The position numbers and the translations under genes were made by a program. DNA of 64,000 bases, from assembly GCF_009795715.1 (NCBI RefSeq), contig NZ_WTCR01000004.1:248001-312000 (forward strand), given 5' to 3'. This DNA comes from Labilibaculum euxinicum (GTDB lineage Bacteria > Bacteroidota > Bacteroidia > Bacteroidales > Marinifilaceae). Shown here piece after piece: positions 1 through 64,000 of the stretch (the first letter of the stretch is position 1; each line of letters begins with the position of its first letter). The notes under the pieces were generated by a model. That model was given only the letters and a program-made list of their open reading frames with translations, did no database searches and was not told the DNA's origin.

Positions 1-1803
1 CAACAGTGAATGTGACTTTATTCGTACACTTTTAGATTGTCCTTTTTTTGCAAATATTTCTAATATAGCCTTATCTCCCTTACTAATATTATAGATATCT
101 GGAAAATCCTTAAACAGATACTTTTCAGCTCGTTTCTGTGTTGCAAAATGCTCCATTAACTCTATTTTCCGATCATCTGAATAAATCGCTGAATTAAGAA
201 CGGTATCAATCACCTCACGATCCGAAAGTGTCTCGTCACTTAATTCAAAAAAGTTTTTTAATTCCAGATGTTTCCCATTATAGAAAGCATTCGTGTATAA
301 AAAGCAAATTAGTCTATTTTTAATATCAAAACCAGAATACCCATCTTCAACAGCTTTAATCAGCTGAAAATCAACCCCTCCGTTTTGCTGAATAAGATTA
401 AAACCAATCAAAGTCTCACATAAGGACTCACTGGTAATTTTCACATACTTACAATAACTATTGTGTTCATTTATGGTGATAAATTCGGTTAATAATCCAT
501 ATGAAATTAATTCCTCATAGGCATAAAAATAATTCCCAGCAGTTTTCAGATGGATTGGAAAAGCATCCCGCAATTCCATTTTTTTTGCAGCAACTCCATT
601 CTTCCCATGTTCAATCAATTTCAAAATACCATATAAAATATCCATCTTCTCTTCCGAAAATCTGGAATAAAACACTTTGTTTCTTAAAAATTCATTTAAC
701 AACTCTTGCCCCTGATTATTGCCATAATGCTTATTCGGATTGTATAATTTCACGAATAATTCCAGATAAAAAGGATTAGAAATCATTTTCTTTTGTTGGA
801 AGGACAATTCCTTAACTGAAAATTTAGTCGAAAAACTATTATTGATTGTTCGATCAATAACATATTCAATTTCATCATTTGTTAAAGGATATAGATTCTG
901 ATAATCCTGAGAATCTAATTTCAAACCTAGTTCGTACCAACTATTTTGAATAGCATTTCCTTTTATTACAAATGGTAAGGCAAATTTCTCCCAAGTTGAG
1001 CAACGTGAAGTTATTATTAGTTTTATCTTATCAGAATCCTTATAATTTGATATAAACTGTTTTATCTGAAGAAACAGCCTTTCCAGTTTAATATTATCAT
1101 ATGTGATTTCATCAAGCGCATCGATGGCAAATATTATTCGAGCGTCACAATCTTTAGGATTTTCAAGAAAATATTTCAAAGTATCCTTCTCTGTAAAATC
1201 TAATTGATCCTGAATCCAACGATCCAAGCTGAAATCCTTATTTAAAAAACTAAGCATGAATGATGCATTCAGATATAAAATGACATCATCACTTTGTTTT
1301 CTAATCCAATTTTTCTCGAACCACTTGGCTAACATACTTGATTTACCAAAACCTCCAGGAGCAATAAAACCAGTTGCCATTTTCGATGAATTCAAAAAAC
1401 ATCTAATTCTTTCTTCGGCATGAAACCGACTAACAACTGAATGAAATGGAATACCTGATTGTCCGGCAACTAATTTATACGTTTCCTTACTGAGTTCGAG
1501 TGATTTTTGATATAAATCATTCCAATTTCTTTTCTTCTTATAAGTAGATTTTATAGTACCACCCTGTGAAGCACAAAATTGCTCCCAAGTTGCATAACCA
1601 ACATAAATGGAAAGCGTACTCAATGTAAATTTTGCTGGGGTAGTCCTTGTTTTTAAGAATCCATAAATTCGTCGAATAGTGGTAGTACTAATCCGGTATC
1701 CGGTTTCCTCGCAAATTTCATCAGCCAAAATACGACACGCTTTAGTATACAATAGCTCTGAACCAAACTTCTTTAAAACTTCCGATTTCAGTCGTTCAAT
1801 CAT
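1..1803 (-). CDS. STAND/NACHT-type P-loop NTPase with N-terminal helical (HTH-like) domain, 3'-truncated by window edge
   Basis: The frame is open from ATG at 1803 down to position 1 (601 codons, no stop), so the C-terminus lies outside the window. Residues 1-80 form a charged helical region ending in YVGYATWEQF, resembling the small HTH-like N-terminal domains seen on some Bacteroidota NTPases. Walker A is APGGFGKSS (about 148-156). Walker B is IIFAIDALDE (about 223-232), with the D-x-x-D/E ending typical of NACHT/STAND ATPases. A sensor-like IITSRCS follows at about 263-269. The rest is helical, winged-helix-like sequence of unknown fold. STAND proteins act as signal-triggered oligomerising switches, and some work in phage defence. 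No effector nuclease or protease domain is visible in the part present. NTPase family assignment is good; the role is unknown. Confidence 0.72.
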   Translation of the reverse strand, partial: MIERLKSEVLKKFGSELLYTKACRILADEICEETGYRISTTTIRRIYGFLKTRTTPAKFTLSTLSIYVGYATWEQFCASQGGTIKSTYKKKRNWNDLYQKSLELSKETYKLVAGQSGIPFHSVVSRFHAEERIRCFLNSSKMATGFIAPGGFGKSSMLAKWFEKNWIRKQSDDVILYLNASFMLSFLNKDFSLDRWIQDQLDFTEKDTLKYFLENPKDCDARIIFAIDALDEITYDNIKLERLFLQIKQFISNYKDSDKIKLIITSRCSTWEKFALPFVIKGNAIQNSWYELGLKLDSQDYQNLYPLTNDEIEYVIDRTINNSFSTKFSVKELSFQQKKMISNPFYLELFVKLYNPNKHYGNNQGQELLNEFLRNKVFYSRFSEEKMDILYGILKLIEHGKNGVAAKKMELRDAFPIHLKTAGNYFYAYEELISYGLLTEFITINEHNSYCKYVKITSESLCETLIGFNLIQQNGGVDFQLIKAVEDGYSGFDIKNRLICFLYTNAFYNGKHLELKNFFELSDETLSDREVIDTVLNSAIYSDDRKIELMEHFATQKRAEKYLFKDFPDIYNISKGDKAILEIFAKKGQSKSVRIKSHSLL

Positions 1804-2009
1804 TGTCGTAATAGTATATTGTAGTGATCTTAATCAAATTTCGGGTGAAAGTAAGTAAGAAATCTCATCGAGACAATCCACAATTTATCTTCAGGGACAA
1901 TAAATTTATATCTGCGTTGTTTCAGCTTATAATGGTGTTTATGAAAAATGCAAATTCGATATAAAAACATGTGAATTGAAATATGTGCTAATTATTTTCC
2001 TATTGCTTT

Positions 2010-2780
2010 TCAACCTTCAAGAAAAGAGTATGCAAAATATTTTAAACTTTCGATAAATTCTTTCTTTTTTCTCTCAGACACCTCTACTTTGCTTCCATCC
2101 TGAAGAATGACATGGCCTCCTCGTCCCTTCACATACTGTTTTACAAAATTTAAGTTGATTAGATGTTTCTTATGAATTCTACAAAACAAATGCTCTGGTA
2201 GCAATTTGATAAAACTAGACAAAGATTTTGCAACAATGCATCCATCCGCCCCTTTTAAATAAAACCTGGTGTAGCACCCCTCTGCCTCACATCTTGTAAG
2301 CTCATTCACATTCACAATCTTAAAACCAATCGAATCAGGCAGAATTATTCTACATTCCTCTTCTTTTTGCTCAACAACCAACGCTCTCAGTCGATTGAAA
2401 TCATAATGAGAAGGCTTCCTTCTAAAACGAACAATCGCCTCCCTCACCTCTTCTTTCAAAAATGGCTTATTTATACAATAAAGAGCAGAAAACTTAAAAG
2501 CTTGTATTGCAAATTCATTGTTTTCGGCCATAAAAACAATTTCAAAGCTATGTTCTCCTTTTAGAATGGTATCAAGAGAAGTTTCCAATAATAAACCGGA
2601 GTCAATAAATACAATATCAGGCTTATGGATCTGAAGTAATTTATCAATACCAACTGTTGAAGTATCGGTACCCACCACAATAACATCATCACAATTTGCA
2701 GTTAATAAATCACCTACTATCCTTATATTGTTTTCATTGCAATCAAAAATAAGTGTGCGGATTTTATCTGTAAGGATCAT
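2010..2780 (-). CDS. LytTR-family response regulator with degenerate receiver domain
   Basis: The 256-residue protein has a receiver-like domain (about 8-120) and a C-terminal LytTR DNA-binding domain (about 145-245, with RCEAEGCYTRFYL and RIHKKHLINLN). The receiver keeps the phospho-acceptor Asp (VFID, D60) and the Lys of NKP (K105). The acidic pair is DC instead of DD/DE, and the Thr/Ser switch position reads M-A. Phosphorylation may therefore be weak or absent. The frame could begin at 2810, but those ten codons lie inside a 12-bp terminator stem (2793-2824), so ATG at 2780 is preferred. Its LytTR domain closely resembles that of the regulator at 5632-6399, suggesting duplication. No LytS-type histidine kinase is adjacent. 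Confidence 0.85.
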   Translation of the reverse strand: MILTDKIRTLIFDCNENNIRIVGDLLTANCDDVIVVGTDTSTVGIDKLLQIHKPDIVFIDSGLLLETSLDTILKGEHSFEIVFMAENNEFAIQAFKFSALYCINKPFLKEEVREAIVRFRRKPSHYDFNRLRALVVEQKEEECRIILPDSIGFKIVNVNELTRCEAEGCYTRFYLKGADGCIVAKSLSSFIKLLPEHLFCRIHKKHLINLNFVKQYVKGRGGHVILQDGSKVEVSERKKKEFIESLKYFAYSFLEG

Positions 2781-2792
2781 GTTTGAAAAATT

Positions 2793-2824
2793 TTCCCGGT
2801 TTCTTATCAACGAGAAACCGGGAA
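2793..2824 (-). terminator. Intrinsic terminator of the lipoprotein/outer-membrane protein transcript
   Basis: A perfect 12-bp inverted repeat (2793-2804 with 2813-2824) has an 8-nt loop and is followed on the minus strand by AATTTTT. It begins 27 nt past the stop of the gene at 2852 and lies just upstream of the LytTR gene start. It separates the two transcription units and argues against a start at 2810 for the regulator. Confidence 0.75.
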
Positions 2825-2851
2825 TTATATAATTTAGAATAGCATTCTTAT

Positions 2852-3706
2852 TTAAAAAATCTTAAATCCTATTTTAAATTTAGGATAAGAAAATGCATTC
2901 ATAAATGTAGTACTTTGATCTGCACCTTGAACGCCTGGTGCAATTACGATCTCGGTATGCTGATACATGAAATTGAAAGCATTAACTTCCAAACCCATAT
3001 AAAGAGCATTGGTAAAATAGTAATCCACACCGGCTACAACAGCACCTCCAAGACCAAGGGCTTCAGCAGTAGCAGTTCCAGCATCGCCAGAATCAACTGT
3101 ATAACCGCCATTATCATTAACCAACCAAGAAGTCTGAGTTTTTTCTAAACGCTCGTAGGCAAAATTAAAACGAGCACCTAAGTAAAAGTCAACATTTTTT
3201 AATACTCTAGCATCCTGCTCGAATTTAAAATGATAATCAGCACCTGTCGAGATATAAAATTTATAATTATCGGTTTCAGGATTTCCTTGTATTGCAGGAA
3301 TCCCAGTTCCCACCAAAGGCTTATTGTCTGCATCATACATTACCGGCACTCCTGAAAATGCATCTTCGCCAGCTACTGATTTGTAGCCATAAGAACCAAA
3401 CAAGCTTAAGGAAATCTTATCCGTTAAAAAATAGTTTAACGAAATACCAGCCATGTTGGTAATTGAAGATGGTTTCTTTACCGAGAAAGTATCATCAGCA
3501 CCTAATCTACCCTGAATACTAGTATTTGCATCCAAAACGGATGAAGTGATATCAGTAACATCATTATTGCCCATTACCAAAGAAGCGGTAAAGCTACCCT
3601 TTTTTGGCACGAAACTCAATCCATCTTCTGATGAATTAACTTGTGCAAAAATAGCAGAGCCACAGAAAAGTGATAGGGAAATCAAAGAAATAATTTTTTT
3701 ATACAT
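2852..3706 (-). CDS. Outer-membrane beta-barrel protein
   Basis: The 284-residue protein begins with a Sec signal peptide (MYKKIISLISLSLFCGSAIFAQ), the reason for choosing ATG at 3706. A frame start at 3754 would put 16 codons inside an intercistronic stem-loop. The mature protein has alternating hydrophobic/aromatic strands, including ISLNYFLTDKISLSLFGSYGY and FYISTGADYHF, and ends in FKIGFKIF with a terminal aromatic residue. This is typical of OmpW/OmpA-like barrels used in Bacteroidota. It lies 67 nt after the coiled-coil lipoprotein gene at 3774 and is probably co-transcribed with it. A barrel and a lipoprotein flanked by two LytTR genes suggest a regulated cell-surface locus. The substrate or partner cannot be read from sequence. 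Confidence 0.75.
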   Translation of the reverse strand: MYKKIISLISLSLFCGSAIFAQVNSSEDGLSFVPKKGSFTASLVMGNNDVTDITSSVLDANTSIQGRLGADDTFSVKKPSSITNMAGISLNYFLTDKISLSLFGSYGYKSVAGEDAFSGVPVMYDADNKPLVGTGIPAIQGNPETDNYKFYISTGADYHFKFEQDARVLKNVDFYLGARFNFAYERLEKTQTSWLVNDNGGYTVDSGDAGTATAEALGLGGAVVAGVDYYFTNALYMGLEVNAFNFMYQHTEIVIAPGVQGADQSTTFMNAFSYPKFKIGFKIF

Positions 3707-3736
3707 AACTCTTTGTTTTTGATTTTTGAATTCCAA

Positions 3737-3763
3737 AGGGAGCTCTTTTCTCAAGAACTCCCT
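3737..3763 (-). other. Intercistronic stem-loop
   Basis: AGGGAGCTCT (3737-3746) pairs with AGAACTCCCT (3754-3763), one wobble, with a 7-nt loop. It lies between the lipoprotein stop (3774) and the barrel-protein start (3706). Little of a T-tract follows on the minus strand, so it is more likely an mRNA-stability or partial-attenuation element than a full terminator. Confidence 0.5.
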
Positions 3764-3773
3764 AATCTTATCA

Positions 3774-5195
3774 CTAGTTTAATAAAGCTTGATATGCTGC
3801 TTCTTTTGCATCTAACCATGCTTTAGAAGTTTCAACTTTTACCATATATTCTGCAATTCTTTTTTCAATACTTGCTATCGTTTCCTCGTAACTCCTAACA
3901 ACCTGTGCCTGACTGTAGTTTCCTGCCTCTATGTTAGCAAGATTAGCTTCAATATTATCAATATCATTCTGAGCAAATGTAATATTATACTCCACATTAG
4001 AAATCATACCTGCCAAAACAGTTGCAGTATATTCAGCTCCAGAATATAAGTTTGTTTCGATAGTAAAATACAAACTACTCAAGTTGTTTACTTCGCTATT
4101 TAAAGCATATCTTTTAGCATAAATTACTGCATACTCTTCTTGTAATGCATCACTCTTAGTACAAGCAGCAACATAAGTTGAGTTTAAAGCTTTCAATTCA
4201 GACATCAAAACAGCCTCTTGATAAGCTTTGTAAGCAGCGATAGCATCATTATAAACAACTACCGAATTATTATAAGTTTCCACAAGAACATTATAATCAT
4301 CAGCATCTTCAGCACCATCAGCTTCTACAGCAGTTTTTGCAGCATCCATATCGTTATATGGTGCAATTGTATCATTTTCTAGTGTCGCTTTGTGAGTATT
4401 AAAATCTGCAGCCATTTCAGTAACACCTTCACCTCTAACTATTGACGAAGAAATGAAATTATCACTCATCCAGGTAGCTAATGCATTGTAAGCAACACCT
4501 TCTTTAGTACTAGCAAGATTAACATCTACACCTAAGTTATGTTCTTCTGCTTGAAGTTCTTGCAACTCAACTCTTTTTGCATCCAACTCAACTTTCACAG
4601 CATCCCAATCGTTACTTTCCTGCAATGCTTTATACATCGCTAAAGAAGCATTATACTCTTCCAATGTTGCATTGTAACCAGTAAGATTAAGATTATAGAC
4701 TTTAGTTTGTTTGTCTGCCCAATTCTCATCAGCCATTTTGGCACCTGCTAAATAAATATTATAATCCTTTAAGCTATTTTGTTCACTTAACAAAATAGCG
4801 GTATTAGTTGTCCAATCATTATAAGCAATTGTATAATCGTTATACGCAAAGCTTATTGCATTATTCTCAAGATTTTCAATATTGTTCTTTTGTTGAAGAA
4901 TATAATATTCCAAATACGCCTTTGACTGTTCAAGATCCGCCATAGCTTCCTCTAATTGAACCTTAAGCTTATCAATCTCAACGGCGCCTTTAGCCTCAGC
5001 AATAGCATTCGCAATTTCTTGTCCTTTTGTACGCGCAGCTTCATATGCAACCTGAGCATTAATCATTCCTGTTTCAGCCTTTACATACTCTGTTCTGGCA
5101 TTTCTCATTGCTTCCACCGAAGCTGATTCTTCGTAAGAATCACAAGCAACAAAACTAAGCGCTAATAATCCTAGAGATACAAATTTAAGTTTCAT
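3774..5195 (-). CDS. Coiled-coil lipoprotein of unknown function
   Basis: The 473-residue protein starts with a lipoprotein signal (LALSFVAC, lipidated Cys18). The mature part is almost entirely helical: long Ala/Glu/Lys/Gln-rich heptad-like stretches at about 25-110 and again at 190-470, broken by a short Tyr/Asn/Asp-rich segment (AYNDYTIAYNDW, about 117-130). No enzymatic motif is visible. It is the first gene of a probable two-gene operon with the beta-barrel protein at 2852 and is flanked by two LytTR regulator genes. It could be a periplasmic spacer or a partner of the outer-membrane barrel, but that is inference. No family is recognised beyond the coiled-coil lipoprotein description. 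Confidence 0.7.
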   Translation of the reverse strand: MKLKFVSLGLLALSFVACDSYEESASVEAMRNARTEYVKAETGMINAQVAYEAARTKGQEIANAIAEAKGAVEIDKLKVQLEEAMADLEQSKAYLEYYILQQKNNIENLENNAISFAYNDYTIAYNDWTTNTAILLSEQNSLKDYNIYLAGAKMADENWADKQTKVYNLNLTGYNATLEEYNASLAMYKALQESNDWDAVKVELDAKRVELQELQAEEHNLGVDVNLASTKEGVAYNALATWMSDNFISSSIVRGEGVTEMAADFNTHKATLENDTIAPYNDMDAAKTAVEADGAEDADDYNVLVETYNNSVVVYNDAIAAYKAYQEAVLMSELKALNSTYVAACTKSDALQEEYAVIYAKRYALNSEVNNLSSLYFTIETNLYSGAEYTATVLAGMISNVEYNITFAQNDIDNIEANLANIEAGNYSQAQVVRSYEETIASIEKRIAEYMVKVETSKAWLDAKEAAYQALLN

Positions 5196-5521
5196 AATTT
5201 TTCTTTTTTTATATTAAAAATTCGATGTATTAAAATAAAATCAATCAATTTTTATTTTGTTCATCGCAAAAATAGCAGAATAAACACAAAATAACTATCT
5301 TCATTATGTATATGTGTTATTCTGATGTATAACAACGTATTTTTTATGCACAAGCGCTCAAAATAGTCTATTTAAGAAATTAAAAAAATCAAATTACGCC
5401 TCAATATATAAAACTTTAATTTATTTATGATTTAAATTATTATGATATTTATAAGAACAACAAAACACCAACTAAACACCTTATGATAAGACATATAAAT
5501 ATAATCATCGAAAATTAAAAC
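5196..5521. other. AT-rich intergenic region upstream of the lipoprotein operon
   Basis: About 325 nt of very AT-rich sequence lies between the lipoprotein start (5195) and the terminator of the LytTR gene. It should hold the minus-strand promoter of the lipoprotein/barrel operon and perhaps LytTR binding sites. No confident promoter pair, direct-repeat operator or RNA gene could be picked out by eye. Confidence 0.4.
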
Positions 5522-5546
5522 AAAAAAAAGAAGCAATTTTTGCTTC
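5522..5546 (-). terminator. Intrinsic terminator of the LytTR regulator gene
   Basis: GAAGCAA (5530-5536) pairs with TTGCTTC (5540-5546) over a 3-nt loop. On the minus strand it is followed by eight T residues (5522-5529). It lies about 85 nt downstream of the stop of the regulator at 5632. Confidence 0.8.
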
Positions 5547-5631
5547 CTTTTAATAATTCTGTTGTCTCATCCTGAGATGTGTCTTTTTTCTGACAACTTA
5601 TTTCAGAACAACTTATATTTTTCTTTTAATT

Positions 5632-6399
5632 TTATTTCTTTACTTTATTTAATGAATGAGCGAGATACTTCAGTCTTTTCAGAAAATCTTTTTTCTTACT
5701 TTCTGAAACCTCAACTTCCTTTCCTGAAGATAAAATAATACGTCCACCTCTTCCTTTGATGTACTGGCTGATGTAGTTTAGGTTTACCAGATGCTTACTG
5801 TGAACTCTGCAGAATATTTCTTCCGGCAATATATCCTCAAAATTGGATAATACCTTAGAAACCATCAATACGGTATTATCACTCAAATAGAAATTGGTGT
5901 AACTGCCATCTGCTTCACATCGAAGAATCTGATTCAATTCTATAATTCGCAGTCCATTTGATGTGGGGAGAATTATTTTCTGATGATGATTACTTAAACT
6001 ATCACACAAAATCTTTATTTTCTCATTTAGATCAACATCCTGATGATTTTGTTTAAAACGTTTAACAGCACTCTGTAATTCAATATAATTAATAGGCTTT
6101 AACAAATAATGCAATGCAGCAAACTGAAAAGCTTTAATTGCATAATCATTAAAAGCAGTTGTGAAAACCACCTCAAAATTACGATTTGCGACTCTTTCCA
6201 GAACTTCAAATCCATCTCCATCCGGCATAGAGATATCTAAAAAAACCAAATCCGGCTTTAAAGTATTGATTGCTTCTATCCCAGTTTCAACATTATGTGC
6301 AAAGCCAATAACATCTACTCCAGGACAATACATCTCCAACAATTTATGTAGAGTTGATTGGCTTTTTAATTCATCATCAACAATTAGCGTCTTTATCAT
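5632..6399 (-). CDS. LytTR-family response regulator (intact receiver)
   Basis: The 255-residue protein has a canonical receiver domain: acidic pair D8-D9, phospho-acceptor D55 in LVFLDISMPDGDGF, T80/T81, and K101 in LLKP. A LytTR DNA-binding domain follows at about 150-245 (RCEADGSYTNFYL, RVHSKHLVNLNYISQYIKG). It probably binds direct-repeat sites and controls nearby or distant genes after phosphorylation by a LytS-type kinase, which is not in the window. It is transcribed alone, ending at the terminator at 5522-5546. Its C-terminal half is strongly similar to the degenerate paralogue at 2010-2780, with the same IKGRGG/VKGRGG and KEVEVSESKKK/KVEVSERKKK stretches. The pair flanks the lipoprotein/barrel operon. 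Confidence 0.92.
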   Translation of the reverse strand: MIKTLIVDDELKSQSTLHKLLEMYCPGVDVIGFAHNVETGIEAINTLKPDLVFLDISMPDGDGFEVLERVANRNFEVVFTTAFNDYAIKAFQFAALHYLLKPINYIELQSAVKRFKQNHQDVDLNEKIKILCDSLSNHHQKIILPTSNGLRIIELNQILRCEADGSYTNFYLSDNTVLMVSKVLSNFEDILPEEIFCRVHSKHLVNLNYISQYIKGRGGRIILSSGKEVEVSESKKKDFLKRLKYLAHSLNKVKK

Positions 6400-6434
6400 C
6401 AGCCTTTATTAGGTTAATATGAACCTAAATATAT

Positions 6435-6466
6435 AAAAAAAGCTCTCTATATAGAGAGCTTTTTTT
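6435..6466 (-). terminator. Bidirectional intrinsic terminator downstream of the S9A oligopeptidase
   Basis: GCTCTCTATATAGAGAGC (6442-6459) is a perfect palindrome flanked by seven A residues and seven T residues. It can terminate on either strand. Here it serves the oligopeptidase gene, whose stop is at 6481. Confidence 0.88.
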
Positions 6467-6480
6467 ATATTTATGTCTAA

Positions 6481-8598
6481 TTATTTAGTAATTCCTACCA
6501 GATCAAGAACAAAGGCGTATTCTAATGCAACTTCGTGATAGCGTTCAAAGCGCCCGGAAGCACCACCGTGACCAAAATCCATATTAATTTTTATCAGCAA
6601 AGGATTATGATCTGTTTTCATATCGCGCAATTTAGCTACCCACTTTGCAGGTTCCCAATATTGAACCTGAGAGTCGTGCAAACCTGTTGTAACCAACATA
6701 GCAGGATAATCTTTCGCTTCCACATTATCGTAAGGTGAATAGGAAAGCATGTAATCGTAATACTCCTTATTCTTTGGATTCCCCCACTCATCAAACTCAC
6801 CAGTGGTTAATGGAATCGATTCATCCAGCATTGTTGTTACAACATCAACAAATGGAACAGCGGCTATAACTCCTCTATAAAGGTCTGGCCGCATATTACA
6901 AATTGCTCCCATCAGCAATCCTCCTGCACTTCCACCCCACGCAAAAACTTTATCTTTTGCAGCATATCCTTCGGCTACCATGTACTCAGCACAGGTATTA
7001 AAATCAGTAAAGGTATTTTTCTTCTTTAAAAGTTTTCCATCTTCATACCAATAGCGTCCCATTTCCTGACCACCGCGTACATGTGCCGTCGCTACAACAA
7101 ATCCTCTATCCAATAAGCTCAACCGAACAGAACTAAAATATACATCGGAACTACTGCCGTAAGAACCATAAGCAGATAACCACAGCGGATTGGTTCCTTT
7201 TTTGAATTTATCTTTACGATAAACCAACGAAACAGGCACCTTTGTTCCATCTTCAGCTGTTGCCCAAATTCTTTTGGCCTCGTAGTTTGACTTATCGAAA
7301 TCACCAACAACTTCCTGCTGTTTCATTACCGTTTTCACCTTCGTAGTCATGTTGTAATCTATAGTAGACGATGGTGTTGTTAAAGAAGTATAACCGTAAC
7401 GAAGAACATCTGTTTCAAATTCAGGATTTGTCGAAATCCAGGCATCGTAGGTTTCTTCACCAAAATCGAGATAATGTTCCTCATTATCTGCCCAACGTCT
7501 GATTCGCAGCTGATTCAAACCATTTTTTCTTTCGCCGACAACAAGGTAATTTTCAAAAATCTCAAAATTACTTAAATATACATCATCACGATTCGGAATC
7601 ACTTCCATCCAATTCTCTTTCGTTGTTTTAGTCACCGGAGTTTTCATCAAACAAAAGTTTTTCGCCTGATAATTAGTTCTGATGTAAAAATCTCCTTTAA
7701 AATGATCAATGCTATACTCTAAATCTTTTTCGCGAGGTTGAAAAACACTGAATTCGCTATTCGGTTTACTTGCATCGATATATCTGTATTCAGCAGAAAG
7801 AGTAGTGGTTGAACCAATTATAATATATTTTCTGGATTTTGTTTTGTAACAAAATGTATAGAAAGTATTGTCTTTTTCTTCGTAAACCAATTCATCTTTT
7901 TCAACTGGTGTACCCAAAACATGCTTAAGTACTTTATAAGGCAATAAAGTTTCAGGGTGTTTTACCGTGTAAAAAACTGTTTTATTATCACTTGCCCATG
8001 TAATACCTCCTGTTGTATTTACAATTTCATCAGAATAAACTTTGTCATCAACCAGGCTTTTAAACTTTATGGTATATCTTCTACGACTTAAAGTATCTTC
8101 AGAATAGGCAAGAATTTTATTGTTTTCACTAACCGAATAATCTCCTATACTAAAGAAACTATAGCCTTGTGCCATTTCAGGAACATTAAGCATGATTTGT
8201 TCTTCTGCATCTAAAGATCCTTCTTTTCTGCAATACAAAGGGTATTCTGCATCACCTTCTGTTCTGCTGTAGTAATAAAATCCATTGGATTTAGCAGGAA
8301 CGGATTCATCTGTTTTCTTAATACGGGCAATCATTTCATCAAACAACTTTGTTTGAAATTCTTCTGTATGCTTCATCATAGCATCAGTATAGCTGTTTTC
8401 TGCCTTCAAGTAATTAATTACGGCTGTATCTTCCCTCTGATTCATCCAATAATAATTATCAATCCGGGTATCACCATGGATTGTAAGTTCTTTCGCTATT
8501 TTTTTTGCAACAGGTGGTTTCGGCGTTGTTGCCTTTGGACCACAAGACATTGCTAAAAGTGCAGTTACAGCAATGCTAAAAAACAATTTAAATTTCAT
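6481..8598 (-). CDS. Oligopeptidase B-like S9A peptidase, lipoprotein form
   Basis: The 705-residue protein matches the usual length of S9A oligopeptidase B/prolyl oligopeptidase. An N-terminal beta-propeller (about 40-430) precedes an alpha/beta-hydrolase domain. The catalytic triad is visible: Ser557 in GGSAGGLLMG, Asp642 in GLHDSQVQYWEP, and His677 in FGHGGASGR. The conserved ETXPLT-like stretch appears as DESIPLTTGEFDEWGNP. It differs from cytoplasmic enzymes in having a lipoprotein signal (LLAMSCG, Cys19), so it is probably anchored in the envelope and cleaves peptides after basic residues (family knowledge). It is transcribed alone, and its upstream region contains a tandem duplication that includes the start codon region (8593-8796). 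Confidence 0.93.
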   Translation of the reverse strand: MKFKLFFSIAVTALLAMSCGPKATTPKPPVAKKIAKELTIHGDTRIDNYYWMNQREDTAVINYLKAENSYTDAMMKHTEEFQTKLFDEMIARIKKTDESVPAKSNGFYYYSRTEGDAEYPLYCRKEGSLDAEEQIMLNVPEMAQGYSFFSIGDYSVSENNKILAYSEDTLSRRRYTIKFKSLVDDKVYSDEIVNTTGGITWASDNKTVFYTVKHPETLLPYKVLKHVLGTPVEKDELVYEEKDNTFYTFCYKTKSRKYIIIGSTTTLSAEYRYIDASKPNSEFSVFQPREKDLEYSIDHFKGDFYIRTNYQAKNFCLMKTPVTKTTKENWMEVIPNRDDVYLSNFEIFENYLVVGERKNGLNQLRIRRWADNEEHYLDFGEETYDAWISTNPEFETDVLRYGYTSLTTPSSTIDYNMTTKVKTVMKQQEVVGDFDKSNYEAKRIWATAEDGTKVPVSLVYRKDKFKKGTNPLWLSAYGSYGSSSDVYFSSVRLSLLDRGFVVATAHVRGGQEMGRYWYEDGKLLKKKNTFTDFNTCAEYMVAEGYAAKDKVFAWGGSAGGLLMGAICNMRPDLYRGVIAAVPFVDVVTTMLDESIPLTTGEFDEWGNPKNKEYYDYMLSYSPYDNVEAKDYPAMLVTTGLHDSQVQYWEPAKWVAKLRDMKTDHNPLLIKINMDFGHGGASGRFERYHEVALEYAFVLDLVGITK

Positions 8599-8796
8599 AT
8601 GTTTATAATTTTAAGTTTTTGTCATATGGAACTTACCATATAATCATCTCCCTGTGTGTAGAAAGCTTTATACATGGACGTTTCATATGATTATAATTTT
8701 AAGTTTATGCCATATGGTTCCGAAAGCTTTCGGGATTACCATGCTGGAAGAATCATTCCTCTGCGAGTCATAATTATCTTTATGGACGTTTCATAT
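8593..8796. repeat. Imperfect tandem duplication of the oligopeptidase leader region
   Basis: Unit 1 (8593-8680) and unit 2 (8681-8788) both begin TTTCATATG, continue with TTATAATTTTAAGTTT then CATATGG, contain GAAAGCTTT, and end ATGGACG. A third partial copy starts at 8789 with TTTCATAT. Read on the minus strand, each unit carries an ATATGAAA start-like sequence, and the true start codon of the oligopeptidase sits in unit 1. The upstream copies encode only short frames: a 17-codon frame beginning MKRPC and a 4-codon MKRP. Unit 2 also has a 14-bp palindrome (8720-8733). The region 8599-8947 otherwise holds no gene. Confidence 0.65.
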
Positions 8797-8824
8797 TAGT
8801 AGGTTATTTAAAGGTGTAAACTTC

Positions 8825-8854
8825 ACCTGCAATTATAAAAAAATAATTGCAGGT
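8825..8854. other. Strong stem-loop downstream of recQ
   Basis: ACCTGCAATTAT (8825-8836) pairs perfectly with ATAATTGCAGGT (8843-8854) over an A6 loop. It lies about 95 nt after the recQ stop. There is no T-tract on the minus strand and only a weak one on the plus strand, so it may act as a 3'-end stability element for recQ mRNA instead of a classical terminator. Confidence 0.5.
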
Positions 8855-8947
8855 ATTTTGTTAATAAACCAGAACTAATTTAACAAAAATAACTATAGTA
8901 TACGAATATTTTCGATGCAGTGGGTATATGGACGATTAAGGCTAAAA

Positions 8948-11062
8948 TTAACTGGACGAAAGAACTTTCAGATAGGAGATTCCAAGTCGTATTTTATAAT
9001 ACTCAACCTCTTCTTTCATAAATAAATAGAGATCCTTAACATTACCAGTCTCATTCAAAGACCGGTAAGCGTCTTCTATTTGTTCCAATTCTGAAGAATT
9101 CAGATACTCTGTTAAATCGATATCTGCACCCTTTTCGTAGAGTGACGCCAAATGAGAATAAATGGTTACCGGGTTTATTTTACGGATACTTGCAATTTCT
9201 TCTACCGAAAAACCCTGCTTGTAATATTCATAAGTCTGATAAAAAGATTCGCCGCTCTTTTTGGCTTCCTGATTCTTTTTCTGACCAAACTCTACAATTT
9301 CATTAATGAATAAGTCACCATACAACTGATATTTTCGAACTCCAACTCCCGATATCAGTTTCATCTCAAATTCACTTGTAGGTTCTTCCTGAGCCATTTC
9401 CTGCAAACTGGCATCAGAGAATACTAAATACGGAGGAATGTTCTCTTCTCTTGAAATTTGCAAACGCAATTTTCGCAATGCTTCGAACAAACCCTCTCTG
9501 GCTTCTTGCTTCCCGGTTTTCAGGATAGGTTTTACCTCCGGATCGGACTTCATAGAAGCCAAATGAACCAAATTTACAAGTCGTTCACCAAAAAGAACTT
9601 CCCGGCCCTGAGCTGTCAGCTTTAGGGCATTCCCTTCGTCGTATGCAACAGAAATAAAACCTAAATTTAAAAGTTGAAGCATATATTGCTGCCAATCCTG
9701 ATGCGCGATATCCTTACCAACCCCATAAGTTTTTATTTTATGATATCCCTTACTCAAAATTTCCTGACGCGATGACCCCCGAATCACATCAATTAAAATT
9801 CCTGCGGGGACTTTTTCTTTTAACCGAACAATGGCTGAAAATGCCTTTTGTGCTATTATTGTTCCATCGAATACGCGGGGAGGATTTTTACATACATCAC
9901 AATTGTTGCAGTTCTCCTCTAAATGTTCACCAAAATAATTAAGCAAAATTTTTCTTCGGCATATTTGAGCATCACAAAATTGCTGGATTCGCTCCAATTT
10001 GGCATGTGAAACTTCTTTCTGTGCCGATTCCTCGATAAATTTCCGATGAACGATTACATCCGAAAAGCTATAAAATAAAAGCGTATCAGCCTTTAATCCA
10101 TCCCGGCCTGCACGACCAATCTCCTGATAGTAAGATTCTATATTCCGCGGTAGATTGTAATGAATCACCCAACGTACATTTGACTTGTCAATTCCCATTC
10201 CGAAGGCAATGGTAGCACAGATTATAGGGACTTCATCATTAATAAAATCCTCTTGCCGGCGTGCTCTTTCCTCGGCAGATAAACCAGCATGATAGTAGGA
10301 AGCATTTACCCCGGCATTTTTCAATTTTTCGGACAGGCCTTCCGTCGCTTTTCTGCTTAAACAATAAATAATTCCTGCCTGATGTGGCCGTTGACGTAAA
10401 AATCCAAGGATGGTTTTAAATTTATCCTTACCCGGCGCCACATTCAAACTTAAATTGGGACGATCGAATGAAGAATTATATTTTTTTGGATTTACCAGAC
10501 CCAATTGATTTACAATGTCTTTCTGGGTTAGATTATCAGCAGTAGCGGTTAAAGCAATTACCGGAACATGAGGAAATTGTTTTTTCAAATAGGCCATTTT
10601 AGCGTACTCCGGTCTAAAATCGTGCCCCCAAACAGAAATACAATGAGCTTCATCAATGGCAAATAAATTTACCTTAAGCTGTAAAAGCAAGTAATAAAAT
10701 TCGTGACTAAGCAATTTCTCAGGAGAAACATAGAGCAGTTTTATACTTCCTTCCGTGATTCTTTCCATGACATCTGCCTGTTGCTTCGCGGACTGTGAGC
10801 TGTTCAAAAAAGCTGCATCCACTCCGTTGGCATGCAAACCTTCTACCTGATCTTTCATTAGAGCAATCAAAGGAGAAACTACCACAGTAACTCCTTCCAT
10901 AATTAAAGCAGGTATTTGATAACAGATGGATTTACCGCCACCTGTTGGCATAATTACCAAGGCATCTTCACCCTGAAGTACTGATTTAATCACTTCCTCC
11001 TGTAAGGGCCGGAAATGGTCGTATCCAAAATATTTTTTTAATGCGCGTTTGGCTGTTGTCAT
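8948..11062 (-). CDS. recQ: ATP-dependent DNA helicase RecQ (full-length, with HRDC)
   Basis: The 704-residue SF2 helicase has Walker A TGGGKS (about 40-45), DEAH box at 137-140 with the RecQ-specific CISVWGHDFRPEY, and motif VI QEIGRAGRDG. A four-Cys zinc-binding RQC region follows (QICRRKILLNYFG then CNNCDVC, about 366-400), then a winged helix. An HRDC domain is at about 515-590, and a further C-terminal helical segment includes a HTH-like VEEIASIRKINPVTIYSHL. It unwinds DNA 3' to 5' in recombination repair. It is monocistronic in appearance. A second, shorter RecQ homologue lies at 37528-39435. Confidence 0.96.
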   Translation of the reverse strand: MTTAKRALKKYFGYDHFRPLQEEVIKSVLQGEDALVIMPTGGGKSICYQIPALIMEGVTVVVSPLIALMKDQVEGLHANGVDAAFLNSSQSAKQQADVMERITEGSIKLLYVSPEKLLSHEFYYLLLQLKVNLFAIDEAHCISVWGHDFRPEYAKMAYLKKQFPHVPVIALTATADNLTQKDIVNQLGLVNPKKYNSSFDRPNLSLNVAPGKDKFKTILGFLRQRPHQAGIIYCLSRKATEGLSEKLKNAGVNASYYHAGLSAEERARRQEDFINDEVPIICATIAFGMGIDKSNVRWVIHYNLPRNIESYYQEIGRAGRDGLKADTLLFYSFSDVIVHRKFIEESAQKEVSHAKLERIQQFCDAQICRRKILLNYFGEHLEENCNNCDVCKNPPRVFDGTIIAQKAFSAIVRLKEKVPAGILIDVIRGSSRQEILSKGYHKIKTYGVGKDIAHQDWQQYMLQLLNLGFISVAYDEGNALKLTAQGREVLFGERLVNLVHLASMKSDPEVKPILKTGKQEAREGLFEALRKLRLQISREENIPPYLVFSDASLQEMAQEEPTSEFEMKLISGVGVRKYQLYGDLFINEIVEFGQKKNQEAKKSGESFYQTYEYYKQGFSVEEIASIRKINPVTIYSHLASLYEKGADIDLTEYLNSSELEQIEDAYRSLNETGNVKDLYLFMKEEVEYYKIRLGISYLKVLSSS

Positions 11063-11305
11063 GGATCAATTTTGAAAGGGACAACAAAGCTACTACAATT
11101 GTGCCTAGCTAAAAAATGATTTTATCAACACAACAGATCTCAATTCATTAATAATACAAGTAAAACAAGATTTCCGGGTGGCTTTTTTTAAACATATCAA
11201 TGATATCTTAAACCTGACAAAGATCATACACAAAAAAAACATCATCATTAGCCAAAAAATTACTTTTGCAGCGAAATACAAACAACAAACACACAAACAA
11301 AAACT

Positions 11306-12484
11306 ATGAACGCAATTAAGTCGATTAGGGAAACTGATTTCCTTAAGAAACGAAGGTATGAGGCAGCAATGTTTCTGCTTACTTTTTTCGGAATTTTTGG
11401 TTATGTTGGTCACCAAATGGGTGTTGCCAATATGCTAAACACCATTATGAATACAGCATGGGATCTATTAATGAATACCGTATTCTACATTATGGGAATC
11501 ACAGTACTTTCGGGGGCTTTAGGCAAGTTGCTGATTGAATTTGGTGTGGTTCGTTTACTCGAGAAAATTCTTGCCCCTTTAATGAAGCCGCTGTTTAATC
11601 TTCCTGGTGTTGCTGCTTTGGCCGGAGTTCTAACTTTTCTATCCGACAACCCTGCTATTATCAGTTTGGCAAAGGATAAAAATTTCAGCAAGTATTTTAA
11701 AAATTATCAACTGGTTTCTTTAACCAATTTTGGTACTGCTTTTGGAATGGGTTTGATCGTAATCACTTTTATGTCGACTCTTAAAATACCAGGAAGCGAA
11801 GAAAACCTATTTGTACCAGCATTGATCGGACTGGCAGGAGCTTTGGCTGGCGCAGTTGTTTCGACCAGATTGATGCAGCGCTTAATAAAAGGTCACATTC
11901 CTGTAAGAAAAGATACAGATTTTGAAGGGGCTGCTGAAAAAATCAGTTTTAAATCGGAAGGTGGGGTATTTCTGCGGTTTCTGAACTCTATTTTGGATGG
12001 AGGTAAATCGGGTGTTGATTTAGGATTGGCTATTATTCCTGGCGTACTTATTATTTCGACCATGGTAATGATGCTGACCTTCGGCCCTAAAGATGCAGCT
12101 TTAGGTTATCAGGGAATTGCTTACGAAGGAGTTCCATTACTACCTGAATTAGCAGGACACATCTGGTGGTTGTTTGAAGGTTTGTTTGGATTCAAGCATC
12201 CTGAATTAATTGCATTCCCTGTAACATCATTGGGTGCTGTTGGTGCGGCAATGTCATTGGTAAAAGCATTTATTGCCAAGGGAATTATTGATGGAAATGT
12301 TATTGCTGTGTTTACCGCAATGGGGATGTGTTGGAGCGGCTATTTAAGTACTCATACAGCCATGCTTGATACACTTAACTATCGGGAATTAACATCAAAA
12401 GCCTTGCTTTCACACACTATTGGGGGAATTATAGCGGGGACTTTCGCCCATTACCTCTATGTACTTGTAAGTTTATTTCAATAA
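11306..12484 (+). CDS. Nucleoside-recognition (Gate) domain membrane protein
   Basis: The 392-residue integral membrane protein has about eight to nine hydrophobic segments and two Gate-like repeats, for example MGITVLSGALGKLL with LTFLSDNPAIISLAKD in the first half and FPVTSLGAVGAAM with MCWSGYLSTHTAML in the second. It belongs to the Gate/nucleoside-recognition family related to spore-maturation and nucleoside-transporter proteins. The substrate is not known for this branch. It is divergent from recQ, with a 243-nt intergenic region that must contain both promoters, and it ends at a clear terminator (12509-12538). Transport is the likely role, but the ligand is unassigned. Confidence 0.75.
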   Translation: MNAIKSIRETDFLKKRRYEAAMFLLTFFGIFGYVGHQMGVANMLNTIMNTAWDLLMNTVFYIMGITVLSGALGKLLIEFGVVRLLEKILAPLMKPLFNLPGVAALAGVLTFLSDNPAIISLAKDKNFSKYFKNYQLVSLTNFGTAFGMGLIVITFMSTLKIPGSEENLFVPALIGLAGALAGAVVSTRLMQRLIKGHIPVRKDTDFEGAAEKISFKSEGGVFLRFLNSILDGGKSGVDLGLAIIPGVLIISTMVMMLTFGPKDAALGYQGIAYEGVPLLPELAGHIWWLFEGLFGFKHPELIAFPVTSLGAVGAAMSLVKAFIAKGIIDGNVIAVFTAMGMCWSGYLSTHTAMLDTLNYRELTSKALLSHTIGGIIAGTFAHYLYVLVSLFQ

Positions 12485-12508
12485 ATATATTTCACACCTA
12501 TATTTATT

Positions 12509-12538
12509 AATGCCATCTCCTGTAGATGGCATTTTTTT
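12509..12538 (+). terminator. Intrinsic terminator of the Gate-family gene
   Basis: AATGCCATCT (12509-12518) pairs with AGATGGCATT (12524-12533) over a CCTGT loop, followed by a run of T residues. It starts 25 nt after the stop. Confidence 0.9.
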
Positions 12539-12694
12539 ATAATTGGGATTGATCTGCGAATCTGTTTACCCTCAAATTGTTTTCGATTTGGCTTCTAACA
12601 ATGGTGAAAGCCTTATTTGACTTCGTATTTTCTATCATTCAACCTTGTTGGAATCACTGCAAAACTGAAAAAACATGATAATACATGTATTAAA

Positions 12695-12795
12695 AGCCTT
12701 GCCAGCGACAGAATGAACACTCCCTGCATAGCTGAGAGCCTTGCCAGCGACAGAATGAGCACTCCCTGCAAAGCCGAGAGCCTCGCCAAAAATAG
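12695..12795. repeat. 42-bp tandem repeat array A
   Basis: Two near-identical 42-bp units (12695-12736 and 12737-12778) are followed by a partial third from 12779. Each unit begins AGCCTTGCCAGCGACAGAAT and contains the core TCCCTGCAWAGC. The array lies in a 596-nt region (12485-13080) with no convincing gene between a Gate-family gene and mutS2. Short open frames across it exist only because 42 is a multiple of three. Confidence 0.8.
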
Positions 12796-12930
12796 TCGGA
12801 TGTTGCCCTTCACACTTGCAGATGGCCCCATCACCGCTTATTTTGAGTATTTCATTAGTGCAGGACACAAAACTACATTTACGGTGCAGGTAAACACGCT
12901 TGCGAGAGCACAATTCCAATACAGAAACAG

Positions 12931-13056
12931 GGTCCCCAGCTTTGCAGGGAACCTTCAGACTATTTAATTGGAGGCTCCAAGCTATGCATGGAACCTACCA
13001 ACTGTTTAATTTGGGGCTCCAAGCTAGTGCAGGACACCAAACTACGAACAAATTTT
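12931..13056. repeat. 42-bp tandem repeat array B, inverted relative to array A
   Basis: Diverged units start at 12931, 12973 and 13015, again spaced exactly 42 bp. They share a GGTCCCC/GGCTCC start, the core GCTWTGCAKGGA and a TTTAATT segment. The core is the reverse complement of the core in array A, so the two arrays face each other. AGTGCAGGACAC followed by AAACTAC-type sequence also occurs at 12857 and 13026. No transposase or CRISPR-associated gene is nearby. Confidence 0.7.
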
Positions 13057-13080
13057 AGGTCTTAAATACTTGCGGGAAGC

Positions 13081-15573
13081 TTACTCCATGGTAACTACAG
13101 TGATTCCAGCACCACCCATCTGAATTTTTTCATCACGAAAGTGCTGCACCAAATCTACAGTTTGTAAGTACTCGCGAATCATTTGGCGAAGAATTCCTCC
13201 TCCTGTTCCATGCAGAATACGAAATTCGTGCACATCCAGCATGATAATATCATCGATATGGTCAATCACCACCTGCAATGCCTCTTCGCCACGCATTCCC
13301 CTTACATCCAAATCTGCTTTAAAGCTTAGCTTGCGTTTCGATATTTTTTCCTGAATTAAAGAAGAGGTTCTGTTATAAGTCTTTTCCTCCTTTTTAACCT
13401 GAGACCGACTCACTTTCGTCAATCGATTCACTTTAACCGAAGTTAGAATACTGCCAAAGGCCACCACCGCAGTTTTTTTGTTGATCTCGATTACTTCGCC
13501 TACGGCGGATTGATTGTCAAGCTTCACCAAATCAGCCTTTTCGATCACATCAGGATTGAACTGAACTTTACTTTTTGCTGTAACCGGAACTTTGGATTCA
13601 TCTCCTGCTTTCTCTTTTTTTGTTTTATTTGAGCGCTCTTTCAGCTTCTGAATCTTCTTATTGATTCTCTCCTCTTCTTCCAATTCCCCCTCAGTCAACT
13701 GAATTTTAACCTGCTCAAATTCTTTTCTGATTTCGCGGGTACGCTCTTTTTCAGCTTTATTCTCCTTAATTTCCCGAATGGTTTTTTCGATGGATTTGTT
13801 TGCGCTGTTCAATAACTGAGCGGCTTCTTCTTTTGCTTTCTCTATTATCTCTTTTCGAAGCTTGCTGGCTTCTTTCAACTCTTTGTCGTATTGTTCTACC
13901 AATACATTCAGTCTCTTATCACTTTTACGGATGTTATCGCGTTTGCTTTCCCAGTATCGCTTATCGCGGACAATATCACGCAAGTGCTTGTCGAAATTGA
14001 TATGATCTTCACCAATTTTTTCCGTAGCATCTTTCAAAATCTCCTCGGGCAAACCAATTTTACGCGCAATTTCGAATGCAAAAGATGATCCCGGTTTCCC
14101 CACCGCCAACTGGAACAAAGGCCGCATTTGGTGCGAATCGTATAACATGGCTCCGTTTTCAATCCCATCGGCCTCTGATGCAAAATGCTTTAAGCCCGAA
14201 TAGTGAGTTGTGATTACACCTCGTACCTTCTTGCGGTTTAGCTTATCTAAAATTGATTCGGCAATGGCTCCCCCCAATGCGGGCTCGGTTCCTGAACCAA
14301 ATTCATCAATCAAAATCATTGTATTGGTATTCGAGTGACGAAGAAAATGCTTCATGTTCATCAAATGAGAACTATAAGTACTCAAATCATTTTCGATGGA
14401 CTGCTCGTCACCCATATCCATGAAAATGTTGTCGAAAATTCCAATTTTAGATTCCTCGCCCATAGAAACCAACAAACCGCACTGAAACATATACTGCATC
14501 AGCCCCAAGGATTGAAGACAAACCGATTTACCTCCGGCATTTGGTCCGGAAATCAGCACCATTCTCTGCTCATCGCTAATCTCGATGCTAAGAGGAACTA
14601 CTTTTCGTCCTTCTTTTTGCAGAGTAAGGTAAAGCAAGGGATGAACGGCTTTCTCCCAAAGGGCAGTCGGCGTCTTCACCATTTTAGGCAGTACCGCTTT
14701 TACCTGTATGGCAAACATGGCCTTGGCACGAATAAAATCCATTTTTGCCAAAAACTCGAATGCCTTAAATAAATCACCTATATAAGGTCGAAGCTGGGCA
14801 GTAAAATCCTGTAATATTTTAATAATTTCACGGCGTTCGGCATATTCCAACTCGCGAATTTCATTGTTTGTTTCAACAATTTCCGATGGCTCGATATAAC
14901 TGGTTTTACCGGTTGCTGATTCATCGTGAACAATTCCTTTAATTTTTCGTTTGTGAGCCGATGGAATTGGAATAACAGCTCTTCCATCGCGAATAGAAAG
15001 GGCTACATCCTGATCGACCCAACCCTCTTTTTGTGCTGCACGCAGCAAAGTTTGCATCCGCTTCGAAATGGTCGATTGTTTTTGAATCAGACTACTGCGA
15101 ATCTGCTGCAGTGCCGGCGATGCATTGTCTTTTATTCTGCCGTTTTTTGTGATAATCGCATTGATCCGATCAAAAAGGAAGGGATACATTTTCACATTCC
15201 CTGTCAACTTTTTCAGATATGGATATTCCTTTTCTTCTGTATTCTGAAAAAAGCGAAGTATGGCAGAAATAGATTCCAGAGATCTTTTTAGATTGTAGAG
15301 TTCTTCCAATTCCAGATAAGTTCCTTCAATTCTTGCTTTTTCGAGACTTTGACGAACATCAATAAAATATCCTAAGGGAAAGCTATCCTCATCTAAACAA
15401 ATGGTTTTAAACTCGTTGGTTTCATTCACCAAACGATTTACCATGTTAAAAGAAGAGGAAAACTGAATGGCATCCACCAAATCGCGTCCCAATGAACTTA
15501 AACATTGTTTTTTAACCAGTTCTCTTACTCTGTCGAACCGTATTTTTGCTTCAAAATTTTCCGGATATATCAC
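13081..15573 (-). CDS. mutS2: MutS2-family ATPase with Smr nuclease domain
   Basis: With the GTG start at 15573 the protein is 830 residues and begins (V/M)IYPENFEAKIRFD, the usual N-terminus of MutS2. The frame is open to 15696, but that extension is unlike the family and overlaps the upstream TPR gene. The core/clamp helices precede a MutS-type ATPase with Walker A GPNAGGKS (about 343-350) and the Walker B/signature region TMILIDEFGSGTEP. A long coiled coil with a KOW-like segment follows, then a C-terminal Smr domain (LDVRGMRGEEAL, LHGTGGGILRQMI). MutS2 proteins suppress recombination and rescue collided ribosomes in other bacteria (family knowledge). It lies 98 nt downstream of the TPR gene. 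Confidence 0.93.
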   Translation of the reverse strand: MIYPENFEAKIRFDRVRELVKKQCLSSLGRDLVDAIQFSSSFNMVNRLVNETNEFKTICLDEDSFPLGYFIDVRQSLEKARIEGTYLELEELYNLKRSLESISAILRFFQNTEEKEYPYLKKLTGNVKMYPFLFDRINAIITKNGRIKDNASPALQQIRSSLIQKQSTISKRMQTLLRAAQKEGWVDQDVALSIRDGRAVIPIPSAHKRKIKGIVHDESATGKTSYIEPSEIVETNNEIRELEYAERREIIKILQDFTAQLRPYIGDLFKAFEFLAKMDFIRAKAMFAIQVKAVLPKMVKTPTALWEKAVHPLLYLTLQKEGRKVVPLSIEISDEQRMVLISGPNAGGKSVCLQSLGLMQYMFQCGLLVSMGEESKIGIFDNIFMDMGDEQSIENDLSTYSSHLMNMKHFLRHSNTNTMILIDEFGSGTEPALGGAIAESILDKLNRKKVRGVITTHYSGLKHFASEADGIENGAMLYDSHQMRPLFQLAVGKPGSSFAFEIARKIGLPEEILKDATEKIGEDHINFDKHLRDIVRDKRYWESKRDNIRKSDKRLNVLVEQYDKELKEASKLRKEIIEKAKEEAAQLLNSANKSIEKTIREIKENKAEKERTREIRKEFEQVKIQLTEGELEEEERINKKIQKLKERSNKTKKEKAGDESKVPVTAKSKVQFNPDVIEKADLVKLDNQSAVGEVIEINKKTAVVAFGSILTSVKVNRLTKVSRSQVKKEEKTYNRTSSLIQEKISKRKLSFKADLDVRGMRGEEALQVVIDHIDDIIMLDVHEFRILHGTGGGILRQMIREYLQTVDLVQHFRDEKIQMGGAGITVVTME

Positions 15574-15671
15574 GCGCTGCTCTACAATCTTAATTATTTC
15601 TTCTGCAAAATTAATAAAAGACTTGGATGCACAAAAAGAAAGGAACAACACACTTGTGCTATTCCTTGATA

Positions 15672-16349
15672 TTATTGAGGAACTTCTGTTTTGCAATTTT
15701 TCCCGACATATTCTTCAGACTGACTTACTCCCAAGCTTACGGCTTGTTTCCAATCTTTACATGCTGCTTCTATCTCTCCCATCTTAAAGAAACAAATGCC
15801 TCGGTTTGCAAAAGCGACACCATAATCGGGCTTTAAATTAAGTGCGTAGGTATAATCTAAAACTGCAGTACTAATCATGTTTTTTTCCAGGCAAATATTA
15901 GCCCGGTTAAAATAATACTTATGCACCAGATAGAAATCCTCACCATTCATTTTACTGTAAGCAATTGCCATACTATACTCTGCCATTGCTCTTTTTACTT
16001 CTCCTTTAGCCTTGTACATTTCGCCCAAATAGTAACAGATCTCATCGTCTTGCTGAAATATTTTTTTAGATTTCTGCAAAATGGATATAGCTGTGTCGAT
16101 TTTAGTAGAATCGTTCATAGCGACAGTATATAATTGCAAATATGGATTGCGAAAAGTTGAGTCTGTTGAAATTGCTTTAGTAAACTGTTCAAATGCTTCG
16201 CTCACCTTACTATTCCTGTTATTCTCAATTGCAAGATTGTATAATTCGATCGCTTTGTTTCTATCAGCAAGAGAAACGTCGTAAACTTGTGCTTGCACAG
16301 TAAATTGAAGAGCAACTAATAATAAGAGAAAAGGTATTATTAATTTCAT
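15672..16349 (-). CDS. Secreted TPR-repeat protein
   Basis: The 225-residue protein has a signal peptide (MKLIIPFLLLLVALQFTVQAQ) and then about four to five tetratricopeptide repeats covering about 30-210. These include RNKAIELYNLAIENN, ISILQKSKKIFQQDD, CYYLGEMYKAKGEVKRAMAEY and AFANRGICFFKMGEIEAA. It is probably a periplasmic protein-interaction scaffold with no enzymatic motif. It precedes mutS2 on the same strand with 98 nt between them when mutS2 starts at GTG 15573, so co-transcription is possible but a functional link is not implied. Confidence 0.8.
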   Translation of the reverse strand: MKLIIPFLLLLVALQFTVQAQVYDVSLADRNKAIELYNLAIENNRNSKVSEAFEQFTKAISTDSTFRNPYLQLYTVAMNDSTKIDTAISILQKSKKIFQQDDEICYYLGEMYKAKGEVKRAMAEYSMAIAYSKMNGEDFYLVHKYYFNRANICLEKNMISTAVLDYTYALNLKPDYGVAFANRGICFFKMGEIEAACKDWKQAVSLGVSQSEEYVGKNCKTEVPQ

Positions 16350-16411
16350 AAATTAAAATTTAGGTATTAACCACTTGTAATGTTATAACAAAAGGTTAAG
16401 AATCAATTAAA

Positions 16412-16445
16412 ATGCTGAATCGAACAACCGTCCAATTCAGCATTA
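16412..16445 (-). terminator. Terminator-like hairpin after the outer-membrane protein gene
   Basis: AATGCTGAAT (16412-16421) pairs with ATTCAGCATT (16436-16445) over a 14-nt loop, followed on the minus strand by TTTAATT. It lies 22 nt downstream of the stop of the gene at 16468. Confidence 0.65.
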
Positions 16446-16467
16446 AAAATAAGAATTATTCTATTTC

Positions 16468-17073
16468 TTAAAATCGATAGGCGAGAGTTAATAGAACAGA
16501 ACTATTCTTCAATCCATATCTAGAACCTGAAATATCAGTCGTTTCTTCATTTCCATAATTATAACTTTTCTTAACCTCCCCATCTTGAAAGTTAATACCT
16601 GGTAATACTTCTGCCCCTAAAACCAATTTATGGTTGATGGTGTAATTAAACCCCAAAACAAAATTAAATCCATATTTCGATGTTGAATTTTTTGTCGTCA
16701 TCCAATCCTGAGTATCCAAACTAGTCTTATCTTCTCTTTTAACAGACGAATATCCATAAACTATATCGAAACCACATCTAAACTCAAAGTTATCATCAAT
16801 CGATGTTCTATATTCTCTACCTACCATTAGATCAAACCCGAAATTATTGTTTATCACCTTAGCTTGCTCTGGATATTTTAAAGTATTTTTTCCTCCGGTT
16901 AAAAGAAGAGTATTAAATCTCCACATCGCTTTTTGTGTACCTACTTTGTAGGTAATTCCAAATTCATCCAGATTACTAAAGGAAAGTCCGACTTCCTTTT
17001 GTTTCGTTTTTTCCTGTGCCATTACCAACAAGGAAAATGCAACTGCCAAAGTTGTGAAAAGTACTTTTTTAAT
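16468..17073 (-). CDS. Putative secreted outer-membrane protein with no canonical start codon
   Basis: The frame encodes a signal peptide reading (I)KKVLFTTLAVAFSLLVMAQE and then about 180 residues of alternating strands ending LLTLAYRF, typical of a small outer-membrane barrel. No ATG, GTG or TTG lies ahead of the KK-hydrophobic-A-Q signal; an in-frame TAA sits just upstream at about 17088. The first TTG (17049) would remove the basic N-region and leave 193 residues. Initiation at the ATT codon at 17073 would give the complete signal (201 residues) and is proposed here. A sequencing error or TTG initiation remain alternatives. There is no partner gene: mutS2/TPR lie downstream and the symporter is divergent. 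Confidence 0.6.
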   Translation of the reverse strand: MKKVLFTTLAVAFSLLVMAQEKTKQKEVGLSFSNLDEFGITYKVGTQKAMWRFNTLLLTGGKNTLKYPEQAKVINNNFGFDLMVGREYRTSIDDNFEFRCGFDIVYGYSSVKREDKTSLDTQDWMTTKNSTSKYGFNFVLGFNYTINHKLVLGAEVLPGINFQDGEVKKSYNYGNEETTDISGSRYGLKNSSVLLTLAYRF

Positions 17074-17336
17074 TTTAATTAATATTTAATAAATAATATA
17101 AATCAAAAACTCAATGAAGTTAATATAACTATTATTTAATAACAAATTATATAAAGTATTAAGTAATATATTTTATCATGAATAAAGCATCGCATTATTC
17201 CTTACCACACTGTTCGTGTAACTTCCCAATAAGAGAATATTCTTAATTTCAATTTTAGACTATTAAAAATAAACCTTTATCTTAGAAAGATTTTAAAATA
17301 AATCTATTAACCCAAAAACTACTAATCCCCTATTTT

Positions 17337-19007
17337 ATGCACAAATTAAACGACTTTTTAGCCGGAATTGAAATCTATTTAGGAGGAAGCAATTGGTTTA
17401 CTCTTTTGCTCCTTTTCACTGGTATATTTTTCACCATTTACCTTAAGTTTCCACAAATCCGATTTTTTAAACACGCTCTTAAAGTAGTTCGGGGAAAATA
17501 CGACAAGCCAGGAGAAAAGGGAGATGCTTCTCATTTTCAAGCCTTAGCCACTGCACTTTCGGGCACTGTTGGTACCGGTAATATTGCAGGAGTTGCATTT
17601 GCTATTTATTTAGGAGGTCCAGCTGCATTATTCTGGATGTTGGTAACCGCTTTTCTTGGAATGACCACCAAATTTGTTGAGGTTACCCTATCGCATAAAT
17701 ATCGTGAAACCGATGAAAAAGGTTTTATATCCGGCGGACCGATGTATTACATGAAAAACAAACTAAAAATGCCATGGCTTGCCGGTTTTTTTGCTGCGAT
17801 GACAATTGTTTCCTCTTTTGGTACCGGCAGCCTGCCACAAATTAATTCCATATCCAGTTCGCTTTATTCTACTTTTGGCTTCGATCAAATGATTACCGGC
17901 GGTGTTCTGGCTGTATTGCTCGCATTTGTAATTTTGGGAGGAATAAAAAGAATTGTAAAGGTTACTGACAAACTGGTTCCTGCAATGGCTATCATCTATT
18001 TTGTTGGTGCAATATCTGTAATTCTTTATAACTACGAAAATATCATCCCTTCGCTGGTTTCGGTATTCGCAAATGTATTTACAGGAACAGCTGCCACAGG
18101 TGGTTTCCTGGGAGCTGGTTTTGCTTATGCATTTAACCGTGGTGTAAACCGTGGTTTATTTAGTAACGAGGCCGGACAGGGATCCGCGCCAATTGCTCAC
18201 GCTGCTGCCCGAACCGAAGAACCCGTATCCGAAGGAATGGTTGCTATTCTGGAACCATTTATTGATACCATTGTCATTTGCTCTTTAACCGGATTGGTGA
18301 TATTATCGTCTGGTGTTTGGAAAGAAAAACTTTCCAATCGATTTCAAAATACTGATATGGTGATTATGGCTGATCAGTATAACGATTCGAATAAGAAAGA
18401 TCAGGATAAACTTTTTAATTTTTTAAATGGGAAAACAGATTTGCCCGTTTTCTCTGGTGAATTGCAAGTGAAAAATGGAATTATTCAAAATCCAGTTTCT
18501 ATAATCAACTCCCGCTCACTTGCCGAAGAAGTGAAAGTTTACAAAAACGATGAAGAATTGTACAGCGGAACACTTCCCATTGAAAACGGAAAGTACGTAA
18601 ATGAAAATGGGGAATATTTTCAAGGCAATTCGTTAGTGCACTCGGCTCCCTTAACCGCAGAAGCCTTCACCCGAAGTTATTTTGGAGAATGGGGCAAATG
18701 GATTGTCTCCCTTGGATTGCTTCTGTTTGCCTTTTCAACAGCTATTGCCTGGGCCTACTACGGCGGTAGGTCGGTAACCTACCTGTTTGGTGCAAAAGGT
18801 GTTCTTCCCTACCGAATCATCTATTGCATTGGCTTCTTTATCGCTTCGTTTGCCGATACAACAGTTATCTGGACTCTTTCGGGAATTACCATTGCACTTA
18901 TGGCACTTCCCAACCTTATTGGTATTCTACTATTGCGAAAAGATATGAAAGGAACCATGAACAATTACCTTGATAAATTTTCAAAAGAACATCCCGGAGA
19001 AATTTAG
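17337..19007 (+). CDS. Alanine/glycine:sodium symporter (AGCS family) with large soluble insert
   Basis: The 556-residue transporter carries the AGCS hallmarks: [19 protein letters not shown] (about 69-87), the GGPMYYMK region (133-140), and [25 protein letters not shown] (266-290). About ten membrane segments are visible. It imports small neutral amino acids with sodium (family knowledge). Most family members are 440-500 residues. Here about 105 hydrophilic residues (about 330-437) interrupt the membrane core between [12 protein letters not shown] and [15 protein letters not shown]. The start ATG at 17337 follows a 260-nt AT-rich region, and the gene ends at a bidirectional terminator. Confidence 0.93.
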
Positions 19008-19020
19008 ATAAGCAGTTAAA

Positions 19021-19049
19021 AAAAGAGACTCAGTTGAGTCTCTTTTTTT
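19021..19049. terminator. Bidirectional terminator between convergent genes
   Basis: GAGACTC (19025-19031) pairs with GAGTCTC (19036-19042), flanked by A residues on the left and seven T residues on the right. It serves the symporter on the plus strand and can stop the pentapeptide-protein operon on the minus strand. Confidence 0.88.
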
Positions 19050-19066
19050 GCTGTAATGAATTTCTT

Positions 19067-19639
19067 TCATTCAATCTCAATATCGTACTGACTTAATAAA
19101 CCAACCGCTCCCTGTAAAGAAAATTTCGCTTTTTTTATTTTATTGATTTCAGGATTAATCAAATAATTAAAGGAGCTTCGTAAATCTGCTTTTTCAATAT
19201 TTGTATATTCGAAAACGGCTCTACTCAAATCACAATTGTCCATTGTCGCCCCGGTAAGATCAGTTTCGGTAAAATCTACCTCCTGCAAATTGCAATTAAT
19301 GAATTTGGTTGCCTTTAATTTTAACTTGTAAAACGATGCCAGTTTTAACTGACAATCTTCAAATTGAACCGAGAGTAATAATTGATTGCAATCCTGAAAG
19401 CCAAGCCCAACCATTTTGCAGGTCTTAAAAACTACATCGCGCAGAGCCGTGTAATTTAGTTTCGCCAGACTTAAATCGCATTGATCAAACTCACATTCAA
19501 GAAATATATTCTCAGACAAATCGCTGTTGGCAAATGAGCAATTCACAAAACGACAATTCTCATACTCTCCTTTTGGCAAAGCTTCCAAGGAATAATTCTT
19601 CTTTTCAAAAACCTGATCCTCTATATACACCTTTGGCAT
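19067..19639 (-). CDS. Pentapeptide-repeat protein
   Basis: The 190-residue protein is built of A(D/N)LXX-type pentapeptide repeats, with the central L/F every five residues from about 25 to 160: CRFVNCSFANSDLSENIFLE, CDFDQCDLSLAKL-like stretches, VDFTETDLTGATMDNCDLSRAVF. Such repeats form a right-handed quadrilateral beta-helix. Some family members mimic DNA and protect gyrase from quinolones, but this one has no extra domain that allows assignment. It is the last gene of a probable three-gene minus-strand operon with PhzF (18 nt upstream) and the MazG-like pyrophosphohydrolase. Confidence 0.88.
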   Translation of the reverse strand: MPKVYIEDQVFEKKNYSLEALPKGEYENCRFVNCSFANSDLSENIFLECEFDQCDLSLAKLNYTALRDVVFKTCKMVGLGFQDCNQLLLSVQFEDCQLKLASFYKLKLKATKFINCNLQEVDFTETDLTGATMDNCDLSRAVFEYTNIEKADLRSSFNYLINPEINKIKKAKFSLQGAVGLLSQYDIEIE

Positions 19640-19656
19640 AATTACAATTCTTTCTT

Positions 19657-20442
19657 CTATAAATAAATTTCACCAACACTATACGTTATTGCATTTCCTC
19701 GAAGCATCACACGATGATTCATATTTGTACAATTCAAAACACCATGTCGATCAGATATCTGATAAGCTAACAAATCATTTTTATTCAGGCGGTTGCTCCA
19801 AAATGGAATCAGACTGCAATGCGCTGATCCTGTTACAGGATCTTCAAAAATGCTTGCTCCCGGAGTAAAAAATCGGGACACAAAATCGGCTTCATTACCT
19901 AATGCAGTGCAAATTATTCCTCCATGTCCCAAATCAATTTGTTCCAATTTATTTTTATCAGGATTTAATGCCTTTACTTCCTCTTCCGATTCATAAACCA
20001 ATACATAATCTCTGGCCAAATAAACCTCTTTGGGCTGAATATTTAAACTTGCACTTATAATTTCGGGCAATTCAGCAATTCTAGGCATACGGGAAGGAAA
20101 ATCCAACACATATTTATCAGCCTCAAAACTCACTTGCAGTTCTCCGCTTGCCGATTGAAACCGAATTACATCACCTTTATAATTAAGATGCTTTTTAATC
20201 ACATGCGCCGTTGCTAATGTTGCGTGCCCGCATAAATCCATTTCCACTTCAGGAGTAAACCAACGAATGTGAAATTCATCTTTTGTCTCAATAAAAAAGG
20301 CTGTTTCAGCCAAATTATTCTCTTTGGTTATGGAAAACATGATTTCATCAGGCAACCAATCTTTTAATGGGATAACACAAGCAGGATTTCCGCCAAACAA
20401 TTTATTTGTAAAGGCATCTACATGATATTTCTGAAGTTTCAT
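19657..20442 (-). CDS. PhzF-family isomerase/epimerase-like protein
   Basis: The 261-residue protein matches the PhzF/diaminopimelate-epimerase-like fold. The N-terminus reads QKYHVDAFTNKLFGGNPACV. The conserved acidic catalytic residue is in ENNLAETAFF (about 41-50). GHATLATAHV (about 72-81) and DPVTGSAHCSLIPFW (about 197-211) are the two family glycine-rich signatures. The physiological substrate of this branch is unknown. It overlaps nothing and lies 16 nt downstream of the MazG-like gene and 18 nt upstream of the pentapeptide gene, so the three are likely co-transcribed. Confidence 0.92.
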   Translation of the reverse strand: MKLQKYHVDAFTNKLFGGNPACVIPLKDWLPDEIMFSITKENNLAETAFFIETKDEFHIRWFTPEVEMDLCGHATLATAHVIKKHLNYKGDVIRFQSASGELQVSFEADKYVLDFPSRMPRIAELPEIISASLNIQPKEVYLARDYVLVYESEEEVKALNPDKNKLEQIDLGHGGIICTALGNEADFVSRFFTPGASIFEDPVTGSAHCSLIPFWSNRLNKNDLLAYQISDRHGVLNCTNMNHRVMLRGNAITYSVGEIYL

Positions 20443-20458
20443 AGTGTAGTAATTTGTT

Positions 20459-20854
20459 CTAACGGTTTAAAATTTTTGCAATCTCTGGTTTTGAGTACAG
20501 TTCCGACTTAATCACTTTCCCATCTTCCCGATAGATCGGATTCCCATTTTCATCCAACTTACTCATGTTACTTCGATGAACTTCGCTAAAAATCTCAGCA
20601 TATTTGTCCTGAAGACCAAATTCGAGCACAGTGCCCATTATCAAGTAGTGAATATCTGCCAAAGCATCTGCCACCTCAACCAAATTCCCCGATTCCCAGG
20701 CAACTTTCAGTTCATCAACTTCTTCCTGAATGATATTTTGTCTTAATTCACATCTTTCCTTGGCGGGAATTACCGGTGTATTTTCAACATTTACACCAAA
20801 TGCTTCGTGAAATTCATTCACCTTTTCTAATGCTGTCATACTTTTTTCATTCAA
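20459..20854 (-). CDS. MazG-like nucleotide pyrophosphohydrolase
   Basis: The 131-residue all-alpha protein carries the EExxE...ExxD motif of the MazG/PRA-PH superfamily: QEEVDELKVAW (about 43-53) and EVADALADIHYLIMG (about 60-74). Such enzymes hydrolyse nucleoside triphosphates or related compounds to the monophosphate using magnesium. The substrate is not predictable. It is the first gene of a probable operon with the PhzF-like and pentapeptide-repeat genes. The start could be at 20854 or five codons later at an internal Met. Confidence 0.82.
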   Translation of the reverse strand: MNEKSMTALEKVNEFHEAFGVNVENTPVIPAKERCELRQNIIQEEVDELKVAWESGNLVEVADALADIHYLIMGTVLEFGLQDKYAEIFSEVHRSNMSKLDENGNPIYREDGKVIKSELYSKPEIAKILNR

Positions 20855-20921
20855 TTTTCCTTAAAACGACTTTAAAATTTAAATATCACCAATTCTTTTA
20901 TAATTGTCGGGCAGATTGCAT

Positions 20922-20949
20922 AAAAAAAGGCTGCACATGGCAGCCTTTT
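20922..20949 (-). terminator. Bidirectional intrinsic terminator
   Basis: GGCTGC (20929-20934) pairs with GCAGCC (20940-20945), with A7 to the left and T4 to the right. It lies 20 nt downstream of the stop of the outer-membrane protein gene at 20969, so its main role is on the minus strand. Confidence 0.85.
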
Positions 20950-20968
20950 CAAATATATTTCATTGTAA

Positions 20969-21682
20969 TTATAATGTGATAGCAAATGTCAGAAATAGTT
21001 TTTCAGTAACAGGATTCAAAGTAAGACCTCCCCTTACAGGTAAAGAAAACTGGTCGCTCAGTTTAATTTTATCGTACATGGTCATGTTCACATTAACTAC
21101 ATTCATTTTGTCATCATACATCCCTTTAAAAGGTGTAATACCCATAGCCCATGAGAATTTCTTTCCTCCAATAAAATTTGAATATCCAAATTCAAAATAG
21201 GTTGAATAACGTTGGTCATTGTTTTCATCACGATCCATTTCTCCATAAAATAATACGGAAGTCATAATTGAAATTGGAAATTTAGCACAGCCTTTATACT
21301 TTGCCGAAACATCAAATAAGTGAACACTTTCGTTACTGTCAAAATCGAAAAACTTTGAATTTGAAAAGTCAGGCGCAGGACAATAAAAATCGAATAAACT
21401 AAATTGAAACAATGGTGTGTTGTACTGTAAATACAAATCGATTTCCTGATAACTCTCATCGAAAGAATATGCCCCCCAGGCGCCTGCAGTGAACTTGCCG
21501 GTTTGGAATTCTAAAGTAGGTTCGATAGTTGGTGCCGTGCCACTGTTAAACCCCCGCCACAAATGACGGCTAACCAAATCAATGCTACTATTCACTCCGG
21601 TTTTAGATGGTAAATTGTCTGCTTTTACTCCCCCGCAGATAAGTACTAATCCTATCAATACGATAGATTTAAAAAACTTCAT
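20969..21682 (-). CDS. Outer-membrane/periplasmic beta-rich protein
   Basis: The 237-residue protein starts at the ATG at 21682, which gives a signal peptide (MKFFKSIVLIGLVLICGGVKA). A longer frame from 21748 only adds residues upstream of it. The mature part has repeated aromatic beta strands: SIDLVSRHLWRGFNSGTAPTIEPTLEF, FTAGAWGAYSF, QEIDLYLQYNTPLFQFSLFDFY. It ends in LTFAITL, as for a small outer-membrane barrel. The RHLWRG start resembles the Gcw_chp-like/TorF family of putative outer-membrane proteins, but this is a weak recognition. It is transcribed alone with its own terminator. Confidence 0.72.
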   Translation of the reverse strand: MKFFKSIVLIGLVLICGGVKADNLPSKTGVNSSIDLVSRHLWRGFNSGTAPTIEPTLEFQTGKFTAGAWGAYSFDESYQEIDLYLQYNTPLFQFSLFDFYCPAPDFSNSKFFDFDSNESVHLFDVSAKYKGCAKFPISIMTSVLFYGEMDRDENNDQRYSTYFEFGYSNFIGGKKFSWAMGITPFKGMYDDKMNVVNVNMTMYDKIKLSDQFSLPVRGGLTLNPVTEKLFLTFAITL

Positions 21683-21906
21683 CAGTAAAAAAAAATAAGG
21701 TGTTGTTGTTAGTATAAAAAGAGATTGCATTTTAAAATAAAATTCCATTTTACTTTAGTCAGCATTCCCTCCTGCTTGTTTAAAATCGGTGCAAAAATAG
21801 AAGAAATAGAAAACGGAAATCATGATAAATATCTCCTATGTCAACTGTTATTAAACACAGCAAATTGTCCACTATTATCCCCGATAAACTGCGCGGATTT
21901 ACACAT

Positions 21907-21937
21907 AAAAAAGGGAAAAGCTATCGCTCTTCCCCTT
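21907..21937 (-). terminator. Intrinsic terminator of the PspC gene
   Basis: An imperfect stem (21911-21921 with 21926-21937, one mismatch and one bulge) with loop TATC is followed by T6 on the minus strand. It starts 23 nt after the PspC stop. Confidence 0.7.
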
Positions 21938-21959
21938 GTATATACCAACAATGTATTCT

Positions 21960-22148
21960 CTAATTATTTTCAGGCAATACGAACCAAAGAATAATGTAAA
22001 CCAACAAACCTGGAAATCCTGCACTAAATATTGATAGCAATACATAAGCAACCCGAACAAGACTAATTTCCCATCCTAAATATTCTGCAATACCTGCGCA
22101 AACACCTGCAATCATCTTATCCGATGATCGTTTCAATTTCTTACTCAT
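21960..22148 (-). CDS. PspC-domain small membrane protein
   Basis: The 62-residue protein is a stand-alone PspC domain: KKLKRSSDKMIAGVCAGIAEYLGWE followed by SLVRVAYVLLSIFSAGFPGLLVYIILWFVLP, with one long or two short membrane segments. In enterobacteria PspC senses envelope stress and regulates the phage-shock response. In Bacteroidota such short versions occur alone and their partners are unknown. It lies 22 nt downstream of the acidic protein gene at 22170 on the same strand, so the two may be co-transcribed. Confidence 0.92.
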   Translation of the reverse strand: MSKKLKRSSDKMIAGVCAGIAEYLGWEISLVRVAYVLLSIFSAGFPGLLVYIILWFVLPENN

Positions 22149-22169
22149 GATCTGTGTTTTACAAATTAA

Positions 22170-22424
22170 TTAATCATCAAACTCTTCATCGTAAAGATCT
22201 TCCTGATTCTCTAACTCATCGTTATAGAAGGTTTCAGCCTCATCCATCAAATCTTCAATCAGATTTTGATCTTCCGGAGTTTTCTCCAGCCAATAAACAG
22301 TTTGGTTAGAGTTGAAATCCTCAACATCACATTCGATAATACACTTTGGTGAACGTGTGTGAACGATAAAAAGAGTGTCTGGTAACTCTTGTGAATTGTC
22401 TGCTAATAAAAACTTTGGGAGCAT
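22170..22424 (-). CDS. Small acidic protein of unknown function
   Basis: The 84-residue protein starts with MLPKFLLADN at ATG 22424. A frame start at 22475 adds 17 residues without obvious conservation. It contains TLFIVHTRSPKCIIECDVED and a very acidic C-terminal tail (NDELENQEDLYDEEFDD). It looks cytoplasmic, with no signal or membrane segment. Small acidic proteins of this kind are widespread next to PspC genes in Bacteroidota as I recall, but no function is known to me. Confidence 0.7.
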   Translation of the reverse strand: MLPKFLLADNSQELPDTLFIVHTRSPKCIIECDVEDFNSNQTVYWLEKTPEDQNLIEDLMDEAETFYNDELENQEDLYDEEFDD

Positions 22425-22531
22425 AATTTTTGATTTAATTTTGTGATGTAAATATAGGAAGAGATTGAACTCCAAGCAACAAAATAGACTTAACTATTTA
22501 TAAAATCTGATTTTTTATTTCTCAAGTAAAC

Positions 22532-22789
22532 TTAATATGAATAAGCCTTCTCATCTTTAGCTTCTTCAAACCCAATCTCAGCCACCAAAAAATCAACATT
22601 CATATCGACTTTAACCAAATAATTATACTCTTCTGTTATAAAATTAAAAGCATAAAAACTTTTTCCAGCTCCTAAATTGTAAAATTTAATCTCATCATCG
22701 TAACCAAAAGGATATTTTTCATGAATCAGATGTACAACTTCCCGCTTCATCTTATGAAAGCTTATAATTCTGTTTTTTCTCGTCATAAT
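22532..22789 (-). CDS. Small protein of unknown function
   Basis: The 85-residue cytoplasmic protein (MTRKNRIISFHKMKREVVHLIHEKYPFGYDDEIKFYN) starts at ATG 22789; an alternative start six codons upstream (22807) is less likely. It has mixed alpha/beta predicted character, with FYAFNFITEEYNYLVKVDM and a charged C-terminus. No family is recognised. It is on the same strand as, and 108 nt upstream of, the small acidic protein, and may share its transcript. Confidence 0.6.
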   Translation of the reverse strand: MMTRKNRIISFHKMKREVVHLIHEKYPFGYDDEIKFYNLGAGKSFYAFNFITEEYNYLVKVDMNVDFLVAEIGFEEAKDEKAYSY

Positions 22790-23000
22790 TGAATATTCAT
22801 ATAACAAGTTTACTGTGACAGAACTACTAAATGAATAATTTAATGTAAAATAAATCTTATTTTTTTCTTCCGATCTTAAAGATGTTGTCTTCTTAAAAAA
22901 TACAGTTTAAATTACTTCCCCAACAAAAACAAGCGTAACACACTGATAAAAAGCCTAATTGAGCAATAGATGCCATTCTTCATGCAAACGTTTCTTTTAA

Positions 23001-23031
23001 ATAATAAAAAGACAACACAGTCTTTTTTATT
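23001..23031. other. Terminator-like stem-loop with no assigned gene
   Basis: AATAAAAAGAC and GTCTTTTTTATT (about 23002-23031) form an A/T-rich stem over an ACACA-type loop and could terminate on either strand. No plus-strand gene lies upstream, and the nearest minus-strand gene starts at 22789. The GTTGTCTT segment at 22885-22892 could pair with AAGACAAC in the 5' arm. The 22808-23000 stretch contains no convincing reading frame, so a small RNA or an upstream leader is possible but unproven. Confidence 0.4.
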
Positions 23032-23036
23032 ATCTC

Positions 23037-23071
23037 TTTGTTGGAATCCTCAATATATCTTCCTAAACTTG
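23037..23071 (+). promoter_or_regulatory. Candidate promoter of the sulfite-reduction operon
   Basis: TTTG (23037-23040) and TAAACTTG (23064-23071) resemble the Bacteroidota -33 TTTG and -7 TAnnTTTG elements (one mismatch), with 23 nt between them. Transcription would start near 23078, leaving about 30 nt before the first leader peptide start. It is a by-eye match only. Confidence 0.4.
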
Positions 23072-23106
23072 TATCCGATAAACAGATCAAAATATCCTAT
23101 TTAGCA

Positions 23107-23205
23107 ATGAGTCAATTTCTTCAAAATAACAAAATGTCTTTGTGTATGTGTACAACATGTTGTATGTGTATGGAAAGTATTGTTATGCAAAAAGGAACAG
23201 CTTAA
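23107..23205 (+). CDS. Cysteine-rich leader peptide 1 (attenuator uORF)
   Basis: A 32-codon frame, ATG 23107 to TAA 23205, encodes MSQFLQNNKMS followed by LCMCTTCCMCME. Five of nine consecutive residues (13-21) are Cys, all TGT. Downstream codons 27-30 (GCAAAAAGG, 23187-23195) are identical to the 3' arm of the terminator at 23238-23269 and complementary to its 5' arm (23240-23248). A ribosome stalled on the Cys codons for lack of cysteinyl-tRNA would leave this segment free to form an antiterminator. A ribosome reaching the stop would cover it and allow termination. It precedes the sulfite-reduction operon, and its Thr-Cys-Cys-Met-Cys-Met core is repeated in leader 2. Confidence 0.8.
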   Translation: MSQFLQNNKMSLCMCTTCCMCMESIVMQKGTA

Positions 23206-23248
23206 ATTGACGAATTAGATATCAGAATATTCTCAAGAGCCTTTTTGC
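23187..23248 (+). promoter_or_regulatory. Predicted antiterminator pairing of attenuator 1
   Basis: GCAAAAAGG (23187-23195) is perfectly complementary to CCTTTTTGC (23240-23248), the 5' arm of terminator 1. The nine pairs are mutually exclusive with the terminator. The upstream arm begins 18 nt after the last Cys codon, just outside a stalled ribosome footprint, and lies 8 nt ahead of the leader stop, inside the footprint of a terminating ribosome. Confidence 0.75.
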
Positions 23249-23269
23249 AACAGCAAAAAGGCTTTTTTT
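23238..23269 (+). terminator. Attenuator terminator 1
   Basis: AGCCTTTTTGC (23238-23248) pairs over 11 bp with GCAAAAAGGCT (23253-23263) across an AACA loop, followed by T7. It is placed 32 nt after leader 1 and ahead of every operon gene, so it acts as a premature terminator. Confidence 0.92.
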
Positions 23270-23331
23270 ATTCGACAAAATGATCTCAACAACAGACTTA
23301 ATCAATTCAAGAATATATTTTTCGCACAAGG

Positions 23332-23415
23332 ATGAATATAAATTCAAATCATACAACAAACAGAACCAATGCAGCAACATGTTGTTGTATGTGTATGTTA
23401 TGGAATCCACCCTAG
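23332..23415 (+). CDS. Cysteine-rich leader peptide 2 (attenuator uORF)
   Basis: A 27-codon frame, ATG 23332 to TAG 23415, encodes MNINSNHTTNRTNAA then TCCCMCMLWNPP. Four Cys codons (residues 17-19 and 21) are all TGT. The nucleotide core CAACATGTTGT...ATGTGTATG is shared with leader 1, with one extra TGT codon. AGCAGAA at the stop codon (23414-23420) is complementary to TTCTGCT (23459-23465), spanning the 5' arm and loop of terminator 2, so the same stall/antitermination logic applies. Spacing from last Cys codon to antiterminator arm is about 19 nt here against 17 in leader 1. The frame matching TTCCMCM supports this reading over the two overlapping frames. Confidence 0.78.
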   Translation: MNINSNHTTNRTNAATCCCMCMLWNPP

Positions 23416-23465
23416 CAGAATTCGTTATGTGCCTAAATGAACATTACATATCGAGTCTTTCTGCT
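23414..23465 (+). promoter_or_regulatory. Predicted antiterminator pairing of attenuator 2
   Basis: AGCAGAA (23414-23420) can pair with TTCTGCT (23459-23465), and TCG (23422-23424) with CGA (23452-23454) across an internal loop. This excludes the terminator 2 stem. The upstream arm overlaps the leader 2 stop codon, so a ribosome paused at the stop would mask it. Confidence 0.65.
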
Positions 23466-23484
23466 GCGCAGAAGGACTTTTTTT
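23454..23484 (+). terminator. Attenuator terminator 2
   Basis: AGTCTTTCTGC (23454-23464) pairs over 11 bp, one G-U, with GCAGAAGGACT (23468-23478) across a TGC loop, followed by T7. It ends 20 nt before the DUF2061 start codon. Confidence 0.92.
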
Positions 23485-23504
23485 ATTCTTGTAAGTCGAT
23501 TAAA

Positions 23505-23735
23505 ATGAAGGAAAAAACATACCGAAGTGTACTAAAAACCATTTCGTGGAGAACGATTGGAACCATTGATACCATCTTAATCTCCTATTTAGTGATTGGA
23601 GATTTAAAATGGGCCATGTCGATTGGCGGAGTTGAGTTGTTTACAAAAATGGGACTCTATTTTATCCATGAAAGAACATGGAATAACATCCAATTAGGAA
23701 AAGAAAAAGAACATCCCATTGATTATCACATTTAA
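23505..23735 (+). CDS. DUF2061 small membrane protein, first gene of the sulfite-reduction operon
   Basis: The 76-residue protein (MKEKTYRSVLKTISWRTIGTIDT...) carries the DUF2061 signature: a basic start, KTISWRTIGTIDT, two membrane segments (about 15-33 and 36-55, the latter MSIGGVELFTKMGLYFIHERTW) and a charged C-terminus. The frame is open from 23280, but that region contains leader 2 and terminator 2, so ATG 23505 is the start. DUF2061 has no established biochemical function, though members recur beside sulfate-assimilation genes in Bacteroidota as I recall. Here it lies 11 nt before the siroheme gene and directly behind two Cys attenuators, which ties it to sulfur metabolism. Confidence 0.88.
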   Translation: MKEKTYRSVLKTISWRTIGTIDTILISYLVIGDLKWAMSIGGVELFTKMGLYFIHERTWNNIQLGKEKEHPIDYHI

Positions 23736-23746
23736 AAAGAGAAATC

Positions 23747-24229
23747 ATGTCGAAACAGATAAAACAATTTTTACCAATAGCCTTAGATATAACAGATAAA
23801 AAAATCTTAATTATTGGAGGCGATGAAGATGCCTATAAAAAACTTAAAATATTACAACGGAGCACAAATCTAATTGAGGTGATTGCTCCTCAAATCATTA
23901 GCTGGATTAAAAATTCAGGTGTTGTTTATCACGAGAAACAATACAGCAAGGAAGTGCTAAAAGATTATTTTTTAATCTACAGCTGTGTTGAAGATCCTGC
24001 TTTTGTAAGACAATTAATGCGAGACACAAAAGAAGCCGGGGTATTACTAAATGTGCACGATCAACCAGATTTTTGTGAATTCGTTTCCCCCGCCATTTAC
24101 AAACATTCAAACATTAGTGTTGCTGTAAGTTCTAATGGTGAAGATGTTTACGAATCGATTCGCATGCGAAATCAACTGAAAGATTACTTTGAAAATTACC
24201 AGCTTCAAAAACAACTAATTGCTAACTAA
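23747..24229 (+). CDS. Precorrin-2 dehydrogenase/sirohydrochlorin ferrochelatase (CysG N-terminal domain, Met8-like)
   Basis: The 160-residue protein matches the N-terminal bifunctional half of CysG: FLPIALDITDKKILIIGGDEDAYKKLKIL (NAD-binding Rossmann loop), YSCVEDPAFVRQLMRDTKEAGVLLNVHDQPDFCEFVSPAIY, then VAVSSNGEDVYESIRMRNQLK. It oxidises precorrin-2 and inserts iron to give siroheme, the prosthetic group of the sulfite reductase encoded two genes on. The methyltransferase half of CysG is absent here and is supplied by the separate CobA gene at 27937. The glycine-rich loop is slightly unusual (GGDEDA). The gene lies between DUF2061 (11 nt) and cysJ (33 nt). Confidence 0.9.
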   Translation: MSKQIKQFLPIALDITDKKILIIGGDEDAYKKLKILQRSTNLIEVIAPQIISWIKNSGVVYHEKQYSKEVLKDYFLIYSCVEDPAFVRQLMRDTKEAGVLLNVHDQPDFCEFVSPAIYKHSNISVAVSSNGEDVYESIRMRNQLKDYFENYQLQKQLIAN

Positions 24230-24262
24230 TAGTGGCCTAACATTTTCTATAACTGAAAGAAC

Positions 24263-26038
24263 ATGGGAAAAGAATTTCAAATCAATCAAGAACAATTATC
24301 TCAGCTAAATAAGCTGATTCAAGATTTATCTGCCGAGCAATTGGTTTGGGTAAATGGATACCTATCGGGGATTATTAATGGAAAAAAGAATGCAATTGAT
24401 GTTCCGATAATTTCCGATCAAAAATCTTCCGAAAGTATCACTATTTTATTTGGCACGCATACCGGACACAGCAAGGAAATAGCTATGGATCTTCACGATA
24501 GAGTTTTAGCACTGGGCTTCGATGCGAAGATACAAGGCCTTGACTTTTACACGAAAAATGATTTAAAAAAGGAAAAATACCTTTTCCTGATCGTAAGTAC
24601 ACATGGTGAAGGTGAAGCTCCTATTCAGGCTGAAGATTTGTACGAATATGTGCACGGCAAAAGAGCACCAAAACTACCCGATACCAAATATGCAGTACTT
24701 GCTTTGGGTGACAAAACCTACAAGAAGTACTGCCAGACAGGAATTGATTTCGATCTAGCTTTTACAAAATTAGGTGCGCAGGCAATTTTGCCGGTTCAAA
24801 CCAGTGATGTTGCTTACGAAGAAGTCGCCGAACAATGGATCGAAAAAGTGACTGGTGAATTGAAGACCTTGGTGCCGGAAGTTATTGCTTCAACCCAATC
24901 TGCAAGCGCTTCTGTGCCAAAGAAGAAATTTAACCGCGCCAATCCATACTATGCCGAAGTTTTGGAAAAAGTGAGAATCACAACGACTGATTCTGAAAAA
25001 GAAATTTACCATGTTGAAATCTCATTAGAAAATTCAGGTATTGAATATACAGCGGGAGACAGCATTGGTATTTTGCCCAATAATCCTATTGATTTGGTGG
25101 ACTTGATAATTGACAAGTTGGAAGATGATCCGGAACGAATAGTTACAATTGATGAGAAAGAAATCAGTTTATTTCGGGCTTTGCAAAACAAGCTGGAGAT
25201 AACCGTTTTGAACCGCGAGGTTCTTGAAAAGTACAAGGCCATAACTCAGAATAAGGATCTTGAACTGTTATTGAATAATGAGGATGAGTTGGAAAACTAT
25301 CTTCACGGAGCTGATGCATATGACTTATTGGAAGATTACCCTGGAGAAATTACCAGCGATCAATTTTTATCTACTCTTCGGGTTTTATATGCACGCCTCT
25401 ACTCTATCTCTTCAGGTCCGAAAGCAAATCCTGAGGAAGTTCACATCACCATTGCTTCGGTAAGATACAATCGTAAAAAACGCGACAGAAACGGTGCATG
25501 TTCCTCTTACATCACCGATGAAATTAATGTAGGCGATCATTTGCCCATTTACATTGATAAAAATGAGTCGTTCCGTTTGCCGGATGATGAAAACAAACCT
25601 CTGATTATGGTTGGCGCAGGAACCGGCGTGGCTCCTTACCGAAGCTTTTTGCAAGAACGTGAACAAAATAAGACAAAAGGAAAAAGCTGGTTATTCTTTG
25701 GAAATCAACGGTTCAAAAAAGACTTTTTATATCAACTTGAGTGGCAGAAATTCCTTAAAAAAGGAATACTTCAAAAATTAGATGTTGCATTTTCAAGAGA
25801 TCAGGAAGAAAAAGCTTACGTGCAGCACCGACTGAAGGAAAATGGGAAAGAAATATTTCAATGGCTCGAAAACGGTGCTCATTTTTACATCTGCGGAGAC
25901 AAAAAATACATGGCCAAAGATGTTCAGACAAGCTTACTGGAAATCATTCAGAACGAAGGTGGAATAACTCCTAAAAAAGCAGAAGAATATCTAAAAAATC
26001 TGAAAAAAGAAAAGCGATTACTGCTCGATGTATATTAA
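24263..26038 (+). CDS. cysJ: Sulfite reductase flavoprotein (CysJ-like diflavin reductase)
   Basis: The 591-residue protein has an N-terminal helical tail containing LSAEQLVWVNGYLSG as in CysJ. A flavodoxin domain (about 55-200; ITILFGTHTGHSKEIA, VSTHGEGEAP, ALGDKTYKKYC) precedes the FAD/NADPH ferredoxin-reductase module: ARLYSISSGPKANPEEVHIT, GACSSYI, MVGAGTGVAPYRSFLQERE, WLFFGNQRFKKDFLYQLEW, FYICGDKKYMAKDV. It passes electrons from NADPH through FAD and FMN to the hemoprotein CysI encoded 81 nt downstream. All key motifs are intact, and the length is normal for the family (about 600). Confidence 0.95.
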   Translation: MGKEFQINQEQLSQLNKLIQDLSAEQLVWVNGYLSGIINGKKNAIDVPIISDQKSSESITILFGTHTGHSKEIAMDLHDRVLALGFDAKIQGLDFYTKNDLKKEKYLFLIVSTHGEGEAPIQAEDLYEYVHGKRAPKLPDTKYAVLALGDKTYKKYCQTGIDFDLAFTKLGAQAILPVQTSDVAYEEVAEQWIEKVTGELKTLVPEVIASTQSASASVPKKKFNRANPYYAEVLEKVRITTTDSEKEIYHVEISLENSGIEYTAGDSIGILPNNPIDLVDLIIDKLEDDPERIVTIDEKEISLFRALQNKLEITVLNREVLEKYKAITQNKDLELLLNNEDELENYLHGADAYDLLEDYPGEITSDQFLSTLRVLYARLYSISSGPKANPEEVHITIASVRYNRKKRDRNGACSSYITDEINVGDHLPIYIDKNESFRLPDDENKPLIMVGAGTGVAPYRSFLQEREQNKTKGKSWLFFGNQRFKKDFLYQLEWQKFLKKGILQKLDVAFSRDQEEKAYVQHRLKENGKEIFQWLENGAHFYICGDKKYMAKDVQTSLLEIIQNEGGITPKKAEEYLKNLKKEKRLLLDVY

Positions 26039-26119
26039 TCATTCTGAGTTAAAAATTATGAATTTTTACAACACAAAGCATCCAATTTCAATCTTACTCA
26101 ACTCATAATTAAAAAACCT

Positions 26120-27823
26120 ATGTCAGATAATATCAACTGGGCAGAATTGTCCGAAGTCGAAAAAATAAAAACCGAAAGCAACTATTTGCGCGGAACACTG
26201 GAGGCAAGTCTTGCCGATCCAATTACAGGAGCCATTGCTCTTGATGACAGACAAGTCTCTAAATTTCATGGCATTTACCAACAATTCGATCGGGATAACG
26301 AACGGGAAAGAAAGAAAACCAAACTGGAGCCAGATTACTCCTTTTTAATTCGGGTGAGAGTGCCTGGCGGTGTTGTAAATGCAAAGCAATGGCTGCAAAT
26401 CGATCAAATATCAGATGAATATGCCAACGGAACCATCAAATTAACCACCAGACAAGCATTTCAGTTTCATGGTGTTTTAAAAGGAAACCTAAAGCCAAGT
26501 ATCCAATCCATAAACAAGGCATTGCTCGATACCATTGCAGCCTGTGGTGATGTAAACCGAAATGTTATGGCTAGTCCTCATCCGTATGCATCCGAAGTTT
26601 TCGATCAGGTACAGAAATTGGCTGGCAAAGTGAGCGATCATTTAAGCCCAAGAACTCCGGCCTACTACGAAATCTGGCTAGACCAAAAGAAAGTGGCCGA
26701 AGGGAGTGCCGGCGAAGTAGAGCCTTTGTACGGACCCGTTTATCTGCCACGAAAGTTCAAAATTGGATTTACCACTCCTCCTTTTAACGATACAGATATT
26801 TTCACTCAGGATTTGGGATTTATTGCCATTGAAAACAATGGTGTTCTGGAAGGATTCAACATTGTTGTTGGCGGCGGAATGGGAACAACTTTTGGCGATG
26901 CGGAAACCTATCCCCGATTGGGAAATGTTCTGGGTTTTGCCTCGGCAGAGAACACTGTAGATGTTGCTGAAAAAATAGTGCTCTTGCAAAAGGAGTTGGG
27001 AAATAGAAAAGTGAGAAAGAATGCCCGTTTAAAATACACCATCGACAGAATTGGGGTTGATGCATTTAAAGAACTACTGAATGAGAAGCTTGGTTATTCA
27101 TTAGAGCCTGAAAAAAGCTATGCCTTAGTACGCAACGGCGATAAATTCGGATGGCAAAAAGCCAAAGATGGCCTTTGGTATTTGGGTCTTTTTATTGAAG
27201 GCGGAAGAGTGAAAGATGTTGATCAGATCAAAATAAAATCGGCATTGCAGGAAATTGCAAATTTTAATATTTCAGATTTCAGGTTAACGGGGAATCAAAA
27301 CCTGATTCTAGGCAAGATTGAGGAAGAAAACAAAGGTAAAATCAGTCAGATTCTGAAAAAACACCAGCTTTTGCCTCAGACAATTTCCGGGACAAGAGCC
27401 AACTCTATTGCCTGTGTTGCTCTAAACACATGTAGTCTGGCTTTTGCTGAAGCAGAAAGATATCTTCCTTTCTTGATCGATAAAATTGATGACAGCCTTC
27501 AGGAATTTGGCTTAACCAAGGATGAAATTGTGATTCGAATGACGGGTTGTGCCAATGGTTGTGGAAGACCTTACGTAGCCGAAATAGGCTTTATCGGAAA
27601 AGCTCCAGGAAGGTACAATTTCTATTTGGGTGGAAATTTTAAGGGAACACGCCTGAACAACCTGTATCGCGAAAATGTGAACGAGATAGAAATACTGAAT
27701 GAGCTTCGTCCGATTCTTAAAGATTATTCCGAAAACAGAACAAAAGGTGAAGAATTTGGTGATTTTGTGATCCGCAAACAATATGTTGCCGAAATTGTAA
27801 ATCCCAAGGATTTTAAGCATTAA
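26120..27823 (+). CDS. cysI: Sulfite reductase hemoprotein (CysI)
   Basis: The 567-residue siroheme and 4Fe-4S enzyme has two ferrodoxin-like/nitrite-sulfite reductase half-repeats. Siroheme-binding residues include LTTRQAFQFHG (about 108-118) and DVNRNVMASP (144-153). The cluster is ligated by C432/C438 (ACVALNTC, CX5C) and C477/C481 (GCANGC, CX3C), with the latter also bridging siroheme. It reduces sulfite to sulfide with six electrons from CysJ, and the sulfide feeds cysteine synthesis. Sulfate-activating genes (cysDNC, cysH) are not in the window. The 81-nt spacer after cysJ contains AT-rich, repeat-like sequence but no terminator. Confidence 0.96.
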   Translation: MSDNINWAELSEVEKIKTESNYLRGTLEASLADPITGAIALDDRQVSKFHGIYQQFDRDNERERKKTKLEPDYSFLIRVRVPGGVVNAKQWLQIDQISDEYANGTIKLTTRQAFQFHGVLKGNLKPSIQSINKALLDTIAACGDVNRNVMASPHPYASEVFDQVQKLAGKVSDHLSPRTPAYYEIWLDQKKVAEGSAGEVEPLYGPVYLPRKFKIGFTTPPFNDTDIFTQDLGFIAIENNGVLEGFNIVVGGGMGTTFGDAETYPRLGNVLGFASAENTVDVAEKIVLLQKELGNRKVRKNARLKYTIDRIGVDAFKELLNEKLGYSLEPEKSYALVRNGDKFGWQKAKDGLWYLGLFIEGGRVKDVDQIKIKSALQEIANFNISDFRLTGNQNLILGKIEEENKGKISQILKKHQLLPQTISGTRANSIACVALNTCSLAFAEAERYLPFLIDKIDDSLQEFGLTKDEIVIRMTGCANGCGRPYVAEIGFIGKAPGRYNFYLGGNFKGTRLNNLYRENVNEIEILNELRPILKDYSENRTKGEEFGDFVIRKQYVAEIVNPKDFKH

Positions 27824-27866
27824 ACATAGGAAAGTCAAAAGGTCTTGAAAGGTCGAAAGTCTAGAA

Positions 27867-27926
27867 ACCCCTAAATCCCCTGAAGGGGACTTTGAGAAGT
27901 CCTTTGTGTTCCCTTTGTGGTTAAAA
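27867..27926. repeat. Interspersed repeat fragments between cysI and cobA
   Basis: CCCCTAAATCCCCTGAAGGGG (about 27868-27888, last base overlapping) contains the palindrome CCCCTGAAGGGG. It is followed by GTCCTTTGTGTTCCCTTTGTGG and an A-rich stretch. Sequences of both types recur as short intergenic repeats in Bacteroidota genomes (general knowledge). The 113-nt spacer holds no gene and no true terminator. Confidence 0.5.
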
Positions 27927-27936
27927 ATATCATTAT

Positions 27937-28755
27937 ATGAAAAAAGGAAAAATATGGATTGTTGGTGCCGGACCCGGTGCTGCCGATCTGCTCACAATAA
28001 AAGCTTTACGAAGCATTCAGAATGCAGATGTAATTTTATACGATGCCTTAATTACCGATGAAGTTCGAGCTCTGTTTCCCAACAAAGCAATTCTTATTGA
28101 TGTAGGAAAGCGATCAGGCGACGGTAAAAACCCGGTCAGCAGACAAGAATATATTCACGATCAAATGCTGATGTATTACTTGCTGGGCAGTGAGGTAGTG
28201 AGATTGAAGTCGGGCGACCCAATGGTTTACGGCAGAGGGGTTGAGGAAATTCGTTTCCTGCTGGAAGCGGGTTTAGAGTTTGAACTGATTCCAGGAATCA
28301 GCGCTGCTATGGCCGCCTCCAGTGAGTTTTGGATTCCTCTTACTGAAAGAGGGAAATCATCGGGCATTCATTTTCATTCTGCCGTAAAAGTTGGTGGTGA
28401 AAAAAGTGCTTTAAACGAAATTATCAGGGAAATTGAGAACGACGATACCGTTGTAATCTATATGGGGCTTGAACATTTAAAAGACATGGCTGATGAGCTT
28501 CACAAAAAATTATCGAAGGAAACCAATATCAATGTAGTATCGAAGGTTAGCTATACAGACAGTGATGTAATAAGCGGAAACACAAAGTTTTTCAGCCAAA
28601 TAAAAAACAGCGGATTGCCGGCTTCTCCAGCAGTAATAGTGTTGGGAAATCACACTCAAATTCCTGGAAGCAGAGAAGTTAGTTTAAGAGGCAAAGCAGC
28701 CGTTTCGAGTAAAATTAAAAACTTTATCAGACAACCATTTTTAAACCTGTTTTAA
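27937..28755 (+). CDS. cobA: Uroporphyrinogen-III C-methyltransferase (CobA/SUMT)
   Basis: The 272-residue SAM-dependent tetrapyrrole methylase has the family signatures WIVGAGPGAADLLTIKALRSIQNADVILYD-type N-terminus (GxGxGD-like loop), LKSGDPMVYGRGVEEI (about 85-100), PGISAAMAA and VIYMGLEHL. It methylates uroporphyrinogen III at C2 and C7 to give precorrin-2, the substrate of the Met8-like enzyme four genes upstream. Together they make siroheme for CysI. It is the last gene of the operon, followed by a terminator at 28839-28873. The canonical uroporphyrinogen synthase (hemD) is not adjacent. Confidence 0.95.
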   Translation: MKKGKIWIVGAGPGAADLLTIKALRSIQNADVILYDALITDEVRALFPNKAILIDVGKRSGDGKNPVSRQEYIHDQMLMYYLLGSEVVRLKSGDPMVYGRGVEEIRFLLEAGLEFELIPGISAAMAASSEFWIPLTERGKSSGIHFHSAVKVGGEKSALNEIIREIENDDTVVIYMGLEHLKDMADELHKKLSKETNINVVSKVSYTDSDVISGNTKFFSQIKNSGLPASPAVIVLGNHTQIPGSREVSLRGKAAVSSKIKNFIRQPFLNLF

Positions 28756-28838
28756 AAATTCAGATGAATATGCAATGCAGAACAAATAGATTCTGTGCAA
28801 CACTCCACTCAATTTACTCGTCTTTTCTTCAAAATATC

Positions 28839-28873
28839 AAAAGCAGACTTTCTTATGAATTTCTGCTTTTTTT
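28839..28873 (+). terminator. Terminator of the sulfite-reduction/siroheme operon
   Basis: AAAAGCAGA (28839-28847) pairs with TCTGCTTTT (28862-28870) over a 14-nt loop and is followed by further T residues. It starts about 84 nt after the cobA stop. Confidence 0.75.
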
Positions 28874-28949
28874 ATTTAAGCTGTAACTTAATTCACGTTC
28901 ACGGCGTCTTATATACTGATTAACATTTTCACTTAAAACACAAATACCT

Positions 28950-29675
28950 ATGAAAAAAATTATCCAAAAGGCCTCCCTTCTAATTGTAGGTCTTACTTTT
29001 CTGCTTACAGGAAATACAAGTGCCCAATTTTGGGGCGAAAAAGGGAACGGTAATGTTCAAACACAAGATCGTGAAATTGGATCATTCTCTGCAATTTCGG
29101 CAAGTAGTGGATTGAACGTATATGTGACTCAGGGCGACAAAGAATCTTTACGTGTTGAAGCTGACGAAAATCTTATGGAATACATTATTACCCGTGTAAA
29201 AGGAAACGAACTGATTCTTAAAGTAGATGGTAATATCCGCAGGGCAACTAAAATGGATATTTACCTTACTCTGGTAAATGTTACCGAAATACACGTTTCA
29301 AGCGGAGCAGATTTCAAAACCAGAAACATGATAAACGCAGAGAAATTAGATATTTCGGTAAGCAGTGGTGCCGATGCCAAAATGGAATTAAATGCTAAAG
29401 AATTAAGCTGCAGTGTTAGCTCTGGTGCTGATGCCACACTAAGAGGAAAAGCTGATTTTTTTGCTGGTAAAGCAAGCAGTGGCAGCGATCTAAAAGCGAA
29501 AGAATTAATCGCAAAAGTTTGCAAGGCAAAAGCGTCCAGTGGTGGTGATGTTACTGTTTATGCAGAAGAAGAAATTGAAGCCAGCGCAAGTTCCGGTGGT
29601 GATGTCAACTACTACGGTAATCCTTCAAAAGTAAACGTAAGTGACTCGAGCGGTGGAGATGTTAATCGTCGTTAG
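28950..29675 (+). CDS. Secreted GIN-domain (DUF2807) beta-helix protein
   Basis: The 241-residue protein has a signal peptide (about 1-25, GLTFLLTGNTSAQ) followed by a DUF2807/GIN domain: REIGSFSAISASSGLNVYVTQGDKESLRVEADENLMEYI. The C-terminal half repeats a SSG(A/G/S)D motif about every 20 residues, eight times (SSGADFKT, SSGADAKM, SSGADATL, SSGSDLKA, SSGGDVTV, SSGGDVNY). This is consistent with a right-handed beta-helix. Members are common in Bacteroidota and thought to be surface or adhesin-like, without known ligand. It is monocistronic with its own terminator at 29682-29713. Confidence 0.9.
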   Translation: MKKIIQKASLLIVGLTFLLTGNTSAQFWGEKGNGNVQTQDREIGSFSAISASSGLNVYVTQGDKESLRVEADENLMEYIITRVKGNELILKVDGNIRRATKMDIYLTLVNVTEIHVSSGADFKTRNMINAEKLDISVSSGADAKMELNAKELSCSVSSGADATLRGKADFFAGKASSGSDLKAKELIAKVCKAKASSGGDVTVYAEEEIEASASSGGDVNYYGNPSKVNVSDSSGGDVNRR

Positions 29676-29681
29676 AGCAAC

Positions 29682-29713
29682 AAAGAGGCATTTCTTTTCG
29701 GAAATGCCTCTTT
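29682..29713 (+). terminator. Intrinsic terminator of the GIN-domain gene
   Basis: AAAGAGGCATTTC (29682-29694) pairs perfectly with GAAATGCCTCTTT (29701-29713) over TTTTCG. It starts 7 nt after the stop. Confidence 0.88.
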
Positions 29714-29731
29714 CAATTCTCACCTTTTTTT

Positions 29732-29810
29732 CTCTGTAATACTTTGTGTACTCTGTAGTCAAAATTTATTTTTATTTTTTCCACCACAGAGAGCACTGAG
29801 GGACACAGAG
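29732..29810. repeat. Imperfect inverted repeat between convergent genes
   Basis: CTCTGTAATACTTTGTGTAC plus CTCTGTAG (29732-29758) is imperfectly inverted against CACAGAGAGCACTGAGGGAC plus ACAGAG (29784-29810). About 27 nt per arm and an A/T-rich spacer fit a decayed small palindromic intergenic element. No coding capacity is seen between the GIN-domain and zinc-ribbon genes. Confidence 0.5.
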
Positions 29811-29819
29811 GTTTATGAA

Positions 29820-30056
29820 TTATTTCTTCTTTTTCTTCTCCTCTACCTGTTTCAGATAATCACCCAGACCTTCGAACGGCATGTAGGTTTTCGGAATGCC
29901 TAATTTTGCAGAAGGATCATTTGCCGATAAATCTACTTTCTTCCCACACTTTGGACAACTTACTGTATGATGATTTGTGATTTCTAAAATATTCACAATG
30001 ATTTCACCCTTGCAATGCGGGCAATCAACAATTACTTCCTGATCGTTAAACTCCAT
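29820..30056 (-). CDS. Small zinc-ribbon protein
   Basis: The 78-residue protein has a clear zinc ribbon, CPHC (about 12-15) and CPKC (about 34-37), within DCPHCKGEIIVNILEITNHHTVSCPKCGKKVDL. A flexible segment ends in a lysine run (VEEKKKKK). It probably binds nucleic acid or protein and has no catalytic domain. It lies 40 nt downstream of the tex gene on the same strand and may be co-transcribed with it. Confidence 0.8.
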   Translation of the reverse strand: MEFNDQEVIVDCPHCKGEIIVNILEITNHHTVSCPKCGKKVDLSANDPSAKLGIPKTYMPFEGLGDYLKQVEEKKKKK

Positions 30057-30096
30057 AATTTCTCGTTTTTCTGATTTTATAAAAATGGTAGAAAAT

Positions 30097-32226
30097 TTAC
30101 TGCTCGCAATCTTTCATTGATAATTGAATTCTTTTTCGGGCAACATCAACCTCGGTTACTTTCACGTTTACGTGCTGATGCAATTGAACCACATCGGCCG
30201 GGTTGGATACAAACCGGTTTGCCAGCTGCGAGATATGAACCAAACCATCCTGTTTCACGCCAACATCAACAAAGGCGCCAAAATTGGTGATATTGGTTAC
30301 AATTCCCGGCAACTCCATGCCCACTTTCAACTGCTCTACTTTATAAATTCCTTCTTTAAACTGGAATACCTTAATAATGGTTCGCGGATCGCGGCCCGGC
30401 TTTTCCAATTCCTCCATGATATCTTTCAGGGTAGGCAATCCAACCTCATCGCTAACATATTTATTCAAGTCGATTTGCTTTCGCAATTCCTGATCGGCAA
30501 TTAAATCGGCCACCGAACACTTTAGATCCTTCGCCATTTGTTTTACAATGCCATACGATTCGGGATGCACGGCTGAGTTATCCAATGGATTTTCAGAATT
30601 GGGAATGCGAAGAAAACCTGCGCATTGCTCGAACGCCTTTGCTCCCATTCGTTTCACTTTGGATATCTCTTTGCGGGTATTGAAAGCTCCGTTTTCGGCA
30701 CGGTAATCAACAATATTTTGAGCCAATTGCGGGCCCAAACCCGACACGTAGTTGAGCAAATGCTTACTGGCCGTGTTCAAATTAACACCCACCTTATTTA
30801 CACAAGACTCTACCACCTGATCGAGACTTTGCTGCAATAAACTCTGGTCTACATCGTGCTGATATTGTCCAACACCTATCGATTTGGCTTCAATTTTCAC
30901 CAACTCGGCCAATGGATCCATTAACCGGCGGCCAATGGAAACTGCACCACGCACGGTAACATCATATTCGGGAAACTCTTCGCGGGCTACTTTCGATGCG
31001 GAGTAAATAGACGCTCCGGCCTCGCTCACTACAAAAACCTGCACTTTTCGATCGTAATGAAGATTGGTTACAAAACGTTCTGTTTCTCTGCTGGCTGTTC
31101 CGTTACCAATAGCAATGGCCTGAATGTTATAAGTCTCGACCATGTTGGTCAGCTTTTTAGCCGCCATACTTCCCTGATTTTGCGGAGGATGCGGATAAAT
31201 AGTTTCGTTGTGCAGCAAATTTCCCTGCGCATCCAAACAAACCACTTTACATCCACTTCGGTAACCCGGATCTAAAGCCAAAACACGTTTTTGTCCCAGT
31301 GGAGATGATAGAAGCAACTGTCTTAGATTCTCTGAAAACACCCGAATGGCTTCTTTATCGGCAGCTTCTTTCGAAGCATTTGCAAATTCTGTTTCCAATG
31401 ATGATCCCAACAATCTTTTGTAGGCATCTTTTACTGCAAGTTCTACCTGCTGGGAAGCTGCAGTATTTCCTTTCACAAAAAGCCGGTTCAACCGATCCAA
31501 TACTTCTTCCTCATCGGGAGCAATGCTTACACGCAAAACTCCTTCGGCCTCGCCTCTTCGCAAAGCCAGTATTCTATGCGAGGCTACTTTTTTTAAAGGC
31601 TCTTCCGACTCAAAATAATCTTTGAATTTCTCTCCTTCTTCCTCTTTTCCTTTTACTACTTTAGAACGAATTACCGCCTGACGCTGAAATATGCTGCGAA
31701 CCGAATTTCTGGCCACCTCATTTTCGTTTACCCACTCGGCAATTATATCCCGTGCCCCCTGCAAAGCTTCATCGGTGTTTGGCACTTCATCCGTCAAAAA
31801 CTGCGATGCTCTGCTTTCCACATCACGTTCTTCCTGCTTCATTAAGATTTTTGCCAAGGGTTCCAGTCCCTTTTCCCTGGCCTTTACCGCCTTGGTTTTT
31901 CTCTTTTGCTTGTAGGGCAGGTACAAATCTTCCAACTGATTTAGCTCTCCACAAGCCATAATGCGTTGCCTCAACTCATCGGTGAGCTTATCCTGCTTCT
32001 CAATGGAATCAAGAATGCTTTCGCGACGTTTATCCAGCTCCGTTAAACGGGCAATTTCGTCTTTTATATTGCCAATCTGCACCTCATCCAAACTACCCGT
32101 CATCTCTTTTCTATAACGGGAAATAAATGGCAAAGTGGCACCTTCGCTCAATAGCTGCAAGGTATTTTCAACCTGAAAAGCCTGCAACTGCAAGCTTTTC
32201 TTTATATGATCTATGTATTTTTTCAT
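30097..32226 (-). CDS. tex: Tex-family S1 RNA-binding protein
   Basis: The 709-residue protein has the Tex layout: an N-terminal helical domain (LPFISRYRKEMTGSLDEVQI), a YqgF/RNase H-like central domain (VLALDPGYRSGCKVVCLD, IAIGNGTASRETERFV), tandem helix-hairpin-helix motifs (LNYVSGLGPQLAQNIVDYRAE) and a C-terminal S1 domain (GMELPGIVTNITNFGAFVDVGVKQDGLVHISQL). Tex proteins associate with RNA polymerase and influence transcription and RNA turnover (family knowledge). Length is slightly below the usual 770. The zinc-ribbon gene follows 40 nt downstream. Confidence 0.95.
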   Translation of the reverse strand: MKKYIDHIKKSLQLQAFQVENTLQLLSEGATLPFISRYRKEMTGSLDEVQIGNIKDEIARLTELDKRRESILDSIEKQDKLTDELRQRIMACGELNQLEDLYLPYKQKRKTKAVKAREKGLEPLAKILMKQEERDVESRASQFLTDEVPNTDEALQGARDIIAEWVNENEVARNSVRSIFQRQAVIRSKVVKGKEEEGEKFKDYFESEEPLKKVASHRILALRRGEAEGVLRVSIAPDEEEVLDRLNRLFVKGNTAASQQVELAVKDAYKRLLGSSLETEFANASKEAADKEAIRVFSENLRQLLLSSPLGQKRVLALDPGYRSGCKVVCLDAQGNLLHNETIYPHPPQNQGSMAAKKLTNMVETYNIQAIAIGNGTASRETERFVTNLHYDRKVQVFVVSEAGASIYSASKVAREEFPEYDVTVRGAVSIGRRLMDPLAELVKIEAKSIGVGQYQHDVDQSLLQQSLDQVVESCVNKVGVNLNTASKHLLNYVSGLGPQLAQNIVDYRAENGAFNTRKEISKVKRMGAKAFEQCAGFLRIPNSENPLDNSAVHPESYGIVKQMAKDLKCSVADLIADQELRKQIDLNKYVSDEVGLPTLKDIMEELEKPGRDPRTIIKVFQFKEGIYKVEQLKVGMELPGIVTNITNFGAFVDVGVKQDGLVHISQLANRFVSNPADVVQLHQHVNVKVTEVDVARKRIQLSMKDCEQ

Positions 32227-32277
32227 CTATTTTAGATATGAGATATTAGACCTGAGATTTGAGACCACTCCTGCCTG

Positions 32278-33480
32278 TTAACTATTATTTCTTAGGTATC
32301 TTTTGCATTCGTTCCCCGAACGCTCTACACAATCTTCTAACGAGAGTCCGTTAAAATAATTGCCGGTTAGATAAACTCCTGCTTGTTCCGCCAATTTTTG
32401 AATTTCCTGAATTCGCTCTTTATGTCCCAAATCCAAAACCGGCAACCTGTGATTTGCCACAATTGTCTCATCCAAATCAGATTCATCAACACCAAGCATT
32501 TTAGCCATTAAAGCCACTTGTTCTTCTTTTCGGATACTATTTTCTTCGAAATGAAAAGCAAATCCTCTTGATTCTTTGTGCTCCATTACATCTCTTGTCA
32601 CCATCGAAAGACAAGACCCTTGCAAGGGAATAATAAAAGAAACCGGATCGAAGGACAATTTTTCCTTTGGCAGGACAACAGTTCTCGATAAAATATTTTT
32701 GGTTGTATATTCTTTCAGCTTAGCAGCCAAATCGGAATTAATCTCAGCAAGTAAACCTCCGGCAACCGATGGAGTTACAGCAAAAGCAATGTCTTTCGCG
32801 TTGAATTCTTCTCCTGATTCTGTTGTAACACTTACTTCATTCTCTTTTTGAACCGAAACCACTTTCTGCCCTGTAAGCAAAGTAATATTTTCTGTTTCGG
32901 CCAAAGCATTCATAAAACTTTGCATTCCCTTTTTCAGGATAAAGCTTTTAGGATGCCCTTTACTTTTTGTTTTCCTTCGTTTTAGGAAAAATTCTGCAGA
33001 AAAGTCATCAGCATTCTGAACAATTACTGCACTAAACATGCGATTAAAAACCTTGTCGTAGTTCTTTTTACCAACAATATTCCCAAAATATTCCTTCACC
33101 GTTTTGCCATCTCGTTTCGAGAAAAACAATTTTGGCCCGGATGTTAACAATTCCCATTTACTTACCCCCGACATGATTTTCTCGTGCCGGTCGGTAAACA
33201 CTTTCATTCCCACCTTGGCTCTTGGCTCAATACTTGGTTCCAATCCTGCAGACTGAATCAACGCAATCAAGTTTGTATAGGAAGCATAGAAAGTATGCGC
33301 TCCCATTTCCACCCAAAAATCATTTTTATCGTGGTAGTGAGTATTTAAACAACCGCCAATTCTATTATCACCTTCTAATACAAGAACTTGTTTTCCTTTT
33401 TGGGCAACTTGACAGGCGAGACTTAATCCGCTGATACCGGCGCCCACAACAATCATGTCGTATACTTTAGAATGGTTCAT
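32278..33480 (-). CDS. FAD-dependent protoporphyrinogen oxidase-like protein (HemY-like)
   Basis: The 400-residue protein begins MNHSKVYDMIVVGAGISGLSLACQV with the Rossmann GxGxxG dinucleotide-binding loop, then VLEGDNRIGGC and EMGAHTFYAS typical of the protoporphyrinogen-oxidase/amine-oxidase fold. The C-terminal VYLTGNYFNGLSLEDCVERS is the FAD-binding C-terminal motif of HemY/HemG2. ATG 33480 is preferred over a frame start at 33552, which would overlap the next gene. It is shorter than usual for HemY (450 or more), so the exact substrate is uncertain. It is in tandem with the DEAD-box helicase gene. Confidence 0.78.
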   Translation of the reverse strand: MNHSKVYDMIVVGAGISGLSLACQVAQKGKQVLVLEGDNRIGGCLNTHYHDKNDFWVEMGAHTFYASYTNLIALIQSAGLEPSIEPRAKVGMKVFTDRHEKIMSGVSKWELLTSGPKLFFSKRDGKTVKEYFGNIVGKKNYDKVFNRMFSAVIVQNADDFSAEFFLKRRKTKSKGHPKSFILKKGMQSFMNALAETENITLLTGQKVVSVQKENEVSVTTESGEEFNAKDIAFAVTPSVAGGLLAEINSDLAAKLKEYTTKNILSRTVVLPKEKLSFDPVSFIIPLQGSCLSMVTRDVMEHKESRGFAFHFEENSIRKEEQVALMAKMLGVDESDLDETIVANHRLPVLDLGHKERIQEIQKLAEQAGVYLTGNYFNGLSLEDCVERSGNECKRYLRNNS

Positions 33481-33499
33481 GATTTGGGTTCGTTTACGT

Positions 33500-34708
33500 T
33501 TATTTCTTTTTGAAATTCTTTTTCTTGAAAAATTTCTTCTTCCCGCCTCCACTATATGACTTTGGATTGTACTCAGGAGCTTCTCCTAATTCTACGGGCA
33601 CAGGAATTTTATAAACTGAGGATTCAATCAAATCTTCAATCTTTTTAAAATCGTTTTGATCTTTGGGCGTAATTAATGTAATTGCAACACCTTCGGTTTC
33701 GGCTCTCGCAGTTCGGCCAACTCTATGCACATAATCTTCCGCATCATGAGGCACATCAAAATTAATCACCAAGTCGATTGAATCGATATCAATTCCCCGG
33801 GCAATTATATCTGTGGCCACCAAAATCTGATACTTTCTGTTTTTGAAATCACGAAGAACATCTTCCCGTTCCTTTTGCTCCAAATCAGATTGAATCCCTG
33901 CGGCTTTAAATTTATGCCTTATTAGATCTTTGGTAATTGCTTTTACATTCAACTTTGTAGCAGAAAAAATAATAATACTCTTAATATCCTTGTCTCTTAA
34001 CAAATGATTTATCAAAGGTATTTTTTGCTCAGGATAAAGCATATATGCCGCTTGCAAAACTCCTTCGGCTGGTTTAGAAATGGCAATATTGATGCTCTCA
34101 GGATTATTCATCATAGTTCCTGCCAATTCGCGAATTTTAGATGGCATAGTAGCCGAAAACATTAAATTCTGACGCTCTTTCGGCAAATGACCAATAATTT
34201 GCATTAAATCGTCAAAGAACCCCATATCGAGCATTCTATCCGCCTCATCTAAAATTAAATGCTTTAATTTAGATGTGTTTACATAGCCCAGACTCAAATG
34301 AGAAATCATTCGGCCGGGAGTGGCGATTACAATATCAGCGCCTTCCATTAATCCCTTTTTCTGCTGATCCCAAACTGAAGAGTCTCCACCTCCATAAACC
34401 GAAAGCGATGTAATCGATACGAAATAGCCAAAACCTTCCATTTGCTGATCAATTTGCATCGCCAGTTCACGGGTTGGCACTAAAATTAAAGTGCTAAAAC
34501 CATCAATTTTATTCTTTTGTATTTTATCCATTATTGGCAGCAAATAGGCTGCGGTTTTTCCGGTACCTGTCTGTGCACAACAAATTAAATCCTTATTGTC
34601 GATGATTTGCGGTATAGCAAGTTCCTGAACAGGAGAAGGAGTTTCGAACCCCATGGCTGCAAGCCCGTCCATTAATTCAGGTGTAAAGTTAAATTCTGAA
34701 AACTTCAA
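33500..34708 (-). CDS. DEAD-box RNA helicase (RhlE/SrmB type)
   Basis: The 402-residue protein has the full set of DEAD-box motifs: Q motif FETPSPVQELAIPQI, Walker A AQTGTGKTAAY, PTRELA, DEADRMLDMGF, SATMP, VATDIIARGIDID and HRVGRTARAE. A short lysine-rich tail (GGGKKKFFKKKNFKKK) follows, as in RhlE-type enzymes that act on ribosome assembly or RNA turnover. The gene start follows a 124-nt AT-rich spacer. It ends 20 nt upstream of the HemY-like start, which suggests co-transcription without a functional link. Confidence 0.95.
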   Translation of the reverse strand: MKFSEFNFTPELMDGLAAMGFETPSPVQELAIPQIIDNKDLICCAQTGTGKTAAYLLPIMDKIQKNKIDGFSTLILVPTRELAMQIDQQMEGFGYFVSITSLSVYGGGDSSVWDQQKKGLMEGADIVIATPGRMISHLSLGYVNTSKLKHLILDEADRMLDMGFFDDLMQIIGHLPKERQNLMFSATMPSKIRELAGTMMNNPESINIAISKPAEGVLQAAYMLYPEQKIPLINHLLRDKDIKSIIIFSATKLNVKAITKDLIRHKFKAAGIQSDLEQKEREDVLRDFKNRKYQILVATDIIARGIDIDSIDLVINFDVPHDAEDYVHRVGRTARAETEGVAITLITPKDQNDFKKIEDLIESSVYKIPVPVELGEAPEYNPKSYSGGGKKKFFKKKNFKKK

Positions 34709-34832
34709 TTTTTTTTGATTTACTTATTGATTACTGGATTTTCAAATTTGAAAACCAACTAAATATCAAGCGACAGGGAAGATACAAAAAACTGATAATT
34801 CTGTTACTAATTCCTCTGTGAAAATATTTATA

Positions 34833-36020
34833 CTACTCTACATATAAAACCAGTCCTTTCAGGTACTCTCCCTCTGGATGGTATATGTTTACAGGATGAT
34901 CTGCCGGTTGTGTTAACTGATGAAGAATCCGTACCGTTCTTCCGGCACTCGCAGCCGCAGCAAAAATGGCTTTTCTAAAATCCTCCTTACTTACCGCCTG
35001 CGAACAAGAAAAAGTAAATAGGATTCCACCACTCCTTATCTGTTCGAAACCTATTGTATTTAATCGTTTGTATCCTTTTAAAGCATTCGCGAGCACATTT
35101 TTGTGTTTGGCAAAAGCAGGCGGATCCAGTACAATTAAATCGTATTTTCCTGCTGATCGATCCAAATATTTGAATGCATCCTCCGAAAATGCCTCATGAC
35201 GGGAATCTCCGGGGAAATTTAATTCAACATTTTCTTTTGTAATCTCAATAGCCCGTGCCGAACTGTCTACAGAATGCACCAAGTCTGCACCTCCACGCAT
35301 TGCATAAAAGGAGAACCCTCCGGTATAGCAAAACATATTCAGCACCGATCGTCCTTTCGAGTATTGCTCCAAAAGACTTCTATTCTCCCGCTGATCAATG
35401 AAAAATCCTGTTTTTTGTCCTTTTAACCAATCAACATTGAATTTTAATCCATTCTCTAAAGCAACAAACGAATCTGTATTTCCATACAAATATTCATTCT
35501 TTGGTTCTATTCCTGATTTAAAAGGAATTGTTCCTTCCGATTTATCGTAAACAGCTTTTAAATCGTCACCCAAAACGGCTAATAACGCTTTCGCAATTTC
35601 TTCGCGATGCAAATACATCCCAACCGAATGACATTGAATTACAGCAGTTCCTGCATAAAAATCGATGATTAATCCAGATAACCCATCTCCCTCGCCATGC
35701 ACCAAACGACAAACATTATTATCTGCAGTTCCATACAAACCAATTGCTTTTCTCATTTTGCAGGCCGATTCGAATTTTCCCACCCAAAAATCAAGATTGA
35801 TCTCTACTTTTTCGAAGGAAATAATTCTCACCACAATTGATCCAATGGCAATATGCCCGATCCCTAAAAACTCTTCTCTTGCCGAATAAACAGCAACCAA
35901 ATCTCCTTCTTCCAGCCCTTCGTCCACTCTACTTACCGCTCCCGAAAAAATCCAGGGATGAAATCGTTTAATAGAATGTTCTTTCCCTTGCTTAAGGATA
36001 ACTTTTGGATAATTTATCAT
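34833..36020 (-). CDS. RlmI-like 23S rRNA (m5C) methyltransferase
   Basis: The 395-residue protein has an N-terminal PUA domain (about 1-75, LKQGKEHSIKRFHPWIFSGAVSR) and a RsmC/RlmI-type SAM methyltransferase: LNMFCYTGGFSFYAMRGGA (about 228-246), DPPAFAKHKN (about 300-309) and a FSCSQAV catalytic region. The conserved GQKTGFFIDQREN segment is present. By family it would methylate a cytosine of 23S rRNA, although the enzyme could belong to the related RlmI/RlmK group. It stands alone, with short spacers to its same-strand neighbours. Confidence 0.92.
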   Translation of the reverse strand: MINYPKVILKQGKEHSIKRFHPWIFSGAVSRVDEGLEEGDLVAVYSAREEFLGIGHIAIGSIVVRIISFEKVEINLDFWVGKFESACKMRKAIGLYGTADNNVCRLVHGEGDGLSGLIIDFYAGTAVIQCHSVGMYLHREEIAKALLAVLGDDLKAVYDKSEGTIPFKSGIEPKNEYLYGNTDSFVALENGLKFNVDWLKGQKTGFFIDQRENRSLLEQYSKGRSVLNMFCYTGGFSFYAMRGGADLVHSVDSSARAIEITKENVELNFPGDSRHEAFSEDAFKYLDRSAGKYDLIVLDPPAFAKHKNVLANALKGYKRLNTIGFEQIRSGGILFTFSCSQAVSKEDFRKAIFAAAASAGRTVRILHQLTQPADHPVNIYHPEGEYLKGLVLYVE

Positions 36021-36170
36021 TTTGGAAATTTCTTTTCTTTTTGAACAGAGAGAAATCTAATCGGAAAAATAATTTTCCCCGCCGATTCTCTCTTTAAAAA
36101 TAACAATTCAAACTTTTATAATTCAGGACAGATACTAAATGAAGAATTCTCTTAATTAAAGTTTTGTTTA

Positions 36171-36755
36171 CTATGCTATTGAAGCCTTTAATTTTTCGAA
36201 TATTTTAAGGGATACCCAAGCATCGGTAGCTGCATATTTTAATTGTCCGGAACTTAGCTCTTCAGCTTCCCAGTTGGAAACCTGCTGGCGCTTCGAGATT
36301 CTGAAATTAAGAACAATAGCTGACAGCTTTTTCAGAGAATAACTTTCAATCCCAAATTTTGAGACATATTCCTGCAACTCAAGAAAACCGTTGGCATCAA
36401 AATCATTCAATTTTTGCAACCCCCGAATATCATCTTTTATAGCTGCCCCAACTTTCATAATTTTGGGATCAGCAAGAAGATCAAGCAATTGCTCAGGCAA
36501 TCCTATTTTATTTATCCTGAAAAGGAAAGTCTTGGAATTAGCCGCCAACTGCAGCAAAGCTACATCGTTGACTCTTCCCTTTTTAAATGACGGTCGCGTT
36601 TCTGTATCGAATCCCAAAATTGGAAATTTTTTCAAATACTGAACAGCATTATCCAATTCCATGTCTTGATCGACCAGAACAATTTCACCATCAAAGCCCT
36701 GCAATGGCAATTCGTTTACTTCTTCCTTTGTAATTGATTTTTGAAATGGTAACAT
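36171..36755 (-). CDS. DEDDy 3'-5' exonuclease domain protein
   Basis: The 194-residue protein has an RNase D/WRN-type exonuclease core: ILGFDTETRPSF (motif I, about 47-58), ATNSK-type motif with IKDDIRGLQKLNDF (motif II), and YAATDAWVSLKIFEKL (motif III, Tyr-x3-Asp). It lacks the HRDC domain of RNase D. Stand-alone proteins of this kind degrade single-stranded RNA or DNA 3' ends; the substrate is unknown. It is in tandem with the DUF5063 gene 43 nt upstream. Confidence 0.9.
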   Translation of the reverse strand: MLPFQKSITKEEVNELPLQGFDGEIVLVDQDMELDNAVQYLKKFPILGFDTETRPSFKKGRVNDVALLQLAANSKTFLFRINKIGLPEQLLDLLADPKIMKVGAAIKDDIRGLQKLNDFDANGFLELQEYVSKFGIESYSLKKLSAIVLNFRISKRQQVSNWEAEELSSGQLKYAATDAWVSLKIFEKLKASIA

Positions 36756-36798
36756 CTATTACTCTTTTTCTAAGGAAAACATGAATTTATTTTCCCAT

Positions 36799-37428
36799 CT
36801 ATTGATCCTCTTCTCCCCATTCTCTTTTCCTCTGCGAAAAGATTGAGTTACTTAAGTCGATATTATCTAATTTGGAGCGATCAGAATCTTCAATCTCCTC
36901 ATCAAGATTTTCGTTTTTTGCCATCAAATTATGAATTGACCGCAATGAATTTACTAAATTCTGTCCCCAATGTTGATAGAAACTATTATTTAGATCCCAC
37001 AATGCCTCGTTCATCACATCCATTGTGCCAATTCTGTAGGAGGTAAGAAAATCTTTTACATCCTGATAAATATCGGCAAAATTTTCTGATATAGAAGCAA
37101 TAACTGGTGTTTCACTATATTCCATATCTTCTTCGAACACTTCAAGATACTGATCGTGAGCACCCATTTTTGACTGAACCGAAGAATGAATAAATTCCCA
37201 ATCCGACTCAGAAACAAATTTTTCAATCTCTTCCTCTAAGTCTGTTTCGTTTTTAGGCAGCAAACATGCCTTTAGGTAAAGCAAAGGCAATAACTTCTGA
37301 GCTGTTTCAATAAATTCAATCTTTGATATCTTAGCACAGTTTTCCAACAGCAAACAAAATTCATTGGCAACTGCTACAAACTCGATAACATTTTTTGAAT
37401 AAACAATATGGTCAAACTGATCTTTCAT
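36799..37428 (-). CDS. DUF5063 domain protein
   Basis: The 209-residue helical, acidic protein begins MKDQFDHIVYSKNVIEFVAVANEFCLLLEN and contains LPLLYLKACLLPK and SENFADIYQDVKDFLTSYRIGTMDVMNEALWDLNNSFYQHWGQ, which fit DUF5063 as found across Bacteroidota. No signal peptide or catalytic motif is seen. It sits between a second recQ-like gene (100 nt upstream) and the DEDDy exonuclease (43 nt downstream) on the same strand. A DNA-metabolism link is therefore possible but unproven. Confidence 0.8.
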   Translation of the reverse strand: MKDQFDHIVYSKNVIEFVAVANEFCLLLENCAKISKIEFIETAQKLLPLLYLKACLLPKNETDLEEEIEKFVSESDWEFIHSSVQSKMGAHDQYLEVFEEDMEYSETPVIASISENFADIYQDVKDFLTSYRIGTMDVMNEALWDLNNSFYQHWGQNLVNSLRSIHNLMAKNENLDEEIEDSDRSKLDNIDLSNSIFSQRKREWGEEDQ

Positions 37429-37527
37429 CTTCTATCTAATACTATAAGCATGCAAAAATAACAAGATTTTACGAATATTTGGCAGAATAGTAATATACTA
37501 CTGCTTATAAAAGAATAAAAACAAGAG

Positions 37528-39435
37528 TTAAAAGGAGATATAACGAACACGATTGCCATCTAAGGACTCAAGCTCTTCATTGTCTTTCAAAAAACGAATC
37601 ACCTCCAAAACAGATTCTTCCGAGTATTTCGACACTTTAATAATCTCATCAACACATAAAGTTTCCTTGCCCAATGTGGCGCAAATTTCATTATAAATCT
37701 TAGCAAACTCGTCCTTGCTTAAGTCATTTCCTTCCGCCTCTTTGCAAATATCACACTGCCCACATTCAGGAGCATATTTTTGTCCGAAATACTCCAACAA
37801 ATATTTCGACCGACAAATGGTTGTTGTTTCAGCGTAATTAATTACTGCATTAATTTTCTGAGATAAATTTTCCTTCCGATCCTGATAAACTTCTTTCGTA
37901 AACTTTATAAAATTGAGTGGTAATCGTTCCTGTGTATAAATAATAAACGGTGTCTTTTTTCTTGGAATGTATTGAATCACCTTGTATTTCGATAATTCTT
38001 TCAAATAAGAAATAATTAACTCCTTGGAAGTTTTTATACGTTTTGCCAGCAAATCTATATTAACTGGAACAAAATCGGTAAATAAACCGGTAAAAGACCG
38101 AAGAAGAACTTTTATAAACGCATCAAAATCTTTATTGGCCACCTGAAATTTATACAAATCATCTCTTTCAATTCGAAAATGTATTCTCGATTCGTGTTCC
38201 AAATCATCTGTAAGCTCTAAATATCCAGCTCTTTGCAAAACCTTTAAACTATTAAAAGCCTGAAGCACATTAAATTTAAAATTATGGCAAAACAAAGCTA
38301 AATCGAAATCGAAAACTGCATCCTTTCCAGCCCCCTCGGCAACCTGCAAAAAGTTCCCCACCGATTGATATACTCTTTTAATCGTATCTTTTTCAGGAAA
38401 AGAAGTAGAAATCCGTTTCAACAATTGTACTCTGTCAGGCTTCGAATACAGCAATACAGCAAAGGCTTTTTTCCCATCGCGACCGGCACGACCCGCCTCC
38501 TGAAAATAAGCCTCCAGCGAATCAGGCAAATCCATATGAACTACAGTTCTCACATCGGCTTTATCAATTCCCATTCCGAAAGCATTGGTCGCAACCATAA
38601 CCTGAAAAATGCCCCTTTTCCATCTGTCCTGACGGAAATCCTTCACCTCATTTGATAAGCCGGCATGATAATATTCCGCCCTAATATTGTTTGTTTTTAA
38701 AAAATCGGCTAATTCTTTACTCCTTTTTCTGCTTCGAACATATACAACCGAACTCCCCCTCTGCTTGCTGAATATTTTAAGCAGATATCTCTTTTTATCT
38801 TCAACCTCCCTAACCAGATAAATTAAATTCTTGCGTTCAAAACTCTTTCGAAAAACGTTCTTCTCCTTAAATCCCAGTTTATCCTGAATATCATTAACCA
38901 CATCAGGGGTTGCCGTGGCTGTTAAAGCCAAAACCGGCACTTCGGGAAGCAACTCCCGCAAGTGTGTGATTTTTAAGTAAGCAGGCCGAAAATCATAACC
39001 CCATTGCGATATACAATGCGATTCATCAACAGCAATCAGGCAAACATTCATCTGCCTTAATTTTATCTGAAATAAATCTGAACCTATCCGCTCGGGCGAG
39101 ATATACAGAAACTTAATATTGCCGAATAAACATTTATCCAGAATAATTTCAATTTCTTTATGTGTCAATCCTGAATACAGAAGTTCAGCCTTAATGCCTT
39201 TGTCTTTTAGGTTTTGCACCTGATCTTTCATTAGAGCTACCAGAGGAGAAACAACAAGGCATATCCCTTCCATTGCCAATGCCGGAATCTGAAAAGTTAA
39301 TGACTTCCCTCCTCCTGTTGGCATTAAACCAAGCGTATCCTTCCCCTCTGCAACAGATTTAATAATCTCATCCTGCAAAGGCCGGAAACCTACATAGCCC
39401 CAATATTTTTTTAGAATCCCGTTAAAACGATCCAT
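37528..39435 (-). CDS. RecQ-family DNA helicase lacking HRDC
   Basis: The 635-residue protein shares the start of RecQ (LKKYWGYVGFRPLQDEIIKSV), Walker A TGGGKS (about 40-45), DESH box with CISQWGYDFRPAYL, and motif VI QEAGRAGRDG. Zinc-binding cysteines follow (CRSKYLLEYFGQ, CGQCDIC, near residues 545-575), then a short winged-helix-like tail. It lacks the C-terminal HRDC domain of the RecQ at 8948, making it a second, shorter RecQ of the kind common in Bacteroidota. It probably unwinds repair intermediates. It is divergent from guaB. Confidence 0.94.
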   Translation of the reverse strand: MDRFNGILKKYWGYVGFRPLQDEIIKSVAEGKDTLGLMPTGGGKSLTFQIPALAMEGICLVVSPLVALMKDQVQNLKDKGIKAELLYSGLTHKEIEIILDKCLFGNIKFLYISPERIGSDLFQIKLRQMNVCLIAVDESHCISQWGYDFRPAYLKITHLRELLPEVPVLALTATATPDVVNDIQDKLGFKEKNVFRKSFERKNLIYLVREVEDKKRYLLKIFSKQRGSSVVYVRSRKRSKELADFLKTNNIRAEYYHAGLSNEVKDFRQDRWKRGIFQVMVATNAFGMGIDKADVRTVVHMDLPDSLEAYFQEAGRAGRDGKKAFAVLLYSKPDRVQLLKRISTSFPEKDTIKRVYQSVGNFLQVAEGAGKDAVFDFDLALFCHNFKFNVLQAFNSLKVLQRAGYLELTDDLEHESRIHFRIERDDLYKFQVANKDFDAFIKVLLRSFTGLFTDFVPVNIDLLAKRIKTSKELIISYLKELSKYKVIQYIPRKKTPFIIYTQERLPLNFIKFTKEVYQDRKENLSQKINAVINYAETTTICRSKYLLEYFGQKYAPECGQCDICKEAEGNDLSKDEFAKIYNEICATLGKETLCVDEIIKVSKYSEESVLEVIRFLKDNEELESLDGNRVRYISF

Positions 39436-39614
39436 CGAACTGAATTACAAGTGATTTGATTAAAAAAACATGATTTTGAAAGATAAATAACAAATTAAAA
39501 ATAGTAACTTTTGAAATGAATCAACTAATTAACACTTTTTAGAATTCAGAACAATCTCTGTTCCACTATTTTTTTGTAATTTCGCATGCAATTTAAATCT
39601 AAAATTATTGCATA

Positions 39615-41084
39615 ATGTCATTTGTTTCTGATAAAATTATTTCTGACGGCCTGACTTTTGATGATGTACTTTTAGTTCCTGCATACTCGGAAGTATTACC
39701 TAGAGATGTAAATCTAAAAACCCGTTTCACCCGTAATATTACTCTGAACACTCCAATTGTATCAGCTGCAATGGATACTGTAACCGAATCGGCTTTAGCC
39801 ATCTCTATTGCCCGTGAAGGTGGGATTGGCGTTATCCACAAAAATATGAGTATTAAATCTCAGGCCAAACAGGTTATGACTGTGAAGAGAGCAGAAAATG
39901 GGATGATTTATGATCCTATCACTATTGCTTCCTACAAAACAGTTAAAGATGCATTGGTATTAATGAAAGAATTTAAAATTGGCGGCATTCCTGTTGTCGA
40001 ATCAGACAAATCATTAAAAGGTATTGTAACCAATCGTGATCTTCGTTTCGAGTTGGATATGGATCGCCCTATTTCTGAAATAATGACCAAAGAAAATCTG
40101 GTGACGACTTCGGTTTCAACCGACCTCGAAAAGGCAGCAGCAATTCTTCAGGCCTATAAAATTGAGAAATTACCAGTAATTGATTCCGACAATAAATTAA
40201 TTGGTCTGGTTACTTATAAAGATATCACCAAAGCAAAAGACAAGCCTTTGGCATGTAAAGATGAAAAAGGGAGACTGAGAGTGGCCGCTGCTGTAGGTGT
40301 TTCCGGCGATACTCTCGACAGAATTGAAGCATTGGTGCATGCAAATGCCGATGCAATTATTATCGATACAGCTCACGGACACACAAAAGGTGTAGCCGAT
40401 CTGCTTAAAATTGCGAAAAAAAGATTTCCCGACATGCAGTTTGTTGTTGGAAACATTGCAACTCCTGAAGCCGCTTTATTTTTAGTTGAAGCAGGTGCTG
40501 ATGCTGTAAAAGTTGGGATTGGTCCTGGTTCTATTTGCACCACACGTGTAATTGCAGGTGTTGGTGTTCCTCAGCTTACCGCGATTTATGAAATTGCAAA
40601 AGCCCTTGAAGGAACAGGTGTTCCTGTTATTGCAGATGGTGGTTTACGTTACTCCGGTGATATTGTAAAAGCAATTGCTGCCGGTGCAGATTCAATTATG
40701 GCAGGTTCTTTATTTGCAGGTGTTGAAGAATCTCCGGGAGAAACGATCATTTACAATGGTCGTAAATTTAAATCGTACCGAGGTATGGGATCCATTGAAG
40801 CCATGCAGCAAGGATCAAAAGACCGTTACTTTCAGGATGCTGAAGATGATATTAAAAAATTAGTTCCGGAAGGAATTGTAGCCCGTGTACCTTATAAAGG
40901 AACCCTTTATGAAGTTATCTATCAATTGGTAGGCGGACTAAGAGCCGGAATGGGTTATTGTGGTGCTCCTAATATCGAAGCACTTCACAATGCTAAATTT
41001 GTAAAAATAACTGCTTCGGGAATGGCAGAAAGTCATCCTCATGATGTTGCAATTACCCGCGAAGCTCCAAATTACAGCAGATAG
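39615..41084 (+). CDS. guaB: IMP dehydrogenase
   Basis: The 489-residue enzyme shows the full IMPDH layout: N-terminal barrel start ([17 protein letters not shown]), two CBS domains (about 100-205, regulatory), the catalytic loop [11 protein letters not shown] with Cys308, [24 protein letters not shown], the RYF-type segment [10 protein letters not shown], and the flap region [10 protein letters not shown]. It oxidises IMP to XMP with NAD in the rate-limiting step of guanine nucleotide synthesis. It is divergent from recQ and ends just before a terminator (41101-41137). Confidence 0.97.
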
Positions 41085-41100
41085 TCATATCTGATATTTC

Positions 41101-41137
41101 ATGATAGCCTGTCGCGTACAAGTTATCATTTTTTTTG
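41101..41137 (+). terminator. Terminator-like hairpin after guaB
   Basis: ATGATA (41101-41106) pairs with TATCAT (41124-41129), with additional TGT/ACA pairs inside the loop, and is followed by T8. The stem is weak, but the T-tract is strong. It separates guaB from the SurA-like gene at 41167. Confidence 0.6.
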
Positions 41138-41166
41138 CGGTTCAATGATCACATTAAATCTGCTAA

Positions 41167-42786
41167 ATGAAGAGAGTATTCTTTTATCTATCAATAATGC
41201 TGTGTTGCCAAATGGCAAGCTTTGGACAATCACATCCAACAGATACTCTTTTTACAATAAACAATATTCCTTTCTCTTCTCAGGAGTTTAAAGAACTATA
41301 CCAGGCAAACAATCAGTTATCTATAGAAGAAGCTCTGAATCTTTACATCCTGTTTCAGGTTAAATTAGCCGAGGCAAAAAGGTTAAGAATTGATACACTT
41401 CCCGAAGTAAAACACGAGTTACAAATCAGCAGAGACGTTGCCCTTAACTCGTTTCTTTATCCTACAGTTATAACCGAAGAAAAAATCCAGGAAGCTTTCA
41501 ACCGGATCCAATACTTTCTTAAAGCGAGACATATTTTAGTGAAAATCAGCAAACTAGATAACGACACGCTTGTCGCTTATCAGAAAGCACAGGAGGTTTA
41601 TCAGGATCTGCTACAAGGAAAATCATTTAAAAAAACAGCACGAAAAAATTCGGATGATCAGTCTGTAAAAGAAAACAATGGAGAATTAGGTTATTTTACC
41701 GCGTTTGACATGGAATACCGGTTTGAATCTGCTGCTTACAAATTGAAGGTCGGCGAATTTTCGAAACCCGTAAGAACACAATTTGGATACCATATAATTC
41801 AAATTCTGGAAAAAATACCAAATCCTGGAAAAGTAAAAATCAGACACATACTACTCGAGTATCAACCTGAAAATGAATCGGAAATAAAACAAAAAATTGA
41901 TTCGCTTTATACAATACTTATGAAAGGTGCTGATTTCGCACAATTAGCAAAAAATTATTCCGAAGATAAAAGATCAGCTCCATCAGGAGGCATTCTTCCT
42001 TGGTTCGGATTATTTGAAACACACCCAAAAATTGAAAAAACAGCATTTCAATTAAAAGAAATTGGAGAAATATCGAAACCCGTTAAAACCAATTTCGGAT
42101 ATCATATTTTACAATTAACCGATAAAAAAAACTACTCTTCATTAGACGATTGCAGAGAAGAAATTCAACGACTAATTGCATCAGATAGTCGTTCAAAACT
42201 AAGTACTGAAGAATTGATTGCTAAAATCAAAAAAGACTATCAATTTAAAGAAAACAGAGAGCTTCTTTCTAATTTTTATTCCATTTTAGATTATGCCTAT
42301 GCTGATTTATGGGAGCCACTTTTCACAATAGACGGAAAGAAATATACCCAGGAAGATTTTGCAAATTATCTTAGCCAGCAGGCATCTAAGGATATTTATG
42401 AAAATTTTATAGAATACATCAACCGAATTTACGATAATTTCTCAAACAATAGTATCTTAGCCTTTTACAAAAATCAGTTACTTGAGAGCAATACCGATCT
42501 CATAAATCTGATTCAAAATTATGAAAACAGAGTGTTGGTTTTGGGCATTACAAAACAAAAAGTTTGGTTGCCGGCAAAACAAAATAATAAAGGTTTGATG
42601 GAATTCTATCAAAACCAAATAAATAGGTACAACAACAATGTTGATTTTGAAAGTATTAAACAAGAGGTCACTTCTGATTACAAAATGTATTTAAAAGAAG
42701 TTTGGGAAGATCAATTGCGAAACAATTACAAAATTGAAATCTCACAATCAACATTAAACAAAATTGTTCAACAACAAAATGACTAA
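41167..42786 (+). CDS. Periplasmic SurA-like peptidyl-prolyl isomerase with two parvulin domains
   Basis: The 539-residue protein has a signal peptide (MKRVFFYLSIMLCCQMASFGQ) and a SurA-N-like helical domain. Two parvulin domains follow: about 115-225 (FLKARHILVKISKLD ... FGYHIIQILEK) and about 225-335 (KVKIRHILLEYQPEN ... FGYHILQLTDKKNY), each with the GG(E/I)L(G/P)-type loop. A C-terminal helical region follows. It probably chaperones outer-membrane proteins during periplasmic transit. Its last codons overlap the start of the next gene, and three chaperone-like genes run in tandem. Confidence 0.9.
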   Translation: MKRVFFYLSIMLCCQMASFGQSHPTDTLFTINNIPFSSQEFKELYQANNQLSIEEALNLYILFQVKLAEAKRLRIDTLPEVKHELQISRDVALNSFLYPTVITEEKIQEAFNRIQYFLKARHILVKISKLDNDTLVAYQKAQEVYQDLLQGKSFKKTARKNSDDQSVKENNGELGYFTAFDMEYRFESAAYKLKVGEFSKPVRTQFGYHIIQILEKIPNPGKVKIRHILLEYQPENESEIKQKIDSLYTILMKGADFAQLAKNYSEDKRSAPSGGILPWFGLFETHPKIEKTAFQLKEIGEISKPVKTNFGYHILQLTDKKNYSSLDDCREEIQRLIASDSRSKLSTEELIAKIKKDYQFKENRELLSNFYSILDYAYADLWEPLFTIDGKKYTQEDFANYLSQQASKDIYENFIEYINRIYDNFSNNSILAFYKNQLLESNTDLINLIQNYENRVLVLGITKQKVWLPAKQNNKGLMEFYQNQINRYNNNVDFESIKQEVTSDYKMYLKEVWEDQLRNNYKIEISQSTLNKIVQQQND

Positions 42787-43621
42787 ATATTCCTTACTGT
42801 TACTACTTTTTGTAATTCTTTATTCATGCAACTCGAATAAAAGTGAAAACGATAAGCCAGTAGCAAAAGTAAACGACAACATTCTTTATTTAAGTACAGT
42901 TAAAGAGGTAATTCCAAATGGCATCAGCAAGGATGACAGCCTTCTTATTGCCCAAAACTACACACATCAGTGGATAAAAAAACAACTTATCATATCAAAA
43001 GCAGAACTCAATCTGTCTGAGGAAGACAAAGATGTTAGTAAAATGGTTGAAGACTACAGATCGTCACTAATAATTCACAAATACCAACAACAATTAATAG
43101 AACAGAAAATTGACACCCTGATTAGTCAATTCGAAATCGAAAATTATTATAGAAGTTATTCGGCTAATTTCATTTTAAACCGAAACATTCTTAAAGCATT
43201 ATATATAAAAATACCTATTCCGGTCCCTAATCTTTCAAAAATTCAAAAGCTTTACAAATCGGAAAAAGAAGACGATTGGGCTGAATTGGAGGACTACTGT
43301 TTTCAGAATGCAACAAAATTTGATAATTTTAGCGATCGTTGGATTTATGCTCAAGAACTTTTGGATAAACTTCCAGGTAATATAAATGATGAAGTTAAAT
43401 TTCTGAAGCGCACAAAATACTATGAAACAAGCGATTCAACACATCATTACTTTGTGAAAATTCAGGAATTTGAACTAAAAGACAATCTTGCTCCTTTGCC
43501 TTTTGTTAAGGAAGACATTAAAAAAATATTATTAAACAAACGTAAAATTCAGTTTATTAAAAATTTGGAAGAGAACATTTACAGAGATGCTGAATCCAAA
43601 AACAAATTCAAAATTTATTAA
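42779..43621 (+). CDS. SurA-like lipoprotein without a recognisable parvulin core
   Basis: The 280-residue protein starts at ATG 42779, which overlaps the end of the upstream chaperone gene by 8 nt and gives a lipobox (LFVILYSC, Cys17). A start five codons earlier is possible. PVAKVNDNILYLSTVKEVIPNGISKDDSLLIAQNYTHQWIKKQLI resembles the SurA N-terminal chaperone fold. No HIL/GGELG/FGYH parvulin motif is present downstream, so it may be a chaperone without isomerase activity or an accessory subunit. It lies 10 nt ahead of the next parvulin gene, indicating an operon. Confidence 0.75.
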   Translation: MTKYSLLLLLFVILYSCNSNKSENDKPVAKVNDNILYLSTVKEVIPNGISKDDSLLIAQNYTHQWIKKQLIISKAELNLSEEDKDVSKMVEDYRSSLIIHKYQQQLIEQKIDTLISQFEIENYYRSYSANFILNRNILKALYIKIPIPVPNLSKIQKLYKSEKEDDWAELEDYCFQNATKFDNFSDRWIYAQELLDKLPGNINDEVKFLKRTKYYETSDSTHHYFVKIQEFELKDNLAPLPFVKEDIKKILLNKRKIQFIKNLEENIYRDAESKNKFKIY

Positions 43622-43631
43622 TCCATAAAAT

Positions 43632-44984
43632 ATGCATAACATTTTCAAGAAGTTCAATACTCTTTTAGCCTTGATTTTAATTGGCGTTTTTTCTGCCAAT
43701 GCTCAAGATAATGTGGTAGATAAAGTAATTGCTGTTGTTGGGAATCAAGTGGTTCTAAAATCGGATGTAGAAAACAGATTTTTAAGCATGCAGGCTCAGG
43801 GATACACTTCCGGGAGTGTTGATTTAAAGACTGAAATATTTGAAGATCTTTTGATTCAACAACTGATGATTGCCCAGGCGCAAGTTGATAGTATCGAGGT
43901 AACAGACCAGGAAGTTGAAGATCAGTTGGAACGTAAGATGGAAATGTATATTCAACGCATTGGATCGAAAGAAAAACTGGAACAATATTTCAACAAAAGT
44001 ATTGTTGATATGAAAAACGATCTTCGTGATGACACCCGCGACGAACGTATCAAAGAAAAAATGCAGGCTGAAATCACAAAAGACATACATATTACTCCAG
44101 CCGAAGTTCGGGAATTTTACAATTCAATTCCTCAGGATAGTTTGCCAACTATTCCAGGAGAACTTCAAATTCAGCAACTTGTAAAATACCCCCAGATTTC
44201 GGATAATGAAAAAGACAGAATCAGAACCAAGTTAAGAGGATATCGGGAAAGAGTGCTAAACGGCGATAGCTTTGCAACACTTGCAGTTCTTTATTCAGAA
44301 GATCCGGGAAGTGCGCAAAAAGGTGGAGAACTTGGTTATACACCCAGATCTTCATTAGTTCCGGAATTTGCAAATGTGGCTTTTAACTTAAAAACAGATA
44401 AAGTTTCGAAAATTGTTGAGACTGAATATGGATTTCATATTATTCAACTAATTGACAGAAAAGGAGAACGTATTAATGTTCGTCATATTCTTCTAAAACC
44501 TAAAATTGAAGAGGAAAAAAGAACCGCAGCTATCAATAAACTGGATAGTATTGCCAATTTAATTCGTGAGGACAAAATGGATTTTGATGAGGCGGCTTTT
44601 TATTTCTCAGATGATAAAGACACCAGAAATAACGGGGGATTACTTGTAAATCCTTATACCGGAGCCTCTAAATTCGAAAGGGATAATTTACCTCCGGCTG
44701 TATCTAAAACTGTAAACGATCTTAAACTAAATGAAATATCCTCAGCTTTTCTGGATGTTACAGGCGGCAAGGAAGCTTATAAGGTGATTAAAATAAAATC
44801 GGAAACAAAAGCACATAAAGCAAATCTATCTGACGATTGGAGCATATTTGAAAACATGCTGACCAACCAGAAGCAACAAAAAATTCTGAACAAATGGATT
44901 TCTGAAAAACAAGAAAAGACCTATGTTCATGTTGATGACACCTATAAAAATGCTAAATTCCGATTCAAAGGCTGGATAAAGTAA
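43632..44984 (+). CDS. surA: SurA-like peptidyl-prolyl isomerase
   Basis: The 450-residue protein has a signal peptide (about 1-24, ALILIGVFSANAQ), then VVDKVIAVVGNQVVLKSDVENRF, the canonical SurA N-terminal chaperone start. A parvulin domain follows (ELQIQQLVKYP, GGELGYTPRSSLVPEFANVAF, ETEYGFHIIQLIDRKGERINVRHILLKP) and a second, more diverged parvulin-like repeat (DEAAFYFSDDKDTRNNGGLLVNP). It assists folding of outer-membrane barrels delivered to the BAM complex. Of the three tandem genes it most closely matches true SurA. Confidence 0.92.
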   Translation: MHNIFKKFNTLLALILIGVFSANAQDNVVDKVIAVVGNQVVLKSDVENRFLSMQAQGYTSGSVDLKTEIFEDLLIQQLMIAQAQVDSIEVTDQEVEDQLERKMEMYIQRIGSKEKLEQYFNKSIVDMKNDLRDDTRDERIKEKMQAEITKDIHITPAEVREFYNSIPQDSLPTIPGELQIQQLVKYPQISDNEKDRIRTKLRGYRERVLNGDSFATLAVLYSEDPGSAQKGGELGYTPRSSLVPEFANVAFNLKTDKVSKIVETEYGFHIIQLIDRKGERINVRHILLKPKIEEEKRTAAINKLDSIANLIREDKMDFDEAAFYFSDDKDTRNNGGLLVNPYTGASKFERDNLPPAVSKTVNDLKLNEISSAFLDVTGGKEAYKVIKIKSETKAHKANLSDDWSIFENMLTNQKQQKILNKWISEKQEKTYVHVDDTYKNAKFRFKGWIK

Positions 44985-45004
44985 ATAAAATACCGATACA
45001 ATTC

Positions 45005-45030
45005 TCAGACACAGCCTAAGCTGTGTCTGA
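45005..45030 (+). terminator. Stem-loop between surA and the MoxR gene
   Basis: TCAGACACAGC (45005-45015) pairs perfectly over 11 bp with GCTGTGTCTGA (45020-45030) across CTAA. The following TTTATT is a weak T-tract, so partial termination or a transcript boundary is likely. Confidence 0.65.
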
Positions 45031-45062
45031 TTTATTAACGGCAATAATCAAGAAGGAATCCT

Positions 45063-46028
45063 ATGAATTTTAAAACTGAAGTTGAAGCTGCAAATGCCCT
45101 GCAAGCAGATTACCAAAAATTAACTGCTGAAATCAGGAAAAAAATATATGGACAGGATGATATTATCAAAAAAGTATTAATCTCCATTTTCAGCAATGGG
45201 CACTGCTTACTTGTTGGTGTTCCCGGCTTAGCTAAAACACTTCTGGTAAATACAATAGCTCAGGTTCTTGATTTAAAATACCAGCGAATTCAGTTTACTC
45301 CTGACTTAATGCCTTCGGATATCATTGGAACTGAAATATTGAACAATGAAAGAAAATTTAACTTTATTCAAGGCCCATTGTTTGCAAACATTCTTCTTGC
45401 TGATGAAATAAACCGGACTCCTCCTAAGACTCAGTCGGCACTTTTAGAAGCAATGCAGGAACAAATGGTTACTGTAAACGGTAAAACTTACCCAATTAAA
45501 AAACCATTTTTTGTTCTCGCTACGCAGAATCCAATAGAACAGGAAGGAACCTATCCTCTTCCTGAAGCACAGTTGGATCGATTCATGTTTAGCATTTATC
45601 TGGACTATCCAAAAATTGAAGACGAATTGGCAATTGTTGAGAACACAACTTCCGGCAAAGAAATTGCTCTTGATAAAATAATGTCGGCAGATCAGATACT
45701 ACATTATCAAAAATTAATTCAGAAAGTCCCGATTAACAGAAATGTATTGGAATATGCTGTTAATTTAGCCGCTAAAACAAGACCAAATACAGAGCATTCT
45801 CACAGAATGGCTAAAGAATATATTAACTGGGGAGCAGGACCTAGAGCATCACAATATCTAGTGGTCGGCGCAAAAACCAACGCTTTGCTGTCTGGGAAAT
45901 ATTCACCGGATATTGAAGACGTGAAAGAGGTTGCAGTATCAATTCTTCGGCATAGAATCATGAAGAATTACAAAGCTGAGGCTGAAGGAATCAGTATTGA
46001 AAACATCATACAAGAACTATTAAAGTAA
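45063..46028 (+). CDS. MoxR-family AAA+ ATPase
   Basis: The 321-residue protein has Walker A GVPGLAKT (about 53-60), Walker B LLADEINRTPPKTQSALLEAMQE (about 117-139), sensor 1 FVLATQNPIEQEGTYPLPEAQLDRF and a C-terminal lid with GPRASQYLV. MoxR ATPases remodel or insert cofactors into partner proteins, often VWA-domain proteins, but no VWA gene is adjacent here. It lies 7 nt upstream of the OstA-like gene on the same strand. The upstream spacer has a strong stem-loop. Confidence 0.95.
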   Translation: MNFKTEVEAANALQADYQKLTAEIRKKIYGQDDIIKKVLISIFSNGHCLLVGVPGLAKTLLVNTIAQVLDLKYQRIQFTPDLMPSDIIGTEILNNERKFNFIQGPLFANILLADEINRTPPKTQSALLEAMQEQMVTVNGKTYPIKKPFFVLATQNPIEQEGTYPLPEAQLDRFMFSIYLDYPKIEDELAIVENTTSGKEIALDKIMSADQILHYQKLIQKVPINRNVLEYAVNLAAKTRPNTEHSHRMAKEYINWGAGPRASQYLVVGAKTNALLSGKYSPDIEDVKEVAVSILRHRIMKNYKAEAEGISIENIIQELLK

Positions 46029-46034
46029 AAAAGA

Positions 46035-47615
46035 ATGCTTAGCAAAGCTAATCAATACATATTTATATTACTTACAGGCATTATCTGTCTGACAAATCTT
46101 TCGTCTTCTGCTCAAAAGAAATCGAAAGTACTGATCAAAAACTCAGACGAGGTACAGTTTGTGAGAAACTCAGATCCTCTACTCAATAAATTTTTAGGCA
46201 ATGTTTTTATTACACATGGCGATATAAAGATGTATTGTGACAGTGCTTATCAATTCGAAAAGCTAAACACTTTAGAGGCTTTTGGTAATGTTCATATTAT
46301 TAATGCCGACACCGTTCATATTTACGGAGACTACCTAAAATATTATGGCAACACAAAATTTGCTGAAATGAGAGATAACGTGAAACTAAAAAACAAATCG
46401 GTTACCGTTACTACACAATTTCTTGATTTTGACATGAACGAAAGCGTAGGATACTATTTTAACGGCGGCAAAATTGTTGACGCAGAAAATACTCTTACCA
46501 GTGATATTGGAAGGTATTATACAAAACAAGAACTGCTGTTTTTTAAGGATAGTGTTAAAGCTGTAACTAGTGATTACACGCTGTATTCAGATACTTTAAA
46601 ATACAATACAGTTAGCAAGGTTGCTTTTATTTTAGGACCAACTAAAATTGTTGGAGAAAAAGAAACCTTATATTCGGAAGATGGTTGGTACAATACAGAA
46701 TCAAATATCTCTCAGTTCTTTAAAAACACAACTCTCGACAGTAAATCATATCAAATTAAAGGTGACAGTATTTATTTGGATCGAAACAACGAACTTGCCC
46801 GGATCTTTAAAAATGTTGAGTTGCGGGACACGGTGAATAATTTAATATTGATGGGCAATTATCTTGAAACGTTCAAGAATACAGAGGAGGCTCTTATGAC
46901 CGATTCTGCAGTCTTTATTCAAATTACTGACCGTGATTCACTGTTTCTTCATTCAGACAGTCTGAAAATTGAAAAAGACAGTGCCAAATTTGAACGGATT
47001 AAGGCTTTTCATCATGTGAAATTTTACCGTACAGATTTGCAGGGAATCTGCGATTCGTTGGTTTATACCATGCAGGATTCGACCATCAGATTATTCAATG
47101 ATCCCGTTCTTTGGGCACAACAAAACCAAATGGTAGCTGATACAATTGGCATTGAAACCCAAAATGAAGCAATTCGTTATCTGCATTTTAGAGGATCTTC
47201 CTTTTTAACGGCGAAAGAAGACACCACTTTTTTCAATCAGATAAAAGGTAGAAATATGCTCGGGCATGTTAAAGACAACAAACTTTACAAACTTGACATT
47301 AAAGGAAATGGGGAAACTTTATATTATCCTGTTGACAAGGAGATAATTATGGGAATGAATATTGCCAAGAGCAGCAATATCAGTATTCTTATCGAAAACA
47401 ATAAAATTGATAAAATTATCTTTCTTAAAAAACCTGACGGCAATATGTATCCTCTCTTCGAAGTAGAAAAGGAAATGAAATTTCTTAAAGACTTTCAATG
47501 GCTCGAAGAATACCAACCAAAATCAAAGGAAGACATATTTATCTGGAAAGAGTATACGCCAATTCGAGAATTAAATTCATCCGTAAAAAAACCAATAAAA
47601 AAAGGGACTTTATAA
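46035..47615 (+). CDS. OstA-like/LptA-domain periplasmic protein
   Basis: The 526-residue protein has a signal peptide (LTGIICLTNLSSSAQ) and then a long beta-jellyroll repeat region typical of the LptA/OstA family: NVFITHGDIKMYCDSAYQFEKLNTLEAFGNVHIINADTVHIYGDYLKYYG and later D(S/T)xYxQIxGD-like strands (VKLKNKSVTVTTQFLDF). OstA-like proteins form the periplasmic bridge of lipopolysaccharide export, or a related Bacteroidota envelope role. It is well above the usual LptA length (about 180) and spans several jellyroll units. Its TAA stop lies in the loop of the terminator at 47604-47629. Confidence 0.85.
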   Translation: MLSKANQYIFILLTGIICLTNLSSSAQKKSKVLIKNSDEVQFVRNSDPLLNKFLGNVFITHGDIKMYCDSAYQFEKLNTLEAFGNVHIINADTVHIYGDYLKYYGNTKFAEMRDNVKLKNKSVTVTTQFLDFDMNESVGYYFNGGKIVDAENTLTSDIGRYYTKQELLFFKDSVKAVTSDYTLYSDTLKYNTVSKVAFILGPTKIVGEKETLYSEDGWYNTESNISQFFKNTTLDSKSYQIKGDSIYLDRNNELARIFKNVELRDTVNNLILMGNYLETFKNTEEALMTDSAVFIQITDRDSLFLHSDSLKIEKDSAKFERIKAFHHVKFYRTDLQGICDSLVYTMQDSTIRLFNDPVLWAQQNQMVADTIGIETQNEAIRYLHFRGSSFLTAKEDTTFFNQIKGRNMLGHVKDNKLYKLDIKGNGETLYYPVDKEIIMGMNIAKSSNISILIENNKIDKIIFLKKPDGNMYPLFEVEKEMKFLKDFQWLEEYQPKSKEDIFIWKEYTPIRELNSSVKKPIKKGTL

Positions 47616-47629
47616 AAGTCCCTTTTTTT
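47604..47629. terminator. Bidirectional terminator overlapping the OstA-like stop codon
   Basis: GGGACTTT (47604-47611) pairs with AAAGTCCC (47615-47622) around a 3-nt loop, flanked by A7 and T7. The OstA-like stop codon begins in the loop. It serves the plus-strand operon and the convergent small gene at 47635. Confidence 0.9.
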
Positions 47630-47634
47630 ATATC

Positions 47635-47856
47635 TTAATATTCATCTTCGTTGAATAAAAAATCTCCTTTGCTTGGATAATCAGGCCAAATATCTTCAAT
47701 ACTTTCGAAAATTTCACCTTCTTCCTCAATTTCCTGCAAGTTTTCAATCACTTCCAATGGCGCTCCGGAACGGATCGCATAATCAATTAATTCATCTTTG
47801 GAAGCAGGCCAAGGCGCATCTTCTAATTTAGTGGCTAATTCAAGTGTCCAGTACAT
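47635..47856 (-). CDS. Small DUF2795-type acidic protein
   Basis: The 73-residue protein MYWTLELATKLEDAPWPASKDELIDYAIRSGAPLEVIENLQEI... matches the short DUF2795-containing proteins of Bacteroidota: a predicted helical DNA/RNA-binding-like fold (WPASKDELIDYAIRSGAP) with an acidic tail ending FNEDEY. No enzymatic function is known. It is convergent with the OstA-like gene and separated from it by the shared terminator. Confidence 0.85.
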   Translation of the reverse strand: MYWTLELATKLEDAPWPASKDELIDYAIRSGAPLEVIENLQEIEEEGEIFESIEDIWPDYPSKGDFLFNEDEY

Positions 47857-47916
47857 ATATTTAATATTTTATTAGGTTCTTTTATTATTCTGCGAATATA
47901 ATTTTTTTTTTTGAAT

Positions 47917-48477
47917 TTACAAGTCAGGCTTCCATTTAATTTCATCAGCTCCAGCATCATGTAAAACCTTACGCGAAAGCACGAATAAATAGTCCGAAAG
48001 ACGATTTAAATACTTCAACAATAGTGGATTTATATCTACATCATTTGATAGTTGATTTGCCCGGCGTTCTGCCCTTCGGCATACCGTTCTTGCAACATGA
48101 CAAAACCCGTTGGCCAAACTACCTCCCGGTAATACAAAATTATTAAGTTCAGCCAACTCTTCATCCATCCGATCCATCTCTTTTTCCAATAAAAGAATGT
48201 CTGCTTCCACAATAGGTAACTTCTCCTTTAAATCAGATTTTTCTTCATCGGTTGCCAACCTTGAACCAATCATAAACAATTTATTTTGAATCTCTAATAA
48301 AATCTCTTTTGATTTAGACTCAATATCATGCGATCGAATCAACCCAATATAAGAGTTTAATTCATCGACGGTACCATAGGCTTCCAATCGCAAGTGATGC
48401 TTCGGAACTCTTGTTCCTCCAATCAAACCTGTTGTACCGGAATCTCCTGTTTTTGTATATACTTTAAATTTAGTCAT
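47917..48477 (-). CDS. PduO-type cob(I)alamin adenosyltransferase
   Basis: The 186-residue protein starting at ATG 48477 (MTKFKVYTKTGDSGTTGLIGG) has the ATP-binding N-terminus TGDxGTT, the conserved AYGTVDELNSYIGL, and HVARTVCRRAERRA plus LLKYLNRLSDYLFVLSR typical of PduO/MMAB enzymes. It transfers the 5'-deoxyadenosyl group of ATP to cob(I)alamin, supplying coenzyme B12. A frame start at 48504 adds nine residues upstream of the conserved N-terminus. The dependent B12 enzymes are not in the window. Confidence 0.93.
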   Translation of the reverse strand: MTKFKVYTKTGDSGTTGLIGGTRVPKHHLRLEAYGTVDELNSYIGLIRSHDIESKSKEILLEIQNKLFMIGSRLATDEEKSDLKEKLPIVEADILLLEKEMDRMDEELAELNNFVLPGGSLANGFCHVARTVCRRAERRANQLSNDVDINPLLLKYLNRLSDYLFVLSRKVLHDAGADEIKWKPDL

Positions 48478-48572
48478 TGTGTGTGTTTTAATTAGCTCCA
48501 ACATTTGGGATCTTTTTATTCCCTTCAGCAGAGCTACTACAAAGATAAAATTTCATAGAATCTATGCAATAG

Positions 48573-49340
48573 CTAGAACCTATACTTTCTTACATAATCT
48601 TGTTTTTGCATTCCGTCTTTCGAAATAAGAATTCCCAAATGAAATAAATCCAGACTCACGGAAATTCTCTCCAATTTCTTCATCTGTTTCCAAAAGAGGC
48701 TAATCGTATCGTTTTTATGTGGATTTTGAATAACAATCATGCAATTATCTGCGAGCAGCAATTCACAATTCAGGATAAAATCAGACAGAATTTCTTTTCT
48801 GGTATTTTCAGAAAAAACAAGAAAATCATATTTTGGATTTTGCTTCAAAATCTCATTATAGTTAAAATTCTTATAATTCTGAATTCCCATATAGTTCCGA
48901 AAAATATCATCCGAATATTCCGATAAAACACCTCCCCGATCCAGACATGCAACACTTTTTCGGGAATCAAGCTTTGCCATATAAGCAAGAGTAAATCCTA
49001 TTCCTTCACCAAAATAAGCTGATTTTTCAGCATGCCAAAAGTTCATCAGACGAAACAGCAATCGATCCAATGCTTCTGTGGATTTAATAATTTGAATTTC
49101 CTCTTTGTACTTCTTTGCCAAATCCTTACTAATCTCACCATCTTCCAATTTTGATTTTAACGCATTCACAATAATTTTCCGATAAGGAAATAACTGACCA
49201 AATGCATAGTAAGACAATTTTGCCTCAATTACATTAACAATCAGGTGAAAAGTAAAGGGTGAATGAATCCCAAATCCTTTTCGGCGAAAGGCCTTTAAGC
49301 GATATAAACGTTTCTTTAATTTGTAGCGGATTCGACCCAT
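48573..49340 (-). CDS. Class I SAM-dependent methyltransferase-like protein
   Basis: The 255-residue protein contains LKAFRRKGFGIHSPFTFHLIVNVIE, a segment seen at the N-terminus of a Bacteroidota class I methyltransferase family. AYFGEGIGFTLAYMAKL is a partly degenerate SAM-binding loop, and VACLDRGG and YDFLVFSENTRKEILSDF follow. The glycine-rich motif is weaker than usual, so activity is uncertain. No substrate can be proposed. It stands alone between the adenosyltransferase gene and divergent recG. Confidence 0.68.
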   Translation of the reverse strand: MGRIRYKLKKRLYRLKAFRRKGFGIHSPFTFHLIVNVIEAKLSYYAFGQLFPYRKIIVNALKSKLEDGEISKDLAKKYKEEIQIIKSTEALDRLLFRLMNFWHAEKSAYFGEGIGFTLAYMAKLDSRKSVACLDRGGVLSEYSDDIFRNYMGIQNYKNFNYNEILKQNPKYDFLVFSENTRKEILSDFILNCELLLADNCMIVIQNPHKNDTISLFWKQMKKLERISVSLDLFHLGILISKDGMQKQDYVRKYRF

Positions 49341-49591
49341 AATTACAATAAACTAGAATTGGCGAATTTAATCGTAAATTTGAATTTCTTCAAATTCTTA
49401 AGCCAAGATATCACCTGTCGCAGGTATTATCCTGATAATATTAATGATAATAGGGCATAAGATTAAGCAATCATTTCTTTAAAATAAAAGTTTTTCAATT
49501 TACTTTTGTTTGTACTTTTAGATTTTTAAAGCATTTTCACAAAAGGGTGAAATTTTATCCCTCCATATAAAATAGAATTAGAACCGTAAGA

Positions 49592-51697
49592 ATGTCAGAA
49601 TTAGCTGGACTCGACATAAAATTTTTAGCAGGCGTTGGCCCCAAAAGGGCTTCCATCCTTAATCAGGAATTATCAATTTACAGTTACGAAGATTTACTGT
49701 ATCATTTTCCCTACAAATATATCGACAGAACTAAGTTCTACGAAATCAGTGAAATTCACTCTAAGTTACCATACATACAGGTAAAAGGTGAGATAACCAG
49801 TATTGAGGTAATTGGAGAAAAAAGACAACAAAGACTGGTAGCATATTTTACTGATGGAAAAGGTGTAATGGAATTGGTTTGGTTTAAGGGAATTAAATAC
49901 ATTAAAGCAAACCTTAAACCCAAGACCGAATATATCGTTTTCGGTAAGCCTTCCGAATTTAACCGGAAAATAAATGTAGTTCATCCTGAATTGGAAGAGA
50001 GTGAGGCCAAAAATGGGAAATTGAATGCCTCCCTTCAAGCTTTTTATCTAACTACCGAAAAGATGAAAAGCAGTTTTATCAACTCTAAAGCAATTCACAA
50101 ACTTCAGGAAAATGCCTTACAATCATTAAATGGGAAAATTCCGGAAACGCTTCCGGCAAGTTTGACGAGTAAATTAGGATTAATTAATCTTCACGAAGCG
50201 CTTACGCAGATTCATTTCCCAAGTAATGCAGAAATACTAAAAAAAGCCACCTACCGATTAAAATTTGAAGAACTGTTTTACATTCAGCTAAACATTCTTA
50301 AAATGAAGATGAAGCGCAGGGTTCTTTATCGTGGTCATCAGTTCACTAAAATAGGGGAAAACTTTAATCAATTCTTTCAAAATAATCTTCCTTTCGAACT
50401 TACGGATGCTCAAAAAAGAGTAATCAAAGAAATTAGAAAAGACGTTGGTTCGGGAAAACAAATGAACCGTCTTTTGCAGGGGGATGTAGGCAGTGGTAAA
50501 ACAATGGTTGGACTAATGTGCATGCTAATGGGACTTGACAATGGTTGTCAGTCTTGTTTGATGGCTCCAACGGAAATTTTAGCCACACAACACATGGAAT
50601 CAATCACTGAATTTCTCGAGGGGCTCAATATTAAAGTGGCTTTGCTTACCGGATCAACAAAACAGAAAGACCGAAAAATTATTCATGAACAATTACTAAG
50701 TGGTGAGCTGCAAATTTTGATTGGCACTCACGCTCTTCTTGAAGACATTGTTCAATTCAATAATCTGGGCTTGGTAATTATTGATGAACAACATCGGTTT
50801 GGTGTTGCGCAACGGGCCCGATTGTGGAAAAAAAATAATATTCCCCCTCATATTTTAGTGATGACTGCTACACCTATTCCCAGAACTCTTGCCATGACTT
50901 TATATGGTGATTTGGAAGTTTCGGTTATAGATGAGTTACCGCCGGGAAGAAAACCAATACAAACAGTTCACTACTTCGAGAAAAGAAGAAAACAGGTTTA
51001 CGATTTCATGAAAAAACAGATTGATTTGGGAAGACAAATTTATTTGGTCTATCCAATGATTAAAGAATCTGAAAAAATGGATTTCAAAAATCTGGAAGAA
51101 GGATATGAAAGTGTTTCTCAATATTTCCCTCCCGAAAAATATGGAATAAGTATGGTTCATGGGAAAATGAAACCAGCTGAAAAAGAAGCGGAAATGCAAC
51201 GGTTTGCAAAAGGAGAAACTCAAATAATGGTAGCGACAACGGTTATCGAAGTTGGAGTTAACATTCCAAATGCATCAGTAATGATAATTGAAAGTACAGA
51301 ACGGTTTGGCTTGTCCCAACTTCATCAGTTACGTGGTCGGGTTGGCCGTGGAGCCGAACAATCGTACTGCATACTAATGTCTTCCTACAAAATCTCTAAC
51401 GAATCGCGAAAGCGAATTGAAACAATGGTTCGAACCAACGATGGTTTTGAAATTGCCGAAGTAGATTTAAAACTTCGTGGTCCCGGAGATATTGAAGGAA
51501 CTCAGCAAAGCGGAATTTCTTACAACCTAAAAATTGCCAATCTTGGTAAAGATGGACAGTTGCTTCAATACGCAAGAGATGTTGTTCAGGAAATACTGGA
51601 CAATGATCCCCTACTGGACAAAGAAGAAAATTTCACTCTTGCAAAACAGGTTAAACGATTGAGCAAAACCAAAATAAACTGGAGTGTAATCAGCTAA
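49592..51697 (+). CDS. recG: ATP-dependent DNA helicase RecG
   Basis: The 701-residue protein has the RecG N-terminal wedge/OB domain (LAGVGPKRASILNQELSIYSYEDLLYHFPYKYIDRTKFY), Walker A QGDVGSGKTMVG (about 289-300), DEQH box (IIDEQHRFGVAQRA), VMTATPIPRTLAMTLYGDL, and VIEVGVNIPNASVMIIESTERFGLSQLHQLRGRVGRG. The C-terminal TRG-type motif appears as LRGPGDIEGTQQSG. It reverses stalled replication forks and migrates Holliday junctions. It is divergent from the methyltransferase-like gene and ends at a terminator (51721-51757). Confidence 0.97.
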   Translation: MSELAGLDIKFLAGVGPKRASILNQELSIYSYEDLLYHFPYKYIDRTKFYEISEIHSKLPYIQVKGEITSIEVIGEKRQQRLVAYFTDGKGVMELVWFKGIKYIKANLKPKTEYIVFGKPSEFNRKINVVHPELEESEAKNGKLNASLQAFYLTTEKMKSSFINSKAIHKLQENALQSLNGKIPETLPASLTSKLGLINLHEALTQIHFPSNAEILKKATYRLKFEELFYIQLNILKMKMKRRVLYRGHQFTKIGENFNQFFQNNLPFELTDAQKRVIKEIRKDVGSGKQMNRLLQGDVGSGKTMVGLMCMLMGLDNGCQSCLMAPTEILATQHMESITEFLEGLNIKVALLTGSTKQKDRKIIHEQLLSGELQILIGTHALLEDIVQFNNLGLVIIDEQHRFGVAQRARLWKKNNIPPHILVMTATPIPRTLAMTLYGDLEVSVIDELPPGRKPIQTVHYFEKRRKQVYDFMKKQIDLGRQIYLVYPMIKESEKMDFKNLEEGYESVSQYFPPEKYGISMVHGKMKPAEKEAEMQRFAKGETQIMVATTVIEVGVNIPNASVMIIESTERFGLSQLHQLRGRVGRGAEQSYCILMSSYKISNESRKRIETMVRTNDGFEIAEVDLKLRGPGDIEGTQQSGISYNLKIANLGKDGQLLQYARDVVQEILDNDPLLDKEENFTLAKQVKRLSKTKINWSVIS

Positions 51698-51720
51698 AAA
51701 ACAAATACATCGAGACATAA

Positions 51721-51757
51721 AAACAGCGAAACCCTTTTTGGAATTTCGCTGTTTTTT
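51721..51757 (+). terminator. Terminator of recG
   Basis: AAACAGCGAAA (51721-51731) pairs with TTTCGCTGTTT (51744-51754) over a 12-nt loop, followed by further T residues. It starts 23 nt after the stop. Confidence 0.85.
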
Positions 51758-51839
51758 ATAGTGAAAATATTGCATGTTTCATTACTTGATGCAAGTTAGT
51801 TGTTGATTAATTTCAAATTAAATGATCTTCGATCTAAAA

Positions 51840-52265
51840 CTACAATCCCATTTTAATTTTTTCTATTAACTCAATATATTCCGCCTCGGAAAGAGTTGTT
51901 TTTTGTGGATTCATCTCAAAAACACCACCAAATCCATATCCATCTTTGTGTTTTGGAACAATATGCATGTGCAAATGCGATAAAGTATCGGCATAAGCAC
52001 CATAATTAATTTTTGCAGGTTGAAACGCAGTATCTATTGCCTTTGCAACTTTAGCCACATCGTTCATAAATGCATTTCGCTGTTTGTCACTCAACTCATG
52101 AAATTCTATACCATGATCCTTGTACCCAACATTACAGCGCCCCAAATACGATTGTTCTTTAAACAAGAATAATTGCGATACTTCCAAATCACAAATCTTA
52201 ATCATTAAACTGTGCAGCAATTCATTGTCTTGGCAATACAAACATTCTGAAACAGGAGTAGACAT
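51840..52265 (-). CDS. HIT-family nucleotide hydrolase/transferase
   Basis: The 141-residue protein has the histidine triad HLHMHIVPKHKDGYGFGGVF (about 96-115), preceded by LLHSLMIKICDLEVSQLFLFKEQSYLGRC and YGAYADTLSH. HIT proteins hydrolyse or transfer nucleoside phosphoramidates and dinucleotides. The substrate of this one is not assigned. Two Cys (CLYC) near the N-terminus resemble the zinc-binding pair of some Bacteroidota HIT proteins. It is convergent with recG. Confidence 0.92.
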   Translation of the reverse strand: MSTPVSECLYCQDNELLHSLMIKICDLEVSQLFLFKEQSYLGRCNVGYKDHGIEFHELSDKQRNAFMNDVAKVAKAIDTAFQPAKINYGAYADTLSHLHMHIVPKHKDGYGFGGVFEMNPQKTTLSEAEYIELIEKIKMGL

Positions 52266-52931
52266 AACAAACTTATTTTATGCAAATAATTGGTTTTTAT
52301 GTATTTGATATTTATGCTACTTGTAAGGCAACAAATATATAAAAAACACAAGATTGACTGGATTGAAGTACTAATGTTTTGGAATTTTTTTTAATTATTG
52401 CTCTTAAATAACAAAAAAAACATTCTTTAAAATTCTCAATTTTATTATCACAAATAAGACAATTTTAACAAAATAATTTATTTAACAGGAAAACTATAAA
52501 AAAACACTAATCACACATACTATCAAAGAATTACCGCATAAATTTAAATTTAGTCAGATTAGCATCAATTAATTCTTTGAATAGAATCCTGCAATTCTTA
52601 TTTTATTCATAATGAATCTAAATTAACTCGATTGCAAAACAGACTTAAATTACTGATTTTTTTCAGGAATAGCCCAAACTAACTGTATTCAATAGAGATA
52701 CAAAAAAAATTGTAATCTCTACTTTACAAAAGCAAGGAACTGCCTCTATTTAAACACACTATAAATTGACTTTTGCCAGAATCGAATGTAACCGAAAGTG
52801 TTATTTTTGTTGCGTTGTGTTAAACAGCACCCATTCACTACCAAATTGACTAGATGAATGTTACATGAATAAAACTCATTTGCTTTCGCAGGAGTTTTCA
52901 CTTAGAAACAACAATTAATAGGGAAAAGTAC
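52266..52931. other. 666-nt intergenic region upstream of the rnf operon
   Basis: The region is AT-rich with no reading frame that looks coding. It should contain the start signals of the divergent HIT gene and of the rnf operon. AAAACTC/GAGTTTT (about 52869-52896) can form a stem-loop 36 nt before the rnf start, and TATTTTTG (52802-52809) resembles a -7 element, but its matching -33 element is poorly spaced. No riboswitch was recognised. Confidence 0.4.
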
Positions 52932-53360
52932 ATGCAGGATCACAAAAAAATTGATCACGAAGGGACTATCCTTGAAATAGAGGATGGTAAGATTACGGTG
53001 GGCATTGTTAATATTTCTGCTTGTGCAGGTTGTCATGCAAAAAGTGCTTGTACCATGTCTGACATGAAAGACAAATCAATTGATGTTATTGATTACAGTA
53101 ACAAATTTAAAGTTGGAGAAAAGGTTATCCTAAGCTATCGGGAATCTTTAGGATGGTTGGCAATGTTCCTTGCCTACGTGTTGCCGTTTGTATTGGTAAT
53201 ACTTACACTAATCATTGCCACAGCAATTACTAATAATGAATTAATAAGCGGGATTTCGGCATTAGCCATATTACTTCCCTATTATATAGTGCTGTCCTTT
53301 TATAAAGGTCATTTTAAGAAAACTTTTTCATTTACAATCGAGAAAATCGTAAACATTTAA
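52932..53360 (+). CDS. RseC/SoxR-reducing-system family protein leading the rnf operon
   Basis: The 142-residue protein has an N-terminal cysteine-bearing domain (ISACAGCHAKSACTMSDMKD, about 28-47) and two membrane segments (about 75-125; LAMFLAYVLPFVLVILTLIIA and ISALAILLPYYIVLSFY). RseC/RsxC-associated proteins of this family accompany Rnf/Rsx complexes and are thought to aid assembly or reduce SoxR. It lies 3 nt before rnfB. The four Cys could carry an iron-sulfur cluster or disulfides. Confidence 0.88.
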   Translation: MQDHKKIDHEGTILEIEDGKITVGIVNISACAGCHAKSACTMSDMKDKSIDVIDYSNKFKVGEKVILSYRESLGWLAMFLAYVLPFVLVILTLIIATAITNNELISGISALAILLPYYIVLSFYKGHFKKTFSFTIEKIVNI

Positions 53361-53363
53361 ACT

Positions 53364-54314
53364 ATGAGCATTATAGTTATCACTATTCTGGCTTTGTGTG
53401 CTATTGGAGTAACGGCAGCAATTATACTGTTTTTTGTAGCGCAAAAATTCAAAGTGTATGAAGATCCTCGCATCGACGAGGTAGAAGAAGCATTACCAGC
53501 CGCAAATTGTGGTGGTTGTGGTTATCCCGGATGTAGAGGTTTTGCCGAAGCATTGGTGAAGGCCGACAACATCGACAACTTTCTTTGCCCTGTGGGTGGA
53601 GCTCCTGTAATGTCGCACGTAGGTGCCATTCTTGGACACGAAGTTAAAGCTGCCGAACCAACCGTAGCTGTGGTCCGATGCAACGGAACCTGCGAAAACC
53701 GACCTAAAACCAATCAGTACGATGGCGCACCATCTTGTACAATTGCAGCCTCACTCTACAGCGGTGAAACCGGCTGTCAGTTTGGTTGCTTAGGATTAGG
53801 CGAGTGTGTTGATGCATGTAATTTTGATGCAATGTATATGGACAAGGAAACCGGCCTTCCTGTAATTATTGAAGACAAATGTGTTTCTTGTGGTGCCTGC
53901 GTAAAAGCTTGTCCTAACAATATTATCGAGCTTCGTAAAAAAGGACCAAAAAGTCGAAGAGTTTTTGTGTCTTGTGTAAATAAAGATAAAGGAGCAATTG
54001 CTAAAAAAGCATGTGACGTTGCCTGTATTGGTTGTGGTAAATGTGTTAAGGAGTGTCCTTTCGATGCAATCACTTTGGAAAACAACCTTGCATACATCGA
54101 TTACAATAAATGTAAACTTTGCAGAAAGTGTGTAATTGTTTGCCCTACGAATGCAATTCACGAATTGAATTTTCCGCCTCGAAAAGAAAAACCAGCCGAA
54201 AAACCTACTACAGCAAGCGTAAAACCTGTTGCGGCACCGAAAGCTGAGGTGAAAGCGGAAGAGGCTCCAAAGATAGAGCCAAAAGCAAATGACGACACAA
54301 CTGAGAACAAATAA
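53364..54314 (+). CDS. rnfB: Rnf complex iron-sulfur subunit RnfB
   Basis: The 316-residue protein has an N-terminal membrane helix (ILALCAIGVTAAIILFFVAQ). The RnfB 4Fe-4S cluster domain (CGGCGYPGCRGFAEAL, C-x7-CPVGG) and several ferredoxin-type motifs follow: GCLGLGECVDACNFDAM, CVSCGACVKACPNN, CIGCGKCVKECPFDAI and CKLCRKCVIVCPTNAI. A Pro/Ala/Lys-rich tail (about 270-316) has no clear function. It passes electrons from a ferredoxin into the membrane complex that couples to sodium or proton transport. Confidence 0.96.
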   Translation: MSIIVITILALCAIGVTAAIILFFVAQKFKVYEDPRIDEVEEALPAANCGGCGYPGCRGFAEALVKADNIDNFLCPVGGAPVMSHVGAILGHEVKAAEPTVAVVRCNGTCENRPKTNQYDGAPSCTIAASLYSGETGCQFGCLGLGECVDACNFDAMYMDKETGLPVIIEDKCVSCGACVKACPNNIIELRKKGPKSRRVFVSCVNKDKGAIAKKACDVACIGCGKCVKECPFDAITLENNLAYIDYNKCKLCRKCVIVCPTNAIHELNFPPRKEKPAEKPTTASVKPVAAPKAEVKAEEAPKIEPKANDDTTENK

Positions 54315-54329
54315 ATAGGAGGATCATCA

Positions 54330-55658
54330 GTGTTAAAAACATTCTCATTAGGAGGTATTCATCCTGCCGAAAACAAATTATCGGCAAGCAGCGCAATCCA
54401 GGTATTGCCAATACCCGAAACAGTAAGTATTCCAATTTCTCAACATATTGGCGCTCCTGCTACTCCGGTCGTTAAAAAAAACGACGAAGTTAAAGTTGGA
54501 CAATTGATTGCGAAATCATCAGGATTTGTATCCGCAAACATTCACTCTTCGGTTTCAGGAACCGTTTTTAAAGTGGATGATATTATGGATGCAAGTGGTT
54601 TCCGTAAAACATCTATTATCATTAAAGTTGATGGTGACGAATGGATGGAAACAATTGATCGAAGCGAAGATTTGGTAAAAGAAATCAGCGCAGGCAAAGA
54701 AGAAATTATAAAAAAGATAGCCGAAGCCGGAATTGTTGGTTTGGGTGGAGCAACTTTTCCTGCTCATGTGAAATTGTCGGTTCCTCCGGGAAAAACTGCC
54801 GAAGTTTTGATCATCAATGCTGTGGAGTGTGAACCTTACCTGACTTCTGACCACAGGGTTATGCTCGAAAAAGGCGATGAAGTATTGGTTGGAACTCAAA
54901 TTTTAATGAAAGCTTTAGATGTTGACAGAGCCATTGTTGGAATTGAAAACAATAAACCTGATGCTATAGCTCATTTAACCAAGCTTGCAGGAAACTATAA
55001 AGGAATTGAAATTTGCCCGCTGAAAACTCAATACCCTCAAGGTGGTGAAAAACAATTAATTTCAGCAACTATTAAACGTGAAATCCCGTCGGGAGCACTA
55101 CCTATTGAAGTTGGCGCTGTAGTACAAAATGTTGGAACTGCACTTGCTGTTTATGAGGCGGTTCAGAAAAACAAACCTCTTTTCGAGCGTGTTGCAACCA
55201 TCACAGGTAAATCATTAAAAAATCCTTCGAACTGGAAATTCAGAATTGGAACTCCGGTAAAAGATTTGATTGATGCCGCAGGTGGTTTACCTGAAGATAC
55301 AGGTAAGATTGTAGGCGGTGGCCCAATGATGGGTAAAGCTTTAACGACTGTTGATGTTCCATTAACCAAAGGCAGCTCTGGATTATTGCTGTTGCCTCGC
55401 GAAGAAGCTGTTCGTAAAGAATCAAAACCTTGTATCCGTTGCGGTAAATGTGTTTCTGTTTGCCCCATGGGACTTGAACCATTCCTATTAATGGTTTTGG
55501 CTGATAAAAAAGAATACGACCGTTTGGAAAACGATGCCGTTATGGATTGTATTGAGTGTGGATCTTGTAGTTTTACATGCCCGGCAAACCGTCCTTTATT
55601 GGATTACATCCGATTGGGAAAAGGAAAAGTTGGTCAGATTATGAGATCTAGAAAGTAA
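54330..55658 (+). CDS. rnfC: Rnf complex subunit RnfC
   Basis: The 442-residue protein starts at GTG 54330 preceded by AGGAGGA (about 54317-54323), a Shine-Dalgarno unusual for Bacteroidota. It has the RnfC N-terminal domain, a flavin/NADH-binding segment (GIVGLGGATFPAHVKLSVPPGKTAEVLIINAVECEPYLTSDHR) and two ferredoxin motifs (CIRCGKCVSVCPMGL and CIECGSCSFTCPANRPL). It is the peripheral NADH-interacting subunit of the Rnf complex. Length and motifs are normal. Confidence 0.95.
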   Translation: MLKTFSLGGIHPAENKLSASSAIQVLPIPETVSIPISQHIGAPATPVVKKNDEVKVGQLIAKSSGFVSANIHSSVSGTVFKVDDIMDASGFRKTSIIIKVDGDEWMETIDRSEDLVKEISAGKEEIIKKIAEAGIVGLGGATFPAHVKLSVPPGKTAEVLIINAVECEPYLTSDHRVMLEKGDEVLVGTQILMKALDVDRAIVGIENNKPDAIAHLTKLAGNYKGIEICPLKTQYPQGGEKQLISATIKREIPSGALPIEVGAVVQNVGTALAVYEAVQKNKPLFERVATITGKSLKNPSNWKFRIGTPVKDLIDAAGGLPEDTGKIVGGGPMMGKALTTVDVPLTKGSSGLLLLPREEAVRKESKPCIRCGKCVSVCPMGLEPFLLMVLADKKEYDRLENDAVMDCIECGSCSFTCPANRPLLDYIRLGKGKVGQIMRSRK

Positions 55659-55735
55659 GTACTTAGAGTGTACACAACAACTTATAAGTACTTCAAATTT
55701 CAATAAACCAGTAAATTAATTAATAAATTTAACAT

Positions 55736-56731
55736 ATGAACACCAAAGTACTAGTCGCCCCATCTCCACACGTTCATAGTGGAGATTCCATACAAAAGAA
55801 CATGTATGGAGTGGTATTTGCGATGCTTCCGGCGCTTGTTTTTTCATTCGTTTACTTTGGCATGGGTGCAATCATCGTAACCCTAACCGCCGTAGCATCC
55901 TGTTATCTTTTCGAATTTCTAATTTCGAAATACCTTCTTAAAAAAGTTCCTACCATAACTGATGGTTCTGCATTAATTACAGGTATTCTTTTGGCCTTTA
56001 ACCTTCCTGCCAACCTTCCAATCTGGATTATTCTGATTGGAGCCTTGGTTGCAATTGGTATTGGCAAAATGACCTTTGGCGGATTAGGAAACAATGTTTT
56101 CAATCCGGCTTTAGTTGGTCGTGTATTTCTTTTAATCTCGTTTCCAGTACAAATGACCAGCTGGCCAAAACCTTTAGGTTTTGATACTGCTTATTTTGAT
56201 GCGCAAACAGGAGCAACTCCTTTAGCACTTATCAAGGAAGGATTAAAGAAAGGTGAGCCATTATCGCAGTTAATGCATGATGTACCAGGCAATATGGATT
56301 TGCTTATGGGTAATACGGGTGGATCTATGGGAGAAGTAGCGGGTATTGCTTTACTTCTTGGTTTGGCTTACATGTTATTTAAAAAGATCATTACCTGGCA
56401 TATTCCAGTTGCTGTACTTGGAACTGTTGCCATTCTTTCAGGTATTCTTCACATGTCTAATCCAGAAGCATATGCAGGTCCTTTATTCCATATCTTAACA
56501 GGTGGATTACTACTTGGTGCTATTTTTATGGCAACCGACTATGTTACCTCTCCCATGTCGAATAAGGGAATGATTATTTACGGTATTGGTATTGGTTTAC
56601 TTACTGTTATAATTCGCGTATTCGGAGCTTATCCGGAAGGTGTATCTTTTGCGATTCTTATTATGAATGCATTTGTGCCACTGATTAATGTGTATGTTAA
56701 ACCAAAGCGTTTCGGCGAAAAAAGGAAATAA
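55736..56731 (+). CDS. rnfD: Rnf complex membrane subunit RnfD
   Basis: The 331-residue protein has about nine membrane segments and the RnfD/NqrB signature with the covalent FMN-attachment Thr in DAQTGATPLALIKEG (about 159-173). MATDYVTSPMSNKGMIIYGIGIG follows later. It shuttles electrons through flavin and contributes to ion translocation. A 77-nt spacer separates it from rnfC. No separate promoter is evident, and the gene order (B-C-D-G-E-A) shows an operon. Confidence 0.95.
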   Translation: MNTKVLVAPSPHVHSGDSIQKNMYGVVFAMLPALVFSFVYFGMGAIIVTLTAVASCYLFEFLISKYLLKKVPTITDGSALITGILLAFNLPANLPIWIILIGALVAIGIGKMTFGGLGNNVFNPALVGRVFLLISFPVQMTSWPKPLGFDTAYFDAQTGATPLALIKEGLKKGEPLSQLMHDVPGNMDLLMGNTGGSMGEVAGIALLLGLAYMLFKKIITWHIPVAVLGTVAILSGILHMSNPEAYAGPLFHILTGGLLLGAIFMATDYVTSPMSNKGMIIYGIGIGLLTVIIRVFGAYPEGVSFAILIMNAFVPLINVYVKPKRFGEKRK

Positions 56732-56733
56732 TC

Positions 56734-57354
56734 ATGGCTGGGAAAAAAGAATCTACATTTACAAATATGGTTTTGGTGTTGTTTGTAATAACACTTATAG
56801 CCTCTGCTGCTTTAGGTGCGGTATACGAAATCACCAAAGAACCTATTGCTAAAGCAAAATTGGCAAAAAAACTCAATGCCATTAAAGAAGTTGTTCCTGA
56901 ATTTAATAACAATCCCAGCGATGAGATGTACAAAGTTGGATTGAACGAAAAGGATACTTTGGAATTTTATCCAGCTAAAAAAGATGGAATATTAGTTGGT
57001 ACGGCAGTTAAAACTCTAACCACTAAAGGATTTGGCGGTAATGTTTGGATTATGGTTGGTTTTGAACCTGATGGAACTATTCACAATTATTCTGTATTGG
57101 AACACACGGAAACACCAGGTTTAGGGACAAAAATGGTAAGTTGGTTTAAACCAACAGAACCATCACGTGAAAAATCCAGTGTTATCAATAAAAACCCTGG
57201 CTCTATAAATTTCACGGTAAGCAAAGATGGTGGAGATATTGATGCAATTACCGCAGCAACTATTAGTTCAAGAGCATTTCTGGATGCCATTAAAACTGGT
57301 TATGACGAGTACATGAAAAAAAACAATAATAAGGAGGAGATAAGTAATGAGTAA
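56734..57354 (+). CDS. rnfG: Rnf complex subunit RnfG
   Basis: The 206-residue protein has an N-terminal membrane anchor (FTNMVLVLFVITLIASAALGAVY) and an FMN-binding domain ending with the covalent attachment site DAITAATISSRAF (the second Thr of TAAT being the likely FMN ligand). It accepts electrons on the outer face of the membrane. It follows rnfD by 2 nt, and its last codons overlap the start of rnfE by 8 nt. Confidence 0.95.
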   Translation: MAGKKESTFTNMVLVLFVITLIASAALGAVYEITKEPIAKAKLAKKLNAIKEVVPEFNNNPSDEMYKVGLNEKDTLEFYPAKKDGILVGTAVKTLTTKGFGGNVWIMVGFEPDGTIHNYSVLEHTETPGLGTKMVSWFKPTEPSREKSSVINKNPGSINFTVSKDGGDIDAITAATISSRAFLDAIKTGYDEYMKKNNNKEEISNE

Positions 57355-57931
57355 CATTCAAAATTTCACCAAAGGACTTATTAAAGAGAATCCCATTTTT
57401 GTATTATTGCTTGGAATGTGCCCTACTCTGGGTGTTACTTCCTCGGCAATTAATGGCCTGGGAATGGGTCTGGCTACATCTTTCGTTTTAATCATGTCAA
57501 ACATGGTTATTTCAATGGTGAGTTCTCAGATTCCTGAAAAAGTAAAAATACCTTCCTTCATCGTAATCATAGCAGCTTTTGTTACGATCATTAGTTTTTT
57601 AATGGAGGCATACACTCCTGCCTTACATGCACAATTGGGTGTATTTATTCCTCTTATCGTTGTAAACTGTATTGTATTAGGGCGTGCAGAAGCATTTGCT
57701 TCCAAAAATAAAATTTTACCTTCAATATTGGACGGAGCAGGAATGGGCTTAGGCTTTTCAATGGCCTTAACACTTTTGGGATCTGTTCGTGAACTATTGG
57801 GAAGTGGAAAAGTTTTTGGTATTTCTATATTTAGTGATAATTATGGTATGCTGATTTTTGTATTAGCTCCTGGTGCTTTTATCGCATTAGGATACCTTAT
57901 TGCTATTATTAACCGCATTAAAAAAGCCTAA
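57347..57931 (+). CDS. rnfE: Rnf complex membrane subunit RnfE
   Basis: The 194-residue, six-helix membrane protein is of the RnfE/NqrD family: ENPIFVLLLGMCPTLGVTSSAINGLGMGLATSFVL and VFIPLIVVNCIVLGRAEAFASKN with conserved cysteines facing the central cluster site. It starts at ATG 57347, preceded by AAGGAGGAGA (57331-57340), one of two strong Shine-Dalgarno sequences in this operon. It pairs with RnfA to hold the intramembrane iron-sulfur cluster. Confidence 0.95.
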   Translation: MSNIQNFTKGLIKENPIFVLLLGMCPTLGVTSSAINGLGMGLATSFVLIMSNMVISMVSSQIPEKVKIPSFIVIIAAFVTIISFLMEAYTPALHAQLGVFIPLIVVNCIVLGRAEAFASKNKILPSILDGAGMGLGFSMALTLLGSVRELLGSGKVFGISIFSDNYGMLIFVLAPGAFIALGYLIAIINRIKKA

Positions 57932-57943
57932 AGAGAAATCATC

Positions 57944-58516
57944 ATGAATTATATTATAATCATTATATCTGCCATATTCGTAAACAACGTTGTTTTGGCT
58001 CAATTCCTTGGAATTTGTCCTTTCCTTGGAGTATCGAAGAAAGTATCTACAGCAGTAGGTATGTCAAGTGCTGTTACTTTTGTAATGATTCTGGCTACTA
58101 TTGTAACTTATCTGCTGCAAAAATTGGTATTGGATCCTTTTGGTATTGGCTTTATGCAAACCATTACCTTTATCCTGATCATTGCAGCTTTGGTACAATT
58201 GGTTGAGATCATTCTCAAAAAGGTTAGTCCTGCATTGTATCAGGCATTAGGAGTATTCCTTCCTTTAATTACAACCAATTGTGCAATTTTGGGTGTTGCT
58301 ATTTTAACAATTCAGAAAGACTATGATCTGTTAGAAGCAGTTGTTTTCTCAGGATCTACAGCTATTGGTTTCGGTCTTGCTTTAGTGATCTTCGCAGGTC
58401 TTCGAGAGCATCTCGACCTTGTTGACTTACCAAAAGGAATAAAAGGCACTCCCGCAGCATTAATTGTAGCAGGATTACTAGCGATGGCTTTTATGGGATT
58501 TTCCGGTATTGTGTAA
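57944..58516 (+). CDS. rnfA: Rnf complex membrane subunit RnfA
   Basis: The 190-residue, six-helix protein is homologous to RnfE (RnfA/NqrE): [29 protein letters not shown] and [26 protein letters not shown] contain the conserved cysteine motifs. It forms the intramembrane electron path with RnfE. It is the last gene of the operon, 12 nt after rnfE, and is followed by a strong terminator. rnfH is absent, as usual outside proteobacteria. Confidence 0.95.
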
Positions 58517-58544
58517 TTAAAAAACACATCATTATATTTTACAG

Positions 58545-58570
58545 GCAGCTCATTTTGAGCTGCTTTTTTT
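58545..58570 (+). terminator. Terminator of the rnf operon
   Basis: GCAGCTCA (58545-58552) pairs with TGAGCTGC (58556-58563) over a 3-nt loop, followed by T7. It starts 28 nt after the rnfA stop. Confidence 0.9.
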
Positions 58571-58717
58571 ATTGCATATTATCGCCTCTACATGGGTCAA
58601 TATCTACCTTTAATCAAATTTATTGTGTAAATCCGTAATAATAATTAACTTGGTGTCAAATGCGATTAATTGGAATCAACTACCACTATGTTACACACTT
58701 AAACCCGTTGAGATTTC

Positions 58718-61555
58718 ATGTTAAATAAAATGAAATTCCGCACCAGAGTAATCGCCGGATTCGGTTTAATATTACTGTTTACGGTATCATTTGTTATCCT
58801 CTCTATTTTCCAGGTAAAAAATCTTCGCAATGAGTCCGAATTCATTTATACTCACACATATACGGTAAGTAACGCTGTTAGGGATATCAACACTCATATC
58901 CAAACCATGGAAAGCGCCATGAAGGATATTCTTCTTGCCAAAACACAACAAGAATTCGATCAGGCTATTGATACCATCAATTTATATCATCTAAAAGTGA
59001 TGACTCAATTCGATACTGTTTTCAATCGCTTTTTAGGCGATAAGAGAGATGTTGGAATTGCCTATCATACCTTTATAGAATGGGAAGAACTTCGAAACCA
59101 AATCATCGATTTAAAAGTTAGCGGCAAAGAGGTGAGTGCAAAAAAAATGGTTGATGGAATTGCGGCTGAACACCTCAATAAATTAAAAGAAAAAACGAAA
59201 GTAATGACTGATTTCGCCGAAGAACAGGCAAATCGTATCTATAAGGAAGCAACTTTAGCACACACAAAAAAATTATATACATTTATTGGTATAGCCATAT
59301 TAATTGTTCTTGCAAGTTTATTTATTACCTATATTATTTCGGAGAGTATTTCCAGACCCATTAAAAAATTTATTTACAAAGCGCAGGCAATCTATCAAGG
59401 AAAAGGCTCTGTCCGTCATATTAGTGAAGAACAGCTTCTGGATCATTCCATGACCGAATTAACTCAAACCTATACTAAACTTCAGAATGAAATAAAAGAA
59501 CGGGAGCGTGGTGAAGATACCATTCGTGTTCAGTATCAGGAAATTCACGAATACTCGGAAAAATTAAGACTCTTTAATGATAAATTGGAAGAAAGAGTTA
59601 CTGAACGAACAATGGCTTTAGCCGAAAGTGAAGAAAAATATCGCAACCTGATTAACGGCAGTACCGATATTATTCTGGTAAATGAATATATTGGTGACGG
59701 CAGTTCTAAATTAATAGAAGCAAATGATACATCCTGTGTAGTTCTGGGTTATTCAAGAAATGAGCTTTTTACCTTATCTCCAGCCGATTACATTGAAGAT
59801 CTTCCTGATGATTATATCATTAACTCCATAAAAAGGTTAACAAGAGAGAAACAATTCACTCATGAACAAACCTTCGTTTCCAAGTATGGAAAAAAGACTC
59901 CGATGGAAACCGTTAGCCAACTTGTGACTCTGCAGGGAAAACATGTAATTTTATCAACATCAAGAGATATTACAGAACGTAAACATGCTCAGCAGGCAAT
60001 TGTACAGAGCGAGAAAAGGTTGAAAAAAATGATTCATCAATCTCCCCTTCCTATTGTTATTACTGATGAAAGACAAAACATTGAATACTTTAACGATAAG
60101 TTTATAGAGCTGTTTGAATACACTTTAGATGACATAAAAACTTCGGATGACTGGTATAAATCGTGTTTCCCTGATCGAAAATACCGGGAAGAAGTTAAAA
60201 ACATTTGGAAAGAGGCTATCGCTAAAGCAAAAAAAGAACATACCGACATAGGGAAACAGGAATTTCATATGACAATTAAAAATGGTGAAGTTCGTCATTG
60301 TGAATTCTTTATGGTTCCTTTTGATAACTCATCAATGATTATCATTAATGATATTTCGAAAATTATATCTACACAAAAAGAATTGGTGAAAGCCAAAGAA
60401 AAAGCCGAAGAAAGTGATCACTTAAAATCTGCCTTTTTGGCGAATATGTCTCATGAAATAAGAACACCAATGAATGGCATTATTGGTTTTGCAGATATGC
60501 TTCGCAGACCAGACAAAACCGAAGCTCAGAGTAATACTTACATCAACATTATTTATAAAAGTTCGAATCAGTTGCTGAAAATAATTAATGACATTCTTGA
60601 TATCTCAAAACTAGATTCCGGACAAACTTTTATTAAAGAAACAAAATGCTTCCTTAATGTTATCTTAGACGAATTGTTTGCCCAGTTCTCTAAAGAGAAT
60701 AGTGCGGACGATGGAATTGATTTTAGAGTTAACAAGACTCTTTCGGATGAAGAAACATTGGTGATAACAGAAGAACGAAAGCTGCGTCAAATACTTTCCA
60801 ACTTACTTAACAATGCTTTTAAATTCACTTCTTCAGGTTATATTGAATATGGATACCATTTAATTGATAATAATTTTCTGGAATTCTATGTTCAGGATTC
60901 CGGAATTGGAATTCAAAAGGAAAAACAAGAAATTATATTTGAACGTTTTCGACAGGTAGAAGAAACTTTTACCCGTAAATATGGAGGTACAGGGCTTGGC
61001 TTGGCAATTTCGAAGGGTTTTGTTGAATTAATGGGCGGTAAAATAAGAATGGAAACTCAAGAAGATAAAGGAACAACCTTCTACTTTACCATTCCTTATA
61101 AACCTGTAGGTTCAGAGGCGAAAATTATAAAAAGCACGAATAAAAAAAACTACAAATGGGATGATAAACTAATTCTCGTTGTAGAAGATGATGAAACCAA
61201 TTTTAAATACATTGAAGCTGCTTTAAAACCAACAAAAGTTAAAATATTACACACTATATCAGGGAATAAAGCCATTGAGTTAAGTCTTAAAAACCCAACT
61301 ATTAATTTGGTACTAATGGATTTAAGATTGCCTGACATTAACGGTTTGGAAGCAACTCAGTCTATCAAAAAAATGAGAGACAATCTACCTATTATTGCTC
61401 AAACTGCAAATGCCTTTAGAGAAGACCGAAGTAAAAGTATTGAAGCCGGATGTGATGATTTTATAGCAAAACCTTTTGATGAAAAGAAGTTACTTGCTAC
61501 TATTAATAAACACCTAAAAAAAGGAAATCGGTTACTTAACCAAACAGGAATATAA
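58718..61555 (+). CDS. Hybrid sensor histidine kinase/response regulator
   Basis: The 945-residue protein has a membrane helix at about 11-31, a periplasmic four-helix-bundle-like sensor (about 35-185), a second helix (about 188-208), and a HAMP-like/coiled-coil linker. Two PAS domains lie at about 305-425 and 432-550. HisKA follows with His579 in SHEIRTPMNGIIGF, then HATPase_c (NLLNNAFKFTSSG, DSGIGIQ, GTGLGLAISKGFVELMGG) and a C-terminal receiver (LVVEDDE, LMDLRLPDINGLEA, KPFDEKKL). The output pathway is unknown. No separate response-regulator gene is adjacent. Its end overlaps the convergent cyclase gene by 24 nt. Confidence 0.94.
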   Translation: MLNKMKFRTRVIAGFGLILLFTVSFVILSIFQVKNLRNESEFIYTHTYTVSNAVRDINTHIQTMESAMKDILLAKTQQEFDQAIDTINLYHLKVMTQFDTVFNRFLGDKRDVGIAYHTFIEWEELRNQIIDLKVSGKEVSAKKMVDGIAAEHLNKLKEKTKVMTDFAEEQANRIYKEATLAHTKKLYTFIGIAILIVLASLFITYIISESISRPIKKFIYKAQAIYQGKGSVRHISEEQLLDHSMTELTQTYTKLQNEIKERERGEDTIRVQYQEIHEYSEKLRLFNDKLEERVTERTMALAESEEKYRNLINGSTDIILVNEYIGDGSSKLIEANDTSCVVLGYSRNELFTLSPADYIEDLPDDYIINSIKRLTREKQFTHEQTFVSKYGKKTPMETVSQLVTLQGKHVILSTSRDITERKHAQQAIVQSEKRLKKMIHQSPLPIVITDERQNIEYFNDKFIELFEYTLDDIKTSDDWYKSCFPDRKYREEVKNIWKEAIAKAKKEHTDIGKQEFHMTIKNGEVRHCEFFMVPFDNSSMIIINDISKIISTQKELVKAKEKAEESDHLKSAFLANMSHEIRTPMNGIIGFADMLRRPDKTEAQSNTYINIIYKSSNQLLKIINDILDISKLDSGQTFIKETKCFLNVILDELFAQFSKENSADDGIDFRVNKTLSDEETLVITEERKLRQILSNLLNNAFKFTSSGYIEYGYHLIDNNFLEFYVQDSGIGIQKEKQEIIFERFRQVEETFTRKYGGTGLGLAISKGFVELMGGKIRMETQEDKGTTFYFTIPYKPVGSEAKIIKSTNKKNYKWDDKLILVVEDDETNFKYIEAALKPTKVKILHTISGNKAIELSLKNPTINLVLMDLRLPDINGLEATQSIKKMRDNLPIIAQTANAFREDRSKSIEAGCDDFIAKPFDEKKLLATINKHLKKGNRLLNQTGI

Positions 61556-62611
61556 TTCTGTTGGTATTTTTTTTCCTGTCAGCAAAACTTCTCCCAAAGA
61601 AGTATACACATCTACCTCCTTTTTCTTCTTTTTCAGCTCTGCCAACAAATCTCCGGAAATCAGCAGTCTCGATTTATAAGAATTACATAGTCCCTGAATT
61701 CTTGAAGCCGTGTTTATTGCATCGCCATGATAAGCAATTTCAGATTTCAACTCTCCAACTTCTGCTACCATTACTTTACCTGAATGCACCCCAGCCTTAA
61801 AAATGGGTATCATTCCATAAGTCTTTTGGTAATACTCCTTTTTCTTCTCAAGAATATCCAAAAAGTCATAAAACACCTGCAGACATCTCAAATTTTCTAT
61901 TCCATCGTTTATTTTCCAGGTCAATACAACCTCATCACCAACATACTGGTAGATCTGAGCATGATTTATCCTTACTGCATCAGAAATATCCTTAAAACAG
62001 TCCTGAATTAATCTGCTGTATTTAAAATGCCCTAACTTTTCGGCATAATAGGTGGACGATTTCAAATCCATAAACAGAAAAATTCGTTTCTCTTCTTTTG
62101 GTTTGTAATAACGCCCAAGCAAAAATTTAACAAGTATACCTTTACCCAATTTTCGATCTATTTCGTGGAAAATTTCGATTAAGCCTCCAACAATAAAAAA
62201 ATAAGCCAATATGGCGTAAAACAACTTGGATTGATACAAAGACAACAATTGAGGAAAGGTCGCCGGAAAATTATCTATTGGAAAAAAATCTCCCATGTGA
62301 TACATACAATAAACCAGCAAATAAGCACTGCTTACATTTACCAATAAACTTACTATAATCGTAAATAGATAAGTAGGAATTTGATTGCGAAGAGATTTTG
62401 CCAGTTTGAATATCGTACCCCAGATTATTCCAGCCATGATACCAAACCACAATAAATTTATAAGATTTTGCACCTTATAAACAGACAGATGACTTGTTTC
62501 ATCCACCTGAAAAATCATTAAAAAGAAAAATGCAAGTACCCAAATTGGTATTATTGTGAGAAAATAAATACCAACTGATTTACTATTAATTCTAAATAAA
62601 GTTTTATTCAT
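61532..62611 (-). CDS. Membrane-anchored class III adenylate/guanylate cyclase
   Basis: The 359-residue protein has six membrane segments (about 12-155) and a cytoplasmic class III cyclase domain: FLFMDLKSSTYYAEKLGHFKYSRLIQDCFKDISDAV (first metal-binding Asp), IYQYVGDEVVLTWK (second Asp), FKAGVHSGKVMVAEVGELKSEIAYHGDAINTASRIQGLC. It should make cAMP or cGMP; the nucleotide specificity cannot be read with confidence. Its start codon overlaps the stop of the small upstream gene by 8 nt (ATGAATAA), indicating translational coupling. Its 3' end overlaps the convergent hybrid kinase gene. Confidence 0.92.
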   Translation of the reverse strand: MNKTLFRINSKSVGIYFLTIIPIWVLAFFFLMIFQVDETSHLSVYKVQNLINLLWFGIMAGIIWGTIFKLAKSLRNQIPTYLFTIIVSLLVNVSSAYLLVYCMYHMGDFFPIDNFPATFPQLLSLYQSKLFYAILAYFFIVGGLIEIFHEIDRKLGKGILVKFLLGRYYKPKEEKRIFLFMDLKSSTYYAEKLGHFKYSRLIQDCFKDISDAVRINHAQIYQYVGDEVVLTWKINDGIENLRCLQVFYDFLDILEKKKEYYQKTYGMIPIFKAGVHSGKVMVAEVGELKSEIAYHGDAINTASRIQGLCNSYKSRLLISGDLLAELKKKKKEVDVYTSLGEVLLTGKKIPTELYSCLVK

Positions 62612-62792
62612 TACTATTAATAAATTGAACCAACTCCTCCACCTCTTTATAGGAATTTATTACATAATCCTCATTCATCTTAAGATGAAACAAATGGTTC
62701 TCTAATATTTTAATATTTTCCTGAGATGTGTTACCTAATCTGGTAATTCCAAACTGATATAATTTCTCTCTGTCCTGATACCTGCTAATCAT
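62604..62792 (-). CDS. Small helical protein of unknown function, coupled to the cyclase
   Basis: The 62-residue frame (MISRYQDREKLYQFGITRLGNTSQENIKILENH...) is predicted largely helical and acidic at the C-terminus (SYKEVEELVQFINSNE). It contains no known motif or signal peptide. Its stop overlaps the cyclase start by 8 nt, which argues that it is a real gene translated together with the cyclase and possibly a regulator of it. No homologue is recognised from memory. Confidence 0.5.
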   Translation of the reverse strand: MISRYQDREKLYQFGITRLGNTSQENIKILENHLFHLKMNEDYVINSYKEVEELVQFINSNE

Positions 62793-62805
62793 ACCTTTAT
62801 ATAAA

Positions 62806-62871
62806 AAAGGAGTGACCGAATTAAAATTGACGATTACACATCAATCCCATCCTACTGGTTAATTCGGTCAC
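62806..62871 (-). terminator. Long-loop terminator-like hairpin after the TolC-family gene
   Basis: GTGACCGAATTAA (62812-62824) pairs perfectly over 13 bp with TTAATTCGGTCAC (62859-62871) across a 34-nt loop. On the minus strand it is followed by TCCTTTTTT. It begins 14 nt past the stop of the TolC-family gene. Confidence 0.7.
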
Positions 62872-62884
62872 GTCCACCCCACTA

Positions 62885-64000
62885 TTAGATTGCCAATTCT
62901 CCTATTGATTTCAAGAAGCTAATTTCCCTTAGCTTGTAATTTATCTTTGAATCAATCAACTCACCATGTGCTCTTTGCCAAAAAGCCTGTGCATCAAGCA
63001 ATTCTGTTGTATTGGCCAAGCCTTCATAAAAACTGTTCTGAGTAAGCTCAACGTTTTCATTTGCCTGATCCATTGACACTTTTGCTAATTCAATTTGCTG
63101 ATATGCTTCCTGTAATTTGAAGTAAGACTGCTGCACTTCAAGACTAATCAGATCTCTGGTGCGATCCATTTCCAACTCCTTTTGTTTACTTCTAAACCGC
63201 ACAGATGCTACTTTATGCTTGCGTTCCTGCCAATGAAAAACCGGAACAGACAAATTCGCTTGAACAGCCAGAATTTTAGATGACCCAATCAAACTTTCAA
63301 TTCTACTTATATAGGAGTATGATGCACCAACTCCTAACTGAGGTAAATAATCAGCCTGAGTGTTTTTAATCTGTTCCTGTGAAATTTCAACCTGTTTACC
63401 CAACATCAATAGCTCAGGTCTTTGATTTAATGCTTTTTGCATGTAATCTGCATCAATTGCATTTTGTGTGATTGTAATTGTTGTGTCTGTGGCGGTAATA
63501 TCACTCATCAAATCTCTCCCAATTACCTGACACAAAGACATTTTAGACAACACCATCAGGTTTTGCACCCTAAACAAATCCAATTTTGCCTGATTCAATT
63601 GTACCTGAGCCTTTAATAATTCATTTTTAGTGGTTATCTCCAGATCAAATGCATTTTGCAGATCCTGAACCAAAGCTGAAAGCATCTTCACATATTTCTC
63701 AGCTAATTTACCTTTCTCATTTATGGAAACAAGATTCCAGTATGCCTGATCAGTTTCCAGCAAAACATCCGATGACTGCAACTTCCTGTTGTAGATGGAA
63801 ATCTCTCTTCCCATCTTAGTCATTTGATAGGAGCTTCTTATTTTTCCTCCCATATATATTGGCTGAGTAAGCGTTAAATTAGAAGAAAAATAATCGATAT
63901 TTCCTAACTCTAAATTAAAGCCAGGGAAATAAACATCACTGGTACCACTATAAATTCCCTGTTGCGCTTCAGCCAAACTATTCGCAGTAGGCAAAAATGA
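62885..64000 (-). CDS. TolC-family outer-membrane efflux protein, 5'-truncated by window edge
   Basis: The frame is open to the last base (64000); the apparent TTG start at 63994 is not a true start, and the N-terminus lies outside. About 372 residues are present. They show the TolC/OEP duplicated fold: a beta-strand segment (SNLTLTQPIYMGGKIRSSYQMT), long helical coiled coils (AYWNLVSINEKGKLAEKYVKMLSALVQDLQNAFD; NELLKAQVQLNQAKLDLFRVQN), RPELLMLGKQVEISQEQIKNTQADYLPQLGVGASYSY and the second repeat. It forms the outer-membrane channel of a tripartite efflux or type I secretion system whose pump genes are probably upstream (beyond 64000). Confidence 0.9.
   Translation of the reverse strand, partial: SFLPTANSLAEAQQGIYSGTSDVYFPGFNLELGNIDYFSSNLTLTQPIYMGGKIRSSYQMTKMGREISIYNRKLQSSDVLLETDQAYWNLVSINEKGKLAEKYVKMLSALVQDLQNAFDLEITTKNELLKAQVQLNQAKLDLFRVQNLMVLSKMSLCQVIGRDLMSDITATDTTITITQNAIDADYMQKALNQRPELLMLGKQVEISQEQIKNTQADYLPQLGVGASYSYISRIESLIGSSKILAVQANLSVPVFHWQERKHKVASVRFRSKQKELEMDRTRDLISLEVQQSYFKLQEAYQQIELAKVSMDQANENVELTQNSFYEGLANTTELLDAQAFWQRAHGELIDSKINYKLREISFLKSIGELAI

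Follow-up and report, generated by a model that had tools for sequence, protein, structure and literature searches.

Two putative trp-type attenuators with cysteine-codon leaders lie in series before a sulfite-reduction operon in Labilibaculum euxinicum

As a short reading frame crowded with cysteine codons lies, together with a terminator-like hairpin, before genes of sulfite reduction in Labilibaculum euxinicum, we asked whether the two could act as a switch for those genes. The stretch of DNA analysed, here called the window, is 64,000 nucleotides long. The earlier note had read the locus as a trp-type attenuation layout with cysteine as the sensed amino acid, and this was supported by a conserved frame, by mutually exclusive folds and by recurrence in two other lineages. 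The unit described there is one of two, as another leader with its terminator follows at 23332-23484. We consider it highly probable that the sulfite-reduction operon is controlled by a series of two trp-type transcription attenuators, which respond to how fully tRNA-Cys is charged. The sequence itself shows the reading frames, their Cys-codon runs, the terminators and the pairings that exclude one another, together with their conservation; from these we infer that the leaders are translated, that ribosomes stall on them, that the antiterminator is captured kinetically and that the switch responds to Cys (possibly also Met).

The 32-codon frame with five TGT codons in nine that had been described was confirmed, running from an ATG at 23107-23109 to a TAA at 23203-23205 (32 codons plus stop), with Cys at codons 13, 15, 18, 19 and 21, encoded by TGT each time (Table 1). 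The terminator with seven T's claimed to follow it was also found, the terminator scan placing the hairpin at 23235-23266 (14 pairs including G-T) and the T tail at 23263-23269. Segment 1 is the zone of the Cys run, segment 2 the antiterminator 5' arm, and segments 3 and 4 are the arms of the terminator. In unit 1, GCAAAAAGG occurs twice, at 23187-23195 inside leader 1 and at 23253-23261 in the terminator 3' arm, with its complement CCTTTTTGC at 23240-23248. The exact repeat of the 3' arm stood as the earlier note had it, and the pairing of leader and terminator 5' arm, given there as nine for nine, came to 10 bp (TGCAAAAAGG at 23186-23195 with CCTTTTTGCA at 23240-23249); the repeat itself starts 17 nt past the last Cys codon by sequence, not 18 nt.

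Segment 2 of the second unit, which the earlier note mentioned no more than the Met pattern described below, begins at the leader 2 stop codon, and folding predicted its antiterminator to be a long two-part hairpin reaching from that stop codon to the terminator 5' arm. Behind unit 2 the genes follow in the order DUF2061-sirC-cysJ-cysI-SUMT, which by their family matches make up an operon for sulfite reductase and the enzymes for its siroheme. As in trp-type systems, the terminator stands before the first structural gene, the antiterminator excludes the terminator (folds and pair counts), and the downstream genes, here those of sulfite reductase and siroheme, serve synthesis of the sensed amino acid.

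In an alignment with 10 relatives, TTGTA and TATCC(T/G)ATTT blocks were conserved at 23068-23106, right before the leader-1 ATG; the second block is shifted to TAGTCC/TAATCC in L206 and L087, and L010 has TATCCTATTT. Judged by the consensus in PMC7366714, these blocks are possibly a promoter of the -33/-7 type, with transcription starting almost at the leader-1 ATG. A sigma-70 scan was discarded, as the Bacteroidetes promoter consensus differs (PMC7366714). On the minus strand, a terminator-like hairpin with 12 pairs and a T tail was seen at 21937-21910, among the upstream minus-strand genes.

Table 1. Positions of the two leader-terminator units, the genes behind them and the second leader-bearing locus of the same genome and of G050 (window numbering unless a contig is named).
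Feature	Position	Strand	Basis
Leader 1 ORF, MSQFLQNNKMSLCMCTTCCMCMESIVMQKGTA	23107..23205	+	frame intact in 21/21 loci tested
Leader 1 Cys-codon run, 5 TGT in 9 codons	23143..23169	+	sequence reading, shuffle test
Unit 1 segment 2 (antiterminator 5' arm), TGCAAAAAGG	23186..23195	+	pairing with 23240-23249; fold
Unit 1 intrinsic terminator and T tail (segments 3, 4)	23235..23269	+	terminator scan, conserved pairs
Unit 1 segment 3 core; segment 4 core	23240-23249; 23253-23261	+	within unit 1 terminator
Leader 2 ORF, MNINSNHTTNRTNAATCCCMCMLWNPP	23332..23415	+	frame intact in 21/21 loci tested
Leader 2 Cys-codon run, 4 TGT in 5 codons (CCCMC)	23380..23394	+	alignment, sequence reading
Unit 2 antiterminator 5' side: segment 2 TAGCAGAA 23413-23420, inner helix arm 23422-23430	23413..23430	+	fold, conserved pairs
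Unit 2 antiterminator 3' side: inner helix arm 23446-23454, segment 3 TCTGCTG 23460-23466	23446..23466	+	fold, conserved pairs
Unit 2 intrinsic terminator and T tail	23453..23484	+	terminator scan, conserved pairs
DUF2061 membrane protein gene, first after the attenuators	23505..23735	+	PF09834, E 4.6e-22
Siroheme synthase N-terminal-type protein (precorrin-2 dehydrogenase type; sirC)	23747..24229	+	TIGR01470 above cut-off; PF13241
cysJ, sulfite reductase flavoprotein	24263..26038	+	TIGR01931 above cut-off
cysI, sulfite reductase hemoprotein	26120..27823	+	NF010029 above cut-off; TIGR02041 just below its cut-off
Uroporphyrinogen-III C-methyltransferase (SUMT)	27937..28755	+	TIGR01469 above cut-off
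Second NIR/SIR gene with tandem Cys leaders	G000:C11:157046-158380 (L201); G050:C1:1630557-1631891 (L200)

Among the window's ATG-initiated frames of 10-60 codons, leader 1 alone had five or more Cys in nine codons, and 3645 dinucleotide shuffles of the window yielded 136 comparable Cys-dense frames, 0 of them followed by a terminator-like hairpin. When the region after the Cys run was shuffled and the terminator 5' arm kept fixed (the arm-binding test), p was 0.006 for window unit 1 and 0.001 for window unit 2. Across 19 units (L219 was dropped, as no hairpin reached the threshold there) p fell below 0.05 in 10, with a combined p of 2.8e-12 that is no true probability as the units are related. 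Unit 1 of the Marinifilum-type loci L204 and L206 failed because a late Cys codon sits directly before segment 2; stalling at one of the earlier Cys codons would still leave segment 2 free in these loci.

Folding with the leader blocked or free, a check proposed beforehand, predicted mutually exclusive folds in both units. Before segment 4 is made, the RNA left free by a stalled ribosome was predicted to fold as the antiterminator (-14.4 kcal/mol in unit 1, -16.2 kcal/mol in unit 2), and once segment 4 is present the terminator form is the more stable (-21.5 and -19.4 kcal/mol, respectively), so that antitermination would have to be under kinetic control, the usual assumption for switches of this type.

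In the proposed sequence of events, RNA polymerase would transcribe leader 1 with a ribosome behind it. With ample Cys-tRNA, the ribosome would get to the stop codon and cover segment 2, and the terminator hairpin would form; with Cys-tRNA scarce, it would stall within the Cys run and leave segment 2 free to pair with the terminator 5' arm once that is made, and transcription would go on. Unit 2 would pose the test a second time before the first gene, so that the read-through expected overall is roughly that of the two gates multiplied together. The spacing of the window units is consistent with this. Counted from the last Cys codon, segment 2 starts after 16 nt in unit 1 and after 18 nt in unit 2; its end is 7 nt short of the stop codon in unit 1, and in unit 2 segment 2 overlaps that codon, with the Cys runs lying 18-33 nt before the stop codon. 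For ribosome footprints of the usual size, a stall at the last Cys codon would leave segment 2 of both units exposed, and a ribosome that had reached the stop codon would cover it.

The leaders are shared by close cysJ orthologues in the family. Named relatives of the window's cysJ were those of Labilibaculum and Marinifilum, with 99% identity to a Marinifilaceae MAG and 97% to L. manganireducens, and a cysJ-like match was present in 22 of 56 family genomes. Conservation of the frame, for which the earlier note had asked, was seen in 15 of 15 close cysJ orthologues (>900 bits; nine loci from one reading plus L001 and L006-L010), 14 of which carried both leaders; none of the 13 weaker cysJ matches had a Cys leader within 1500 nt upstream. 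Both frames were unbroken in all 21 loci aligned (the ORFs were chosen by their Cys pattern, by which no locus was lost), and Cys was encoded by both TGT and TGC across leaders. In leader 2, the four Cys codons, start and stop were kept in 13 of 13 distinct sequences, in which 37 of 42 nucleotide sites varied in codons 2-15 versus 3 of 18 in codons 17-22. As codons 17-22 are frozen while codons 2-15 are hypervariable, selection acts on the Cys run and not on the remainder of the peptide.

Covariation, also proposed as a check, was found in part. Pairs were kept throughout, 98.5% of pair cells in the unit 1 antiterminator (13 distinct sequences, with A-U to G-U changes), 95.6% in the unit 2 antiterminator and 96.1% in the unit 2 terminator (15 sequences each), the structures being taken from the window's own fold. 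Changes in the unit 1 antiterminator were one-sided only, with no two-sided compensatory change among the 13 distinct sequences, and one pair had changed from UA to CG in each of the two unit 2 structures, by way of UG in the antiterminator. Each two-sided change tracks the genus split and may be one event. In L. filiforme, the locus has a single leader, with cysJ right behind it and none of the operon's other genes; the leader's start codon reads ATC and two of ten unit-1 pairs are lost, from which this locus would be a natural wreck of the switch.

Wider searches of the order were made from several anchors. The exact motif TGYTGYATGTGYATG, tried as a tracer, matched 33 of 393 genomes and did not serve as such beyond the family; among the 30 loci read from its matches, none besides the window had an accepted leader with a U-tailed hairpin, L100 being ambiguous. 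This locus (minus strand of G333, same order) has a leader-like ORF ending in MLLACCMCMCCMHRQMQ, but neither a U-tailed hairpin nor, within 3 kb, a recognised sulfur gene. With cysI as anchor, 19 of the 393 genomes matched, 18 besides the window's own, and the 17 other loci read (4.7-8.8 kb each, leaving aside a fragment in G097 and the second copy in G272) had no Cys leader with terminator, save a GTG ORF with terminator in L189 that was judged to be chance. Paired CCMC matches in G034 were rejected, since their ORFs start with GTG, have CCMC at the end and are accompanied by weak hairpins. With DUF2061 as anchor, 30 of 296 genomes of the phylum matched, and Cys leaders were present in 2 of the 29 other loci read.

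A second tandem pair was found in the same genome. On contig C11, two further leaders (CCCC; CCICCMCCC), each with a terminator, precede the gene for a 691-aa NIR_SIR-domain protein, and their sequences are unrelated to the window units. Segment 2 of C11 unit 2, TATCCGGGA, lies 18 nt past the Cys run (antiterminator -20.4; arm-binding p = 0.004), and C11 unit 1, with p = 0.35, is the one of four units in the genome above 0.05. The 691-aa gene was also present in one of the 55 other family genomes (G050), at 99% identity, and this second NIR/SIR locus, held by 2 of 56 family genomes, is possibly a recent transfer. The cysH-like gene of the same genome had no Cys leader of this type upstream.

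Cys leaders also precede sulfate-assimilation genes in another class of the phylum. In the order of G631, labelled as another class, DUF2061 was found in 19 of 164 genomes at 22 places, 11 of which (L218-L228) had Cys leaders, eight with two and three with one; the first leaders of L219 and L223 were read by eye, and that of L223 has one Cys. These first leaders bear a terminator (for example GCCCTTC...GAAGGGC), and their segment 2, paired over up to 13 bp with G-T included (L222), changes between loci together with the terminator. The gene order at L241 is DUF2061-cysH-cysD-cysN-siroheme synthase-NIR/SIR, followed by ThiS, Cys/Met-metabolism PLP and ThiF proteins, with TusA and PALP proteins besides at L240. 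On this evidence the three-segment logic, carried by unrelated sequences, appears to precede sulfate-assimilation genes in this class as well.

A third lineage emerged when the CysH of that other class, which had a match in 114 of 296 phylum genomes, was used as the anchor and 117 of the 119 listed CysH places were read (G656 and one G664 fragment were left out). A Cys-run ORF lay within 600 nt upstream at 13 of the 117 places, the reverse strand giving 4 and shuffled sequence 2.0 (f122 4/7, f131 2/2, f135 2/3, f142 2/13, f124 1/16, f125 1/1 and f129 1/1, the last probably by chance), and at 0 of 40 in f136. With both a Cys/Met run and a terminator required, 4 of 117 remained (two of them other-class loci); the reverse strand gave none, and five shuffles gave 0.0. 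The f124 match, L322, has tandem leaders, and CAAGAGGC in the leader of its second unit repeats the terminator 3' arm. In the genus of L322 (g226), which by our guess is probably Flavobacterium, CysH was present in 154 of 269 genomes, and leaders were found at 10 of 40 places, 5 of them tandem, in a non-random sample picked by hand mostly near G500 in the list; Cys leaders with terminator were found at 0 of the 27 top-ranked CysH loci. From the difference between picked and top-ranked loci the trait is patchy in the genus, as it is overall. Arm-binding p was below 0.05 in 16 of 17 units (L322 and ten g226 loci), with segment 2 repeating segment 4 among unrelated sequences. Further Cys-run ORFs were seen within 400 nt before cysH at L269, L271, L275, L276, L290, L292, L341, L357 and L358 (f122, f125, f131, f142), with NNPCCCCCCC at the stop codon in L290 and with terminator-like hairpins after CCCCCC in L292 and CCCCAC in L341 (the latter by eye).

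The geometry of the leaders varied between lineages. A terminating ribosome would not reach segment 2 in C11 unit 2 or in two unit-2 leaders of the third lineage, where 18-27 nt separate its end from the stop codon, and in L204 unit 1 segment 2 lies too near the last Cys codon to clear a stalled ribosome. Predicted pairing of segment 2 with the Cys-run zone (a segment 1:2 hairpin) was 0.0 in window unit 1 and 0.59 in unit 2; in four third-lineage unit-1 leaders, where segment 2 is only 8 nt past the last Cys codon, such a hairpin holding the Cys codons was predicted with a pairing of 0.78-0.85. These models suggest that different leaders probably maintain the off-state by different means.

The greater predicted stability of the terminator forms would also suit hairpins that are constitutive terminators, or a leader RNA bound by a protein, small RNA or ligand, for which TGTTGTATGTGTATG, common to both window leaders, could be an RNA motif; the ORFs would then be incidental. 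We regard this as improbable. A search for Rfam families (riboswitches, T-box and others) gave 0 matches at gathering score in the window, and a lax search of 22900-23520 gave 12, each below its cut-off; the frame survives hypervariable flanks, C11 and the third lineage keep the same layout with other Cys codon strings (TGC and TGT mixed), and segment 2 copies segment 4 in unrelated sequences.

Met is frequent inside the runs, making up 25 of 47 non-Cys residues there versus 21 of 412 outside in 23 representative leaders, part of which had been found with Met in the search pattern; in nine other-class first leaders found without it, the counts were 9 of 20 inside and 11 of 152 outside. These counts hint at joint sensing of Cys and Met. 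Runs like CCMCM and CMMMMCCM also resemble soft-metal ligands, and this, together with the Met enrichment, would fit a nascent peptide that senses copper, another soft metal or redox and whose arrest or folding, not tRNA-Cys, sets the switch. Such a peptide is very unlikely here, the downstream genes being those of sulfite/sulfate reduction and siroheme and not of metal export, and the runs varying freely in length and spacing (CMC, CCCC, CCICCMCCC) with no fixed peptide motif between lineages.

The second leaders of the other class (8 of 11 loci) end in CCC/CCCC at the stop codon without a terminator by the criterion used, and by analogy may act via translation or Rho; the leaders read in f122, f125 and f131 are alike, also without a terminator. 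Such second leaders were seen at L218-L223, L226 and L228, about 100-280 nt before DUF2061. That the leaders act mainly on translation or Rho-dependent termination downstream, as proposed for mycobacteria, with the intrinsic terminators minor, has very little probability, as both window units have strong terminators with matched antiterminators.

The two transcription attenuators proposed for the window, as read from these comparisons, would be a conserved, recurring variant of a known mechanism. A more general reading, which we put forward tentatively and at somewhat less than even chances, is that Cys/Met leader attenuation, often doubled, recurs across Bacteroidota and has been remade several times over to regulate sulfate assimilation, that it reads both Cys-tRNA and Met-tRNA, and that its two gates sharpen the response; terminators were found in three lineages of two classes, and further families have Cys leaders without them. 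If true, a short DNA scan would predict a Cys-starvation switch in many genomes. How one sensor joined different outputs is a question to ask of leaders that end in a Cys run at the stop codon, without a terminator, beside terminator-bearing ones at the same operon.

Trp-type ribosome-mediated attenuators are known from the trp, his, leu and ilv leaders, and in Actinobacteria as well (PMC1262725). With these attenuators the window has in common a leader ORF with regulatory codons, an intrinsic terminator, a competing antiterminator and an operon for the sensed amino acid; it differs in that the run is of Cys (with Met), that two units stand in series, that the phylum is another and that unit 1 has no clear segment 1:2 hairpin. 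Cys leaders of Actinobacteria have been predicted without terminators (PMC1262725, PMC4633059), and a mycobacterial case (Canestrari 2020) is cited as shown, its regulation being called translation attenuation (PMC13236596). The mycobacterial polycysteine leaders share with the window a short, Cys-run-bearing ORF upstream of cys genes and are likewise thought to sense Cys (PMC1262725, PMC4633059), but have no conserved terminator and a run near the stop codon (PMC1262725), and the window units differ from them on both counts; it is the other-class second leaders that resemble them.

Within the phylum, short ORFs in long 5' UTRs have been reported (PMC7366714). In Flavobacterium psychrophilum, 'strong clues' of leader-peptide attenuation before amino-acid operons were inferred from transcript maps (PMC9723704), its main text naming no Cys leader; this bears on the earlier note's remark that it knew of no such leader described in the phylum. 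Searches of open-licence papers listed none recognised as an account of Cys leaders or of sulfur-assimilation attenuation in Bacteroidota.

The uORFC-8-2 motif of Rhodobacterales, for which attenuation before cysS has been inferred, likewise combines a uORF containing Cys codons with an intrinsic terminator behind it, and differs in its tRNA synthetase gene, its two Cys codons only, its single unit and its alphaproteobacterial hosts (PMC8632094); the window is not of this motif, since DUF2061 and sulfite reductase genes, not cysS, lie downstream. Salmonella mgtCBR, too, has a leader RNA that holds two ORFs and is subject to attenuation, but there the units answer different signals (ATP and Pro-tRNA; PMC3641672), whereas both window units carry Cys runs. 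Serial attenuators with one signal for both would lend themselves naturally to testing how a response is shaped by two gates.
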